A DNA stretch of 64,000 bases from Buxus sempervirens. Taxonomy: Eukaryota; Streptophyta; Magnoliopsida; Buxales; Buxaceae. The notes beneath the pieces were generated by a model. The model worked only from the letters and a program-made list of their open reading frames with translations, had not been told where the DNA came from and made no database searches. Below, piece by piece: positions 1 to 64,000 of this stretch. A program made the position numbers and the translations under genes. The stretch covers positions 11,828,048 through 11,892,047 of the forward strand of contig OX387194.1 of the NCBI GenBank assembly GCA_947561395.2, given 5' to 3'. Each line of letters begins with the position of its first letter. The stretch's first letter is position 1.

Positions 1-135
1 TGGTTGAAAAGTGTTATAATTTTATTCTTCTTTGTCCTTTAGCAATTTTTAAGGTATTGGAAGTCCCTAATAATTGTTGATACCCCATTTTTAAGTTGGT
101 TAATTTTCAATGATGGGAGAAACAAGGGACTGTTA

Positions 136-1004
136 TAGGGATGGCAATGGTTCGGTTTTGTAAAAAACCAAAATTGAACCGACAAGTTTACAACGAAAAC
201 TGTAACTGAACCGTAACTGTTACGGTTTATAAATTTTAAAACCAAAATCTTTTAACTTTCATATTCTTGAAACCGTAACCGAACCGAACCTTTCCACCCT
301 TTTGGAAGTTCTGATAGATCAGATTTTGATTATTTTACTATGCCTACAGAGTGATGTGCTAGTAATTACTAAAAACTATATCAAAACTTGTCATCCTTCT
401 CTTCTTCACGTAGAAGACTCTCAAGGCTTCTCAGCCTCTTCTTCTCCAATACGAAGTTCTATTCCATTTCTAAAATCTTTAATATATCCCTAATGGGCGA
501 ATCGGCTTAGGGGTTGTATAGTTGTGAGACTCAAAGCTTATGCAAATTATATGTAGTTGGTTTGGTTTCGGTTCGGTTTTACCTTAAAAACGTAACCGAA
601 CCAAAACCGCATCGGTTTTTTCAATTAAAAATCAAAAGCGAACCGAAACTAATTATTGAAGACCCAAAATTGACCCTAATAGGTTTGGTTCAATTCGTCG
701 GTTTTAACCGAACTGTTACCATCCCAGGGACCGTAGCTGTTCAGTTTGGTACAATAATTTAAAAACCGAATAGAACCGATTTCCTTTTAGGTTCGGTTTA
801 ATCATTTTGGACTCAAATTTGAGCCTAGGAGCACATTAAGCCTAGGGGCGTGCGTGGGTTCTTTTCTTCGTTCGTTCCCGTCGGTTTAGTTTGACCCTTA
901 AATGGTAATGAACCGGTTTTTTTTTACTATAAAACTGAAACTGGACCGATGGTTACAAAAGCAAAAATGATGGTTGGGTTACAACCGAACCATTGCCATC
1001 CCTC
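136..1004. repeat. CGGTTT-rich degenerate repeat with inverted ends
   Basis: The left end begins TAGGGATGGCAATGGTTCGG and the right end is close to its reverse complement (CGAACCATTGCCATCCCT near 986-1003). The interior is full of scattered variants of AACCGAACC and GGTTCGGTTT. This is the look of non-autonomous hAT-type repeats common in plants, but the 8-bp flanks (gactgtta and tcaactct) do not match. The family call is therefore tentative and the element may be composite. No coding potential is seen. Confidence 0.4.
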
Positions 1005-1205
1005 TCAACTCTTAGCCTCGAAAATGTTTTTTTTAATATTTCTAACAAATTAAATCCTTAATTTTTACGGTTTCAAATGATAGTAAATTAGCCTATTACC
1101 ATTACTTCCACGTTCAATTCGATTTCTAAAAAAATTATTATCTTTTTTTTAGTGTAATTTTAAATTATCATATGGACTGGACTGTGTTACTTTCTTTATA
1201 ATTAA

Positions 1206-1728
1206 GAATTTTTGCACCAATAACCTATATAATAAATTTTACATATATATCCTCTTATTTTGAGTATTTTTATATCTATCCCTCTATCTAGCATAGTCAT
1301 TTCAATTATTATAGACACTAATTAAAGTCTGTCAAATTAATTTTATTTCTTATTTTTATTAAATGATTAAAGTAACCTTCTATAAAATAAAAGAATATTT
1401 CTCATTTATCTTCTTATAGTGTTTTATATTTTCATTTATGTTCTTGCATTATTATATTTATTCTAGTATACTTTTAAATCATTGATATTAATTTGCTCAA
1501 TTGAAAATTATTCATTTAAACTTTAAACTCAATCAAGCATATAGTTTTTTAGCTATCTAATATCTTTTATTTTTATTTTTTTGTGTCTTCTAGAAGGTTA
1601 CTTTATTCATTTAATAAAAATAAACAACAAAAGTCAACGGAATTTAACTAAAGGGTACAAATGTAACGATTAAGTTGAATTGAGTGATATAAATAAAAAT
1701 ACTAAAAACAAAGTAATATAGATGCAAA
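1206..1728. mobile_element. Long-TIR foldback MITE, copy 1
   Basis: The two halves are diverged reverse complements. The left half contains TTTTTATTAAATGATTAAAG and AACCTTCTAT; the right half contains the inverted counterparts AGAAGGTTACTTTATTCATT and TTAATAAAAATAAACAACAA. The arms are about 200 bp around a short spacer. It shares its arm sequence with the element at 2031-2566, so the two are copies of one family. The superfamily is not determined because no clean target duplication was found. Confidence 0.5.
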
Positions 1729-1790
1729 TCTATATCCATATTACATATAATGAGAATAGGCCACTTGGGAAGTGTGCCATTCATTATGCA
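1729..1790 (+). mobile_element. Helitron-like 5' terminus
   Basis: The sequence starts TCTATATCCATATTACATAT after an A, then runs ATAATGAGAATAGGCCACTT. A TC start followed by a TATA-rich stretch is characteristic of plant Helitron 5' ends. Closely similar ends occur inverted at 6886 and 56628. No matching 3' end (hairpin plus CTRR) could be assigned, so the extent of the element is unknown. Confidence 0.4.
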
Positions 1791-2030
1791 CGACCTTCCC
1801 AAAAAATCCTTACCATTTCCTATAAATGCATCACTAATAACGGGCTAAAATAATCAAAGTTTTGCCTATTTACTTAAATCTGGACAGTTGTAAAACTGTT
1901 ACCTACCTCTACATGCAGTATTGCATGTACACCTTGATAGTTTGCTTCAAAAGAGAGGCAACGGACGAATGTAACGAGAGGCTAACGTGGTATGTTAGAC
2001 TCAAGCAACACCAATTATGGAGGAAAAAGG

Positions 2031-2566
2031 GGCTTTTTGCATCTACACCCCTACATTATGATATATTTGCATCTATATCTACTTTTTTTAAGTATTTATA
2101 TTTATACCCCTCCATTTAGCATAATTGTTGCAGATGTACCCCTAATGTCAAATTCCATTAACTTTTGTTGTTTATTTTTATTAAATGACTAAATTAACCT
2201 TCTATGAGATGAAAAGTTTATTACATAGGCAAATGAATATGGGTCTAGGTGGAATTCATATGAAAAATTATTAATTAAACAAATTAATATCAATGATTTA
2301 AAGTATATATACAATAAATATAATAATGTAAGTACATAAATGAATTTATAAGAATACAAGAGGATAAATGCAAATTATTTTTACTTTATCAAAGGTTACT
2401 TTGGTCATTTAATAAAAATAAATAATAAAAGTTAACAAAGGGCCTACATACAAGAGGGTATGATTGAAACGGTTATATAAAACAAAGGGATATAAATACA
2501 AATATTGAAAACAAGAGGGCATACATGCAAATATAATATAATATAAGGACATGAATGCAAAAAGCC
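2031..2566. mobile_element. Long-TIR foldback MITE, copy 2
   Basis: The left end GGCTTTTTGCAT is mirrored by ATGCAAAAAGCC at the right end (2555-2566). Both arms, about 200 bp, carry paired inverted segments such as ATTTTTATTAAATGACTAAA against its inverse near 2408-2425. It is related to the element at 1206-1728. It has no coding capacity, and short open frames across it are chance. Confidence 0.55.
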
Positions 2567-2635
2567 AAAAAAAAAAAGATATAGACGAATTTCAATTCCA
2601 TCACGTAAACTCCCCCCATGATGAGCATCTTCGTA

Positions 2636-3003
2636 CAGTGGCGGAACCACGTTCAGGTTAGGGGGGGGGGGGGGGGGGGGGGGGGGTGCCGCCTCCCCCC
2701 TAACTTTTAATTTTTAGTAAAAAATATATATGTTTTATATATTTTTTAATTAAAATTTAAGTTTTGCCCCCCCTAAAATTTCTGTTTGCCCCCCCAACCC
2801 ATTGAAATTTTTTATATTTGATAAGAATCCCTTTTAAAATTTCTGATCCCCCCAACTCATTGAAATTTTTATATTTCATGAGAACCACCTCTAAAATTTC
2901 TGGTTTGCCCACCCCCAACTCATTAAAATTTCTATATTTCATAAGAAATGTTAATTGAAATTTTTTTTTGCCTCCTAGATTTGGAGTCCTGATTCCGTCA
3001 CTG
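2636..3003. mobile_element. hAT MITE (deletion derivative of the 12.8-kb element)
   Basis: It begins CAGTGGCGGAACCACGTT and ends GATTCCGTCACTG, the same termini as the long hAT element at 12821-18267. It is flanked by the 8-bp direct repeats tcttcgta (2628-2635) and tcttggta (3004-3011), with one mismatch. The interior contains a run of 20-odd G near 2661-2687. It also has a diverged tandem repeat, about 60 bp per unit, built on CCCCTAAAATTTCTG and CTCATTGAAATTT. The transposase is absent, so mobilisation would need an autonomous partner. Confidence 0.8.
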
Positions 3004-3409
3004 TCTTGGTATACTTCAACGGTAGATATGGGCCCACGTCCACGTCGATAACGTCATTTTTCCATGTGGTAAAACAAGAGAGTACCAAATAATAGCAACC
3101 CCCCATTTGAAATGAATAAGACAGTCGTTGGATTTTACAAGGACAGTTGTGCCACGTGGTTATCTTTCCGGGGACAGGATATCATCAATTTTGGATGGAG
3201 ACTTGTAAATAAAAGAGGATCATACATATGTCTATTAAGACTAAGATAAGACAATTTCATGAACATGCACGTCATTTTCTTGAGTGCTATTTTCATTGAT
3301 GTTAACATATGGTTTCTAGTTATCATGCACATATACTTGTATATTTGCCTTCGGTTTTGATTTAGCCCATCCCTTGGGGCATTTACTGCAGAGTTGTAAA
3401 TGAGCTCAT

Positions 3410-4765
3410 CTAGGGTTATAATTCGGTCGGTTTGGTTTGGTTTTTCTGCCAAACCTAAACCAAACCGAATTATGTTGATCAAAACTGAAGACCGAACTAA
3501 ATCGAATTCCAACTAAAAATTATAACCCGAAAATCGAACCGAAATAAAGTGAATAAATTGAAAACCAAATTGAATTATAATATCTTTAAAGTTTAAACCA
3601 TATTGTTTACTAGAATATAAATGTGAACAATATAGTTTACTAGAAAATAGAAATGGTATTTCCATAATCTTACATTAATAAAGAAATTCAGTTATATATA
3701 TATGTAATAAAAACTTATCTCCTCCTAGTAAATAACATCAACATGAAATAACTTCCTTCCGAAGAAAGATTCCTACAAAAAGAAACAGTAGGTTTTGACA
3801 AAAAGGTGTGCGGTAAGAGGTTTTGAAATTTTTGTATATATATTATATGTAATATAAAATTATAAATATATAATAATATAGTTCAGTTTTTTGTTAGGTT
3901 TGGTTTTTCAACAACCTAAACCGTGAACCAAACCAAACTAATTTGGATTGTATTTCTTCAAACCGAAATCTAACCAAACTAAGAATAAAACCAAAATTTG
4001 CACTCGTGTCTATGTTAGAAAATAAAGAATAGTTAAATTTTAATTTTCTGATAAAAAGAAGAATAGAAAGTTAGTTTATTTATATAGAGATTAAGAAGAC
4101 AAGAAATTGATATTTGTTTATTAAAAATTAAAACTAATTATCTATTTATTGAGATGGCAGCAACATGCTATTTACATAATAGACTTCTGCTGATTGTAGT
4201 AGACCTTGCTACGTAAGTGAGATGCTATTATATACTTGCATCCCACGCAGTGGCGGAACCAACTTAGAGCTAGAGGGGTCAATTGCCCCCCCTAAAATTT
4301 TATTTTTTAATTTAAAATATATCTTTTCCTATATGTTTTAATTGAAATTTATGTTTTGCCCCCTCTAAAATTTCTGATTTGCCTCCTTAACTCATTAAAA
4401 TTTCTATATTTTATGAGAAGTGTTAATTGAAATTTTTTTTTGCCTCCTCAAATTTGGTGTCCTGATTCCGCCATTGATCCCACGGTCATTATTTTTCACC
4501 TTGAAAGATCTTTTCATGCTTTTTAATGTAAAAGACTTATGAGTTAACGTCATTTAATAAGTTAAATATTATTATATACTTTATATTTATAATATATTTT
4601 ATATATAATATTATATATTTCAGTTCAGTCTTACGCTTAGATATTTGGTTCGATTTTCAGTTTAATCAAGCCTCCAACCCAAAACCAAATCAAACAACTT
4701 CAATTCTATATTTTTTAAATCAGAACCGAACCAAAGACTTAAGAACCCAGCTCAAACCGCCCTAA
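3410..4765. repeat. GGTTTGG/CGAACC-rich degenerate repeat, interrupted
   Basis: This stretch starts near TAGGGTTATAATTCGGTCGG and ends near AAACCGCCCTAATG. Clusters of GGTTTGGTTT and AACCGAACC motifs occur at 3420-3560, 3885-3990 and 4620-4765. It resembles the 136-1004 repeat in base composition and motif style. A hAT MITE (4248-4476) has been inserted within it. No gene is supported here. Confidence 0.35.
4248..4476. mobile_element. Short hAT MITE with perfect 8-bp target duplication
   Basis: The element starts CAGTGGCGGAACCAACTT and ends CCTGATTCCGCCATTG. It is flanked by identical 8-bp repeats atcccacg (4240-4247 and 4477-4484). At 229 bp it is the shortest of the three copies of this hAT family in the window. 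Its subterminal sequence (GCCCCCCCTAAAATTT type) matches both the 2636-3003 MITE and the ends of the long element. Confidence 0.85.
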
Positions 4766-4769
4766 TGTC

Positions 4770-5595
4770 AGGATGGATCGATTCAATTTTGGTTTTAACC
4801 GACCCAAATTACAGCCCGAGCCGTGAGATACTGCTGTAAATCTCACTTATGCGGCACGGTCTGCTGCATCGTACTCTACGGAAACTGGAGACATGGAACG
4901 GGCATGCTTTAGACAGGACAATGTACTCTCGCATTTTTCTCACATTATTAAAGGTGATACCATGCCCCACCTCGACAGGCTATCTTGGTCACGTGAGTGG
5001 GCCCCACTAAACGAATACGACTGTTTATCAAAACGGCGAAAGGATCGATCGAAGATACTCGGGGTCGGGGCCCGCTTTCGTCTCTCTTCTTACGTAACTA
5101 ATTTAACTACTTAACACCATCATTTGGCATTTTCTAGTGGAAACTGGGAAACCCTAACGTGGTCCCTGACTAACTGTTTGTGTAAATGGAATAAGGGTAT
5201 ATTCGGAATTTTCACACGTTTTATGACCCTGAGAGTGAGAGTGAGAGTGAGAGTGGAGCCTGAGGCTTTCTGATCCAATTCTTCTAGTGGTGGTGGATAT
5301 GTCATCTTTCCTTTCACTACTAATGTCGGTTTCGTAAATCATCTCACTATTCTTTCTACATTCGAATTTAAATCTCGGCTTATATGTTACCGTTAAGGGT
5401 AAGGAAGTGTAGTACACAAATGCCACCACTAGTATACAAATCAAAAGTTTCGCTTAATTTACAAGTCATTTAAAATAATGATTAATTACAATTGTTTTAC
5501 ATATTAAATTAGTTTTAAATAATTAGTAGCGACTGTAGGTGTGTGATAAACGTAGTCCAACATTAATTATTATGAATATTTACAGTTTACCCCCT
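4770..5595. other. Intergenic, no gene seen
   Basis: Several short open frames exist, but none shows a recognisable domain, codon bias or splice support. A GAGAGT hexamer repeat sits near 5229-5253. Nothing else stands out. Confidence 0.5.
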
Positions 5596-5597
5596 TG

Positions 5598-5940
5598 TTG
5601 AGGTCTCTGGCATCCTAGTCTCCTCCCTAAAAGGTTTTTAAAATACTAGTTTACCACCTTAATGCTTTCTATATGGAATACTTTCTCCCTTTTCAAGGTT
5701 TGGTGGTTAATATCATAATTGAGAGAAAGTTAATTGACAAATTTGCCCCTCTTATTACAATTTAACTCCTTGAGGTTAATTTCTAGCAATTCCTAGTTTC
5801 CTTTCTAACAATTCTAAAGTACTAGTTAATTTACCACCTTAAGGTTTTCTGTGTGCAATAATTTATCTCTTTTAAAGGTTGTTAAAGTCATGATTGAGAA
5901 TAAGTTAATTCACAAATTTGCCCCCTTTTATTTACATGCA
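5598..5940. repeat. Diverged tandem duplication, about 185 bp per unit
   Basis: Two adjacent copies share the order TACTAGTTTACCACCTTAA, then CTTTT-AAGGTT, then AAGTTAATTGACAAATTTGCC, with point differences and small indels. Copy 1 is near 5598-5775 and copy 2 near 5783-5940. The following sequence to about 6130 contains partial inverse matches, so it may be a decayed MITE. No gene is supported. Confidence 0.45.
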
Positions 5941-6800
5941 GAAAGAAAAAGCTTTATTTTTTGTATTGGGGGCAAAATTGTCGATATATGTTTCTTTTCT
6001 TGTCACCTCATCAATTTTGAAAGAATTTTAATGACCAGACCTCTAAAAGGGGAAGATTGTTAAACATAGTAAACGTCAAGGTGATAAACTGGTATTTCAA
6101 AAATTCTTTACAAATTATGAAATGATACTTTCTAAAAAAATTCAACTAAAATCTAAACATTCTATTAAATTATGTTTTGTTAGACAAACCTAATACACTA
6201 GTAGAGTTCAACTTAAACCCATTTAAACCTAGACAGGCTCGGTGTAAGTTGATGAACTTTGTATCAATAATTTCTGATAAACCTAAGGAAGCTCGACAAG
6301 CCAATCCGAAGCCGGCCATATCCAAAACCAAACTAGATAGTTGATAAGTGGGGCCAACTCCCTCGTCCATGTGCTGTATCGATCAATATGGTCCGTAGAG
6401 GAGGTCCTTGGGACCACGTCCCACCGTTGAAGGGGGTTCATTAACTCTGCGAGACACGGACCAACTTGCTCAGCCTTTCATTACATGAGAGAGAGAAGCT
6501 AGAAACTGCGGAACCAGTGGTATACTCCGTGAAACAAAATGGCAAGGATAAAGATCTGTTTGGTTTGGTGTCAATGTGTCGTGTTGCAGATCCTTGCGCT
6601 TTCCACGCACTTTTTGCACGTAATATTGGGTCCCACTACATGAGCGTAAGAAATTCTACCGGGATACATGTGCAGTACTATAGGTAGAGAGAGAATAGTT
6701 TCACAACGAGACCGTTTCATTTGATGCCTCTCAGTGATTTTAGCTCTAGAGGAAATGCATTCTTTTGTAATCTGTCAAGATTTTAAACAAATAGATAGAG
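5941..6800. other. Intergenic, no gene seen
   Basis: There are only short, non-conserved open frames. The right edge leads into the Helitron-like end at 6886. Nothing supports a gene or RNA here. Confidence 0.45.
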
Positions 6801-6829
6801 TTTTGACTACAAAAAAGTCGGACGTTTAT

Positions 6830-6886
6830 AGTTGTTGGCAGACTTCCCAAGTGATTTATTCTCATTATATATAATATAGATATAGA
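6830..6886 (-). mobile_element. Helitron-like 5' terminus (minus strand)
   Basis: Read on the minus strand it starts TCTATATCTATATTATATAT after an A and continues into ATAATGAGAATAAATCACTT. This is nearly the same as the terminus at 1729. It marks a Helitron or Helitron relic that would extend leftwards; the 3' end is not identified. Confidence 0.4.
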
Positions 6887-7370
6887 TTTGTGGAATGGCT
6901 ATATAAGGGTGTTAAAGGACTCCCTGATTAGTAAACTAATCATCTGTTTCTCCCCGGATTCCTAAAGATAATTTGAATTTGATAAATTTGATTTTTTTTT
7001 TCTAAATAAGAGAAAAAGAGAAGACAAAAGGCATCGAAGTCACTCCTTGATTGATCCAATTATTAATTATTTTATCGAGAAAATCCCAAAGACAATAAAA
7101 AATTAGAGAGGTATCGGTCAAACGGCAGGAAAACAAAAATTAAATAAAGGGCAATAATAGAAATAAATATATAAGGCTCTGGAACAGACGCCAGGTGTCA
7201 AGGGAATGTCCCACCAGGTTTCTTAGTCTGGAGCGATTCAACAGGCCACGCCACCTTCCCTCAAACTGATTGCCGAATACAGCGTAGAAGGTTAGATTTG
7301 TAATTAGACAAATCTAAAAGGGGAATTTTAAGCTCAAGCAAGGGCAGAATCGGAATTTGATTACCCAATC

Positions 7371-7390
7371 TTTCTCTATATAGACAGGCG
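7371..7390 (+). promoter_or_regulatory. TATA box of the CIPK6 gene
   Basis: CTCTATATAGACAG lies about 365 bp upstream of the ATG at 7745. It sits at the upstream edge of a CT/GTTTCG-rich leader with no splice need. A start of transcription near 7405-7415 is inferred from the usual 30-bp spacing. No other TATA-like site lies closer to the ATG. Confidence 0.5.
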
Positions 7391-7458
7391 ACCAGTTTAG
7401 CACTCTTAAACCAGCAAACCCTTCTAACAAGTAACAACGGAACCGGCTCTCTTGCTCT

Positions 7459-7520
7459 GTTTCGTTAGGTCGCTTTTGTGTTCTTCGCTTTGTTTCGTTA
7501 GGTCGCTTTTGTGTTCTTAG
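7459..7520 (+). repeat. 32-bp tandem repeat in the CIPK6 5' leader
   Basis: The string TGTTTCGTTAGGTCGCTTTT followed by GTGTTCTT occurs twice, starting at 7459 and 7491. The repeat lies inside the inferred 5' UTR and may be a recent local duplication. Confidence 0.8.
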
Positions 7521-7539
7521 GTTTTGTATCTCTCAGGGA

Positions 7540-7578
7540 ATGCAGAAAGATGAGCTTTCCTCCGCAATCAAATCCTGA
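7540..7578 (+). promoter_or_regulatory. Upstream ORF in the CIPK6 5' leader
   Basis: ATG at 7540 opens a 12-codon frame (MQKDELSSAIKS) closed by TGA at 7576-7578, 166 bp before the kinase ATG. It lies between the inferred transcription start and the main start, so scanning ribosomes would meet it first. Whether it lowers kinase translation is inference; its conservation in other species' CIPK6 genes cannot be judged here. Confidence 0.45.
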
Positions 7579-7744
7579 TTCCGGAAGGAGAGCGAAGAAT
7601 ATCATCGGAGGCAGAACTTGCCACCGGAAACACGTTGAAGACGGCTAGATTTTGGCTTCTCCGACCTCTTCCACCTCTTCGGCCTCCCTCGTTTTCCGGT
7701 TACTTGCCTCAAACCGATTTCGGATCTCAGAGATTCTTCAATTA

Positions 7745-9055
7745 ATGGCGGAGAAGTGTAAAGATAATTCCAACTCGAACGTGCTCCGCGGCAAGTACGA
7801 TCTCGGTCGGCTTCTCGGCCATGGAACCTTCGCGAAAGTTTACCTTGCCAGGAATTTACAGACCGGAAAAAGCGTGGCAATGAAGGTTGTTGGGAAGGAA
7901 AAGGTGATCAGAGTAGGAATGATGGATCAAGTGAAGCGCGAGATTTCAGTCATGAAGATGGTGAAGCATCCTAACATCGTTGAGCTCCATGAGGTTCTGG
8001 CGAGTAAGTCTAAAATCTACTTCGCCATGGACCTTGTTCGAGGCGGCGAGCTTTTCTCTAAGGTCTCGAAAGGTCGGTTGAGAGAAGACGTCGCTCGTTC
8101 GTACTTTCAACAACTCATGTCCGCGGTTGATTTTTGCCATAGTCGCGGTGTTTATCACCGTGATTTGAAGCCGGAGAATCTCCTCCTCGATGAGGAAGGG
8201 AATCTCAAAGTTACCGATTTCGGATTGAGCACTTTCTCGGAGCATTTGAAACAGGACGGCCTTTTGCATACGACGTGCGGAACTCCGGCCTACGTCGCTC
8301 CGGAGGTGATCGGAAAAAAAGGATATGACGGCGCGAAGGCTGATCTTTGGTCGTGCGGCGTGATTCTCTTTGTTCTTCTTGCAGGATTCTTACCTTTCCA
8401 GGAAGAGAACATCGTTGCCATGTATAAGAAGATCTACAGGGGAGATTTCAAATGTCCGCCGTGGTTCTCGTCCGAATCTCGCCGTCTCATCACGAAGCTC
8501 CTCGATCCGAACCCTAACACAAGAATCACTATGTCGAAGCTCATGGAAACCTCCTGGTTCAAGAAATTGGTGCCAAAGACGGTACGAACGAAGGGAGAAC
8601 TACAAGGAGAAGAAGGACCGGAGGAGGAGAAGGGTGTGAAAGGGAAAGAAACAGAGACACTGAATGCCTTTCACATTATTTCGTTATCGGAGGGGTTCGA
8701 TCTGTCGCCATTGTTCGAGGAGAAGAAGAGAGAGGAAAAGGAAGAAATGAGGTTCGCGACAACGAAGCCGGCAAGCTGCGTAATATCGAGACTGGAGGAG
8801 GTGGCTCAGGCTGTAAAATTTAGCGTCAAGAAGAGCGAATCAACAGTGAGGCTACAGGGACATGAAAGGGGAAGGAAAGGGAAATTGGGGATTGAAGCGG
8901 AGATATTTTCAATGGCACCATCTTTCTTAGTGGTGGAGGTAAAGAAGGACGGAGGAGACACGCTTGAATACAATCAGTTCTGCCGTAAGGAGCTCAGACC
9001 GGCGCTTAAAGACATCTTCTGGACGTCGCCCGCCGAGAGTCCGGCCCCTGCTTGA
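7745..9055 (+). CDS. CIPK6: CBL-interacting protein kinase 6 (SnRK3 family), intronless
   Basis: This 436-aa Ser/Thr kinase is recruited to membranes by calcineurin-B-like calcium sensors and phosphorylates channels and transporters. The kinase domain covers about residues 18-272. It has the glycine loop LGHGTFAKV, catalytic K47, HRDLKPEN with D140, DFG at 158-160 and an activation loop ending TPAYVAPE. The NAF/FISL module starts with NAF at 307-309 ([10 protein letters not shown]), followed by [14 protein letters not shown]-terminal phosphatase-interaction domain ends in RPALKDIFW. The wording of the NAF region and C terminus matches my memory of Arabidopsis CIPK6 closely. The open frame extends upstream without an ATG, so 7745 is the first usable start. 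Like other members of the intronless CIPK clade, it has no introns. A CIPK5/25-type paralogue lies 41 kb away in the same orientation. Confidence 0.93.
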
Positions 9056-9368
9056 AGAAAAGCGGAGCCGAGGACAAAAGCAAGACTCTGTTGTTTAGAT
9101 TGTTGTTACAAGAGTAATCATCTGATTGATTCTCTCTTTGTTTTAGGTATTTCTGTGGTTTTAGATTTCTGATTTAATGCACAGCTTCTTGGGAGTCATT
9201 CATCCAGTTCCGTCCGCCATGTTGTCTCTGTAAACGGGTATGTGTGTTTGTTTTGTGTAGCCATCGTAGAGGTGGTGAAGGAATGTGTGTTTATTAGCTT
9301 CTTGTGTTCCATGAGCCATGTGTGATTTGACTTCTCAGGGTCTTGGTGTTGGTGTGTTGGGAAGGGGT
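9056..9368 (+). other. 3' flank/UTR of CIPK6
   Basis: This is T- and GT-rich sequence after the stop codon, with no further open frame of interest. No single clear AATAAA signal is seen, so the polyadenylation site is not placed. Confidence 0.4.
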
Positions 9369-9900
9369 ACGATAAAGATCCGAATCCGATATGAATTCTA
9401 CACGATTATCCGAATATATCCGATTATATTCAGATTCGAATATAATATTGCATATATTTGATTCAGATCAGACCGTTTATTTTGTATATATATTATGTTT
9501 TTTATGCTTTTTTAAATTTTTTTATATATTAGTATAGAAGGAATGAAGGTTTTATATAATATTTATTGATTTAAGGTTATAATATAAGATAAATTTGAAT
9601 TAATACATCCTTATTTGATCCATTAACTTAAGGTTTATAATATCTTAATTTTTTTCATATATAATGTAATCGAATATCGGATAATCGGTCGGTTTCGAAT
9701 TCAGTATTAGATGTGAAATATCCATTGGATAATTGGTTCGAATTCGAATATTGGATTTTTTTATCGAATCAAATTCGGATCTTAGCTTATCTGTATTCTC
9801 GACCCGTTTACAGTCCTAGAGAACCACTATTTGGACCGGACCTGTTGTATCAATCGAATCCGAATGGTTTGACCGAACGTTGGGATCGGTTTGGTAGACA
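9369..9900. repeat. ATCCGAAT/ATTCGGAT-rich degenerate repeat
   Basis: The stretch is dense in variants of CGAATATCCGATTA and its inverse at both ends (9380-9470 and 9660-9790). The centre is AT-rich. It resembles the other low-complexity, inverted-end repeats of the window. No target duplication was found and no gene is supported. Confidence 0.35.
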
Positions 9901-10640
9901 TCACATTAATGAAGAACTTTTAGGCCTGTTATTTGATGAAGGTGGGAATCTATCGTAATACACACGTGGCACTTTCTTCTGGGATCTGGTCATGGTTGGG
10001 TCTTATGTCTGTGGGAGTATGTGGTAAGAATGAGGAGATGCGTCCCTGTCGAAGGCAAGGTACTGGTTTGTGCCACGGCGAGATGACTAGATGAATGATA
10101 AATACAAGTACTGAAGAATTATTTGCCAATCCAATGTCGACTGTCGTCGTGCCCTTGCGATTTCTTGTTAGGGATGAGTAGTTAAGGAGCCATAAAATGT
10201 CAAATTATAGATGAGTTGATGACTTACATTTATGATGAGGTGTCTAATATGAAAGTGTTTCCTCTAGAGCCAAAATCCATCCGATGGTTCACTGAAACCT
10301 CCAACTGAGATGAAGTATGGATGTGTGGGGCCCCCTACTGAAACGGGCATCCATCCATGCGTTTCATACTATTTCCACTGAATGGCACAAGAAGAAACGC
10401 TCTCGTCTAATATGTGTTATTTGCAGATAATGTAGTCTAGTAGGTCATATAAATATTATATAAAAAGTAAAGGTTAAGTTAGAATTGTGGAGGGATTTTT
10501 AGGATTAAACGGTTCTTAACAAGTTGTAGATGAATATGTAAGGTAACCTTTTAATACAAAATAATAATATAACAAATCAAACTATTAGAATTAACAATTA
10601 GGATATTCTTTTAAGCAATAAATTTAACAATTTTAGATTA
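9901..10640. other. Intergenic, no gene seen
   Basis: No conserved frame, RNA gene or complete repeat was recognised. Confidence 0.45.
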
Positions 10641-10644
10641 GTAG

Positions 10645-10715
10645 TACAAAAAGATAGAGAAATTGATGAAGGATGTAGGACATAAGATTAGAGCCGGTTG
10701 GTGCGCATAACATAA
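10645..10715 (+). mobile_element. Short RTE-type LINE relic
   Basis: AGAGAAATTGATGAAGGATG followed by ACATAAGATTAGAGCCGGTT corresponds to the start of the RTE 3' segment seen better preserved at 20300-20860. Only about 70 bp remain. Confidence 0.5.
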
Positions 10716-10816
10716 TACCTTAGTAGAATATGATTGAGGTATGCATAACATAATACCTTAGTAGAATAAGGTCGGGTTCAAGATGTATTTATTAGTCTCA
10801 ACCCTAATTTAATTTA

Positions 10817-11295
10817 GGGAAAATTACTGTCCAACTTGTCTTTTAAAACTTTATTCCAAAATGCACTACCTTCATAACTAATTGACAAATTTACACTAGT
10901 TTTATAAATAAAATGACGGAATGCCCTCATGAATGTGTCAAGAGACAAAAATGCCCATTTTGCCCCCAATTTACCACCAATCACCTTCGCCAAATGTGCT
11001 TTTCCATATTCTGTTAATCTTTTAGCCATAGAAGAAGGTAGACGAAAGGTTTTGATTGAATTTTTTTTTTGTTTAGAACAACCAAAATAAAGGAGTGAGG
11101 TTTAACAGTTTTATTGTTTAGACTGGTTTGTGAGTTGTAACTCGGGGGTAAAAGGGGTATTTTTTGTCTTCTGATATATGCAATAGGGCATTATGTCATT
11201 TTGTTTATAAAATAAGTGTAAACTTGACAATTAGTTATGAAGGTAGTGTATTTTGGAATAACGTTTTAAAAGATAGTGCGTACAGTAATTTTCCC
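10817..11295. mobile_element. Mutator-like MITE with 11-bp target duplication
   Basis: The ends are GGGAAAATTACTGT and ACAGTAATTTTCCC, within inverted repeats of about 140 bp. Examples are TTCATAACTAATTGACAAAT on the left and its inverse near 11232-11251. It is flanked by identical 11-bp repeats aatttaattta (10806-10816 and 11296-11306). Long TIRs with a 9-11-bp duplication point to a non-autonomous Mutator-like element. It has no coding capacity. Confidence 0.75.
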
Positions 11296-11374
11296 AATTT
11301 AATTTATGCTTTAGCAAACCATAAGTATTAGGGGCAGTTTAAGGGTTACCCTCGCGAAATGCTATCTCATTTCT

Positions 11375-11756
11375 CATCCATAAGATTCTTTATCATTTAA
11401 TAGACAAAAGTTGGTTGGCAATAGCACTATCAAATTAAATTAATCCAACTTGATTGATTGATTGGTGAGAGCCAATAATTTTGTGTATATCATGAAGAAA
11501 GAGAAAACACTATCCTTATCTTCTGTTTAAGATAAGCTATCAAATGACTTTTTTTTTGGTAGGCATCAAATGACTTTATATAGTAGTTTGTTTCTGGTAC
11601 AAATAAATGATCACATCATTCTGATAATTTCCTTCTCATAGTTCTTTTATCATTATATTTTATACAATCCCAAGGTGGCATTGCCAAATCATGGCTGCTC
11701 ATATTTTTCTGATTTCTTCTTTTCATTATAATACCAATTTTTTCTCACCAGACAAA

Positions 11757-11788
<32 letters not shown>

Positions 11789-12820
11789 TAATAGTAATAA
11801 TAATAATGCCCCTGCATATGACCTTTAAGATATATAAAAGAATTGCTCTTATTTCTTTCAAAATTTGAAGTCCATTAACAACTTTTTGCAGCATTCAACA
11901 TAAATAAATAAAAAAAAAGCATCACCCCCTATCTTATCTTATGATCTATGATTTAGATCAGAGAATCTCTACATGCATGCAACTGTAGTATTTATATTAC
12001 CGCCTTTTTTAACATAATTGATCTTATTTTGTATTTAAAATGATGAAGATAAATTGGCTTTTCTGAACATCTCATTCAGATTATCTGTACAGACTTACAA
12101 ATAACCTTAACATCATAACACGAGTAAAGTGAGGTGAAGTAGCTAGAAAATCACATCATGCACTATTATGGGGTTGCATTATCATTAATTTGATACCTTG
12201 TGAGACATTTAAAGTCTAATCAATGGAGAAGTTAAATTAATTTCAGTAAACAAAGCAATCATTAAAGTCAAGATGCCTTCTCATCTCAAAAGCAAAACAA
12301 GTTAATTTGATAGGCACAGGGTTCTTATCTTTTTTTATGTCTAATGTCATCTTCTCACTTATGTTTGTGTTCCTTTTGATTTGGTTAACTAATCTTTTTC
12401 AAGATACAACTACTGCTCTAATCTGTACCAAGTTACAATGATATTTTTCTATATTTCTTCAACTAACAGTCATCTTGGTGTTGAGTTTCCAGTTTATGTT
12501 TTCATCACTGCTTGCGTCTATTATCATAATACCCATATCGAAGGATTGATCGTTCGTTAGTTATTTGTTATCTAACACAGTCAATTCAACGATCGATCTG
12601 GAAAAAACATGGCCATGTTCAGCGTCGCGACGATGTTAAGGCAACACGGAACTAGCGAGTAGTTATTCATGGTGGCCGGAGATGCTTAAATCACCATGTA
12701 AGGTATCTCTCTCCATCAACATAATCACTACAAACACATCACAACTGAATCTGGATAGCTTTTTTCTAGACTCTCTCTCTTTCTCTCAACCTCATTACTG
12801 TTTGATTAAGACCACACATG
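11375..12820. repeat. Duplicated block, copy A (left part)
   Basis: This sequence aligns with 45128-46500 at many places: CATTTAATAGACAAAAGT, GTTTAAGATAAGCTATCAAA, GTGAGACATTTAA-GTCTAATCAA and TGGTGGCCGGAGATGCT. Both copies run in the same direction. It stops at the hAT insertion at 12821 and resumes at 18276. An (AAT)n microsatellite lies at 11757-11805. See the copy B entries for the gene-like part. Confidence 0.75.
12609..12712 (+). pseudogene. Exon-like relic in block A (unknown gene)
   Basis: ATGGCCATGTTCAGC... TGGTGGCCGGAGATGCT followed by ATCACCATGTAAGGTATCT mirrors an apparently better-kept first exon in copy B (46301-46372). In copy A the frame is broken by extra bases and stops between the ATG and the TGGTGG motif. 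The protein family is not recognised. Confidence 0.3.
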
Positions 12821-15396
12821 CAGTGGCGGAACCACGTTGACGGTAGGGGGGGCAAACCTAAAATTTTGAAATCTTAATAAAAAAAAATTTTTTTGTATTA
12901 AATATATAATTTGCCCCCCCTCAAAAAAAATTTTGCCCCTTTTTGCCCCCCCTCAAAATTTTATTTGCCCCAACCTCACGTTCTCTCTCAACTCTCATAA
13001 CACCCCAAATCCCCAACTCTCGCCCTAATCCAACCTGAACATGGTAAGCCCTGTCTCTCTCGCTCTCAACTCTCGCCAGTCACCTGTCTCTCTCACTCTC
13101 TCGCCTGTCTTTCTCTACTCTCGCTCTCGCTCTCGCCTATCTCTCTCACTCTCACCTGTCTCTCTCGACTCTTGCTCTGTCTCTGTCTCTCCGTTTCTCT
13201 CGCCCTCTCTCAGCGACCCAATGCCATGGAACCCTAAGTCCCTAACTCTCTCACTTTGCAAGTGTGAAGACTGAAGAGGGATTTTCGAGAAGAAATAAAA
13301 AACGAAAAAGACAGGTTTTTTGGAAAAATGGAGGACCTTGATACCACCAACATCTTGCTTCATTAAAGAATTGTCTTTTTGGGTTCTCAAGTTCGATTTC
13401 TTACCTTCTTTTGATCTATGTAATGTGGTCTTAAAGATTGGATTTTGCTCAATACATAGCTTTCGAACACAAGCACATCAGCTCCCTCCCAATTTCTATT
13501 TCCATTAATATGTTTGCCTTGGAATTTATTCAGGAATCAGGGACACGGTTAGTCGGTTATCATTTCTTTGTTGATGGAGAGCAAGTATTCAGTGAGGCAG
13601 TGATCCTTGGTGTAACATTTCTTGCCAAAGTTTTCAGGTTTATATCCAAGCCTGTTGTGTCATTTTACGCATCTTTTTCTCACTTGTTTTGTAGTCATTT
13701 GATGCAACTGTCAGAGTTTGATTGTGTGCTAATTAAATTTCTGAAGGTTATTTATTTCTTCAATGTAAGTTACGGTGCCATGATTTTGTAGTTAACCCCA
13801 AATACTTTTTGAGTTGATCATCCACATGGTTTCTTTGAAATGATTGATGCATATTTTCTATATATTACAAGAAAAGTAAGAAATGAAGAGAGTTTCTATT
13901 CTTAGTTAGATTTGTATGGGCACAGCTATAGTTAGATTTGCTGTCTTGATTAGTAAACCTTGTATCATCTTCAATGTTTTGTATTCTTTTGGCTAATACT
14001 GTTACATCAAGTCATAGGCTGTGCATGTCTAAGTGAAGAAAAAGGATAAGTGAAGAAAAAGGATGGAGGCCTGAATTTGAATTAGACCTAAGTGAAGAAA
14101 AAGGATTATGAATTGGACCTAGAACCTCTGTTTTTATTTATTATATTTTTATTTAATTGGTTTTAAAAAGGATGGAGGCCTGAATTTGGGTTGTTTGAGC
14201 CACTGTTTGAGTTGTGCGATCCTGATTGAATATGCCTTATTTTTGGGTTTCTTTGGCGGGGCTGGTTTTTTTAGGAATATGTCACTAGTCCAGAATTATG
14301 TAAGCCTTGTGTAGGCCTCTACTAGGCTTTCGGCGTTGGCCCATTTTCCAAATTTCTTGGGTTGACAGCAACCCCAAAAACAGTCTTAAGTCATTCCAAA
14401 ACAGATTATTTCATCCTAAGTTGACTAGGACAGTTGTGCAACTCCCCTTTAGGTTACAGTCCTTTTACATATCCGAATTTCAATTATCTCTGACAGTTAT
14501 GGCCCTTTCTCAACAGAATCCAAAAGCCAAAATAATCAACTTAAAACTCTATCATGCACATATTAATCTGAACAACTAGAATAGGAGAAGGGAGCTACTT
14601 TATTATTTGTTTTCCAAGGCTTTTCCACGACAAAGTAGAAGTAACTTATCATCACAAATGGTATCAATTGTAAACGTTGGTAGAACATTTCTTTTGACAT
14701 CCACATAAAAAAAAGTAATAATTATTTACCAAAAATTTTCAGTTCATGAAAACTTTAAAGAACCCAAGCAATATGTCAACACTTATGCAAGAAATAACAC
14801 AAAAAGCCAAAAAAAGGTAAGAAAATCTCCATTTATTGCAGTCTAAATATCCTATTTTCAAGAAAATTCTTTCTGAATGACTCAACCATAAGAGCATTTA
14901 GGTTGTTCAATCCAGTCCAGGAAAAAGAAAGGAAACTTATCACTCGCACATTGTTATTGGTAAGCTGCAGAACAAAGCATTAGGTTTCCATAATCATAAA
15001 CAGGTGATCTAGTCTTTGGATTAAATTGCACAAAAGAGGTGCAGAAAAAATCACTTGAGGATTTTTGGATGCAAGGTGGAAATGTTTCTTCCATCAATAC
15101 TAAGGTTTAATTGACATAGATAATATGTCAATAAGCATCTACTTGTTATCAGAACAAATGGAAGCAACAGCTACAAACTTCCATCTCTGATACACCAATT
15201 ATCATCAGAAGCATCAGAACAAGGTGCTGAGATTAGCAACAATATAAGGTTATAATTGCCCCCAATGTCTAGTTAAAGGCAAGAACCAATTCAGATCTAT
15301 TTTTTGAATATATGGCAGAGCATTAACTCATTTGTGGGCTCCAACCTGCCTAAGAACATAAAGAAGTTTATTACCTAAATCTGTCTTCCATTCAAG

Positions 15397-15432
15397 GGGG
15401 CATGTACCCTGAAGATTCAGGGTACATGCCCC
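15397..15432. other. Perfect 17-bp stem hairpin inside the hAT leader
   Basis: GGGGCATGTACCCTGAA (15397-15413) and its exact reverse complement (15416-15432) are separated by two bases. It lies about 365 bp upstream of the transposase ATG. It could be an RNA hairpin, a protein-binding palindrome, or a footprint of another insertion; function is unknown. Confidence 0.75.
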
Positions 15433-15796
15433 ATGTCTAGGTTATAACCAGACCTATTAAAGGTCTGCTTTTAGTCATTTCACACCAAAAAGAAGCCTCC
15501 AAGAGAAACTTTGAGGCTTTTAATCCAAGCTAATAGGCTGTTTGGCCACTTTTAGCTCAACTTATAGCCATTCCTTTGTCTACAGCCACACTAGAGCACA
15601 TGCCATGCATTGCATATGATCACAATACCAGAAAATATCATGAAGACAATAAAAAAGAGTGGGTGTGATCTTGTGTGTACATGCTCAACATCATATAGAT
15701 AGAGCTTGTTTATGTTTTATTTAATGATAGAATAAATAGAGCTTGTTTATAATATTTGCTAATTAAATTCATTGTATATAGGTCATACTTTCTTTT

Positions 15797-18164
15797 ATGG
15801 ATAGATACTTCAAAAGAAAGTTAGGAGGTGAATCATCTCAACCCACTGAGGGAGACGGTGCTCACTCAAAAAAAACTAATGTAGAACTTGATTTATCAAC
15901 TCTTCCTGCGGATCCTGGGCTTAGACCTTCAATTTGGAGCTATGATGTTAATGTTAGGGACGAAGTTCGAAGGTCTTACCTTCAAAAGGGTCCTTATCAA
16001 CCTCATGCTCATGACTTCCCTACTACATTATTTGGGAACTTCAAAAGAAAGTTCAATCCTGATTGGTTCATTGAATATCGTACTTGGCTTGAGTATAGCG
16101 TAGTCAAAGATGCCGTTTTTTGCTTGTATTGTTATCTCTTCAAACCACAATCTGAAGCTATTTCTTCTCAAATCATAGGTGATTCCTTTGTGAATGAGGG
16201 ATTCAAAAATTGGAAAAAAAAAAGAAAAAATTGGTTCTCATATTGGAAAGCACAATAGTTCTCACAATCTAGCAAGACAGAAATGTGAGAATTTGATGAA
16301 TCAAGCACAAAGTATTCCTTCATTATTCATTAGTAAGACCACCAAGGATAAGATGGAATATCGAGTTTTATTAACTGCTGCTGTTGAATGTGTTCGATTT
16401 ATTTTGCGCCAAGGTCTTCCATTCCGTGGTCATAATGAGTCTGAAGAATCATTGAATCAAGGAAATTATCTTGAACTCTTCCACTTCCTTGCTGATCACA
16501 ATGAAGAAGTCAAGAAGGTGTAATTTGCTAATGCTTCTGAGAGGTTGCAAATGACTTCACCAAAGGTGCAAAAGGAAATTTGTCGTGCTGCTGCAGTTAA
16601 GACCTTGAATGCTATTATGAGGGATGTGGGTGATTCTTATTTCTCTGTTTTAATTGATGAGGCTCGTGATGTGTCAACCATGGAGCAAATGGCTGTAGCT
16701 TTGAGATATGTTGACAAGTATGGACATGTTATTGAGCATTTTATCGGTATTCAGCATGTTTCCTCCACTACTGCTGTTTCACTTAAGTTTGCTTTGGAGG
16801 AATTATTTGCTAGACATCAGTTGAGCATATCAAAATTGCGTGGTCAAGGCTATGATGGAGCAAGTAATATGCAAGGTGAATTTAATGGCTTGAAGGCACT
16901 TATCCTAAGGGACAATCCCTCTGCCTTTTATGTGCACTGTTTTGCTCATCAACTTCAGTTGGTTCTAGTAGCTGTTGCAAAGAACCACTTTCAAGTAAAA
17001 TCATTTTTTGAATTTTTTTCAAGAATTTTGAATACCGTTGGAGCATCTTGTAAGAGGAGTGATACTCTCAAAGCCATCCAGCATGACAAAGTTCTTAAAG
17101 CACTCCAGATTGGAGACTTAGTTAGTGGAAGGGGCTTGAATCAAGATTCTAACTTGAAGAGATCAGGTGACACTCGTTGGAGCTCTCATTACACGTCTTT
17201 AATTAGTCTCATGACCATGTATTCTTCTGTAATTGAAGTACTTGAGATTGTTATGGAAGATGGGGTGAATGATCCACAATCAGTTGATGCTAGTCTTTTG
17301 TTAGATATTATGCAATCTTTTGACTTCATCTTCACCTTGCATGTCATGATAAACATTCTTGGAGTTACTCATGAACTGTCACAAGCATTGCAAAGGGAAA
17401 ATCAAGATATTGAGAATGCTATGAGGTTGGTACGGGTATGCAAATTGAGGTTGCAAATGATGAGAGATGGAGGATGGGATTCTTTGTTAATTGAGGTTTC
17501 TTGTTTTTGCAATAAACTTGAAATTGTTGTTCCTGCTATGGATGATAAGTTTAAGGCTCGTGGACGTCCAAGGCGAAGAGCTGAAGAAATGACAAATTTG
17601 CACCACTATCGAGTTGAGTTACTTTACAGCATTATAGATATGCAACTTCAAGAGCTCAATAATCGTTTTTCGGAGACCACCACGGAGTTGCTTCTTTGTG
17701 TGGGATGTCTAAGTCCATTTGACTCATTTGTTGCTTTTAAGAAAGAAAAATTGATCTACCTTGCTCAGTTATATCCAAATGATTTCTCCGCTGTAGAGCT
17801 TGTGGCACTTGGGAATCAGCTTGAGAACTATATTCTTGATATGCGCTCTAATGAATTGTTTTTAGCAGTTCGAGGGATTACAGGCCTTGCTGAGAAAATG
17901 GTTGCAGAAAGATATCATTTAGTCTATCCATTGGTTTATAGACTTATCACATTAGCATTAACTTTACCAGTTGCAACTGCAACAGTAGAGAGAGCATTCT
18001 CAGCTATGAAGATTGTCAAGAACCGTTTACGTAATCGAATGGGAGACGAGTGGCTTAATGATTGCTTGATCACATATATTGAGAAAGAAGTTTTTTGTGA
18101 AATTCCCAATGAAGACATTATAGAGTATTATCAAGATATGCAATCACGGAGGGTGATTTTGTAG
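15797..18164 (+). pseudogene. hAT transposase, one frameshift and one stop
   Basis: The protein starts MDRYFKRKLGG and has a TTF-type zinc-finger region (DWFIEYRTWLEYS, VFCLYCYLF, then SSHNLARQKCENL). This is followed by a DUF4371-like/RNase-H-fold core (SVLIDEARDVST, GYDGASNMQG, HCFAHQLQLVL) and the C-terminal hAT dimerisation region (ATVERAFSAMKIVKNRLRN, WLNDCLITYIEK). This is the plant ZMYM1-like hAT type. Two lesions are visible. A frameshift lies in the A-rich run at about 16216-16235, where the frame ending at 16258 passes to the one covering 16194-16523. An in-frame TAA lies at 16521-16523, after which the frame is open to 18164. The last 539 codons are intact. With so few lesions the element is young, and an intact sister copy is plausible. 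Confidence 0.9.
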
Positions 18165-18275
18165 TACTTTGTAATGTAGTTTTTTTAATGTAAGATTTTT
18201 TTTTTCAATTAAGTCATTTGATATATTATTTTGCCCCCCCTGATTCGAAGTCCTGGTTCCGCCACTGCACACATG

Positions 18276-18775
18276 AAAATTGAAATCCAATGAAGACACA
18301 GCATGGGAAGGAAAGACCACCTTGAATTACAGAACTTGGCCTGGCCCCATTTGGATGTAGACTGACACATAAGATTGTGTTATCTCTAGATAAATAATGT
18401 CATCATTGTAATAAGTGTTTAAAGATAGTTTTTATTTATTCAATGTTTTTCCTTTTTTTTTTCTGGAAAGTAAGAAAGTTATATTATAAATAGTAAAGAA
18501 ATTAATTTATGCACTGTTAGATGCATGATCGATCCCTACAAAATAAATGCCATGTATTATTCAGGATCTCAATTGCCCTTATTTGAAAGAAAAATTTCAG
18601 TAAAACATGTCAAATTCAAAAAGAATCTTGGATCCAATGCTTTGCTAGAGAGATCCTACGATTAGTAGATGCATAATGGACTCTTTTTATTTTTTATTTT
18701 TTTGCTCTCTATATAGATAGACATGTAAGGCTGTAAAAAGGGCCAGTAGAATTTCACAGAGCTCACGGGAACTCT
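18276..18775. repeat. Duplicated block, copy A (right part)
   Basis: It continues block A after the hAT insertion. CATGGGAAGGAAAGACCACC matches 46534-46553 in copy B, ATGTAGACTGACACATAAGA matches 46774-46793, and GCTGTAAA..GAGCTCA matches 47365-47408. Copy B carries extra sequence here, including an RTE relic, that copy A lacks. Confidence 0.65.
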
Positions 18776-19010
18776 TAGGGCCCGATTGGTTTGCGGAATC
18801 AGGGGTTGGAATTGGGGTAAGAATTGGAATTGGGTTCCCAATTCCAATTCTTTTGATTGGTTAAATATTTAGAATTTGAAATTGGAATTAAGGCCTAATT
18901 CTATAGAATTAGCTTATAGGCTATTTTTGAAGTTACCTAATTCCCTACTAAATCGAGAAGAATTGGGGATACAAGGTAGAGAATTAGAAGCACGATATAT
19001 ACCCGACAAA

Positions 19011-19446
19011 TAGAGCTAGCAAAATGCGACCCGACCCGACACGAGTTAAACGGGTTTGGGTTGACCCGTATATTAATTGGGTTGGGGTTTCTCCAACCTG
19101 CCAGTAATCGGGTCAACCCGATTATGACCCCGCAACCCGACGAGTAACCCAATTTTTTTAAAAAAAAAGGCAAAAGTGTCATGTCTTGACCCGATTAACC
19201 CCAACCCGACCCAAACACGGTACAACCCGATCCAATTAACCCCCAACCCTATTTTAATCATATTTTTTGAAAAATAAAAATAACAAATAATAATAAACGG
19301 GTTGGTGGGTTGAACCCGTTTATTGGCGGGTTGGAGGGTTTTCCAACCCGCCTTAATTTAGTTTAACCCAAACCCGACCCAATTAACCCCAACCCAATTA
19401 TGACCCAACCCTGAACCCGACCCAAACCGACCCTTTACCAGCTCTA
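19011..19446. mobile_element. hAT-like MITE rich in CGGGTT motifs
   Basis: The ends are TAGAGCTAGCAAAATG and the inverse of TAGAGCTGGTAAAGGG. The flanks are ccgacaaa (19003-19010) and tcgataaa (19447-19454), differing only by two C/T transitions. The interior repeats AACCCGACCC and GGGTTGG motifs. It is nested in the block A insertion. Confidence 0.5.
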
Positions 19447-19562
19447 TCGATAAAGAAACTACCAAATCTCATTCTCCTCTTCCTCGCTAGTGTTGCGAAG
19501 CTACCAAATCTCGTTCTCCTCTTCTTCGCTGGTGTGCAGGGACTAGTACGTATCTTCTCCCT

Positions 19563-19564
<2 letters not shown>

Positions 19565-19612
<48 letters not shown>
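19565..19612. repeat. (CT)n microsatellite
   Basis: An uninterrupted CT dinucleotide tract of about 48 bp, followed by looser CT-rich sequence to 19675. Open frames across it are artefacts of the repeat. Confidence 0.9.
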
Positions 19613-19617
<5 letters not shown>

Positions 19618-20289
19618 CTATCTCTTTTGTTTCCTCTCTCTCTCTGTCTTCTATATTTCTCTCTCTTTTGTTTCCACTTGCTTTGACCTATCGAGTTGAT
19701 CATAATCGTCTGGTATTATATGGAGGACCTGATTAAGACAAAAATATTATTAAAACCCAGTAGTGTTGTTTTGGTTTTGGTTGCAGAGAATGGATTATTG
19801 GAATTAAATGTCATGATAATCAGTCATTTATGTTATTATTAACATGGGAATGATACAAATCAATTCTTCATAAGTTCATCCAATCAGTGGAAGTGTTTGG
19901 TTGGGTTCAGGGCTGACCAGAAAATCTATAAGCGAATAATCCGGTTAAGCTTATGAGGTTCTAGAATTGAGTTACAAATCTATACCAATATCAATCTACA
20001 TCTATCTATATTACAAGAACTAAGTTTAGTGTTTTTTTATTAGTAATTTCAAATTTCATTTAAGTGTTTTTTAATCTCCAAACGGTTAGGACTATCAAAT
20101 TCCATGTAAGAGTTTAATTATTGGCTTATTAAATGACTCAAAACAATAATAAAAAAATTTTCCGTCATCTTTTTTGTTTGAATTCAGTAGAATTTCCTTA
20201 GTAAAAATCTCTAAGCAGAACAAAAAAAATCATCTATATTATTAATTAGTAATTTAAATAATCTATTTTAATTAAATATTTTTCCTTTT

Positions 20290-20860
20290 TAATAAGTTTT
20301 TAAATACAAAGATGGAGAAATTGATGAAGATGTTGCACATAGGATTAAAACTGGTTGGCTTAAATAGATGAGTGCTTCTAGGGTTTTGTGTAATAAGTTT
20401 GTTTTACTTAAATTAAAAAGTAAGTTTTATAAGACAACAATTAGATCAGCTATGTAGTACGGTGCATAATATAGGTAGTTAAGAATCAACATGTTCATAG
20501 GATTTGTGATTGAGATGAGGATGCTAAGATAGACTTGTGACAAAACAAAGAGAGGAAATAAGAAACGAAGACATTAGAAATTAGTTAGAGATGAAACGGA
20601 GGAGAGGAGGCTAAGATGGTATGATCATATAAAGTGGAGACCTAGAGATGTAGCTGTAAGAAGTTGAGGGAATATTCATATTAAATGGCCTAAGCAAGCA
20701 AGAGGGAGACCGAAGAAGATATTGATGGAGTCTATAGAACAAGATTTACAAAAACATAAATTAACTCAAGATATGATTTTTGATAGAGAGGAATTAAGAA
20801 ACAAGATTCGTGTTGGGTGGGACTGGCTTATGATGATGACGAATAATTTTTTAAACAATC
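20290..20860 (+). mobile_element. RTE-type LINE relic (3' end)
   Basis: The conceptual frame, broken by stops, reads like the C-terminal part of plant RTE elements: AHRIKTGWLK, RLRWYDHIKWRPRDV, GRPKKILMESIEQDL, then DREELRNKIRVG. It ends with GGCTTATGATGATGACG, and the ATGATG-type tail is typical of this clade. Reverse transcriptase itself is missing, so this is a 5'-truncated, old copy. A related piece is at 46890-47260. Confidence 0.75.
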
Positions 20861-20869
20861 TCTAATTAA

Positions 20870-22660
20870 TTAGATATTTTGCTTTTTCCTTTTTTCTTTT
20901 GTCATAGCATGATTTTATTAGTAAAAAAAAAGGTACTTTAATATCAAAGATTTACTTATCACATATTATTATTAATTAAATATGTATATAGATTTCAAAT
21001 TACTAAAACTAAAATTATTTGAGAAAAAGCCTACAATCCATGGGTTATGACTATATACTAGGACTAAGGGTTTAATTAATTACTAATTAAATGATTCATG
21101 GCAATAATAAAATTATTTTCATTTTTTGTTAAAATTAATCTTTATTTTAATTTTGTAAATCTTAAGTATGAAATCTTAATTTATTTAGTTGAACAATTCT
21201 ATTTTTATGAACTCTTTATTCAATTTCTTCAGTTTTATCAATAAAATAAATTCTCTTATTTTGTATGATAAGTATGTAAGATTTTTTTTTACTAAGCTTT
21301 TTATTATTTTGCTAATTTTAAATATGATAAATATTTTATTTATGTGTAGTGTTGGGTATTATAATATGAATAATGGTGGCCTTTATCTTTTTTGTTTGTT
21401 TGAACTTATTAGATTTTACTAGTAATTTCAAAAATTGTTTTAGTCGGATAATTATTGGAGAAGAAATCTAATTTAGCATAATTTTATTAGACATACATCA
21501 ATAATAAAAGAAGATAATTTTGAAATTAGATTCTAGAATTATGGGTAAATACACAAATAAATCATAAGTTAATTATTATTACATTAAACTATAGTTTTAA
21601 TTTAATGTAGTTAGGGTTAATAATTAATTTTAGGACATATAACAAACTATACTTAAAGGTTAGACATTAATGTTTAATTACTTAATTAATAACATATTTT
21701 TATATCATTTAATTAATTAGAATTATTTTAGTTATACTCATTGGGTATTATATATCTTATAAACAATAGTGACTGTTATATATTTTCTTTTGAATTTATA
21801 AGTATATTATTATTAATTCTAAAATTCTTTTAGTTAGATAAGTATTAGTGTTGGGGGAGAAGTCTAATTTAATAGGGCTAATGATAATAATTAGAAAAAA
21901 GGGTAATTCTGAAATTAAATATTATAGAAATGGATGTTTTAGAAATTTAAAAACAAAATAAGTTCGTGCTTTTAATAGTAGTATAGATATAGATATATAA
22001 ATAATATATATATATATATAGTAAAGCAGAGTACAAAAACACCACCTTCTCTCTCCTCCACGTGGACATCCCCTTCTTTCTCTAATGACCCTTTCGGCCC
22101 CACATCAAAATAATTTATTTAAAATCAACACTTTTCTAAAATAGATAATATTTAATTTTTTTTCTTATCTTTAAGTTAATTAATATATACCTTACCTATA
22201 CGTGTACATGTCTCCTTTCTCCAGTATTATTTTTTTTCTCCAGTATTATCTTCAACTAAATTAAAATTATCTCATTAATCGTTATCTTTTCTAAATCTAA
22301 TTAATATATATTAACTCCACGTGGACATGCCCTTTTGGGTCTCACATATAACGTTAAGATACATGTTAGGATAAAGATATAGAAATATGACATATCTTTG
22401 ATAAGGAATCTAAAACATAACAAATTATGTCTAATATAATATTTCTACAACAAAATTAGAAATATAATATTCAATTAGGAATATAAAACTTAATTAAAAA
22501 TAAGATATAGAAATCGTATTTCTTAACCATTAGAAATATGTCTAATATTAGAGATATTTTAATCGTACTCTTAATAATTAGATATATTTTAATGAAACTT
22601 AAAATTCATAAATAAGAAATACTTTTAATATTTAATTAAATTGAGATATTTCAGTTTAAA
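20870..22660. other. AT-rich intergenic stretch
   Basis: This is very AT-rich with only chance open frames. It holds a Helitron-like end at about 21987 and two CACGTGGAC-containing stretches at 22063 and 22318, with a third at 24407, that look like members of a short repeat. No gene is supported. Confidence 0.45.
21930..21987 (-). mobile_element. Helitron-like 5' terminus (minus strand)
   Basis: The minus strand reads TCTATACTACTATTAAAAGC then ACGAACTTATTTTG, a classic plant Helitron start, preceded by A. The element would run leftwards; no 3' end with hairpin and CTRR was found. Confidence 0.45.
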
Positions 22661-22682
22661 ATTTTTCTGAATATCTAATCTT

Positions 22683-24243
22683 TTTTTTTTGGAAAAGGTA
22701 AGATGTATATAAAAAAAAAAGGAATAATTACAAAGGGAGAGGTGGGAGAAGAGGGGAAGTCATGCTACATGAGCATGAAGGTGGACGTGGACATAGCAAG
22801 ATATGTTGCTACTGCGGCCAGGAGGGAGACAAAACTAGATGTTATCAATAGATAGCCATACATCAGATAGGGAGCTAGATGCAATTTCTGCTGGAGACGA
22901 TTGCTTGCCTTTGAAGATTCTTCTATTTCTTTCACGCCAAATGTTGTAGACTACTGACGCAAAGGACAGCTTGGTGAGATAGACTTGCCTGCCATTTCTA
23001 GTCCCTACATTGAGAAGCCATGAGACCTCTTGATGCCAATTCAGTGGAGACCTGGGGTGATTGATTTTCAGGAGTGTTGTGGACCAAACTTGGTTACTGA
23101 ATGCACAATCGAAGAATAGATGATCACGAGATTCTGTACTTTGGAGACACAATGAGCAAGCTGAGCTGGCAATTATATTCTTGGCTTGTAGCCTTTCACA
23201 TGTGCTGAGTTTCCCATGAAGAGCCAGCCAAAGGATGAAGGTATGTCGAGGAATGTGTCCTTTAAACCAGAGAAGACGACTCCATTGAACAAAAGTTCCA
23301 TTGCCTTTGAGAGATGTGTATCCTGCTTTGAGAGAGAACTTGCCATGCGGGAGATTGGCCCAGACTACATGATCATACCTACTTGGATCGGGGGAGGGAA
23401 GAGAGACAAGGCCTGCCCAGATTGATCCCAATGGTGCATTAGGACGCCTGCTGCTAGTAGGTGGAGAAATCCATGAGTTTCCACTTATGATAGTACTAAC
23501 CTTTGCTGTAGAAAGGATGCCTGATTCGATGATCAATCTTCTCCCAAAAGATTCCAAAAGAGGCCCATGAGGGTGCCAGTTGTCATGCCAAAAGCTTGTT
23601 CGATGACCATCATGGATTTTGTGGGTGATTAGATGGCGAACCTTACTTCTTGCTTTGAGAATTTTCTGCCAACTCCAAGAGGCATTGCTTGGAATTCTAA
23701 GCTCCCAGAAATGTTTTCTCTTGATAAGGTTCAAAGAGACCCAAGATCCCCATAAAGATGTTTGGTTGGAAACAATTAACCAGATATACCTTGCAATGGC
23801 TGCTGAGTTCCATGTTTGAAGGTCAATCAAGCCCAAACCACCTGCCTCTTTACTCAAGCAAGCCATATCCCAACTGACAGGCACAACCTTCTTGTGCATG
23901 GAAGGGCCAGACCATAGGAACCTTCTCATTAATTGATCGATGACTTGTGTGGTCTTCTTAGGGAGAATAAACATTGAAAGCCAAAAGGTAGCAGTAGAAA
24001 AGATGATTGATTTGACCATCTGGAGCCTCCCAGCATAGGATAAAAATTTGCCCTTCCAACTAGCAAGCTTTGCTCTAATCTTTGATAACAATGGTTCGCA
24101 TGCTGCAGCCGAAAGCTTTGAAGAGACAAGTGGCAGCGCAAGATATTTCACAGGTAAGGTACCTTCATTGAATTCAGTGGCTTGAAGAATGTGGCTTGAA
24201 GAATGTGGTCTTTAACCCTTTAACAGTGGTTCGCATGCTACAG
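22683..24243 (-). mobile_element. 5'-truncated LINE with perfect 16-bp target duplication
   Basis: The repeats ctgaatatctaatctt at 22667-22682 and 24244-24259 are identical. A poly-A tail (T run) lies directly after the left copy, so the element is on the minus strand. It holds the C-terminal part of a LINE ORF2. Its 5' junction repeats a piece of the element: GGTTCGCATGCTGCAG near 24093 and GGTTCGCATGCTACAG near 24228. A doubled CTTGAAGAATGTGG lies near 24183-24212. The unmutated duplication marks a recent insertion. Confidence 0.9.
22835..24151 (-). CDS. LINE ORF2 C-terminal fragment (thumb plus zf-RVT)
   Basis: The uninterrupted 438-codon frame begins in the region after the reverse transcriptase palm (LASWKGKFLSYAGRLQMVKS, MRRFLWSG). 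It ends in a zf-RVT zinc-binding domain (CERLQAKNIIASSACSLC, then SRDHLFFDCAFSNQVW) and a short tail RERNRRIFKG. There is no RNase H domain after zf-RVT, unlike the LINEs at 35314 and 40111, so it belongs to a different L1-type lineage. The frame is intact but truncated at the N terminus by incomplete reverse transcription; the ATG shown is internal and the fragment should be inactive. Confidence 0.85.
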   Translation of the reverse strand: MKYLALPLVSSKLSAAACEPLLSKIRAKLASWKGKFLSYAGRLQMVKSIIFSTATFWLSMFILPKKTTQVIDQLMRRFLWSGPSMHKKVVPVSWDMACLSKEAGGLGLIDLQTWNSAAIARYIWLIVSNQTSLWGSWVSLNLIKRKHFWELRIPSNASWSWQKILKARSKVRHLITHKIHDGHRTSFWHDNWHPHGPLLESFGRRLIIESGILSTAKVSTIISGNSWISPPTSSRRPNAPLGSIWAGLVSLPSPDPSRYDHVVWANLPHGKFSLKAGYTSLKGNGTFVQWSRLLWFKGHIPRHTFILWLALHGKLSTCERLQAKNIIASSACSLCLQSTESRDHLFFDCAFSNQVWSTTLLKINHPRSPLNWHQEVSWLLNVGTRNGRQVYLTKLSFASVVYNIWRERNRRIFKGKQSSPAEIASSSLSDVWLSIDNI

Positions 24244-24491
24244 CTGAATATCTAATCTTAGTTGCTTAATAAGAAACTAAGAAATATTACTTTCTTATTA
24301 TTATTATTAGTTTCTTAATATGTAACTAAGTAATATTAGTTAATATTATATTAGTTTCTTATGTAAATCTAATATATATCTAGCCTAAAACCCCAGCTTC
24401 TCCCCTTCACGTGGACACTCCCAATCCAAATTACCATCATGTTCAGTAGCACTGAGAGCACCCATACGTTTCTTGAAATCAAACTCAATAT

Positions 24492-25158
24492 TAGAGGTGG
24501 CAATTGTGACCCGCCAACCCACCCGGTCTTAGACAGGTTAGGGTTGACTGTTTCAACAAATGGGTTGGGTTAGGGTCATGAATTCTCAGCCCGATTATAA
24601 ACGGGTTGGGTTAGGGTTTGACCCCTCAACCCGATTACAACCCGTTTATTTTTTTGTGTAATAAAAGTTTGGAAAATTATAATAACAATACTTGTGGCTA
24701 TTCAATCTTTCTTCTTTTAATATAAATAATGACAAAGGATAAAGTGAAGAAAGACTTTTTACGTATAAATATTTCAAATTTCTTAGCCTCTACTAATATA
24801 AATTGACGCATTGATGACAAGTAAAGTCTTTTAAAACTTTATTAGTATGCTTTAGTTCTTTTCTTCATGTTATTTTAGTTATATCTTAATGATTGTTGTG
24901 TTATTATGCTTATTAGGTGTCCTTTAATATTAAAATGAATAAAAAAATAGAATTTGTATAAACTTTGATATTAGAATGAATTAAAATTTTTAATTTTTAA
25001 TAGTAATTTAAATTATTTAAACGGGTTGGTAGGTTGAAGCGGGTTAGAGCGGGTTGGGTTAGGGTTGGGATATTCCAACCCGTTTATTAAACGGGTGGGT
25101 TCGGGTTGAGCCTTGGCTTGTTAACCCCATACATCAACCCGACCCATTTCCACCTCTA
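24492..25158. mobile_element. hAT-like MITE rich in CGGGTTGG motifs
   Basis: It begins TAGAGGTGGCAATTG and ends TTTCCACCTCTA. The flanks are ctcaatat (24484-24491) and ctcaacat (25159-25166), one mismatch. Inverted CGGGTTGGGTTAGGGTT stretches lie inside both ends and the centre is AT-rich. No coding sequence. Confidence 0.65.
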
Positions 25159-25717
25159 CTCAACATGTGTGACTCCACTTTTAGACTTTCTCAATCCTCC
25201 CTCACTTTATCCGTTCCATCTCTATTAGTAAGTATTGTGATGCATAATTCTGTTATTTTTGTCGAAAGGCAATTTCTGTTTTGAGTGGAGTGTAGGAGTT
25301 TTTTTTTTATCTCTTTTGCATGTGGGGGTAGCCTTCGGGGGATTTCCAGGGGCCTGTTTCATTGTGGGGCCCGAGATCTGCGGTAGTGTTTTCCTAGTCT
25401 TATCGTACCTTTCCTTCTAGTCAAAGCCTTCTCCTTGTCTCCCTTGGTGGTATTGTGGTTCGATCTGGTTCATCTTCAGCGGTTTTGTCCTCCTTCTCAA
25501 CTGTTCCTCTTTGGTGTTCGTCCCTAGCATTTTAGCCCTTTTTAGCTTCGATCTGTGATTCCCTCAAGGCTTATCTCCATCTCCTCTGTAGCTCTTGCCT
25601 TTTTAATTCCCATAGGTTCCTGCACCATAACTTGCGGAGTTCCATTTCAAGTCTGATGAACTAACTACTCCGTCTTTCCTTGAGGTTTCATTTGTTTCCT
25701 TCCTATTCCGTCTCCCC

Positions 25718-26400
25718 ATGGAAGACCTTAACAAAAATTTCCAGAAACTGCTCTTCCCACCCCGATCGAATCGTACGCTCCTGCTCAGTGTTAGTGAGAA
25801 GGCTAGACTTGCTAGTAAATGGAAGCATCTCTTGCTGATAGAAATGCTTCATACAGTAGCTTTAAATGCTATCCGAGGGCTCGTTGATCGTTCTTGGAAA
25901 TTGGTGCTAGTTCATGCCTCATCGATTCTCTCTCCCCTGAAGTTTCTTATCTCCTTCGGATCGGGCGAAGATATGGACCTCATTTTATCAACTAGCCATG
26001 GTTCGTCAACAACAACCTCTGTCTGATGGAGAAAGTGGCGACGTCGGAGGTAGCGGAAAGCCATCATTGCTAGTGGTTGGTCATTTGGATGCAGTTGTTA
26101 AATTTGCCGAAAATGTTATTGGACAATATTTTCATCCATCGCTTGGGGTCGGAGTTTGGGGTTGTCTTGGATGTCGAGTTGCCTCAGGGACCAGAATTCA
26201 CCCATGCCTGTTTGAGAATGCGCTTACCTCCTCACTCCCCTTTACCGGATGGTATCTTTGTTGAATCCCCGGATTCAACATAGGTTTGGGTGACATTTGC
26301 CTTTGAAGGTGTTCCTCTTTTTGTTTTTCTTGTGGATTGTTAGGTCATTGTTTAAACCTTTGTCCTAACATTTTCTCTGGAAGATTGTTTGACAGTGAAG
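25718..26400 (+). pseudogene. LINE A ORF1 relic (RNA-binding gag-like)
   Basis: It starts MEDLNKNFQKLLFPPRSNRT and contains a DUF4283-like stretch found in plant L1 ORF1 proteins. Further on, in another frame, is DVELPQGPEFTHACLRMRLP followed by a zinc-knuckle-like remnant near 26330-26370. Frameshifts separate these parts. It would have bound the LINE RNA. Confidence 0.55.
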
Positions 26401-27078
26401 CGTCTGGTTATCTGTAGAAATACTCCCCCGGCAACATCGTTCCTTGCTGCTGTCGACGATTCCTTGCTCTGAAGCGGTCGCCTTCAAGTCGGATCCAAGA
26501 CGAGTTCATGGTTCCCCCGGTTTGGAGCCCGGGGGAAAATTCGGGTCAAGAGGTTATTTTGGAGCCCTCTGCTAGTTTTGGGCCTGTTCCTGCAAAGCCC
26601 ACTCGGATATCCCAAGACCAGAGCCTGTCTCCTCCTGAAAGGCCTTTACCTTTATCATCTACCCTCTCTTCTCTAACCAAACCCTCAAGCCATTCGGTTT
26701 AAACCAGGCTTTCACTTTCTCAGCCCAATACAGCTCCCAACCTTCATTACCCAATACGAATTTCAACCTTTTACTCACTGATTTCTTTGCTGCCTGCAAA
26801 CCAAGCTCCGCCTCTCTGAAGGATATGCATTTATCTGCAAATCCTCATCTCGTTCTCCTTCATCCCTCCAATGACCATCAGTCCAAGAGAAAGGGCAGAA
26901 GCATGGGTACTTACAAGAAGGGCATATCTATTCGCAATATTCCCAACAGGACGGAAGAAAAGGAACGAATAAATCTCAAGGAAGGCCGCTCAACATCAAA
27001 GAAGAGAAAGACCTCAGAAGTCGACTTGCCTCTCACCTGCTCTTTCAAGCCTCAAAAGAGCCCTGGTGACCTCTCTCA

Positions 27079-27860
27079 ATGAAGATCTTCCTATGGAATT
27101 GTCACGGCCTTGGTCAGGCCGTGACCTAGGATCACTTACATGACCAACTTTTGTTTCACAAACCTGGTTTAGTCCTCCTATCTGAAACATTTTCACAGAG
27201 GAATCTAGGAGAGAAAGTAGCTAGGATCTGTGGTTTTGACAACAAGCTTGTTTTTCCTTCCCTTAATCGATCGGAGGGTTATCTTGTTATGTGGATTCCT
27301 AAAGTTTCTGTGAATGTTCTGAATGCCAATGCATGGTTCATTTTGTTGTAGGTATCGTACAAAGGAATGACTTAGATTACCTTTTTTGTTCATGCAAATT
27401 CCCGGGAAGAAATTCAAACAATTCAATGGAGCTAGATAGAGAATTTAGCCAACAGTTTCTCAAGCCCTTGGATCCTTCTGGGAGATTTCAACGCCATGTT
27501 GAAAACTTCCGATAAGAGAGGAGACTGTCCTTTTAACTTCAGGTAGAGGGAACTTTTTCAAACTATGGTGGATAATTGCAACCTATTGGAGCTTCAAATG
27601 CGAGGTCCCCAGTTCACATGGTCAAACGGTCAACAAGGCCTCAGACGAATTTCCGAAAAGATTGACCTTATTTTTGTCTCTCCCACCGTCTTTGACCTTT
27701 TCCCCCAACCTACTCTCCAATCCCAACCCATTATTGCTTCCAATCACTACCCTCTTCTTCTAGACTTGTTGCATGAAAACCCTTCCAAATCCAAACCATT
27801 TAGATTTGAGGCTTTCTGGATCCAAGAACCGTCGTGTTTGCAAACCATTCTCAAGTCCTA
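27079..27860 (+). pseudogene. LINE A ORF2 endonuclease domain relic
   Basis: APE-type endonuclease motifs appear in order: MKIFLWNCHGLG, VLLSETF, LLGDFNAML, FTWSNGQQGLRRI, KIDLIFVS and ASNHYPLLLDL. In the last motif the usual SDH reads SNH, so a catalytic aspartate is lost. Several stops and frameshifts interrupt the domain. In life it nicked target DNA to prime reverse transcription. Confidence 0.75.
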
Positions 27861-27864
27861 GAAT

Positions 27865-30295
27865 GACCACCCCCAACACCCAACTACTATACCTTTGAGA
27901 GCAAAGCTTCGTCACTTGGTTGCAAATTTGAAGAGATGGAACAGAGAAGATCTCGGTAATCTTTTTCGGAAGAAGGGTATGATCATGGACAGAATAGCAT
28001 GCATTCAATACACCTTGACTTCCAACCCTTCCGAGGCACTGTTTCGTGAGGAAAAGAACATGCAGATGGAATTCTCTACAGTCTTGCGGCAGATCGAAAC
28101 CATGTGGGCACAAAAGTCAAGAATCTCGTGGTTGAAGGGAGGGGACAGTAATACAAAAATTTTCCATCAAACCACCCTCATCCGAAGACAGAGAAACTAT
28201 GTCAACTGTCTCAAAGACAACCAAAATCAAGAAATCACTTCTCAAACAAAGCTTCGAAAGCTAGTGTTCAAGCATTTCACTCTCCAATATTAGCCGAATT
28301 AGCACTGGTCAGAATTAGAGCTCCCCGGTTTGATAAACCCCACTATTACTAAGTCTTAGAATGAAAGCATCTTGTGCATCCCTTCCGGCGTTGAGATCTG
28401 GAAAGCAGTTGTTGAAATGGACCCCTCAAAGTGCCCAGGATCGGATGGCTTCCAAGGTATGTTTTAAAAAACTTATTGGGAGATTGTCAGGAAGGATACC
28501 ACCAAGCTGGTCCAAGACTTCTTCCATAGTGCAACCATGCCTACTTCTCTGAACCATACTTTCATCACTCTCATACCTAAGGTCTCGCATCCTCACCGGA
28601 TCCATGATTATCGTTCAATCAGCCTGTGCAATTTTGTATACAAAGTCATCTCCAGAATTTTGGTAAACCGTATCCACCCACTTCTTTCGAACATCATATC
28701 CCCATTCCAGTCAGCCTTCCTTCCTAATCAGTCTATTAGGGACAATATCCTCCTCAACCATGAGATTGCCCACTTTTCCTCCAAAAAAAAAAGAAACCCA
28801 AAGCCAAGCCTTTAAAGAAAACAGGATGCTTTGCGCTCAAACTCGATTTTTCCAAAGCCTATGATTGTTTAAAGTTGGAGGTTCCTCAAAAAAGTGCTTG
28901 TGCTTACGGTTTCAATGAGGCAGTTATCAGCAGGCTCATGGTATGTGTGACTTCGGTCACATACAGTGTATTACTCAATGGCAAACCAACGTCCCAAGTT
29001 GAAGCAGGTAGAGGTCTGAGGCAGGGAGACCCTCTGTCTCCCTACCTTTTTCTCATGTGCCAACAGGCGCTATCTCTAGTGATAAGCCGAGTGGAATTGG
29101 ATGGTTGGTTCTAAGGGGTAAAAGTCAGAAGAAGAAGTACGTCGCTTACACACCTGATGTATGTAGATGACGTGTACGTATACGGCCGCAACTCCGACAG
29201 AGAAGCGCACAATATCGCAAGAATCCTCCACCGATACTGCTCCGAATCAGGTCAGACAATTAACAAAGGTAAATCTTCGATTTCCTTCAGTGATCTACTG
29301 AGAAACAGAGTAGAACCAAGATCATCAAACTTTTTGACATACCTCCCAATCAAGGTTCTCGTAAGTATCTCAGTATGCCGGTGTTATCCCATAAGCCTCG
29401 TCCAAGTGATTGTCATGATTTGATTCATAAAATCGTAAACAGGTTGGCTGGGTGGAAGAGAAGCTTACTATCCCAAATGGGATGTGTCGTCTTGATCCAA
29501 TCTGTTATCTCCGCTCAACCCCTTATCACATGTCGTGTTTTAAACTTCCTCAAACCATTCTTGATAAGATGGATTACCTTATGAGGAAATTCTTCTAGAA
29601 TGGCAGGAAAGAAGAGAGAACCATCCATACCATATGTTGGGAAAAAATCACTACATCAAGGAGAAATGGAGGGCTTAACCTCAAGCGAATGAAGACAATG
29701 AACAATGCTCTTCTCACCAAGGTAGCCTGCCAGCTACAAACAGGTCCACCTAGCATATGGACCTGATTCATGAAAGAGGTGTATTTTCTCGACAGTACTT
29801 TCACGGAAGCAAGGGCCAATCAAAATCAATCCTTCGAATGGTGGCAGCTCCAAAGCATGAAACAATGGGTCACAGCAGGATCAGTTTGGGTTATAGCGAA
29901 TGGTAGAAGTATCAACATACTGCAGGATACATGGATCTCAGGCTACAAGGATCGGTTGTTAGTGCAAAAAAATCATCAGCACTTCAACCTTTCAAAGGTA
30001 TGTCAACTCATCAACATGGAAACAGGTACGTAGAACATCCCATTACTCTCCCAATTTTGGAATCATCAAGTTATAAAAGCCATCCTTAACACTCCTATTT
30101 CACCTTCTTTGATTCATGATCAACTATATTGGAACAAGACCTCAACAGGGAAATTCACTGTAGCCTCTGCTTACAGACAAATGATCAACTCTCCAAATTT
30201 GAATGATTAGTTGTTATGGTTAAAATGTTGGCACATTTGGACTCCAGAGAAAGACAAGTTGCTGTTCTGGAAGAGTTTGAATGACGGTTTGGCTA
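27865..30295 (+). pseudogene. LINE A ORF2 reverse transcriptase relic
   Basis: The parts in order are a linker (RISWLKGGDSNTKIFH), palm motifs (FITLIPKV, DYRSISLCNFVYKVISRILV, SAFLPNQSIRDNILL), GRGLRQGDPLSPYLF, the catalytic YVDD (29159-29170) and the thumb (RLAGWKRSLLSQMG). They fall in different frames, with stops between them. The sequence ends inside the segment before zf-RVT, where the LTR insertion begins. Confidence 0.8.
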
Positions 30296-32837
30296 TGTGA
30301 GGCATGAAAATTCACCTATGTGACTTCCTAATCATCACACAGGATTAATAAAATGAAGGAGTTGCCACCATTCAATTTTAGGTGTGAATGGATACCAAAG
30401 TGATCATGAAAAAGGAAAAAAAAAAGAGCTAAAGTAGCTCTAATTCACAGTTAAATCCAGAGATCAGGTAAAGGGATAGGTTATGAGAAGGGTAAAGTAT
30501 TAGGCACCCCTACTCATCCACACAAGGTGGTTGCCATATGCTATTCATACCCTAAATAGTTTCTTGCAAACAAAATTCAAATAAAAGTGCTTATAAAAGA
30601 CACAAATATGTATGGTTTCTCCATATGAGTGGTCCAATTACATCTGGACTCTCTATATGAATATACCACTTCTAGGGATTCATGAAAAATCAAAATAAAC
30701 TCAATGGAAACTAAGTTTAAAACCAAACTTGAAAAATCAACTTATGGTTAAAGCTTTAAAAACTCAATCGATCAAAAGTCTTTCAATCAAAACCCTAGCC
30801 GACTAAACAAAAGCCATTTGAAGGTTTTCATGAAATAGTAAATACAGTAAAATTCCACTCAAATCCGGTGAAGACCAAAATGAATACATTTTCTGAAAAC
30901 TACTTGTTAAAAATCATCAAAACAAAGAGTGACCCTGCAATATGAATTGAGATCACTCGAAATGTGTTAGAAAACAAATTCATAATTATTTAGGGTACAA
31001 ATCTTACTTAGATCTCTCATTGACTGAAGAGAGGAAGCCAAATCCTTCCAAGTTGATAACAGAAACACCAAAATGAGAGAGATTGGACCATAAGGTCTTC
31101 TCTCAAAGATTAAAGCCATTTGAAGCCATTTTTCAAAACCCTAGAGATTATTCTAAGGCTTTTGATCTCAGATATACCATATTGATCATGGCAGATCCAA
31201 AATCTAAGCCTATATTAACCAAAAGAAAGAAACTAGTGAAGTGGGTGAAGTTGTGTGAGAAATCAGAATTTTTAGGAGGAAAAAAAGAGAGGATCTAATG
31301 CTATGAATAGCATAGATCCATGTGATTCCTCCAGATCTGAAACAATATCATAGAAGTACAGCCACACAAAGAATATCAAAAGCCATACAAAGGATCATCA
31401 TAAAAAAGTGTTCTAATCTAGAGATCCATTCTCGTTCTCGTTTCCCATAGCTCTCTCTTCACGTTTTATGGCTAGAGAGGGTGCTTAAGGTACTCAAAGG
31501 TAGGTTTGGGGCTACAAGCATAATCAGGTTTCTATACTACAGAAAGGTAGAAGATGAGACTATCCTAAGATTAAAAAAGAGAAGAGGAGAGGAAAGGCTT
31601 ACCTTGGTTGCTTGAGAGAGTTCAGAGGCAGGTGTGCACGGTGAAATCGCACAGCAGGGCGCACGTGTCGTGTGCGTGCCTCCTAAAAATTGAATACTGG
31701 AGTCACTACTGCCTGAGAGGTGCAGGTAGACACAGGGTAACCTAACCTGGTCTATTTTGGTCTGTGGCTTGAGATTCTGGCTAAGTGCTCGGTTACGATT
31801 CGGGGAAGTCTGAAGACACCCCGGTTCGCCCCGTTGGTTTAGCGGGTCCCTCGGGTCTTCCTAGTTATTGAGTCAACTATGCACTCACCCTTATCCTATT
31901 CCAGCATGTATCAGATTAAGTCTGATGGGACTTTTTGCAGGTGTAAGTTGCTTTTATTTTAATTTTATCTTCTTAACCTTTCGTTAAGTGGGTCGGGTAT
32001 GGACCTTGTTGGAAGGCCCATGGGTAGCCAAGTTGGGCTTTTAATTGAGCCCAAGGCCCATTAGGGTTATTGGGTAACCCTTATTGGATTTTGCTTATTT
32101 TAATTTAGGGTTAATTAAACATGCATTTAATCAAAGTGGGTTAAATATTTTTAAAGATCCATTGGGCTTGGGATGGCCCATAGATTTTTAAACATGTGGC
32201 CTTAAGCCCATTTATCGAAACGGGCTTTGGTTGGGCTGGACTGGTAGTGGGCCCTATTGGAAGGCCTGCTAAAGCCTTGATGGGTCTAGGTGGGTCCAAG
32301 TCTTAAAATGGGTTGGGTTTGACCCAAGAAGCCCAATCGGTTCATTTCATATTACAATGGGTTGGATTGAGTCCAACCGGGTTTAAGAATTTGATTTTTT
32401 TTTTAGCAATTAAAGAGAATAAGCTCATTTACTTTGCGGTCTAGGTCTAACCGCAAGTCCAATGCGGTTCAGTCCCAAAAATCATTTTTTTCCCGTAATT
32501 CCATTGTGGTTCTAGTTGCTAGCTTCCCATCGCCGTCCACCGTCGTCTGTGGCTTTGAAAGTACACTAACAGTAACTCCAATGTTCCATCTCCATTACTT
32601 TTAAGCTTCATTAGTGGGGCTTTCAAAATAGAAACTTCCCAATTCAACCAATGATCATTTAGACTTTTAGACAGGGACCCTAGAAGTTCTGCTTTTGGTA
32701 TTAATGGACGTTCTCCTCTTCTTTCTTTGTAGGAAAATAATAAAATAATAAAAACAATAAAAGACTTAAGAAAAGTAATGTCAAAACAATAAAATACTTA
32801 ACAAAAGAAAAGTCCATGATACTTAAAAAAAGATTTA

Positions 32838-35214
32838 TGTAGACACCTAATTTTTGCACCCCTAAAATGAAGAAAAATGAAAAGTCAAACTAAAAGTCAA
32901 ACCCTGAGGGGGTAAAAAATTTGACTTTTTGATTCAAGTGAATTTGGCCATCAAACTTCATCCCATTGAAAAGAACATTTCGACACGGTTCTAACGCAAC
33001 TGAGTTTGCTGGAATCGGAGTCCGGATGAGAAAGTTATAAACCAGTCAAACTTTTGGGGAGTGAAAAGTTGACTTTTTGCTCGACCCCAATTCAGCTGTC
33101 CAAAGTAATCCCAATGGAAAGGTGGTTCCGAGTTGATTCCAAAGATACTAAGTTTGCTAAAATCGGAAACCAGATGAAGAAGTTATGGGCAGTTGAAGTT
33201 TCAAGAAAACTGACCATGTGGCAAAACAACAGCAAAAAAGCAGAATAAATTAATAAAATAAATAAGATAATCATTTAACAAAAATATCTTTATTTTTTAA
33301 TAATATTATAATTAAATAATCTCATTTTTATAATAAAATATTAAGAAAATCGGATAAAAATCTTTAATTAAATCAACTTGAATAAAATATTTCAAATCCG
33401 GCATTTAAAAAACGTGCTTAACCGCACTTGAAGTACGGTTTAGTCTGAACCGCGCTTGATCTTCTAGAAGGTAGACGCGTGTCCTATACGGCGACAGCTG
33501 GCAGATTCGCGCAGATTCGCACGTTTTTAATGCCAACCGCACTTAAAGTGCGGTTTTTGCATTTTTAGTGTAATTTGGCAGGAACCACACTTGAAGTGCG
33601 GTTGTGACCAAACCGCACTTAAAGTGCGGTTCCGGCCAATTTTTGCCTATAAAAGGGGGGCCAGCCCCCATTTGGAGCAAGCTGGCCCCCCCTGTCTCTT
33701 GCATGGTCCCCCTCTCTCCCTTAAACGTTTTCCACGTCCACACCCTGTCCGAATCCAGTTAACCCAGAAAAATCCCTGTTTTACCCTTGAATCACTACCC
33801 TGCACACTTACCTTTCATCCTTTCAATTTGAAGGTAACAACACCCTCTTCGAGTCCATTTCGAAGAATCAACTGGAGTGCGGAAGCTACCAAAATCATCC
33901 GGGAAACCACAACACACGTCCAAAGTGAAAGGTAATGAAAGCTTCTGATAATGTATTGTTTAATATACGTTAAACTTGATCTTTTCTAAATTCACTGTCT
34001 AGCTTGTTATTTTTTATCTCCCCTTACTAACCACTGTTTTGCATGGCTTTGGGCTCTCTTTGATGAGGAGGAAAGGTCTTTTAAGTGGGAGGAGAGTAGA
34101 ATAAAAAAAAATACACGATGGCATGATCTCAATGGGCATTGACTAACTCGTCTTGTGAAAGGTTTTATTCTTTTAGGAACTTTTGTATCCCCAAATTCTT
34201 TCCCTCTCTTCCTTTCTTAATGACAGCTATGGATAATCAAGAAGAGAATGGTCTTCTTTGAAGAATACAAAAACAAGGAAAAAAAGGCTTTTTAAGCCAA
34301 ATGAAGCCAATATGACATTGGGAAGAAGCTGAGAACTTCAACAAAGGTTGCTGAGCAACTTATGAAGCCATCCAAAGTGATCCCAATCAAAATCGGCGCA
34401 AAACAATGAATTCAGACGAAAATCGCATACTCAGTGCAGTTCAGTCCAAACCACATAACAAGTGCGGTCAAATTTAAAAACAACTTAAAACTAACTTTTT
34501 TTCGACCCGGTCGGATTTGTTCCAACCCGAACCGGTTTAAACCGGCATTTTTAGCAATTTGGGGTTATTCTAAGCCCATTTGTGGACTGTGGACCTAAAT
34601 AGGCCCACCAAGGCTCCCTGGGCCTACTTGTGAGGCCCACTTTTGACCGGCCTATACCAGGCCTGTTTTCAATAAACAAGCCCAGTCCCCTTGACCCTTG
34701 GCTAATGGGCCAATTCCAAGCCCGCTAAGCTCATTGCATGTGTAAATAGTTTAATTTAATAAATAAACCAAAAAGGAGTTACCCAATAACCCTACTGGGC
34801 CCCAAGCCCAACCTTGGCAACCCATGGGTCTTCCAATGGGACCCGTACCCAACCCAGTTCATCTAATAAAAAGATAAAATAAAATAAAATAAAAAGGGGC
34901 CCAAACCGTCAGAGGGTCCCACCAAACCAAACAAGGTGGCATGCTGGTCTAGGAAGGGTGAAACTGACTCAAAACTAGAGAGACTCGATGGACCCGTCAA
35001 ACCGACAGGGCGGGCCGAGGTGTCTTCGGACTTCTCCGGACGTAACCGAGGACTTAGCTAGATCTCTAATAAGCCGCAGACCAGACTTAAACCCGGATAG
35101 GGCAATCACCGTGTCTGCCTGCACCTCTTAGGCAGTGGTGACTCCGAAAGTCTCGAGGCACGCACGAACTCATGTGCGCCCCGTGTGCGATCTAGTCATT
35201 TTTAGGTGCGCACA
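32838..35214 (+). mobile_element. Solo LTR 3, nested in LTR 2
   Basis: The 2377-bp LTR starts TGTAGACACCTAATTTTTGC and ends GTGCGCACA, bracketed by the 5-bp duplication attta (32833-32837 and 35215-35219). It carries a TATA box (CCTATAAAAGGGG near 33644) and, upstream of it, a cluster of inverted repeats of the type AACCGCACTT-AAGTGCGGTT. No internal region or second LTR is present, so it is the product of LTR-LTR recombination. It is one of the younger insertions in the nest. Confidence 0.8.
33415..33635 (+). repeat. Palindrome cluster in the U3 region of LTR 3
   Basis: Near-palindromes of the form ACCGCACTT(G/A)AAGTGCGGT recur at about 33419, 33535, 33584 and 33609, ending some 15-20 bp before the TATA box. 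Similar but less regular GCGG/CCGC inverted motifs occur in LTR 1 and LTR 2. They could be transcription-factor sites or form RNA hairpins. Confidence 0.7.
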
Positions 35215-35313
35215 ATTTACATTGGCTTTTGAAAGTAAGTTTAAAAAAACGTCTAAAGTGACCTGGGAACATATTGATAAAAAAAATGTAAACAGAACCC
35301 CATGTATATGTTT

Positions 35314-37780
35314 TTTTTTTTTTTTGATAATGAAAAGGAAAACTTTTATTGCCAAAAAGATATACAGGATTACAAAACATTATGAGAATATGTCCGATCT
35401 CGTACTTCATCAAACAGCAGAGTACTAATACATGCAGGAGGAGAAGTTTTCCAGAAACAAGAAAAGTGGTCTAAACTGAAGTTCGCCAGTCGATTAGCAA
35501 TTGAATTTCCTTCCCGAAAGATATGTTGAAATTCTATCTGTTGAAAGGAAGTCCACAAGGAACAAATTTTTGCAACAGTCGAAATAATTCTCCATGCAAC
35601 ATCTTCTGATTTCAAGCATCCCTTCTGAATATTGTTCAAAGTTTGGACCAGTATGAGAGAGTCATCTTCAATTATAATAAGACTCATACAGAGGGCTCGA
35701 GCCAATCGCAATGCCTCAAGGAGAGCCAGAGCTTCAGCTTCTATTGAGGACTTGGCATTAACAGAAGCTGCAACAGCCGCCACAAAACGCCCTTGATCAT
35801 CTCTTGCAACAATCGCAACTCCCGACACTGCAGAAGATTGCCGATATGCCCCATCAAAATTTATCTTCATATATCCAGATGGTGGAGCCATCCATTTGAC
35901 AGAAACTTCACTTCTATGCACTCCACAGGAATCATCTGCTGGAATGAGTGAAATAATTTCATCACTAAGCCGCTGAAACTGCTGGATGACAAGAGAAACA
36001 TTTGGAGTAGCTTTATCAAATATAATTTTGTTCCTATGTAGCCACACAACCCAGCCAAAAATAGTAACCTTTATCATAATAATGAGATATTCAGATTTGA
36101 AGTTTTGTAAAACAAACATAATCAGATTCTCAAACCATTGTCGAAAAGTGCCCAGGTGGTGAAGTTGTTGCATAGTGCCCCCCAAAACCGCAAACCATAT
36201 TGCCCTTGAGAAAGGGCACTCGAGCCATAAATGCTTGACTGTTTCAACTCCATTTTTACAAAGAGAACAGAGGTTAGAAATATGAGGAATTCGTGATGAC
36301 AACAGCTGAGAGGTGGGGAGAACACCTTGTAAACTCTTCCATAAGAAGAATCGGATCCTTGCTGGACACTTGAGATGCCACAATTTCAACCATAGTTTGT
36401 CCTCTTGAGTTGATTCCACACCAATCAACATCTTGTAGGCCGAAGCAACATTAAACTTCCCATTGGATGTAAGGGTCCAGATCAGCATATCTTTTAAGAG
36501 TGAAGAAGAAATAGGAGTATCCATAATCTTTGTGGCCAATTCAGTTGGCCAAAGAGATGATATAACATTAGCATTCCAACACGGTACAGAAGGAATAATC
36601 AAATGATTTACCTGGGTAATATGATGCTGCTGCCGAGTGGACTCTGGTCAGGGCAAGTATTCTTCACTTCTCATCCATAGATCGTTGAACAAATGAATAT
36701 TATTACCATTTGCTATTAACCACTTGCAACCCTTCTTAAGATACTCTTTCAAAGGTTGGAGCTGCTTCCAAACCCATGAATGAGAACTCGAGTGATGAGC
36801 TTCCATAAAGGATGAATGGGGAAAGTATATACTTTTCATCACAGTGGACCACAAACTTTGCTGATTTGTGTGGAGGTCCCACGCCGCCTTTAGTAGTAAT
36901 GCCTTGTTCATAAGTGTGGAGTCCTTAATATTTAAACCACCAAGTCTCCATGGAAGAGTTATTCTATCCCAACACACCGTAGCCATTGAGCGTTTGTCTG
37001 CACCAGCACTCCAAAAGAAGCTTCTGTACAATTGATCAAGTCTATCAAGCACACCTTGGGGAAGTGAATAGCACTGCATAAGATGATTGGGGATTGCGAA
37101 AAGAACATATTGGATAAAGGTCACCCTACCCATCTGTGATAACAAACTAGACTTCCAGGAGGCTAGTCGACAAACTATTTTTGCTAGCATATCTTTACAG
37201 TCTCTAGAAGAGGGTTTTTTATATAATGTGGGCAACCCAAGGTATTTGTCAAACTTGTCAGAAGTGGAAACCTGGAATAAAGATTTAATTTGTAGCCGAC
37301 GACCTCTCCCAATGTTCTTACTAAAGTGCAAAGTTGACTTATGATAGTTAATTTCTTGTCCAGACTCAATGCAATACTTGTGGAGTAACCTAGCCAGACA
37401 ATGTGCCTCTTGATAAGAGCAATGCCCATATATTATCACATCATCCGGGAACATCAAATGTGAAATGGAAGGACAACCTCTCTTTAATTGGATACCCTTG
37501 AATTTTCTATCAACTTCCATTCTGGTTATAGCAAGACTGAGAACTTGTTGACACAAGATAAACAGATAGGGTGAAAGAGGGTCCCCCTGCCTTAAACCTC
37601 TAGAGGCTTTGATGTTCCCAACCGGAGAGCCTTTAAATAAAACACTAAAAGAGACAGAGGTGACGCACATCATTAGGAGATTTGTATTATATTCACTAAA
37701 CCCACAGGCTAACAACACAGCCTTTAGGAAGGGCCAACTAACCTAGTCGTATGCTTTCGAGAAATCAATTTTTAGAGCAT
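35314..37780 (-). mobile_element. LINE B, 5'-truncated, nested in LTR 2
   Basis: An identical 20-bp duplication agaaccccatgtatatgttt lies at 35294-35313 and 37781-37800. Its last three T bases merge with the poly-A tail on the minus strand. The element begins inside the palm of the reverse transcriptase (FSKAYD) and runs to its own 3' end. A perfect 17-20-bp duplication and only two in-frame stops make it a recent insertion. Confidence 0.9.
35370..37780 (-). pseudogene. LINE B ORF2 (RT, zf-RVT, RNase H) with two in-frame stops
   Basis: Minus-strand order: FSKAYD, GLRQGDPLSPYLFILCQQ, then LMFPDDVIIYG with the RT catalytic DD, thumb (RLASWKSSLLSQMGRVTFIQ), zf-RVT (CSLCKNGVETVKHLWLECPFSRAIW) and an RNase H domain with the acidic residues in INFDGAYRQ, SIEAEALALLEAL, EDDSL and GNSIANRLA. 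One stop (TAG) lies just after FSKAYD and another (TGA) near 36648-36650; otherwise the frame is open across about 800 codons. FPDD replaces the usual FADD. The long intact RNase H part could mislead gene predictors. Confidence 0.88.
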
Positions 37781-40110
37781 AGAACCCCATGTATATGTTT
37801 ATAATAAACAAAAATTGATAGAAAATAAATCCTAGCCTCTCGTGTTCATCTCTTAAAAAGGAAACGTTTAAAATAAATGAATAAAATAATTTCTCAATGA
37901 TGAGAACACGTTAATAAAAGGTCAATTGCTTGAAAGAGGAAAACACACAAAAGAGAATTCAACCTTTACAAAAAAAGAAAGCTTTCGTGTGTGCATGATC
38001 CGTGTCTTGATACTCGTAAAAGATGATATATTATACAGCACACACATGCATGCAAATATGGATGCAAGAAATTTTAATACATGACCTAGAGATAACACAT
38101 AAAATAAGCATACATATGAAAGGAGAGAGGGAAGAGGATTAGTGGGGTACAATAGGAATATGAAGAGGACAGTCCCCCCTTGAGAATTAATTTGCCAAAA
38201 TGAGCTTAGATTTATCTAAACCTCACCCTTCTTTTTTGATCACAAAGAACTCCTTCTCTCTTGTCGTATAAAGGGGTTCCCCATGTCATAAGGGCTCCCA
38301 TATCACACAAAATAAAAGCAAAAAAAAGAAGACAAAGTTAAGCAAATACAAAGTAGACACAAAGTACTCTTCAAGAAACAAATTTAAATCCATTTTATTC
38401 CATGAAATCTTGAATAAAAGTTAATAAAATCTTCACCTTGGTATTACCTTCGTTCTATTGCGTGAGGTGGTCTCCAAGTTGAAGTAAACAGTAGCCTCAA
38501 GAGCTCCAAAAGTTCCGGAAATGGTTTCTTATTTGCTTTCAAAAGATTAAAACAAAAGTAAAAGGTTGACAAAGGATGCTTTGAGGGGTAATTTGGGAAG
38601 AAAATAAAGTTTACAAGGTGAGGATCAATTTGGAAGCCTACTGGTTGTAAGAGAGTTGGTGAGGGATGAAAGAGAAAGATAAAAGATAGGTTGGACGAAA
38701 GGGATAGTCAAAAGATGATCAAGATAGGTTGGACCCCTCTATCTATTTATAGTAAAAAATTGAACCAAACAGTAAATTTTTTGTAACCCATAACTGAAAA
38801 TAAAATGTTCAAATGGAGACATCTGTCGAGCTTATCCATCCAACGCACATGGGCTTATCCCATGTGCGTTTATCTATTGGTTTTTTTTATTATTTTATTT
38901 ATTTTTTCATTTTTATTTAATTTAATTGCTAGATTTTTATATTATTTTATTCCCTTGATTTTTTTGTTGAAGACGCACATGTTTTTTCAAAATTTTTTAT
39001 TTATTTTTACTTAATTTACTGAATAGATATTTATCATATAATGTTATTTGATTTTTTATTTGATGTCATTTCTTCAGCCTTTTGCCACATGTGCAAATTT
39101 TCTGAGATTTTTGACTGCTCATAACTTCCTCATCTGATATCCGATTTCAGCAAAATTAGTGTCATTGGAATCAGGTTGAGATACTCCATCCACTGAGCTA
39201 GAATTTAGCAGCAAATTTGGGTTTTTTTAGCATAAGTGCAAAGTCGCGTCCCGGAGCCAGTTTTGCTCATATCTCTCTATCTGGGACTCAGATTCCAGCA
39301 AACTCAGTTGCGTTGGAATCGTGTCGATATGCTCTTTTTGCTGATATCCAATTGAGCAACTAATTCGGGATTTAGCAGAAAGCCAATTTTTGCAATTTCC
39401 AGATTTGACTAGCCGATAACTTCTTTATTCGAACTCCGATTTGAGCAAACTCAATTGCATTAGAATCTTATCGAAGTCTTCTTTACAATGGTATGAAGTT
39501 TGGTGGTCAATTCACACCGGATCAAAAAGTCAACTTTTGACCCTTCCGGGTTTGACTTTTCAATTGGGGTTTTCATTTTCGGCACTTTCAGCGCTCAAAA
39601 ATGAGGTGTTGACAGCAGGGGTTCGCTTCTTCTCCAGGAGCTCTTCAAGCTTCAATTTCCAGCCATTTGCTTGAGGAGAAACCCTCTAGTTATAGGCAAG
39701 GCCAAGGGCATAGGAGGTCACAAGGGTAGGCCAAAGTTTATTTCTAGATTCTTCCAACTCAATTCCAAGGCATGAGTTGGACTAATTCTAAAAATTTCGG
39801 AGGGTAAATAGGGGAGACCAAGTCTCCTAGAGAGAGGTAAAAAGGGTAAATAAGGCTCAGATCCCGAGCCTTTGCAAAAAGGCCAAATTTACGCGTGTCC
39901 GCATATATCATGCGTATCTATTCTGTCCGCATATAGTATGCAGACGAGACCAAACCGCAGAGTGTATGCAGACAAAAACAATCCGCATACTACATGCGAG
40001 CAACATATGTTTGGCAAATTTTGAAGTTTTGACATGTGTCAAAACTCAATTAAAGTGATTTAAACATATTTTTATTTTCTCACTTTGTAGTGTAATTTGG
40101 GGTGTCTATA

Positions 40111-41057
40111 GGCTACAGCGAAACTGTTGGCAAATAGATTGGGATGGACAGATGACACATGCAGGTTATGTTCAAGTCACACGGAATCGCTGCCTCATCT
40201 CCTGCTTCAGTGCCCCTTCTCAAGGGTGGTTTGGTTCAAGACTATCGGTCGAACAAGGCAATCAATAGGGCCCCAAGACTCCTTTCACCACTGGTTTTCT
40301 CAAGTGTGTGGGTTTCTTGCCCAGCACAAGGAAACTGACAATCTGATCTATATCACAGGTATTGAAAATTTCATATCCGTCATTTGGAAGATGCGGAACT
40401 CGGCAATCTTTGATGGAAAGCAACCTTGTCTCGAAAGAGCTTGCAGACTTATGCTCACGCGAATGGAGGACTCACAATTCCTAATGAAGGTCAAGACAGA
40501 TACCCCCACATCAAGATATAACATCCAAATCGGCTCGCAGTCTCCTCCCCCTCCCTTCGTCAAGTTCAACTTTGATGGAGCCTTCAGGAGTTCATTGGTC
40601 CTTGCTGCAATCGGAGGAGTCTGTAGAGATTACACAGGGAAATTCTTGGGTGGCTTTGCTGTCAAATTGGGAAGTCAATCAGCCACACAAGCGGAAGCCT
40701 GGGGAGCGCTACAAGGTCTTAGAATGGCAGATGCTCTCGGCTTCACTCACGTCATTATTGAAGGGGATTCTTTGGATATCATCACTCTTCTCTCAAAGCC
40801 AAAGGAAGATGTTCTGTGGAGCATCCGAGGGCTCATCTCACAATGCTTGGTACTCCGTAATAGATTTCACTCACTGCTTTTCAGACATACCTACCGAGAG
40901 GGAAATAAATCAACGGACGCTCTAGCCAAATTTGCTCTGGAAAAATTTTCATGTACTTGGATTGTTCATCCCCCTCCCTGCCTTGCTTCACTGTTGTGCA
41001 ATGATGTGAGAGGGAGGTTGATGTTAAGGAGTGTTCCTGGTCCCACCAAAAAAAAAA
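40111..41057 (+). mobile_element. LINE A, 3' part with poly-A tail
   Basis: This resumes LINE A after LTR 1, starting with the second copy of ggcta. It ends in an A-rich tail (41048-41057) directly followed by gtgatgcacaat, the right copy of the LINE's target duplication. Confidence 0.85.
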
Positions 41058-41080
41058 GTGATGCACAATACTATAATTAG
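40127..41080 (+). CDS. LINE A ORF2 C-terminus: zf-RVT and RNase H (open frame)
   Basis: The 317-codon open frame contains zf-RVT (CRLCSSHTESLPHLLLQCPFSRVVW) and an RNase H domain with acidic residues in FNFDGAFRS, TQAEAWGAL, IEGDSLD and NKSTDALAK. The frame runs through the poly-A tail (KKKS) and stops only in flanking DNA at 41080, so the LINE's own stop is missing or the transcript ended early. The ATG is internal. This is the best-kept part of an otherwise decayed LINE and not a host gene. Confidence 0.82.
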   Translation: MANRLGWTDDTCRLCSSHTESLPHLLLQCPFSRVVWFKTIGRTRQSIGPQDSFHHWFSQVCGFLAQHKETDNLIYITGIENFISVIWKMRNSAIFDGKQPCLERACRLMLTRMEDSQFLMKVKTDTPTSRYNIQIGSQSPPPPFVKFNFDGAFRSSLVLAAIGGVCRDYTGKFLGGFAVKLGSQSATQAEAWGALQGLRMADALGFTHVIIEGDSLDIITLLSKPKEDVLWSIRGLISQCLVLRNRFHSLLFRHTYREGNKSTDALAKFALEKFSCTWIVHPPPCLASLLCNDVRGRLMLRSVPGPTKKKSDAQYYN

Positions 41081-41227
41081 TGGTTTGTGTAAAATTGGGA
41101 GGCTGACTGAGGGGATGGATCTTGGAAGGCATTATTGGGGATAATTTTACTTACGTCCGTTGTTACATGGGTACGGTCGAGAAAGGAATAATTTTACTTA
41201 CAACCCATTGAAACGCAGGTACACTAA

Positions 41228-42944
41228 GGGGACGTTTGGTGGGCATTATAGAATCTGGATTCTAGTAGAATCCGATTCCATAATCCAAAAGGTGTGTTTG
41301 GTTGGGATTTTAAGGCCAGATTCTACTATCTGGTTGTATAATCAAGCCCATAATCAGTATCTCCTTTTTTGGTTATTATAGGGATTATGGACATTGGTGC
41401 TTATATTTCCAAAACCAGTGATTCTAGAGATTATGTATGACATATTATATAAAACATATTATAATAAATAATAACATTATAAGTATTATAATATAATATA
41501 TTCTGTTATATAATATATAATTGATAATACAATATTAAATTATATTACATGTAATATAAATATCATTATTATAATAATATTATAGATTATTAAATTATAT
41601 ATAATAAATTATAAATTTCAATATAATGTACATTATAAATAATAATAATTATTATAATATATTATTTTAATAACAACAAATTATAACATAAATTATATTA
41701 CGTTATAATAATATTATATTATTATTATAATAATATTATATTATTATTATAATAATATTATATTATTATAATAAACATATTATTATATCATAAAATATAA
41801 TAATATTATAATATAATAAATTTATTATGATATTATAAACATAATATCATAATAAATTTAATACATTATAATATATTGTAATAAATTTAATATTATAATA
41901 AATATATTATATTTAATATAATAATATTTTATAAATTATAATATAACTTATATTAGAATTTATTTTATAATAAACATTAATTATACTATAGTATTATAAT
42001 AATATTATTATATATTATAATATTATATTATTATATAATAATCTGAAACATATTAATATATTATATATTTTAAACAAATTGATATATTAATATTAATAAT
42101 ATTATATTGTTACAATAAACATATTATATACATGTATATTTAATATATTCTATTTAATATAATAATATTCAAATTTAATATTATATTAATATTAACATAA
42201 TAATATATATTAATATATTTAACAAATTTAATATTATAATATATTATATTTTATTAAATTTAGTGTTAGAATAAATTTATTATAATATTATATATAATAT
42301 ACATAAAGTTTGAGTAATAATAAACATATATTATATTATTATAAAATTATATATTATAATAAGTTATAATATAAATTATAATATAGTTTATATTATAATA
42401 TACATAATATTATTATAATATTATATTCTAAATTATAATACTATTATAACTATTATATAATATTTATAATATCATATAATATATAATAATAATATATAAT
42501 ATTATAATATAATATATATTATTATAATATAATTAAAATAATATTAGTGTTATTGTAGTACATAATAATATAAATAATATTATTATATATTATTATTATC
42601 ATATTATTATATAATATTATTATATTATTATAATGTTATATTTAAATTTATATATTATATAAAAATATACATGTCACGTAATAATATATATGTAAATACA
42701 ACTTTAATTTTTCTATATATATATATTATTTTTATGTAATTTTTAATAAAAAAAACTCCAAGTTTAATATCAATAATCGGTGGTAACCAAACAAGATTCC
42801 AAATTCTAATTTAAAATCTGAGTTCACAATCCAACTCATCCAAATAGGATTTTGGTTTTCTAAAATCAAGGAAATATAATCTAAGTTATAGAATCTGGGA
42901 TTAGAATTCTAATCCAGATTCTATAATGCCCACCAAACGCCACC
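41228..42944. mobile_element. Harbinger/Tourist-like element with AT-rich core
   Basis: The ends are GGGGACGTTTGGTGGGCATT and the inverse GGTGGCGTTTGGTGGGCATT; the TIRs run about 34 bp (to ATAGAATCTGGATT). TAA flanks both sides (41225-41227 and 42945-42947), matching the 3-bp target site of PIF/Harbinger elements. From about 41440 to 42760 the interior is almost pure A and T, built of shuffled ATTATAATA words. There is no transposase. Confidence 0.75.
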
Positions 42945-42947
42945 TAA

Positions 42948-45127
42948 ATAAATGATTATTTTAAATTATTTAATAATGAGTTATTTAAACAAAATGCTTA
43001 AGTGCTTAATTTTCATTTTTCATTTTTCATTTATTGGGGTCACATATTTTAATTTTTGCTTCTACTTCTATTACACTACTTAGAACTCAAAGTCTACCTA
43101 TTTAATATATCTAACTTTTACTTAATTAATCTTCGCTTTTTGCTTCATTTGGGAGAGACTTGGAGATGGGGTCAGCGGGGTGGTAATGGAGCGGGATTTT
43201 GAAAACCCGAACCTAATCTTATCGGGTTTGTAACAGGGTAAGTCAAGGGTTGACCTGGTGTTATTAAAAAATACAAAAATATATTTTTAAATAGAATATA
43301 TCAATTAATAATATAGAATAAGATAAATACTATATGAAATGGAGGAAACATATCTACATCCATATTGATATATATACAACTACTAAAAGGACAAATAATT
43401 GGTAAAAGTAATAGATCGTAAAAACCATCTCTTATTAAGAGTTTTTTTCGTTTTATTGATTAGCAGATAATATCAAACTATCCTAATTTAATAATCAAAA
43501 TAAAATTGTCTAATAAAATCAAATTAAGATTATCATAATAAAACCAGTATCAAAATAAAATTGTAAGTAGAACAAAAAATAAGTATGAGAAGAATCTAAT
43601 TAATAAGAGTAAATTATGAAATGAAAAGGCCGTTAGATTATTTTTTTAATTAATTCTGTGATTAATTAGCAATAATATTAAAATATCCAAATTTAATAAT
43701 CAAAACAAGATTATATAATAAAATTATAATAATAATATATTATGCATTTACTAATAGCAACACAATAATTTTCTTAGTCTTGAAAAAATATTTTAATTTT
43801 ACAAGTAAATCAATTTGAGTCTCAATTGGAACAAATCTTAGGAAAAATTTTACAAATAATTTCCTTTATCTTAAAGAAAAAGAAGAAACAATAATAATAT
43901 AGTGATCCTACTACAATAATAAATCATGTAGAGAAAAACAAAAAATAAAATGCTTAGAATCCCGAATTCTCAATTTAAGTATAATCAATACTAAATAAAT
44001 ATGAAAACCTACTTTTATTTTTACAAATGATTTTCTTATCCTTAAAAAAGACAACTAATATATAAGTACAGGAAAAAAGAAAAATAATATATATATGCTA
44101 AAAAGTATAAACGACGACGTTGGTGGAAAGAAAAGTTCCAGTGTTTGGATAAGATGAAAAATAGGAATAAAGGATAAATACATTCTTATAAAATGGTGGG
44201 TGGGGGTGTGGCGGTGGTGGTGAGATGGTTGGGGTGGCAGCAACGACAACGACGGTGGGGTGTTAACAACAGCGACGACAATTGGGTAGTGGGGTATGGT
44301 GGGGGTTGTGGAGGGGTGGTGATGATAGTTAGGTTGTAGGGTGTCATATTGGATGGTCACGATGGCCGTGGGGTGGTTGAAGTGGCGATGATGGTAGAGG
44401 GTGGGTGGTAGTGGGAGTAGTAATGGGTGTTCTTAAATAAATTCAATTTTAAAATTTTCTGATGAAATAATTTTTAACGTCATAAAAATCTATCCCCAGT
44501 AACTAAGCATGATAATTATAATATAATAATCTAAATAATAAAGAAAAACCATATATCCAAACAAGATATAAAAGTCCATCTTATTCAATTTTTTTTTTAA
44601 TAATTTTCAACACAAAAAAGTGTTAAAGTTTCAAGAGAGAATATTAAAATTTTTTTCATTTTATATACTATTATAACATAAACCATATTATAAAAATTTT
44701 CTTTCTTATTTATGATCATAAGTTGCTTGGAGATTTGTTAAAAGCATAATATAAAATTATTTAAATAATCTAATTTAAATTTGTATAACATACCAAAAAT
44801 CTTTTACTATTTTAAAGTTGAATCTTAATATATTATATATTTTACATTATTTATTAGTAAAAGCTGTTATACATTAATTATTATAATTAAATATAATTAT
44901 TTAATTATATGTTATTTAAAATAAAAGCACGGATAAAACAACTAGTTAATTAATAGTATATTTATTTATATAATATATGTTTTATAGAAAATATACATGA
45001 AAAGCAATATTTTAACTTGTTCGGGGCGGGTTAGGATCAAGTTGGGTTAAACTGTAACCGAATTCTAATCTTACTTATTCTCTACCAAACTCTAACCATT
45101 GCCCTTAGGTGTTTCCATCCTATGTCT
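42948..45127. other. Intergenic, AT-rich with a GGTGGTGG-rich patch
   Basis: It contains a short CGGGTTT motif cluster (43190-43250) echoed at 45020-45060. These may be the two ends of an old hAT-like repeat about 1.9 kb long. A G/T-rich patch of GGTGGTG-type repeats lies at 44190-44420. The proline- and histidine-rich frame opposite that patch is compositional. No gene is supported. Confidence 0.4.
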
Positions 45128-46300
45128 CATATAGAATTTGTCGTCATTTAATAGACAAAAGTAGCTAGCTAGGTTGGCGATAGCACTGCCAAATTCTAAC
45201 AATTGCCCTTAGGTCTGAGTGACCCTACAATATTGTATCATGCATGAAGAAAAAGAAAACACTATCCTTTTCTTCTTGTTTAAGATAAGCTATCAAATGA
45301 CCTAATTTGGTAGCTTCTTTCTGGTACAAATTAAAGAATAATGCACATATCTATGTTGGCCTCTTTCTCTCTCTCTCCCCTCAGCTGGCCCCTTTAAATC
45401 GTTACTTTTTATTATATTTATACAATCCTCAATGTGTCATTGACAACCTAATCTCAAGCATCATGGTTGCTCATACTTTTGTGCTTTCTTCTTTTCATTG
45501 AAATACCCATTTACAATTTTTCCCAGCGCGCAAACAGAAAAATATTGCCATTACATATTACTTAGAAAATATATACGCAACTGTAGTATTTTTTATTATC
45601 TCCATTTTGAACATATATAATTGATCTTACTTTGTGCTTAATATGATGAAGCTAAACAGGTTTATATCATTTAGGTAGATTTGCATGTATTTTATGTTTA
45701 AGTGTAAAATACGTTATTATGATCTATTCTTTGTCTTAAGTTTTGTCCCAATATTGATTTTGTCAGGAATATATATCTTAGAATTTGTTTCTTTGATAAC
45801 ATTAATGAAGTGAGGTGAAGCAGAAACTCATAGCATGCATGTGAGACATTTAAGGTCTAATCAAAGGAGAAATTAAAACTAGAGATAATGAAAACAAGAT
45901 TTTCTTGTAGGGGCCACAGTTATTTCGGTCAAAAAAGCAAATGCACTTAAAGCAAATAATTGATATGATCATGTGAGACTTCAATCATCAAGTGCAGTGC
46001 TGAATAAGATAGCCGAAAATTTTACTGTAAAGATTCAAGATGCCCCTCATCATGCAACCACCTCAAAAGCAAAACAAGGTAATATGATAGCCACGTATAT
46101 GGTTCTTGTCTGTTTGAATCTCCTCGATCCCTGTAATTAATCCTTTTTTGATGTCTAATCTCATCTTGTCCCTTATGTTTGTGTTCCTCTTGAATTGTTT
46201 GTGTTCATCACTGCTTGCGTAGACTATCATCAACCTCTGCATAATATCAATAACGAAGGATTGATCATCCATCAGTCAATTCATCGATCTGGAAAAAACA

Positions 46301-46563
46301 TGGCTATGTTCTGCTTCACGAATCACGACGACGTCAAAGCATGGTGGCCGGAGATGCTGAATCACCATGTAAGGTGTCTATTTCCATCACCATTATCAGT
46401 ACAAACACACCATTCTTACCAGAACTGAATCCGACAAGCTTTTTCTTCTCTCTCTCTCTCTCTCTCTCAACCTCATTTCCATTGATTAAGACCAACCCAA
46501 TGGAGTGTCGCCAGGGAAGAAGTACTACATCATGGGAAGGAAGGACCACCTTGAACTCGACAT
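46301..46563 (+). pseudogene. Possible two-exon gene relic in block B (unknown)
   Basis: ATGGCTATGTTC opens MAMFCFTNHDDVKAWWPEMLNHH, followed at once by GTAAGGT, a good splice donor. After about 130 bp with a CT-rich stretch, GTCGCCAGGGAAGAAGTACT can be read as VSPGKKYYIMGRKDHLELDM. The paralogous stretch in block A keeps pieces of both parts but is broken. I do not recognise the family, and no complete gene is visible. Confidence 0.3.
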
Positions 46564-46889
46564 GTTGTCGCAAAATCTCTTACAGAATTACAGAACTTGC
46601 TTGGCACCATTTTTCTTTCCAATTACCATATCCCTCTCCAGTTACCATCAAGACATAATGGTTTGATGCCATTTTTTCTTTTTCCGTAGGCACCTTTCAT
46701 AACATGAAAGTAGTTTTCCATGAGAGAAAAGCGACCATCGCTACCCACGTACCTCACGTTATCACTCATTTTGATGTAGACTGAGACATAAGATCATGTC
46801 ATTTATTATACTGATCAAAAGTGTTTAAAGATCTGGTTTCTTTATGGTGCAGCAGCAAAGAATCAACGTGTGTTCAGAAGATGAATGTT

Positions 46890-47260
46890 ACCAAAATGAG
46901 GATGCTAAACTAGATTTAGCAAAACTAAGAAAGACAAAATAAGAAATGAAGATAATCAAAAGTGGTTAGACATAGTATGCATTAGGGATTAAATGGAGAA
47001 GAGTAGGTTAAGATGATTTGCTCATGTAAAACGGAGACCAAGTGATGCACCTTTACGAAGGTGAGAGAGTATTAATATTGAAGGGCCTAAGCAAGTATAA
47101 GGCAGACTTAAAAAGATACTGATGGAGTGTATAAAACATTACTTACAAAAGTGTAGATTAACTAAAGATGATGTTTTTAATAGAGCGGGATGGAGAGACA
47201 AGATTTGTATTGCCGACTTTACTTTGGTGGGAACTAGCTTATGATTATGACGATTAACTA
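46890..47260 (+). mobile_element. RTE-type LINE relic (3' end) in block B
   Basis: Conceptual motifs match the 20290-20860 relic: MRMLN, then RLR*FAHVKRRPSDAPLRR, GRLKKILMECIKH and WRDKICIAD. It ends GCTTATGATTATGACGA. Many stops and a short length (about 370 bp) show it is an old 5'-truncated copy. It is absent from the matching place in block A. Confidence 0.65.
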
Positions 47261-47422
47261 CCCTTCTTCAAAGGAAACTTTTAGCAAAATATGGCCAATT
47301 CAAGAAGAGTTGGGTCCAAAACTTCATTCCACAAGAGAAACTATAGTTTGTACATGAAGTAAGGCTGTAAACAAGCCCACTAACTAGCTAGAGCTTCACA
47401 GAGCTCAGATTGGGAATTCTTA

Positions 47423-47629
47423 GGTGGCGTTTGGCCTAGCTTGTGCTTATGGGTGAGCACTTACGAAGAAGAGGTTTTATGAAAGGTATTATCCAGAGTC
47501 ATAAGAAGCTGATTATTCAAAACAAAAATGCGTTTGGTAAACCACCGCTTAAAAGAGGATTGCGGGACGGTGTCAGTGGCAGAGGATTGCGAGATGGTGG
47601 TGGTGACTGCAACAGCGAGATATGGTATA

Positions 47630-47717
<88 letters not shown>

Positions 47718-48628
47718 TTGAGAAGGTAAGGGCAGCGAGATGGAACAATTTGCCCTCATCCCTTTCTTTTTATCGCTTCTTTCGTTCTCTTCTCCCTCGT
47801 TCCCTTGTTCGTTCTCCTCGTCGAGTTGCTTCCCAGCGAAGATTAGACTCTGCTGGTCTGATCCTCATTCCCACAGAAGATTAGAAGCTGTTGGTGTGAT
47901 CCTCATTCCCATCGAAGATTAGATTCTGTAGGGGTTCTCATTACCAGTGAAGATTAGACATTGCTTCCCAGTTTGACCGACTGCAATGCACGAGAGAGAG
48001 ATAAGCCTTTGTAATCTGGCTTCCTCTCGTCAGTCTTCGCTTTTCCCATTGTATTAGAATTTAGAAATCCTCACTCTCTTCTGTTTCCTTTCAAGGGATG
48101 CACTCAAATTTGTAAATTACGCATAATTTTATTCTCGATTTCGTGTACCTCTCTCGCCCTGTGTGCAACTTGTTGCTAATCTATTTTTCTGGTTTCCAGC
48201 ATCTGTTTCTCCAATTCTCTTGCAATTCCGGCTAAAGTTTTTGCTGCAAAGTTTCGGTTCGACCTGATCCTGAATAAATTCTGGCGGAAAATCTCCACAC
48301 AAGTTAGAGAGAGAGAGAGAGAGAGGGGTAAGGATTCAGATATCTCTTTCGTCAAATTTTTTGTAATAGCGGGGAAGGGATGGTTTGGCTTTCACGTTAT
48401 CGATGGTGTCAGAACTCTCGACCTGAAGAAAGCTCGATATCATATCGATTGGGAAACAGAGTTTGGAGAAGCTGCTAGGATGGGCTTCTCCTTATGGGTA
48501 ATTTCCCTCTACTCCTTACGGGTAAGGACTCACCCATTTAGCATTACCAAACACTTTTTTAACTTAAATAAGTACTTTAATAAGTTATAGGTTATTAAGT
48601 GCTTAATTAAGCAGTCCCAAATACAGCC
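47423..48628. mobile_element. Harbinger/Tourist-like element in block B
   Basis: It starts GGTGGCGTTTGGCCTAGC and ends GCAGTCCCAAATACAGCC, with TTA on both sides (47420-47422 and 48629-48631). The 1206-bp interior holds an 80-bp (CT)n tract, further CT-rich sequence and three repeats of the type GCGAAGATTAGA(C/T)TCTG at 47835-47960. No transposase is present. Block homology with copy A resumes directly after it. Confidence 0.6.
47634..47714. repeat. (CT)40 microsatellite
   Basis: A pure CT tract of about 80 bp. Open frames giving poly-Ser-Leu or poly-Arg-Glu here are artefacts. Confidence 0.95.
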
Positions 48629-48631
48629 TTA

Positions 48632-48725
48632 GTGTTTGGTTATGTTCAGGCTAATCAGAAAATTTATAAGCTCATATCCGGTTAAGCTTATCAGGTTCTA
48701 TACATGAGTTTTGGAATACCAAAGA
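48632..48725. repeat. Duplicated block, copy B (right end)
   Basis: GTGTTTGGTTATGTTCAGG and CCGGTTAAGCTTATCAGGTT match 19888-19970 of copy A. Similarity fades after ATGAGTTTTGG. Confidence 0.7.
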
Positions 48726-50118
48726 AACACATGAATTGAAAGTCCAAAAAGCTATAGCCCTAATCAAGCACACCCTAAAAGTTAAATTCCAAATCCATTA
48801 AGAAGAAACAAAAATAAAATTTGTTCAAATGAGTTGGGTTTATATCTACAGGCTTCTATACCTTATATTATCTCAAGTGTGCGTGCATATATGTATATAT
48901 ATACACAAATAAGTCTGTTGCTTCGACTATAATACCTTACATGCATCTCAAGTATATGCCTTCTGTATATTTACATAGACACAAACTTCTTCTTTTTTAA
49001 TATCTTTCATATTTATTTTGTTTGGAAAGGTAGATTTGACCTATAATTCATAATGCAAATGGGTTTGCATGGCTTTAAAAATAAAGCTCAGATGGGCCCA
49101 GTTTGGGGTTCAATTACTCAAAACCTGGATTTAGGCTTGATTATGATATGATGGACCCATCCTATCAGAACAAAGCCTTAGGATGTTATTTGGGCTAGCA
49201 TCAATCAGATGTTATTTTTATGTCCCAAAGTCTGTTATTATATAATTGGAGAACTTTACCTCCAAGAAAATTGAGAATTATGATACATCTAAATAGAAAA
49301 AAGAGGAAAAGCTCTAATGGCTAACTAAGGGCTGTTTTAATAGGTAGGAAATTTAAATTTGTGAAATGGGTTAATTAATTTGTCAAGTCATTCAGTTAAT
49401 TCAAGTTTTGTTATGGCTTCTTAATGCACCCATTTCAAGAGAATCTACGTAATCAATGGAGATGCCAACAAATTAAGTGGGTTAGAGGTGGAATTTCATA
49501 AATCCCAACCCATCCCTGTTTGGGCTTAGCGTTACTGCACATACTTTGGGTTGGACGTGTTAAATAGTCCACGACTTGTTGGTTTCGTCATGTGGAGCCT
49601 GGTCCATTTGACAAACCATATACGGGTCGGGTTGCAGTTACTTAAATAGGTAACGCGGCCCATATCCCCATCCCTACTCATCAAACTGCTTTTGACTAAT
49701 AGGTTAGAAACATGAATACGTTTGCATTACGTGTTGATAGAACTTACATTTTTGTTCACGGGTTTGCAACCACCATGACCATTAGGCCTATGAAATCATA
49801 CTACGTGTGTGTGTCTTCACCTTTTGCTCTGCCATTTTCTATGAGCTTGCCACTTGTTACTGATCCAAAAACCCAGATCCATCCCACTTTGGCTACTATC
49901 AATAGGTAATGTTAAGGATAAGAGCAAGTGTCAGCAAATCATACTCTCATTGAACAAATCCAGAAAATGCAGGTCAGAACTGAAAGTCTGGTATCCCATT
50001 CTCCTCATGGATTCCATTTCCATCTTCTTCCTTTTAATTTCCACAAAACCAGATAGAAATTTCTTTGATTAGGCCTTCAGTGTAATCTATCATTTTACAG
50101 ATTTAATCTTCTCACTGA
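48726..50118. other. Upstream region of the second CIPK
   Basis: There is no other gene. The region probably contains the promoter and 5' UTR of the kinase at 50119. A TAGAGGTGGAATTT ... CCATCCCTA pair at 49483-49676 resembles the ends of the small hAT-like repeats but lacks matching flanks. No TATA box could be chosen with confidence. Confidence 0.4.
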
Positions 50119-51570
50119 ATGATCAACATGGCCCAACTGCTTCAACTAACTCAACAGAACCACCACCCCCATTTCTCACAGCACAGTAGTTGCAGTAGTA
50201 ACAACGGTAAAGACATGAGAAACGTCTTGTTTGGGAAGTATGAGATAGGGAGGCTATTAGGTCAAGGGACCTTCTCAAAGGTCTACCATGGAAAACAGCT
50301 GAGTTCTGGAGAAAGTGTGGCAATCAAAGTCATCAACAAGGATCAAGTAATAAAAGAATCGCTTACCGATCAAATCAAGCGAGAAATCTCCGTTATGCAT
50401 CGCGTTCGACATCCCCACATCGTCGAACTCAAGGAAGTGATGGCTACCAAAGCAAAGATCTTCTTTATAATGGAATATGTTCGAGGCGGCGAGCTTTTCG
50501 CCAAAGTTGCTAGTGGGAAGATCAGAGAGGATTTGGCAAGAAAGTACTTTCAGCAGTTGATTAGTGCTGTGGATTTTTGTCATAGTAGGGGTGTCTTTCA
50601 TCGAGATCTAAAGCCTGAGAACCTCCTCCTGGATGATAATGAAGATCTGAAGGTGTCTGATTTCGGTTTTTCGGCTCTTCGGGAGCAAATGAGTAAAGAT
50701 GGATTGTTACACACCCAGTGTGGGACTCCAGCTTATGTTGCACCAGAGGTTTTAAGGAAGAAAGGATATGATGGATCAAAAGCTGATATATGGTCTTGTG
50801 GGGTCGTTTTATATGCGTTGCTTGCTGGGTTTCTTCCTTTTCAGCATGATAATGTGTTCAAGATGTATCAGAAGATTTTAAAAGCTGAATTTGAGTTCCC
50901 TCCTTGGTTCTCTAATGAATCCAAGCAGCTTCTTTCTAGAATCTTGGTTGTTGATCCGGAGAAGAGAATTACAATTCAAGAAATAATGGAAGTTCCTTGG
51001 TTTCGGAAAGGATTCAGTAGACCTCTTGCGTTTTCTATTGTGGAGGATCCACCATTACTTGAGAAAGCTGAAGAAGAAGAGATTAAAGAAGCGCCAAGGG
51101 TAGGAAAAGAAAAGAAACCTTCCCCTCCTTTCTTTAATGCATTCGAGTTAATTTCATCCATGTCATGTGGGTTTGATTTGTCGAACCTGTTTGAGAGTAA
51201 GAAGAAGGTGGGATCAACCTTTACATCAAAATGCCCCGCTTCCATGATCATGGAGAAGCTTGAGTTGATAGCAAAGAGGCTGAGCTTTAGAGTTTTGAAG
51301 GCAAAGGAATTCAAGATGAAGATGCAAGCTTCAGTCGATGGGAGAAAAGGGAAATTGTCAGTGGCAGCCGAGGTTTTCGAGGTGGCGCCGGAGGTTTCCA
51401 TAGTTGAACTCTCCAAGACCGCCGGTGACACACTAGAGTATGTTAAATTCTGCGAGGAGGATGTCCGGCCTGCGCTCAAAGACATTATTTGGAGTTGGCA
51501 AGGGGACAGCAATGGTTGTGAAAATTGTGAAAGTAACAGCAACAACAAACACATTAATAGACATAACTGA
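50119..51570 (+). CDS. CIPK5: CBL-interacting protein kinase, CIPK5/CIPK25 type, intronless
   Basis: This 483-aa SnRK3 kinase would be activated through CBL calcium sensors. The N-terminal extension is rich in Gln, His and Ser. The kinase domain is about residues 41-295, with LGQGTFSKV, catalytic K70, HRDLKPEN with D163, DFG at 181-183 and TPAYVAPE. The NAF motif is at 340-342 ([22 protein letters not shown]), and the phosphatase-interaction domain ends [11 protein letters not shown]. The NAF context and WSW(Q/H)GD-like tail match the CIPK5/CIPK25 pair rather than CIPK6; which of the two is not decidable here. Two in-frame ATGs (50119 and 50128) could start the protein. The tail is Asn- and Ser-rich. 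It lies 41 kb from CIPK6 in the same orientation. Confidence 0.9.
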
Positions 51571-52665
51571 AATCCTCCCAAAACCTAACAGCCTTCTTTT
51601 AAGCTTCACTTGATCTTGGTTTGTACATGTATGTGAATAGTATGAGAAATGTAGCTAGAGACTTCATACTTTAAATAATAGTATGTGATTAGGAGCTATT
51701 ATGGGAGTGACAAGATACCTGAAATGTCTACATTATAGAAAGAGGTCTCAACTTGGTTGCTTTCATTTGCTTTTATACGTTTAAGTTTTTAAAATGCTAA
51801 AAAATAACCGGTTTCTTTCTGCTTCTTGTTTAATACATTCTTTGGTAGTATTACCAACAAAATAGGCATTTGAATGGAAAATCTTGTAGGCAAGTAGCAA
51901 ATCTTGCAGCAAAAATTTGGGTTTCACAGAAAACATATTTTCAAGCATCATCAGAGCCCTTTTCTGTAGGAAGGTAAAGAAATGTGGGAAGTACCTTGTG
52001 ACTTTGTCATCTTGTACCAAAAGCATTCTTCATGTTAAGTCTTCCATCGTCCAAATGCCTTATTCTCATTATACTTTCCCAACTAGCTTAATTTCTATTA
52101 CACAGCATCCCAATAGAAAACCACATAAAGCCACCTACCAGTCAGATCGTCACAATTAACTTTACTGGCTTTTCTGCAACTCATCCGTGGCATAAGGAGC
52201 TCTAGACATTTGGGTCATTAGAGCTTGCTTCGGATAGAGTTGTCACCTTATCCTCTCTTTTTCTTTTTGTTGTTAGAAGTCAAACTTATCCTCTCCAAAT
52301 CTCACTCATCTTCTGTTATATGTGACTAAAAAGCTTATTATGCACAATCCAACTAGAGATTTCCTTCTCCATTAATTATAAGATAAGTTTCTTGTGAGAA
52401 TTCGATTACCTGCTAAGTTTCCCAATTCTCACCTAATCCCTCTTGTTTTAACTACTTTTCTAACAAACACTCATAAAATTAGTGACGAAAAGTTTATACA
52501 GGTATGAATAAATTTCCATTTGTTTGTTACCCATTTTAATACATTTATTCTTTTAAATATGTGAGTCTTACACTAATAAATGTTATATATATTTTTAATT
52601 TCAAATGTAAATGCCTTTTCGACCTAGCTGTCGGTTTTGACCGGATAGGTTTAGGGGTCGCTTAT
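51571..52665. other. 3' flank of the second CIPK and intergenic DNA
   Basis: The first 200-250 bp are probably 3' UTR. The rest shows only short chance frames and no recognised repeat. Confidence 0.4.
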
Positions 52666-52669
52666 TTCA

Positions 52670-52970
52670 GGGAAAATTGGTTTTTAGTGATGTTTTTTCA
52701 AAATAATTCAGGTTCAGTTGGCCAATTCTTGATAATTGGTTTTTAGTGATACCTTTTTAACATAACTAAGAATCAGTGTCATTTTATTGTGCATCTAGAG
52801 TTTCCTTCTAAAAATGCCCTCAAAAAGACTTGCAAACTTCACTTGTAACAAAATGAATGAAAAATTTTTCAGTCTTTTGAGAGCATTTTCAAAAGAAACT
52901 CTTGATGGACAATAAAATAACATCTATTTTTAATTATTTTGAAAAAGTATCACTAAAAACCAATTTCTCA
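52670..52970. mobile_element. Small MITE with GGGAAAATT tips, kin of the 58.9-kb foldback
   Basis: The left end GGGAAAATTGGTTTTTAGTG and the right end with AAGTATCACTAAAAACCAAT are inverted copies. A second ATTGGTTTTTAGTGATAC lies inside the left arm. The first 60 bases parallel the tip of the 58943 element (GGGAAAATTAATTTCTAGTG, then TCAG(T)-GGCCAA-TT-TTG). The target duplication is unclear (ttatttca against ttatttta). Confidence 0.6.
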
Positions 52971-53076
52971 TTATTTTATTAGTGTGCAAGTGTGGTTGTA
53001 TGTTGCCCAAGACCACCCATTTGTTATTTGTTATGGTTTGAAATCGTCCGCTGCTTCTTCTGCCATAGATGATGCT

Positions 53077-53403
53077 TAGGGATGGCAGAGGGACGTTTAA
53101 CCAAGTAACCCACCCGCCTGACCCCGCCCCAAAACCAAATCAATTTATTTTAAATAGTTTTTTTAATATTAATAGTATATATATATGTATATATTATATA
53201 AAAAGTACATATTTTATTAATATTTATATATTATATTTTTTAAAAGTGTTTTTTATGTGTTCCATAACTAGCCGAGGCAATCCCGACCCACCCATTACCG
53301 ACCCAATAGGAGTGGGTTAGGCTTTGGTATTACCTAAACCCTTGACGAGGCAAGTTCGGATTTGCCAAAACCTGCCCCGAACTCGCCCAATTGTCCATTC
53401 CTA
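53077..53403. mobile_element. hAT-like MITE with CCCGACCC motifs
   Basis: It starts TAGGGATGGCAGAGGG and ends TTGTCCATTCCTA. The 8-bp flanks atgatgct and ataatgcg match at six positions. AT-rich centre, no coding sequence. Confidence 0.5.
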
Positions 53404-54230
53404 ATAATGCGGCTTGAATGAGATGCTATCATGTGAAACATCTCAGCATCCCATGGGCCATGGCTACTATTTTTTCAAAACAGAAAATATGGAAGGACTT
53501 TTCTTATTGGAAAAACACTAGCCTTGAGATACTAGATGTGACAATATCTCGCCCAAGCAGCATCAGGAGGAAACGGCAAATGATGTCATCCCCTTTGTCA
53601 CCCCCAATTCTAGAATCATAATTCGATTCAAACTTACCAACAGATCTAAACAATAGTCAATATTCACGTGCCATTTTTATCAATGCGCAATTAGAAGCAA
53701 ATTAATGATTGTGAGGTTGATTTGCTTTGTTAATTTGATTAGGCTGATCATTTCAGACTATTATCAACAAAGTAGGTGTAAGTATTAAACAATTAACATT
53801 CATTCAAATAAAGCCCTTGGGCTCTTAGAAAATTGCCTTTAAAATGTGAACATCAGCCTAAGCATTATCTAACCCTTAGGCCTTATGCCACCCTAGCTAT
53901 CCATCTTAGAAAGACTTTTGAGGGGGAAGGAAACTCCAAAATCCAAGTTCATTTACAATATCATATCGACTGCCACATGCTTTTCGGAAATCAACTTAAT
54001 TTATAGCATCCATGCAAGAACCAAACTTCATCCTTCGCTTATTCTTATATTTCAGCATGATATAATATACTCTTATCAACTTTCCCCCCATGAAACAACA
54101 TGGGAGTTTCATCTTTTAAGCCCTGCAAATCAAAAGGCAACAAGCACTTGATCAACTCTGTGAATCAAGCAATCTGCGCGTAATTTGAATCAAAATCAGC
54201 AAAAATTAATAAAGAAACAGGTTTTACTAA
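53404..54230. other. Intergenic, 3' side of the EG45-like gene
   Basis: The stretch nearest 54230 is likely the 3' UTR of the minus-strand gene. No other gene or repeat was recognised. Confidence 0.4.
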
Positions 54231-54713
54231 TTACTCTTCGTATTCAATGTCGACTTTGCCTGCAATTGGCTCTGCAATCATAGTGAAGGCCGCTTCAGGA
54301 AGAACCATTGTTGTTCCATAAGGCGAGTAGTGCTCGACAATCTTCACCATGATAACTGTATCTTTGCAAGGATGTGGTACAAATCGGAAGTCAGGCCCTG
54401 TGCATCTCACTCTGTAAGTCCTTCCGCATGCAGCCCCGTTGTTCCATATTTCATCACTAACTCCTGCTACCAGGATTCCCTGGTCTTCATTGCTGAAGCA
54501 AGTAGATGCTACCAAACAAAATATCAACACTGATAAGATGGAATACTTCTAACTTTATTTTATATGTAAATTAAAATCCTAAATTTATCCATGCTTTCTC
54601 TTTTATTATGAAGGACCCATTAAGTTGAAAGATTATATCATTACACTAAATCTTCTACAAGGGAATTTTAAATATATTTGAAATGAATTAACAATATAAT
54701 AGTTAAACAAGAA

Positions 54714-54748
<35 letters not shown>

Positions 54749-56080
54749 TAAAAATGAGAGTTACTCTTTTTAATTAGAATTTAAAAAATAATTTCAGAAT
54801 TATCTTTATATTTAATTTATCATTGAATATAAACAAATAATTTGAAAGAGAAAAAAAAAACCAAAAACCCAAATTGTTCATGAGATCCATCTATTTTATC
54901 ACTATGACTTATGTAGCTCCTCCACTTGATAGAATCAAATTGCACAGCTTGGCTTAGGCTCATAATCTTGGGCAGGGTCAAGCTCAACTCAATCTTGTTA
55001 AAAATTCTTGAGCTCAGGCTCAGCTCAAAAAAAAGCTCGGCTCTTTAAGGACTAAGCTCACAGAAGGCCTGATTTGCTAAAAATGACTTGTGCCTTGTTT
55101 AGATACATATAAAGGAAAAAGAAAATATCAATCTACTCATATGAGAAAAAAAAAATAGTCATTCTAAAAAAATTATTAAAAAATCTCAAAATTTTACTCT
55201 AAATCACGACTAAATAAAGTTGCAAGTCCTAGTGCATCATAAAAGAACAAGGCATTTGAAAAAATGATTGAAAGGAACAAAATCAATAGACAGTAGTGAG
55301 AAATTAAAAATACGATAAGGTAAGGATTCTTTATTCATAGTCGGAGTGTTATTTCTTTATCAAATATTAAGTATTTATAAGATCCAAAACTGCATTTAGG
55401 AGAAAAAGGAAATTTTTTCTCATGTAATAATAATATTAGCATAGAGAGAGAGAGAGTGAGAGATATACACTTAACGAGCCGAGCTTTAACGAGCCAAGCT
55501 TTTAGGCTTAGGCTCAGCTTATGAGCCTAAAAATAGAGCTAGCTCAAGCTCAGCTCGTGCGAGCCGATCCCAAATTACAGCATCAAAATAAAATTCACTA
55601 AGCAAGCAGTTCTTGTGGTTGACGGGTGAATTATATATATATTGTAAAAATAAAATTCTGCCTCAGTACTTAACATACTATCAAATGTTTTAGGAACAAA
55701 ACACCAAATTACAGCATCAAAAGTTCACATAAAACCCATTATTCTGACATAGTAATGCCACTCTAGATGCAAGACTAAGGTGACAAATGGCAAGTTTGGA
55801 GCCTCTTCTTGAAACTCTACAAGTTTCCACGCTCATTCAGAGGGTTTTAAACAACCGTTAGAACTAAAAGCTTAATTTGATAAGTCAAGGTGCACCCAAA
55901 TATGTTATCTCAACAAGAGGAAATAATTAAAGGATAAAAAGGCAAAACTCTTTCTTGATAAGAACATCTTTACTTACGAACAAATGGACGCTTGCTGTGA
56001 GTGGCGGTTCCAGGGATTGCAGACACAAAAGCGAGCAGGTTGATCACCATGGCCACCACCGTAACAACACGCATCGCCAT
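54231..56080 (-). CDS. EG45-like / plant natriuretic peptide-like secreted protein, two exons
   Basis: Exon 1 is 56080-55978 and exon 2 is 54508-54231 on the minus strand. The intron (55977-54509) has a GTAAGT donor and a TTTGGTAG acceptor. The joined protein is 126 aa. It begins MAMRVVTVVAMVINLLAFVSA, a signal peptide, and continues IPGTATHSKRPFV(P)STCFSNEDQGILVAG. Then come IWNNGAACG, YRVRCTGP and HPCKDTV, ending VDIEYEE. This is the six-stranded barwin/expansin-N-like fold of EG45-like proteins and plant natriuretic peptides, whose usual length is near 126-131 aa. It should be secreted to the apoplast; natriuretic-peptide relatives affect water and ion balance. Four cysteines remain in the mature part. 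The exon 1 frame is unlisted by simple ORF scanning because it is short. Confidence 0.88.
54509..55977 (-). other. Intron of the EG45-like gene with repeat content
   Basis: The 1469-bp intron holds a (TA)15 tract near 54719-54748. It also has a GAGCTC/GAGCCGAGC-rich repeat with inverted ends between about 54945 and 55575. That repeat resembles the other inverted-end motif-rich MITE relics of the window, though no target duplication was found. Confidence 0.5.
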
Positions 56081-56189
56081 TATCCTCTCTCTCTCTCTAT
56101 CTCTGTAGTCTGTATTGCAAACCTCACTTGAACTCCTGTAAATGACATTTCTTTGAGATTTTGTGGTGCACCAAAAGCAATAAGATTGG

Positions 56190-56203
56190 TCCCTTTTATA
56201 GAA
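56190..56203 (-). promoter_or_regulatory. TATA box of the EG45-like gene
   Basis: Minus-strand TATAAAAGGGACC lies about 112 bp upstream of the ATG at 56080. A pyrimidine/GAGAGA stretch sits between it and the start codon, as is common in plant core promoters. Confidence 0.65.
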
Positions 56204-56269
56204 GAAAAGAACCAGCGAAGCCTAGGCCTCATGCCTTGTGGGTTGTCTTGTGAGTTGTGATCTGACACA

Positions 56270-57040
56270 AAAGAACCTTGTAGTCATTTCTGTGGCTGCA
56301 CACGATTTCCGATGTTCAAAAAGTACGAAGAAAAGCATCCGAGGGCTTCTGTCATACGGGAATTTTCAGGTTTTCATTCCTAGAACATTAAGTCAATTTA
56401 TTTGGTTTTTTTTCTTATATATTAGTCGGAGTGCACGTGGAATACTGCACATAAAGAGAAAGAACAGTTTTACAAATGTCTAGATTTTAATGAACAAACA
56501 AACCTTTGACTATTTTAATTCTACATTAATTATGACTAACCAACAAACGATAAGGACCTTTTGGGAAAGTCATGCATAATTGTTGGCATGCTTCCCAAAG
56601 TGCCTATTATCATTATATATAGTATAGATTACAAAATGAAAACAATATAAACTTAAGGGAGTGTTTTGAAGGTTAAATCTCATAATTAAATTTGTAAAAT
56701 TGCACATGTTTTAAGACCTGATCCTAACTTATCAATAATGAAAGATTACTTGCCATTAATTGAAAGATTTGTTTATTACTTAGATCCCTCTCAATACTGA
56801 TGTACTCGTCTCTGTTAATTAAAACTTTGGGAATTTGATTTCTAATGGTATGATGCATTAGGTTAATGAGCGACAACATTATATAAGATTATATTAATTT
56901 GAAGGCTTTATTGGCATAAGCTGCCGATAAGTCACCACTAATGTCCGTTCTGTCCGCAATTCCTCTCAGATCTTCCATCAGTTTCTTATATCAGTGTCTA
57001 ATAAGATTGATACACATACCCGTCTCCAATAAAATTGATA
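56270..57040. other. Intergenic, with a Helitron-like 5' end
   Basis: On the minus strand a Helitron-like terminus starts at 56628 (TCTATACTATATATAATGAT, then AATAGGCACTTTGGGAAG). It closely matches those at 1729 and 6886. No gene is supported. Confidence 0.4.
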
Positions 57041-57044
57041 CATA

Positions 57045-57200
57045 CACCCCTTCAATTGACAAGCTTCCAATTGTATTTTAAATTCCTAAACCAGTCCTAT
57101 AATGACAAAGAATTCCTACTCACACCCCTTCAATTGACAAGCTTCCAATTGTATTTTAAATTCCTAAACCAGTCCTATAATGACAAAGAATTCCTACTCG
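57045..57200. repeat. Exact 78-bp tandem duplication
   Basis: CCCCTTCAATTGACAAGCTT begins at 57047 and again at 57125. The two copies appear identical across the unit through GACAAAGAATTCCTACTC. The lack of differences implies a recent event. Confidence 0.9.
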
Positions 57201-57688
57201 ATTCATTTCTTATTATTTAATTATTTTAGATTCATCATTGATGGGTAAAATCTTGAATGTTCTGCTATTAAGTTTCTCTTTCCTTCTCTTTTTTTACAGA
57301 ACTTATATTGGACGTTCGGTTAATGAAAGAAAATAAGCAGATAAGAGAATACTTGTATCATTCCTATCGGTTGCATGGGCAAATATAACTGATTCAGCTG
57401 AACATGTACGTTATATGAGAAGATTTGAGGACCTTTTCATCCAACGAAAGGAATCTCTAAGGTAAGGATGGTCTCTCATTCTTGTGTCTGGTGATTTGGT
57501 GTTAAGTCACTTGAATGACATTGCGTGAAATCTTGCTTGGGTAAATTAGCTTACACTGAACTTTTCACTGAAGGACACAGCATGCAAAGTTACCTAGAAA
57601 AAAGGGAAAAAGGGGAAAAAGGAATTAGATCACAAGATACAAAGCAAAACGGTCAATTATATGAAACCTATGAGACTGTTTTACAATG

Positions 57689-58005
57689 TCATTGTTTCTT
57701 AATGCTGTTAAGTGAAAATTTTTCCTCCGGTTGTCGCTGCCACAGGTAATTGGCTGCTTCTATCCATCTTGGATGTATCAGAAACTTCTCATTTCGCAGA
57801 GCCCAACGAGCCTTCTCAGTTCCGATATCTGTTGAGACAACATGCGTCACGGATGGATCAAGTTCCCTACAACATATGGCTCCCAACTGCTCCGACATCT
57901 TCCAGAGCTGGTGATTCTTGGACTCTGTGTTCATGGGAAATACTCTACTGAATACCAATTTGCATCCCTTCAAAACTTCCTGTCGAATACTTTTCATCAC
58001 CTACA
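57689..58005 (-). CDS. Terminal BRCT exon of a CPL-type RNA polymerase II CTD phosphatase
   Basis: After a good acceptor (TTGTAG) the exon reads VMKSIRQEVLKGCKLVFSRVFP, then LWKMSEQLGAICCRELD, VTHVVSTDIGTEKARWAL and LIHPRWIEAANYLWQRQPEEKF, ending at TGA. This is the BRCT domain that closes CPL3/CPL4-type phosphatases, which dephosphorylate the polymerase II tail. The frame is clean. Upstream exons would lie to the right; none was found before the window edge, and the next 5.4 kb are a PPR relic and a foldback element. It is either the last exon of a gene with a very long intron or a stranded fragment. Confidence 0.65.
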
Positions 58006-58087
58006 AGATTGCCAACAAATGATAAGAGGTTAAATTAATTAAAGCACATTAAACGTTTTAGATATTATAGTTTGTTTAAACACTCAT

Positions 58088-58500
58088 GTGGGAAACTCAG
58101 CCATCTCTATGTTCATAAAATCTGGTAGTTTCTGTAACACCAGGAATGTTTTTGAGGATATGGCTCAACCAGATCTTGTCACTTGCAATTCTATGATTAT
58201 GGGTTATGGAAAACATGGTTATGGTGTAGAAGCAATCATGGTTTTCAATCAAATGCAAAAGGCCCGGTTTTCACCAGATAGTATCAGTTTCTTACGAGTT
58301 CTTTATGGTTGCAGCCACTGGCTTTGTGGAAGAGGGGTTGCAATATTTTAACAATATGGAGATGGACCATGGGATCCCCAGGGGATCTGAGCGCTATGCT
58401 TCCATAGTTGACATCCTTGCATGTGGTAGGTTTCTCACAGAAGCATGGCTATCAGTGTCTCTTCTTATTGTTATTCCAGCACATCGAAACCTGGCTATCA
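58088..58500 (+). pseudogene. PPR protein fragment, frameshifted
   Basis: It reads GNSAISMFIKSGSFCNTRNVFEDM, DLVTCNSMIMGYGKHGYGVEAIMVFNQMQKA and FSPDSISFLRVLYGCSH. After a frameshift near 58310-58320 it continues FVEEGLQYFNNMEMDHGIP, RYASIVDILACGRFLTEAW. These are tandem 35-residue PLS-type PPR motifs. Only about 130 codons survive and both ends are missing. Functional PPR proteins of this type bind organellar RNA; this is a relic lying opposite the CPL exon. A 46-bp-spaced direct repeat (CTATCAGTGTCTCTTCTTAT) follows at 58449 and 58495. Confidence 0.75.
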
Positions 58501-58942
58501 GTGTCTCTTCTTATTGTTATTCTTTCAGAGGTTTTCTTCACTTTGCAATGATAAGAAGAAAAAAACAGAGAACAAGAAGAAGAAGAAACACTAGCAGTAA
58601 CACTGAAATAGCAGCTCTACTTCTCTTTCCTCCACCATAGCTAGGCCTCTTTTTTTTCCTTTTTTTTTTTTTCCATTTTTAACTTTTCATAAAAATAAAA
58701 ATAAAGCAATTTATATAGCCAAAGTATCAGTCAGAACAGGCTTGCACTAGATAGTGCAGTGACTTTTTTATTAGTTAATATTTTTTTGGGTATATTAGGT
58801 ATATCTGAATCTTCCTTTTTTATTCAAAAAATATATAACTAGGCACATTAAGAACCAGTCTTGGCCTTTTCCAGCATATAATGACAATCACAAATTGGTA
58901 CCAATATGTGAATAAATTTTGCTTGGTGCATGATTGATTTTC
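58500..58942. other. Intergenic, no gene seen
   Basis: T-rich and A-rich tracts separate the PPR relic from the foldback element. The sequence gattttc at 58936-58942 matches the right flank of the foldback and is its probable target duplication. Confidence 0.45.
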
Positions 58943-59429
58943 GGGAAAATTAATTTCTAGTGATACTTTATGAAAATATTTAAAATTCAGTCAGCCAAGT
59001 TTTGACTTGTGTGTTTCAGCACACCTTTATCAAACTAATTAACATTTAGTGGCATTCCACTATTACAAACCGATTTATTCCAAAAATGCCCTTTACCTCA
59101 TTCGTACGAAAAGTACCAAGGTTTCCAGTAATGTGTTTCAGTACACCTTTATCAAACTAATTAACTTCTAATGACATTTCATTATTACAAGCCTAATACT
59201 TCCAAGAATGCCCTTTTCTCATTTTAAGTAAAATAGAAAATCAAATACATAGATTTCAAAGAATGCCGTTGCTATGTTTGGAGATCGATTTAATTAAATA
59301 AATTTCTAAAAGTACACTTTGCCCCCAACATTCTTCTACGTTTTTTTTTTTTAAAATAAAGAAAGGAGGGAGAGAAAGAGAGCACCTCAATAAAATGACT
59401 TGTAAAATACTTAAGAACATTTTTACCCT

Positions 59430-61095
59430 TTATTAATTAACTTCTACAATAGCATGTATTGACTTATACAGCTATAAGGTGACCTGCACCACTTATTATA
59501 ATGACTTGTACAACTCAATAAAATAACTTGTACATTCTATCAATTGACTTGTATAAAAATATACACTAACTTGTATGCCTATGGAGATTTTATACATCTA
59601 TGAGATGACTTGTACAATGCTATATAGTAACTTATACAGCCATAAGGCAACTTGTACCACTCAACCAAATGACTTGTACCTGTTATCAATTGACTTGTAC
59701 AACAATATACATAAACTTGTATACCTATATAGACTTATATCTCTCTGTCATACGACTTGTGCAATGCTATATACTGATTTGTACATTTATAGGACAACCT
59801 GTACCACTCAATTAAATGACTTGTACTTTATATCAATTGACTTGTACAACAATATATACTGACTTGTATGCCTACAGAGACTTATATATCTCTGTCAGAT
59901 GACTTGTACAATGCTGTGTACTGACTTGAAAATTTATAAGGCGACTTGTACCACTTAACCAAATGACTTGTATCTTCTATCAATTGACTTATACAACAAT
60001 ATACGCTGACTTGTGTGCCTATAGAGATTTATATATCTCTATCAAATGACTTGTACAATGCTGTATACTGACTTGTACATTTATAGGACGACCTGTACCA
60101 CTCAACCAAATGACTTGTATCTTCTATAAACTGACTTGTACAATAATATACACTAATTTGTATGCATATGGAGATTTTATACATCTATGAGATGACTTGT
60201 ACAACGCTATGTACTAACTTATATAGCTATATAATAACTTGTACCACTTAACTAAATTACTTGTACATGTTATCAATTGACTTGTACAACAATATACACT
60301 AACTTGTATACCTATATAGACTTATATCTCTCTGTTAGATGACTTGTACAATGCTATGTACTGACTTGTACATTTATAGGGACAACATGTACCACTCAAC
60401 TAAATGACTTTTACCTTCTATTAATTGACTTGTACAATAATATGCATTAACTTGTATGCCTATAGAGACTTATATCTCTTTATCAAATGACTTGTATAGT
60501 ATTATATACTGACTTGTATATTTATAAGATGACATGTACTACTCAATAAAATGACTTGTACTTTCTATAAATTAACTCGCACAACAATATTCACTAACTT
60601 GTATGCCTATAGAGATTTTATATCTCTCAACCAGGTGACTTGTACTATACTATGTACTGACTTTGCAGCTATAAGGCAACTTGTACCATTCAACCAGATG
60701 ACTTATACTTTCTATCAATTGATTTGTACAATATTATGTACTAACTTATATGACTATAGAGAAACTTATACCTCTCTATAAAATGATTTATACAATATAA
60801 TGTATCAATTTGTACAGGTATAGGGCGATTTGTATCACTTAATCAAATGATTTGTACCTTCTTTCAATTTACTTATACAACACTGTGTACTAACTTGTAT
60901 GCCTATAGAGAAACTTATCCCTCTCTATAAAATGATTTATACAATATAATGTATCAATTTGTGCAAGTATAGGGCGATTTGTATCACTTAATCAAATGCT
61001 TTGTACCTTCTTTCAATTTACTTATACAACACTGTGTACTAACTTATATGCCTATAGAGAGACCTATACCTTATTTTGAATAGTTTGTACCTTTA
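59430..61095 (+). repeat. Left minisatellite arm: 147-bp units of seven 21-bp monomers
   Basis: The landmark AACTTGTATGCCTAT recurs at about 59568, 59713, 59861, 60008, 60155, 60301, 60449, 60596, 60743, 60892 and 61041, a spacing of 145-149 bp. Within a unit GACTTGTA or a close variant recurs about every 19-22 bp, seven times. This is a higher-order repeat. Peptides encoded across it are artefacts. Confidence 0.9.
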
Positions 61096-61134
61096 AAGCA
61101 ATTTTTAACACTTTATCGATCGATATATAGATAG

Positions 61135-61345
61135 TAAGGAATGGGAGGCAGAAAGAGGGGGTAAAGAGAGAGAGAAAGAGAGGGAAGGAGAGGAGGGGAA
61201 GGGGAGGAGAGAAAGTGGGGGAATGGGAGGATGAACGGGGAAGAAAGAAAGAGGGGAGGAAGGGAGTTTGTTAATCAAATAACTTGTAAAATCATTAAGA
61301 GGGAGAAAGAAAGAAAGGGAGAGAGTGGGAGTGCAAGTCATTTTA
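61135..61345. repeat. GA-rich centre of the foldback
   Basis: Purine-rich sequence (GGGAGG, GAGAAAGA and GGGGAAGG words) separates the two arrays. Part of it resembles the AAAGGAGGGAGAGAAAGAGA stretch in the left outer arm at 59360. It may be a remnant of an inner end. Confidence 0.7.
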
Positions 61346-62810
61346 TTGAGTAATACAGATCTTCCTATAAATATACAAGTCAGTACATAACATTGTACAA
61401 GTCATTTGATAGAGAGATATAAACCTCTATAAGCATACAAGTTACTGAATATTGTTGTACGAGTTAATTTATAGAAGGTACAAGTCATTTTATTAAGTAG
61501 TACAGGTCATCCTATAAATATATAAGTCAGTATATAACACTATACAAGTCATTTGATAAAAAGATATAAGCCTCTATAGGCATACAAGTCAATACATATT
61601 ATTGTACAAGTCAATTGATAGAAGGTAAAAGTCATTTAGTTGAGTGGTATAGGTCGTTCCTAAAAATGTACAAGTTAGTACATAACATTGTACAAGTCAT
61701 TTAACAAAGAGATATAAGTCTATACGGATATACAAGTTAGTGTATATTGTTATACAAATCAATTGATGACATGTACAAGTAATTTAGTTGAGTGGTACAA
61801 GTCGCCATATAGCTGTACAAGTTAATACATAACGTTGTATAAGTCATCTCATAGATGTATAAAATCTTCATATGCATACAAGTTAGTGTATATTATTGTA
61901 TGAGTCAATTTATAGAAGGTACACGTCATTTTATTGAATCGTACAAGTCATCCTATAAATATACAAATCAGTATATAGCATTGTACAAGTCATTTGATAG
62001 ATAAATATAAGTCTATATGGGCATACAAGTCAGTATATATTGTTGTACAAGTCGATTGGTAGAAGGTACAAGTCATTTGGTTGGGTGGTACAGGTTGTCT
62101 TATAAATGTACAAGTCAATACACAGCATTGTACAAGTCATCTAACAGCGATATATGCCTCTGTAGGCATACAAGTTAGCGTATATTGTTGTATAAGTCAA
62201 TTGATAAAAGGTACAAGTCATTTGGTTAAGTGGTACAGGTCGCCTTATAAATGTACAAGTCAGTACACAGCATTGTACAAGTCATCTGAAAGAGATATAT
62301 AAGTCTCTATAAGCATACAAGTCAGTATATATTATTGTACAAGTCAATTCATATAAAGTACAAGTCATTTGATTGAGTGGTACAAGTTGTCCTATAAATG
62401 TACAAGTCAGCATATAACATTGTACAAGTCGTTTGACAGAGAGATATAAGTCTATATAGGCATACAAGTTAGTGTATATTGTTGTACAAGTCAATTGATA
62501 ACAGATACAAGTCATTTGGTTGAGTAGTACAAGTTGCCTTATAGCTGTATAAGTTAATATATAGCATTGTACAAGTCATCTCATAGATGTATAAAATCAC
62601 CATAGGCATACAAGTTAGTGTATATTTTTATACAAGTCAATTGATAGAAGGTACAAGTTATTTTATTGAGTCATACAAGTTGTAAATAGTCATACAAGTC
62701 AATACAATATATATATATTGTACAAGTCATTATAATAAGTGGTACAGGTCACCTTATAGCTGTATAAGTCAATACATGCTATTGTAGAAGTTAATTAATA
62801 AAGGGTAAAA
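61345..62810 (-). repeat. Right minisatellite arm, inverted copy of the 147-bp array
   Basis: The inverse landmark GCATACAAGT recurs at about 61430, 61579, 61727, 61874, 62022, 62167, 62313, 62461 and 62608, again 146-149 bp apart. Monomers read TACAAGTC. It has about nine units against eleven on the left, so the arms have changed length independently. Confidence 0.9.
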
Positions 62811-62846
62811 ATGTTCTTAAGTATTTTACAAGTCATTTTATTGAGG

Positions 62847-62849
<3 letters not shown>

Positions 62850-62934
<85 letters not shown>
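62850..62934. repeat. (CT)n microsatellite in the right outer arm
   Basis: A CT tract of about 85 bp lies where the left arm has only a short GAGAGAAAGAGAG. The expansion arose after the arms were formed. Confidence 0.95.
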
Positions 62935-62937
<3 letters not shown>

Positions 62938-63456
62938 CCCCTTTCTTTCTTTATTTTAAAAAAAACGTAGAAAAATGTTGGGGGCAAAGTGTACTTTTAG
63001 AAATTTATTTAATTCAATCAATCTTCAAACATAGCAACGGCATTCTTTGAAATCTATGTATTTGATTTTCTATTTTACTTAAAATGAGAAAAGGGCATTC
63101 TTGGAAGTATTAAGCTTGTAATAATGAAATGTCATTAGAAGTTAATTAGTTTGATTAAGGTGTAAGTTTGATAAAGGTGTACTGAAACACACTACTGCTT
63201 GTAATGATGAAATGTCACTAAAAGTTAATTAGTTTGATAAAGGTGTGCTGAAACACACTACTGGAAACCTTGATACTTTTTGTACGAATAAGGTAAAGGG
63301 TATTCTTGGAATAAATCGGTTTGTAATAATGGAATGCCACTAAATGTTAATTACTTTGATAAAGGTGTGCTGAAACACACGAGGCAAAACTTAGCTGACT
63401 GAATTTTAAATATTTTCATAAAGTATCACTAAAAATTAATTTTCCCCCCGATTTTC

Positions 63457-64000
63457 TATGGTTGCTTACTCGTCCAGAAGAGAAATACAAATAACAGCAA
63501 GCACATAAGCAAGGGAGGATAAAACATATAGAAAATCATGGTAAGACTAATGTCTAAACTTTGTTTCTTTTTAAAGTTTTTTCTTTAGGAAGTTTTAGGT
63601 GTGGCACTCTTTGAATAGCTTTACTATTCTGATTTGGGGATCACTTAAATAAGTATAAGTTCGATGCGTCTTTATATCTGCCTTTAAGATCCCTGAACCA
63701 GTATAGAGCATGGTTCGTGTAATAAGAACGATGATTTGATCATATTTAACAGTTAATTTAATGTTCGATTGAATTTGTGTCCAGATCAAACTATTCAGGG
63801 ATTATTTTGGCTATATTTGTATCTTGATGTAGTACATGTCCAGTAGATGATGGTATTGTTTTCCATTTTGATTTGTCAAATGGCACAGATTCCACCATTT
63901 ACCAAGTCTGGCTAATTTTCTTCCATATACCCTCTGTGCCCATCTACTCTTTGGTTTCTTTTTTAACTTTGAGTTTTCCCACCTTTTTTGCTAGGGGAAT
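63457..64000. other. Intergenic, no gene seen
   Basis: Only short chance frames. The window ends in T-rich sequence. Confidence 0.45.

Follow-up and report, generated by a model that had tools for sequence, protein, structure and literature searches.

The locus described here raises the question of how a tandem repeat of 147 bp, a length matching that of the nucleosome core, came to occupy both arms of an inverted structure, and whether it spreads as satellite DNA or as part of a transposon. The window, a 64,000-nucleotide stretch of the Buxus sempervirens genome (contig OX387194.1), contains a foldback element at 58943..63446 (no strand assigned) that runs from GGGAAAATTAATTT... to ...AAATTAATTTTCCC, with inverted arms and ends that serve as family termini in other copies. 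Its bounds, GGG at 58943 and CCC at 63446, agree with the coordinates given in the preliminary description. An imperfect left target-site copy, TTGATTTTC (58934..58942, + strand), pairs with a putative right copy, CCGATTTTC (63448..63456, + strand), at 7/9 positions, of which GATTTTC is exact. With CCGATTTTC as the target copy, one additional C is assigned to the element, and the C-run there may vary in length.

The outer left TIR (58943..59370, + strand) includes a module that starts twice, 122 bp apart, and the outer right TIR (62936..63446, - strand) has three starts of the module, at distances of 66 and 122 bp. The arms outside the arrays had been described as inverted and unique; they are inverted, but this internal repetition means that they are not unique. 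In self-comparison they align in opposite orientation, with 94% identity for 58943-59192/63197-63446 and for 59142-59370/62936-63164, and 97% for 59366-59513/62718-62865. The arrays themselves align in inverted orientation at 94% over 531 nt and 89% over 735 nt. A (CT)42 tract (62851..62934, + strand) lies between the right TIR and the right array, and a shorter GA tract occupies the matching position of the left arm. The GA-rich centre between the arrays (61061..61333, no strand assigned) is without an open frame of 110 aa. Long inverted arms, internal tandem repeats and a small interval between the arms are the features by which a foldback element is recognised, and all of them are present here.

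The left array (59397..61060, + strand) has a regular part at 59504-61060, for which TRF reported a period of 147, 10.6 copies and 81% matches; the right array (61334..62835, - strand) is regular at 61334-62671, with a period of 147, 9.1 copies and 79% matches. Units measure 145-149 bp, with the exception of the outermost right unit (153 bp), and each consists of seven GACTTGTA-like monomers that read inward in both arms. Monomer length ranges from 18 to 22 bp (mean 21.0), in a recurring spacing pattern that adds up to 147. With at most one mismatch, GACTTGTA occurs 54 times in 59381-61120 and 59 times in 61321-62860, compared with shuffle means of 0.8 and 0.74 and maxima of 3 and 5 (200 mononucleotide shuffles per array), and each array holds a single site on the opposite strand. 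Exact sites number 23 on the + strand and 0 on the - strand in the left array, and 0 and 27, respectively, in the right array. The higher-order structure proposed earlier, 7 x 21 = 147, is supported here. The arms are collinear over eight unit pairs of 84-96% identity, and 87 of the 108 differences between these pairs are transitions. A superperiod of four units (588 bp) is a weak trait: in the left window arm the mean identity at lag 4 is.839 vs.763-.815 at other lags, but the right window arm favours lag 5, and over all copies the lags hardly differ (.781 vs.773-.778 at lags 1-3 and 5).

A search of the window's own genome (676.5 Mb) revealed many copies. Of 1221 candidate loci the best 40 were scored, chosen by likeness to the window copy, and the terminus GGGAAAATTAATTTTTAGTGATAC was common to the relatives. 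Among 13 elements with paired ends, where shifts of a few bases were permitted and the counts stand without a null, the flanks matched at 9/9 in three (L022, L024 and L025), 8/8 in L023 and L038, 8/9 in L030 and L040, and 9/10 in L048. Two elements in L035, and L043, matched at 6/8 or 6/9, and the 7/9 matches of L031 and of the window copy are no evidence taken alone. At L063, TTGAAGTTT was read by eye on either side. The flanks of 12 short elements were also examined; six of them match at 9/9 (L064, L065, L066, L069, L072 and L073) and three at 9/10 (L070, L071, where the match is an A-run, and once more L048); L067 and L068 gave no reading. Both the window copy and its relatives have TIRs longer than 100 bp, as MULEs do, and the mostly 9-bp target duplication of MULEs occurs in the relatives, the window copy itself giving 7/9. 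Because the relatives have a common terminus and 9-bp target duplications, the locus is probably a non-autonomous Mutator-type (MULE) foldback of a many-copy family; its array, too, was probably inherited as cargo of transposition. This judgement covers identity and mode of spread, and leaves any binding role aside. The placement of the foldback in a transposon frame, proposed earlier, is supported by these other copies with 9-bp duplications.

The organisation of the arrays across copies bears on the mode of spread. Of 47 arrays measured, 39 have a period of exactly 147 and the remainder one of 144-148. The procedure favours 147, since the loci had been picked because they resembled the window and a 147-bp consensus was aligned to them to locate the arrays. 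The same period was found in a subfamily with TIR identity of about 80%. Of 398 units cut, 54 were dropped at <66% identity; the nearest relative of the 344 kept lay in another element for 284, in the opposite arm for 51 and in the same arm for 9. With 35 elements, most nearest neighbours would lie elsewhere in any case (no null was computed), so the telling count is the 9 same-arm units. Unit classes were obtained by Ward clustering on informative columns for 330 of the 344 units (those with <74% identity to the consensus were dropped), and did not emerge from average-linkage clustering. Read from outside to inside, the order bcfeacdhg is found in L021R, L022R and L024R, with near versions in L022L, L030L, L038L and both window arms. 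Such an ordered series common to several copies makes the array look like cargo of transposition and not like a locally growing satellite; the arrays appear to travel within the element instead of spreading as free satellite DNA. The alternative, in which arrays escape from the element and multiply as satellite DNA, has a precedent in Tetris (PMC4079207, in the passages covered), and both arrays and dispersed copies are present here. We nevertheless consider this nursery, suggested in the preliminary description, very unlikely: only 9 of 344 units are nearest to their own arm, the longest array has 13 units among the loci cut from the best 40 of 1221 candidates (L022 being set aside, as its alignment crossed the centre), and long arrays free of transposon ends were not seen among these loci.

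Short relatives of 374-477 bp, with ends identical in type to those of the foldbacks, contain the palindrome TGACTTGTACAAGTCA in their centre, in 4-7 copies that are exact or nearly so and spaced mostly 20-22 bp; its left half is retained in the foldback arrays. The 16-bp palindrome was found at 789 sites (0 for the reversed control), and the two-monomer pattern at 957 and 928 sites (control 0). The motif, at similar spacing, is common to the MITEs, the main subfamily and the subfamily with about 80% TIR identity. The window holds a separate MITE with related ends (52670..52970, no strand assigned) and a target-site match of 7/8 (TTATTTCA/TTATTTTA). One short relative, L064, has seven monomers at spacings of 22, 21, 21, 20, 21 and 20, which suggested that the 147-bp unit is a MITE core. 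This candidate was rejected: order-permuted controls gave P.12-.72 in eight tests, so derivation of the unit from a MITE core in monomer order failed in these alignments; comparison with spacer-shuffled units gave P.017-.63 (eight tests, two <=.05). In other collections, the pattern TGACTTGTAC-N9-13-TGACTTGTAC was matched in 1 viral and 11 prokaryote stretches. Among the latter, a 21-bp tandem repeat of a Bacteroidetes MAG (L005) has in common only the 9-bp core selected by the pattern and is otherwise different, and we take it as unrelated to the foldback family on the basis of this comparison. No title among the literature matches listed for the string TGACTTGTAC concerns such an element.

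The preferred account starts from a short ancestral element, in which a palindromic core motif recurred at ~21-bp intervals and from which a seven-monomer unit would have arisen. Slippage or unequal exchange would then have multiplied the unit, which is borne in both arms, and a MULE transposase would have moved the foldback in trans. In at least one lineage, conversion would later have re-homogenised the two arms. The two TIRs of L022 are 98.6% alike and at most 91.6% alike to any other TIR; on the other side, of the 11 elements represented in the tree by both ends, only 3 have their own two TIRs as nearest neighbours, and in the window copy this holds by a hair (.946 vs.943). The weakest step concerns the monomer, half of TGACTTGTACAAGTCA, as a putative binding site, most likely of the transposase; the array would multiply such sites in helical register and might improve recognition of the long ends. 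After the transposase, a DNA-binding protein of the host comes next as possible binder.

That the monomers are multiplied protein-binding sites, with the transposase as first candidate, is our tentative suggestion, held at somewhat less than an even chance and with a precedent in Galileo (PMC3688188). Over 275 nearest pairs, which are not independent, the core ACTTGTA changes less than the spacer (.061 vs.086; base-stratified P=.038) and its register ranks first of 147, although G changes more in the core than in the spacer. In the window arms alone, Fisher tests at three core widths gave P.053,.155 and.013, the stratified P was.069 and the register ranked 7 of 147. Constraint on the core is accordingly weak, as far as these substitutions suggest. 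The monomers may instead be functionless, a minisatellite born in a MULE that grew by slippage or unequal exchange and hitch-hikes, its core conserved through common ancestry and lower mutability; this account differs from the preferred one on the role of the array alone, and we regard it as possible though rather short of evenly balanced. The small core/spacer difference, due in part to base make-up, is in keeping with it, as are the duplicated unit pairs ('fefe') of one subfamily and L048, which lacks an array yet has matching flanks, so that arrays may be dispensable unless L048 lost its array later. Recurrence of the motif and its approximate spacing in the MITEs and both subfamilies, and the first rank of the monomer register, argue against it. 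A stronger version of the binding proposal, which we think unlikely, would make the 16-bp palindrome at every two helix turns a common organ of the MULE family, on which a dimeric protein (transposase or host factor) would assemble in filament-like form. Under that reading MITEs would carry 4-7 copies and each foldback around a hundred half-sites, and binding would hold the number at seven per 147 bp even between diverged subfamilies. One host candidate is a WRKY protein, whose core TGAC[CT] is part of the monomer. The core occurs at 16.4 per kb at this locus vs 3.0 in the remaining window, a density that follows from its being part of the monomer and proves nothing by itself.

The arrays might instead position nucleosomes, each unit taking up one core particle and phasing chromatin. 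The exact period in 39 of 47 arrays would suit this, and AA/TT/TA power has its maximum near 10.5 bp in both arms (periods of 5-30 bp scanned), weakly above a spacer-permuted null (P.04 and.05). A 147-bp pitch leaves no room for linker DNA between nucleosome cores. As seven ~21-bp monomers explain the length, and monomers number 4-7 in the related MITEs with no fixed total, the match with the core particle is probably a coincidence, and phasing, raised earlier as a possibility, appears highly improbable as the cause of the period. Transcription of the arrays into a ~2-kb stem, from which small RNAs would silence the family itself or take effect elsewhere, is rather unlikely by our estimate. 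The predicted fold has an MFE of -2687.7 vs -916.8 for one mononucleotide shuffle, with 1714 left-right pairs, but such a fold is expected from any long inverted repeat. Also in its favour, the prevalence of transitions between the arms is what methylated DNA would give; against it, the differences show no clear bias towards G-U pairs on one strand (34 vs 53, P=.053).

A coding element with the family ends was not found among frames of at least 110 aa in 36 own-genome loci and the window copy, or among frames of at least 130 aa in six TIR-led loci, all judged by eye. MULE transposase domains abound in the genome, often within long open frames (150 of 1051 candidates were scored, all above the cut-off), and none was linked to the ends of the family. 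Two possible partners were discarded. The hAT-like piece of L046 (4991-5476) lies outside the element end (4861), and the MURA-like gene of L058, with a SWIM zinc finger, sits in an apparently different, nested MULE. There the foldback arm is interrupted at ~861 and resumes at 8836, with different inverted ends between (956-1147/8636-8843); a clear target duplication of this insertion was not found (best 7/8).

The closest known systems, in the parts of the sources covered, are Tm1, Tetris, Galileo and MuTAnT/FARE. Tm1, a Mutator/Foldback family of root-knot nematodes (PMC3169594), similarly has mostly 9-bp target duplications and composite TIRs consisting for the most part of short tandem repeats, and comprises MITE-like and transposase-bearing groups. 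The present family has MITE-like relatives too, but no transposase is tied to it, whereas that of Tm1 is identified; the Tm1 repeat is 13-15 bp, and the passages covered describe no second, 147-bp level. Tetris, a non-autonomous foldback of Drosophila virilis (PMC4079207), also has tandem repeats within its TIRs and TIR ends in common with a MITE (DAIBAM), but its repeats are about 220 bp and seeded satellite arrays, while no free satellite was seen here in the loci cut. Galileo, a foldback-like member of the P superfamily, has similarly long, internally repetitive TIRs; the DNA-binding domain of its P-type transposase binds TIR-repeat sites in vitro, as shown for a site at the end and for two others, and the same source describes Foldback and Phantom repeats as untested as binding sites (PMC3688188). 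MuTAnT of Medicago and FARE1 of Arabidopsis, as cited there, are plant MULE-type foldbacks (PMC4486113). MuTAnT has 9-bp duplications and a GGGG/CCCC run at its ends that varies in length, resembling the C-run of the window copy, but it targets TA microsatellites and has TIRs of 144 bp, and long tandem arrays are not described in the passages covered. In MULEs with tandem TIRs (PMC3310237) the TIR sequence is duplicated in tandem, as in the outer arms here, with two or three TIRs vs about a hundred 21-bp monomers. The SIRC elements of Arabidopsis (PMC10342631), in which diverse spacers separate short direct repeats and which their authors trace back to MITE cores, have 2-8 repeats, and foldback arrays are not described in the part covered. 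Within the passages and listings covered, a 21/147-bp hierarchy was not described for any foldback of plants in the literature searched.

The functional role of foldback internal repeats has been tested in few cases so far. The family also advises caution, as a repeat of 147 bp need not take its length from nucleosomes. Within one genome it provides a natural series whose members have ends and target duplications in common and range from MITEs with few palindromic sites to foldbacks with two-level arrays, and this series allows copy number, mobility and arm conversion to be compared against array size.

The window copy of the foldback family (58943-63446) carries two facing arrays in which TRF found a period of 147 bp, one at 59504-61060 on the left, with monomers reading inward on the plus strand, and one at 61334-62671 on the right, with monomers reading inward on the minus strand. 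An inverted-repeat search placed both within inverted arms of 94-97% identity, bearing out the foldback proposed in the preliminary description. The higher-order repeat proposed there was likewise recovered, with seven monomers per unit, each beginning near GACTTGTA and spaced in the consensus at 22, 21, 22, 18, 22, 22 and 20 bp. Exact motifs all pointed inward (left array, 23 on the plus strand and 0 on the minus; right array, 0 and 27), and sites with at most one mismatch numbered 54 and 59 in the two arms against a mean below one in shuffled sequence. Eight arm-to-arm unit pairs were collinear at 84-96% identity, left-arm units A1-A10 shared 66-91% among themselves, and one right-arm unit (B6) and about three left-arm units (A9-A11) were unpaired. 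The outer-arm TIR module has two starts on the left and three on the right, and the GA-rich centre between the arrays contained no open frame of 110 aa. The window copy is a real, well-preserved member of the MULE/foldback kind.

The family is a mobile one. A 1-kb query returned at least 189 matches in the 676.5-Mb genome (best 40 of 1221 candidates scored), and 36 loci were cut around the best of these. The family terminus is GGGAAAATTAATTTTTAGTGATAC, with small variations. Among 13 paired-end elements, flanks were identical over 9 bp in three and over 8 bp in two, and near-identical in others (8/9 in two, 9/10 in one); they matched at 7/9 in the window copy and L031, and lower still in three elements (two in L035, one in L043). 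This comparison allowed offsets and had no null, and only full matches carry weight. The flank duplications and terminus are consistent with MULEs. MuTAnT has a G/C run of variable length at its ends (PMC4486113), and such variability could account for the extra C's at 63447-63449.

No transposase tied to the family ends was found in the cut loci and window copy. The MURA-like gene in locus L058 was considered for this role and dropped, as it lies in an apparently different, nested MULE. This apparent MULE, covered by L058 and L051 (C12:22549000-22561000), encodes a SWIM zinc finger and sits inside a foldback copy's left arm; its MURA-like protein has twelve further full-length genome matches at 88-91% identity, some with stops. 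Since MULE transposase domains are frequent in the genome, a source in trans is plausible.

Open frames in the window named by eye as kinase, LINE and hAT-like point to a plant genome. A pair of CIPK-like kinase frames, also named by eye, lies some 41 kb apart (7649-9055 and 50119-51570). Other features of the window include a perfect 78-bp tandem duplication (57044-57199), AT-rich degenerate tandem repeats over about 1.2 kb (41484-42661) and a GC content of 17% at 42001-44000.

Across copies, the period was exactly 147 bp in 39 of 47 arrays of at least 580 bp (range over all 47, 144-148 bp), which had been found by alignment to a 147-bp consensus within loci picked for likeness to the window; two of them (L043 minus, L054 minus) overlap a forward array and are possible alignment artefacts, and the limits in L022 were set by hand. 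The 39 include both arms of L063, a locus retrieved by pattern search (about 80% TIR and 75% unit identity), where TRF detected the period unaided and TTGAAGTTT flanks either side. This second-subfamily foldback sits within another inverted repeat, MULE-like by eye.

Decomposition yielded 398 units, of which 344 were kept; the closest relative lay in another element for 284, in the facing arm of the unit's own element for 51 and in the same arm for only 9. As far as tested, this last figure does not favour the suggested satellite nursery. Ward clustering sorted the units into types that succeed one another in order from the outer to the inner end of the array, a series common to both arms and many copies; it also showed one subfamily in which 'fe' pairs recur and a lineage of greater uniformity (L042-L046, L049). 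The array thus looks like inherited cargo of transposition. In 13 of 14 two-arm elements, left-arm units were on average nearer to their best match in other elements than to that in the opposite arm, so the palindrome generally predates the insertion. The sole exception was L022, whose left-arm units were nearer to the opposite arm (.959 vs.909) and whose TIRs share 98.6% identity with each other and no more than 91.6% with any other end; arm-to-arm homogenisation therefore seems to have occurred in at least one lineage.

Over 275 nearest pairs, of at least 85% identity and not independent, differences affected 6.1% of 7-bp core sites and 8.6% of spacer sites (P=.038 with base composition fixed; true register first of 147), G alone showing the opposite trend, with more change in the core. 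For the window arms taken by themselves, the stratified P was.069 and the register came seventh of 147. These comparisons provide weak evidence for sequence constraint on the core. Galileo, where transposase sites in tandem TIR repeats have been tested (PMC3688188), is a precedent for a putative similar role of these monomers. Both window arms show a peak in AA/TT/TA steps near 10.5 bp that modestly exceeds a spacer-permuted null (P.04 and.05), possibly reflecting helical phasing of sites, or curvature. The nucleosome reading of the 147-bp length found no backing in the tests made, and the predicted RNA fold of the whole element, one long stem, is expected of any such repeat.

Ten short loci were also cut; eight are 374-477-bp elements bearing the family ends, and two were left unassigned. 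Flanks of the eight were identical over 9 bp in six and matched at 9/10 in two (one within an A-run). At their centres these MITEs carry runs of 4-7 sites matching the 16-bp palindrome TGACTTGTACAAGTCA perfectly or with as many as five mismatches. The usual spacing is 20-22 bp, with one of 24 and one gap of 42, and in L064 two of the seven sites are exact. A MITE of about 300 bp in the window (52670-52970) has related ends; its target sites match at 7/8, and its left terminus is duplicated in tandem. Genome-wide, the palindrome was counted 789 times, against 0 for its reversed control, and the two-monomer pattern 957 and 928 times (control 0). A 21-bp tandem repeat including GTACAAGTC in a Bacteroidetes MAG (L005:2116-2385) is probably chance or coding. 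Against the palindrome, the big-array consensus has 0-2 mismatches in the left half and 2-6 in the right; judged by sequence comparison, the left half is kept and the right half decayed. Derivation of the 147-bp unit from a MITE core with matching monomer order could not be demonstrated. Two traits make the element unusual: arrays built on two levels, whose 147-bp period is closely maintained, and MITE relatives with helically spaced palindromes.
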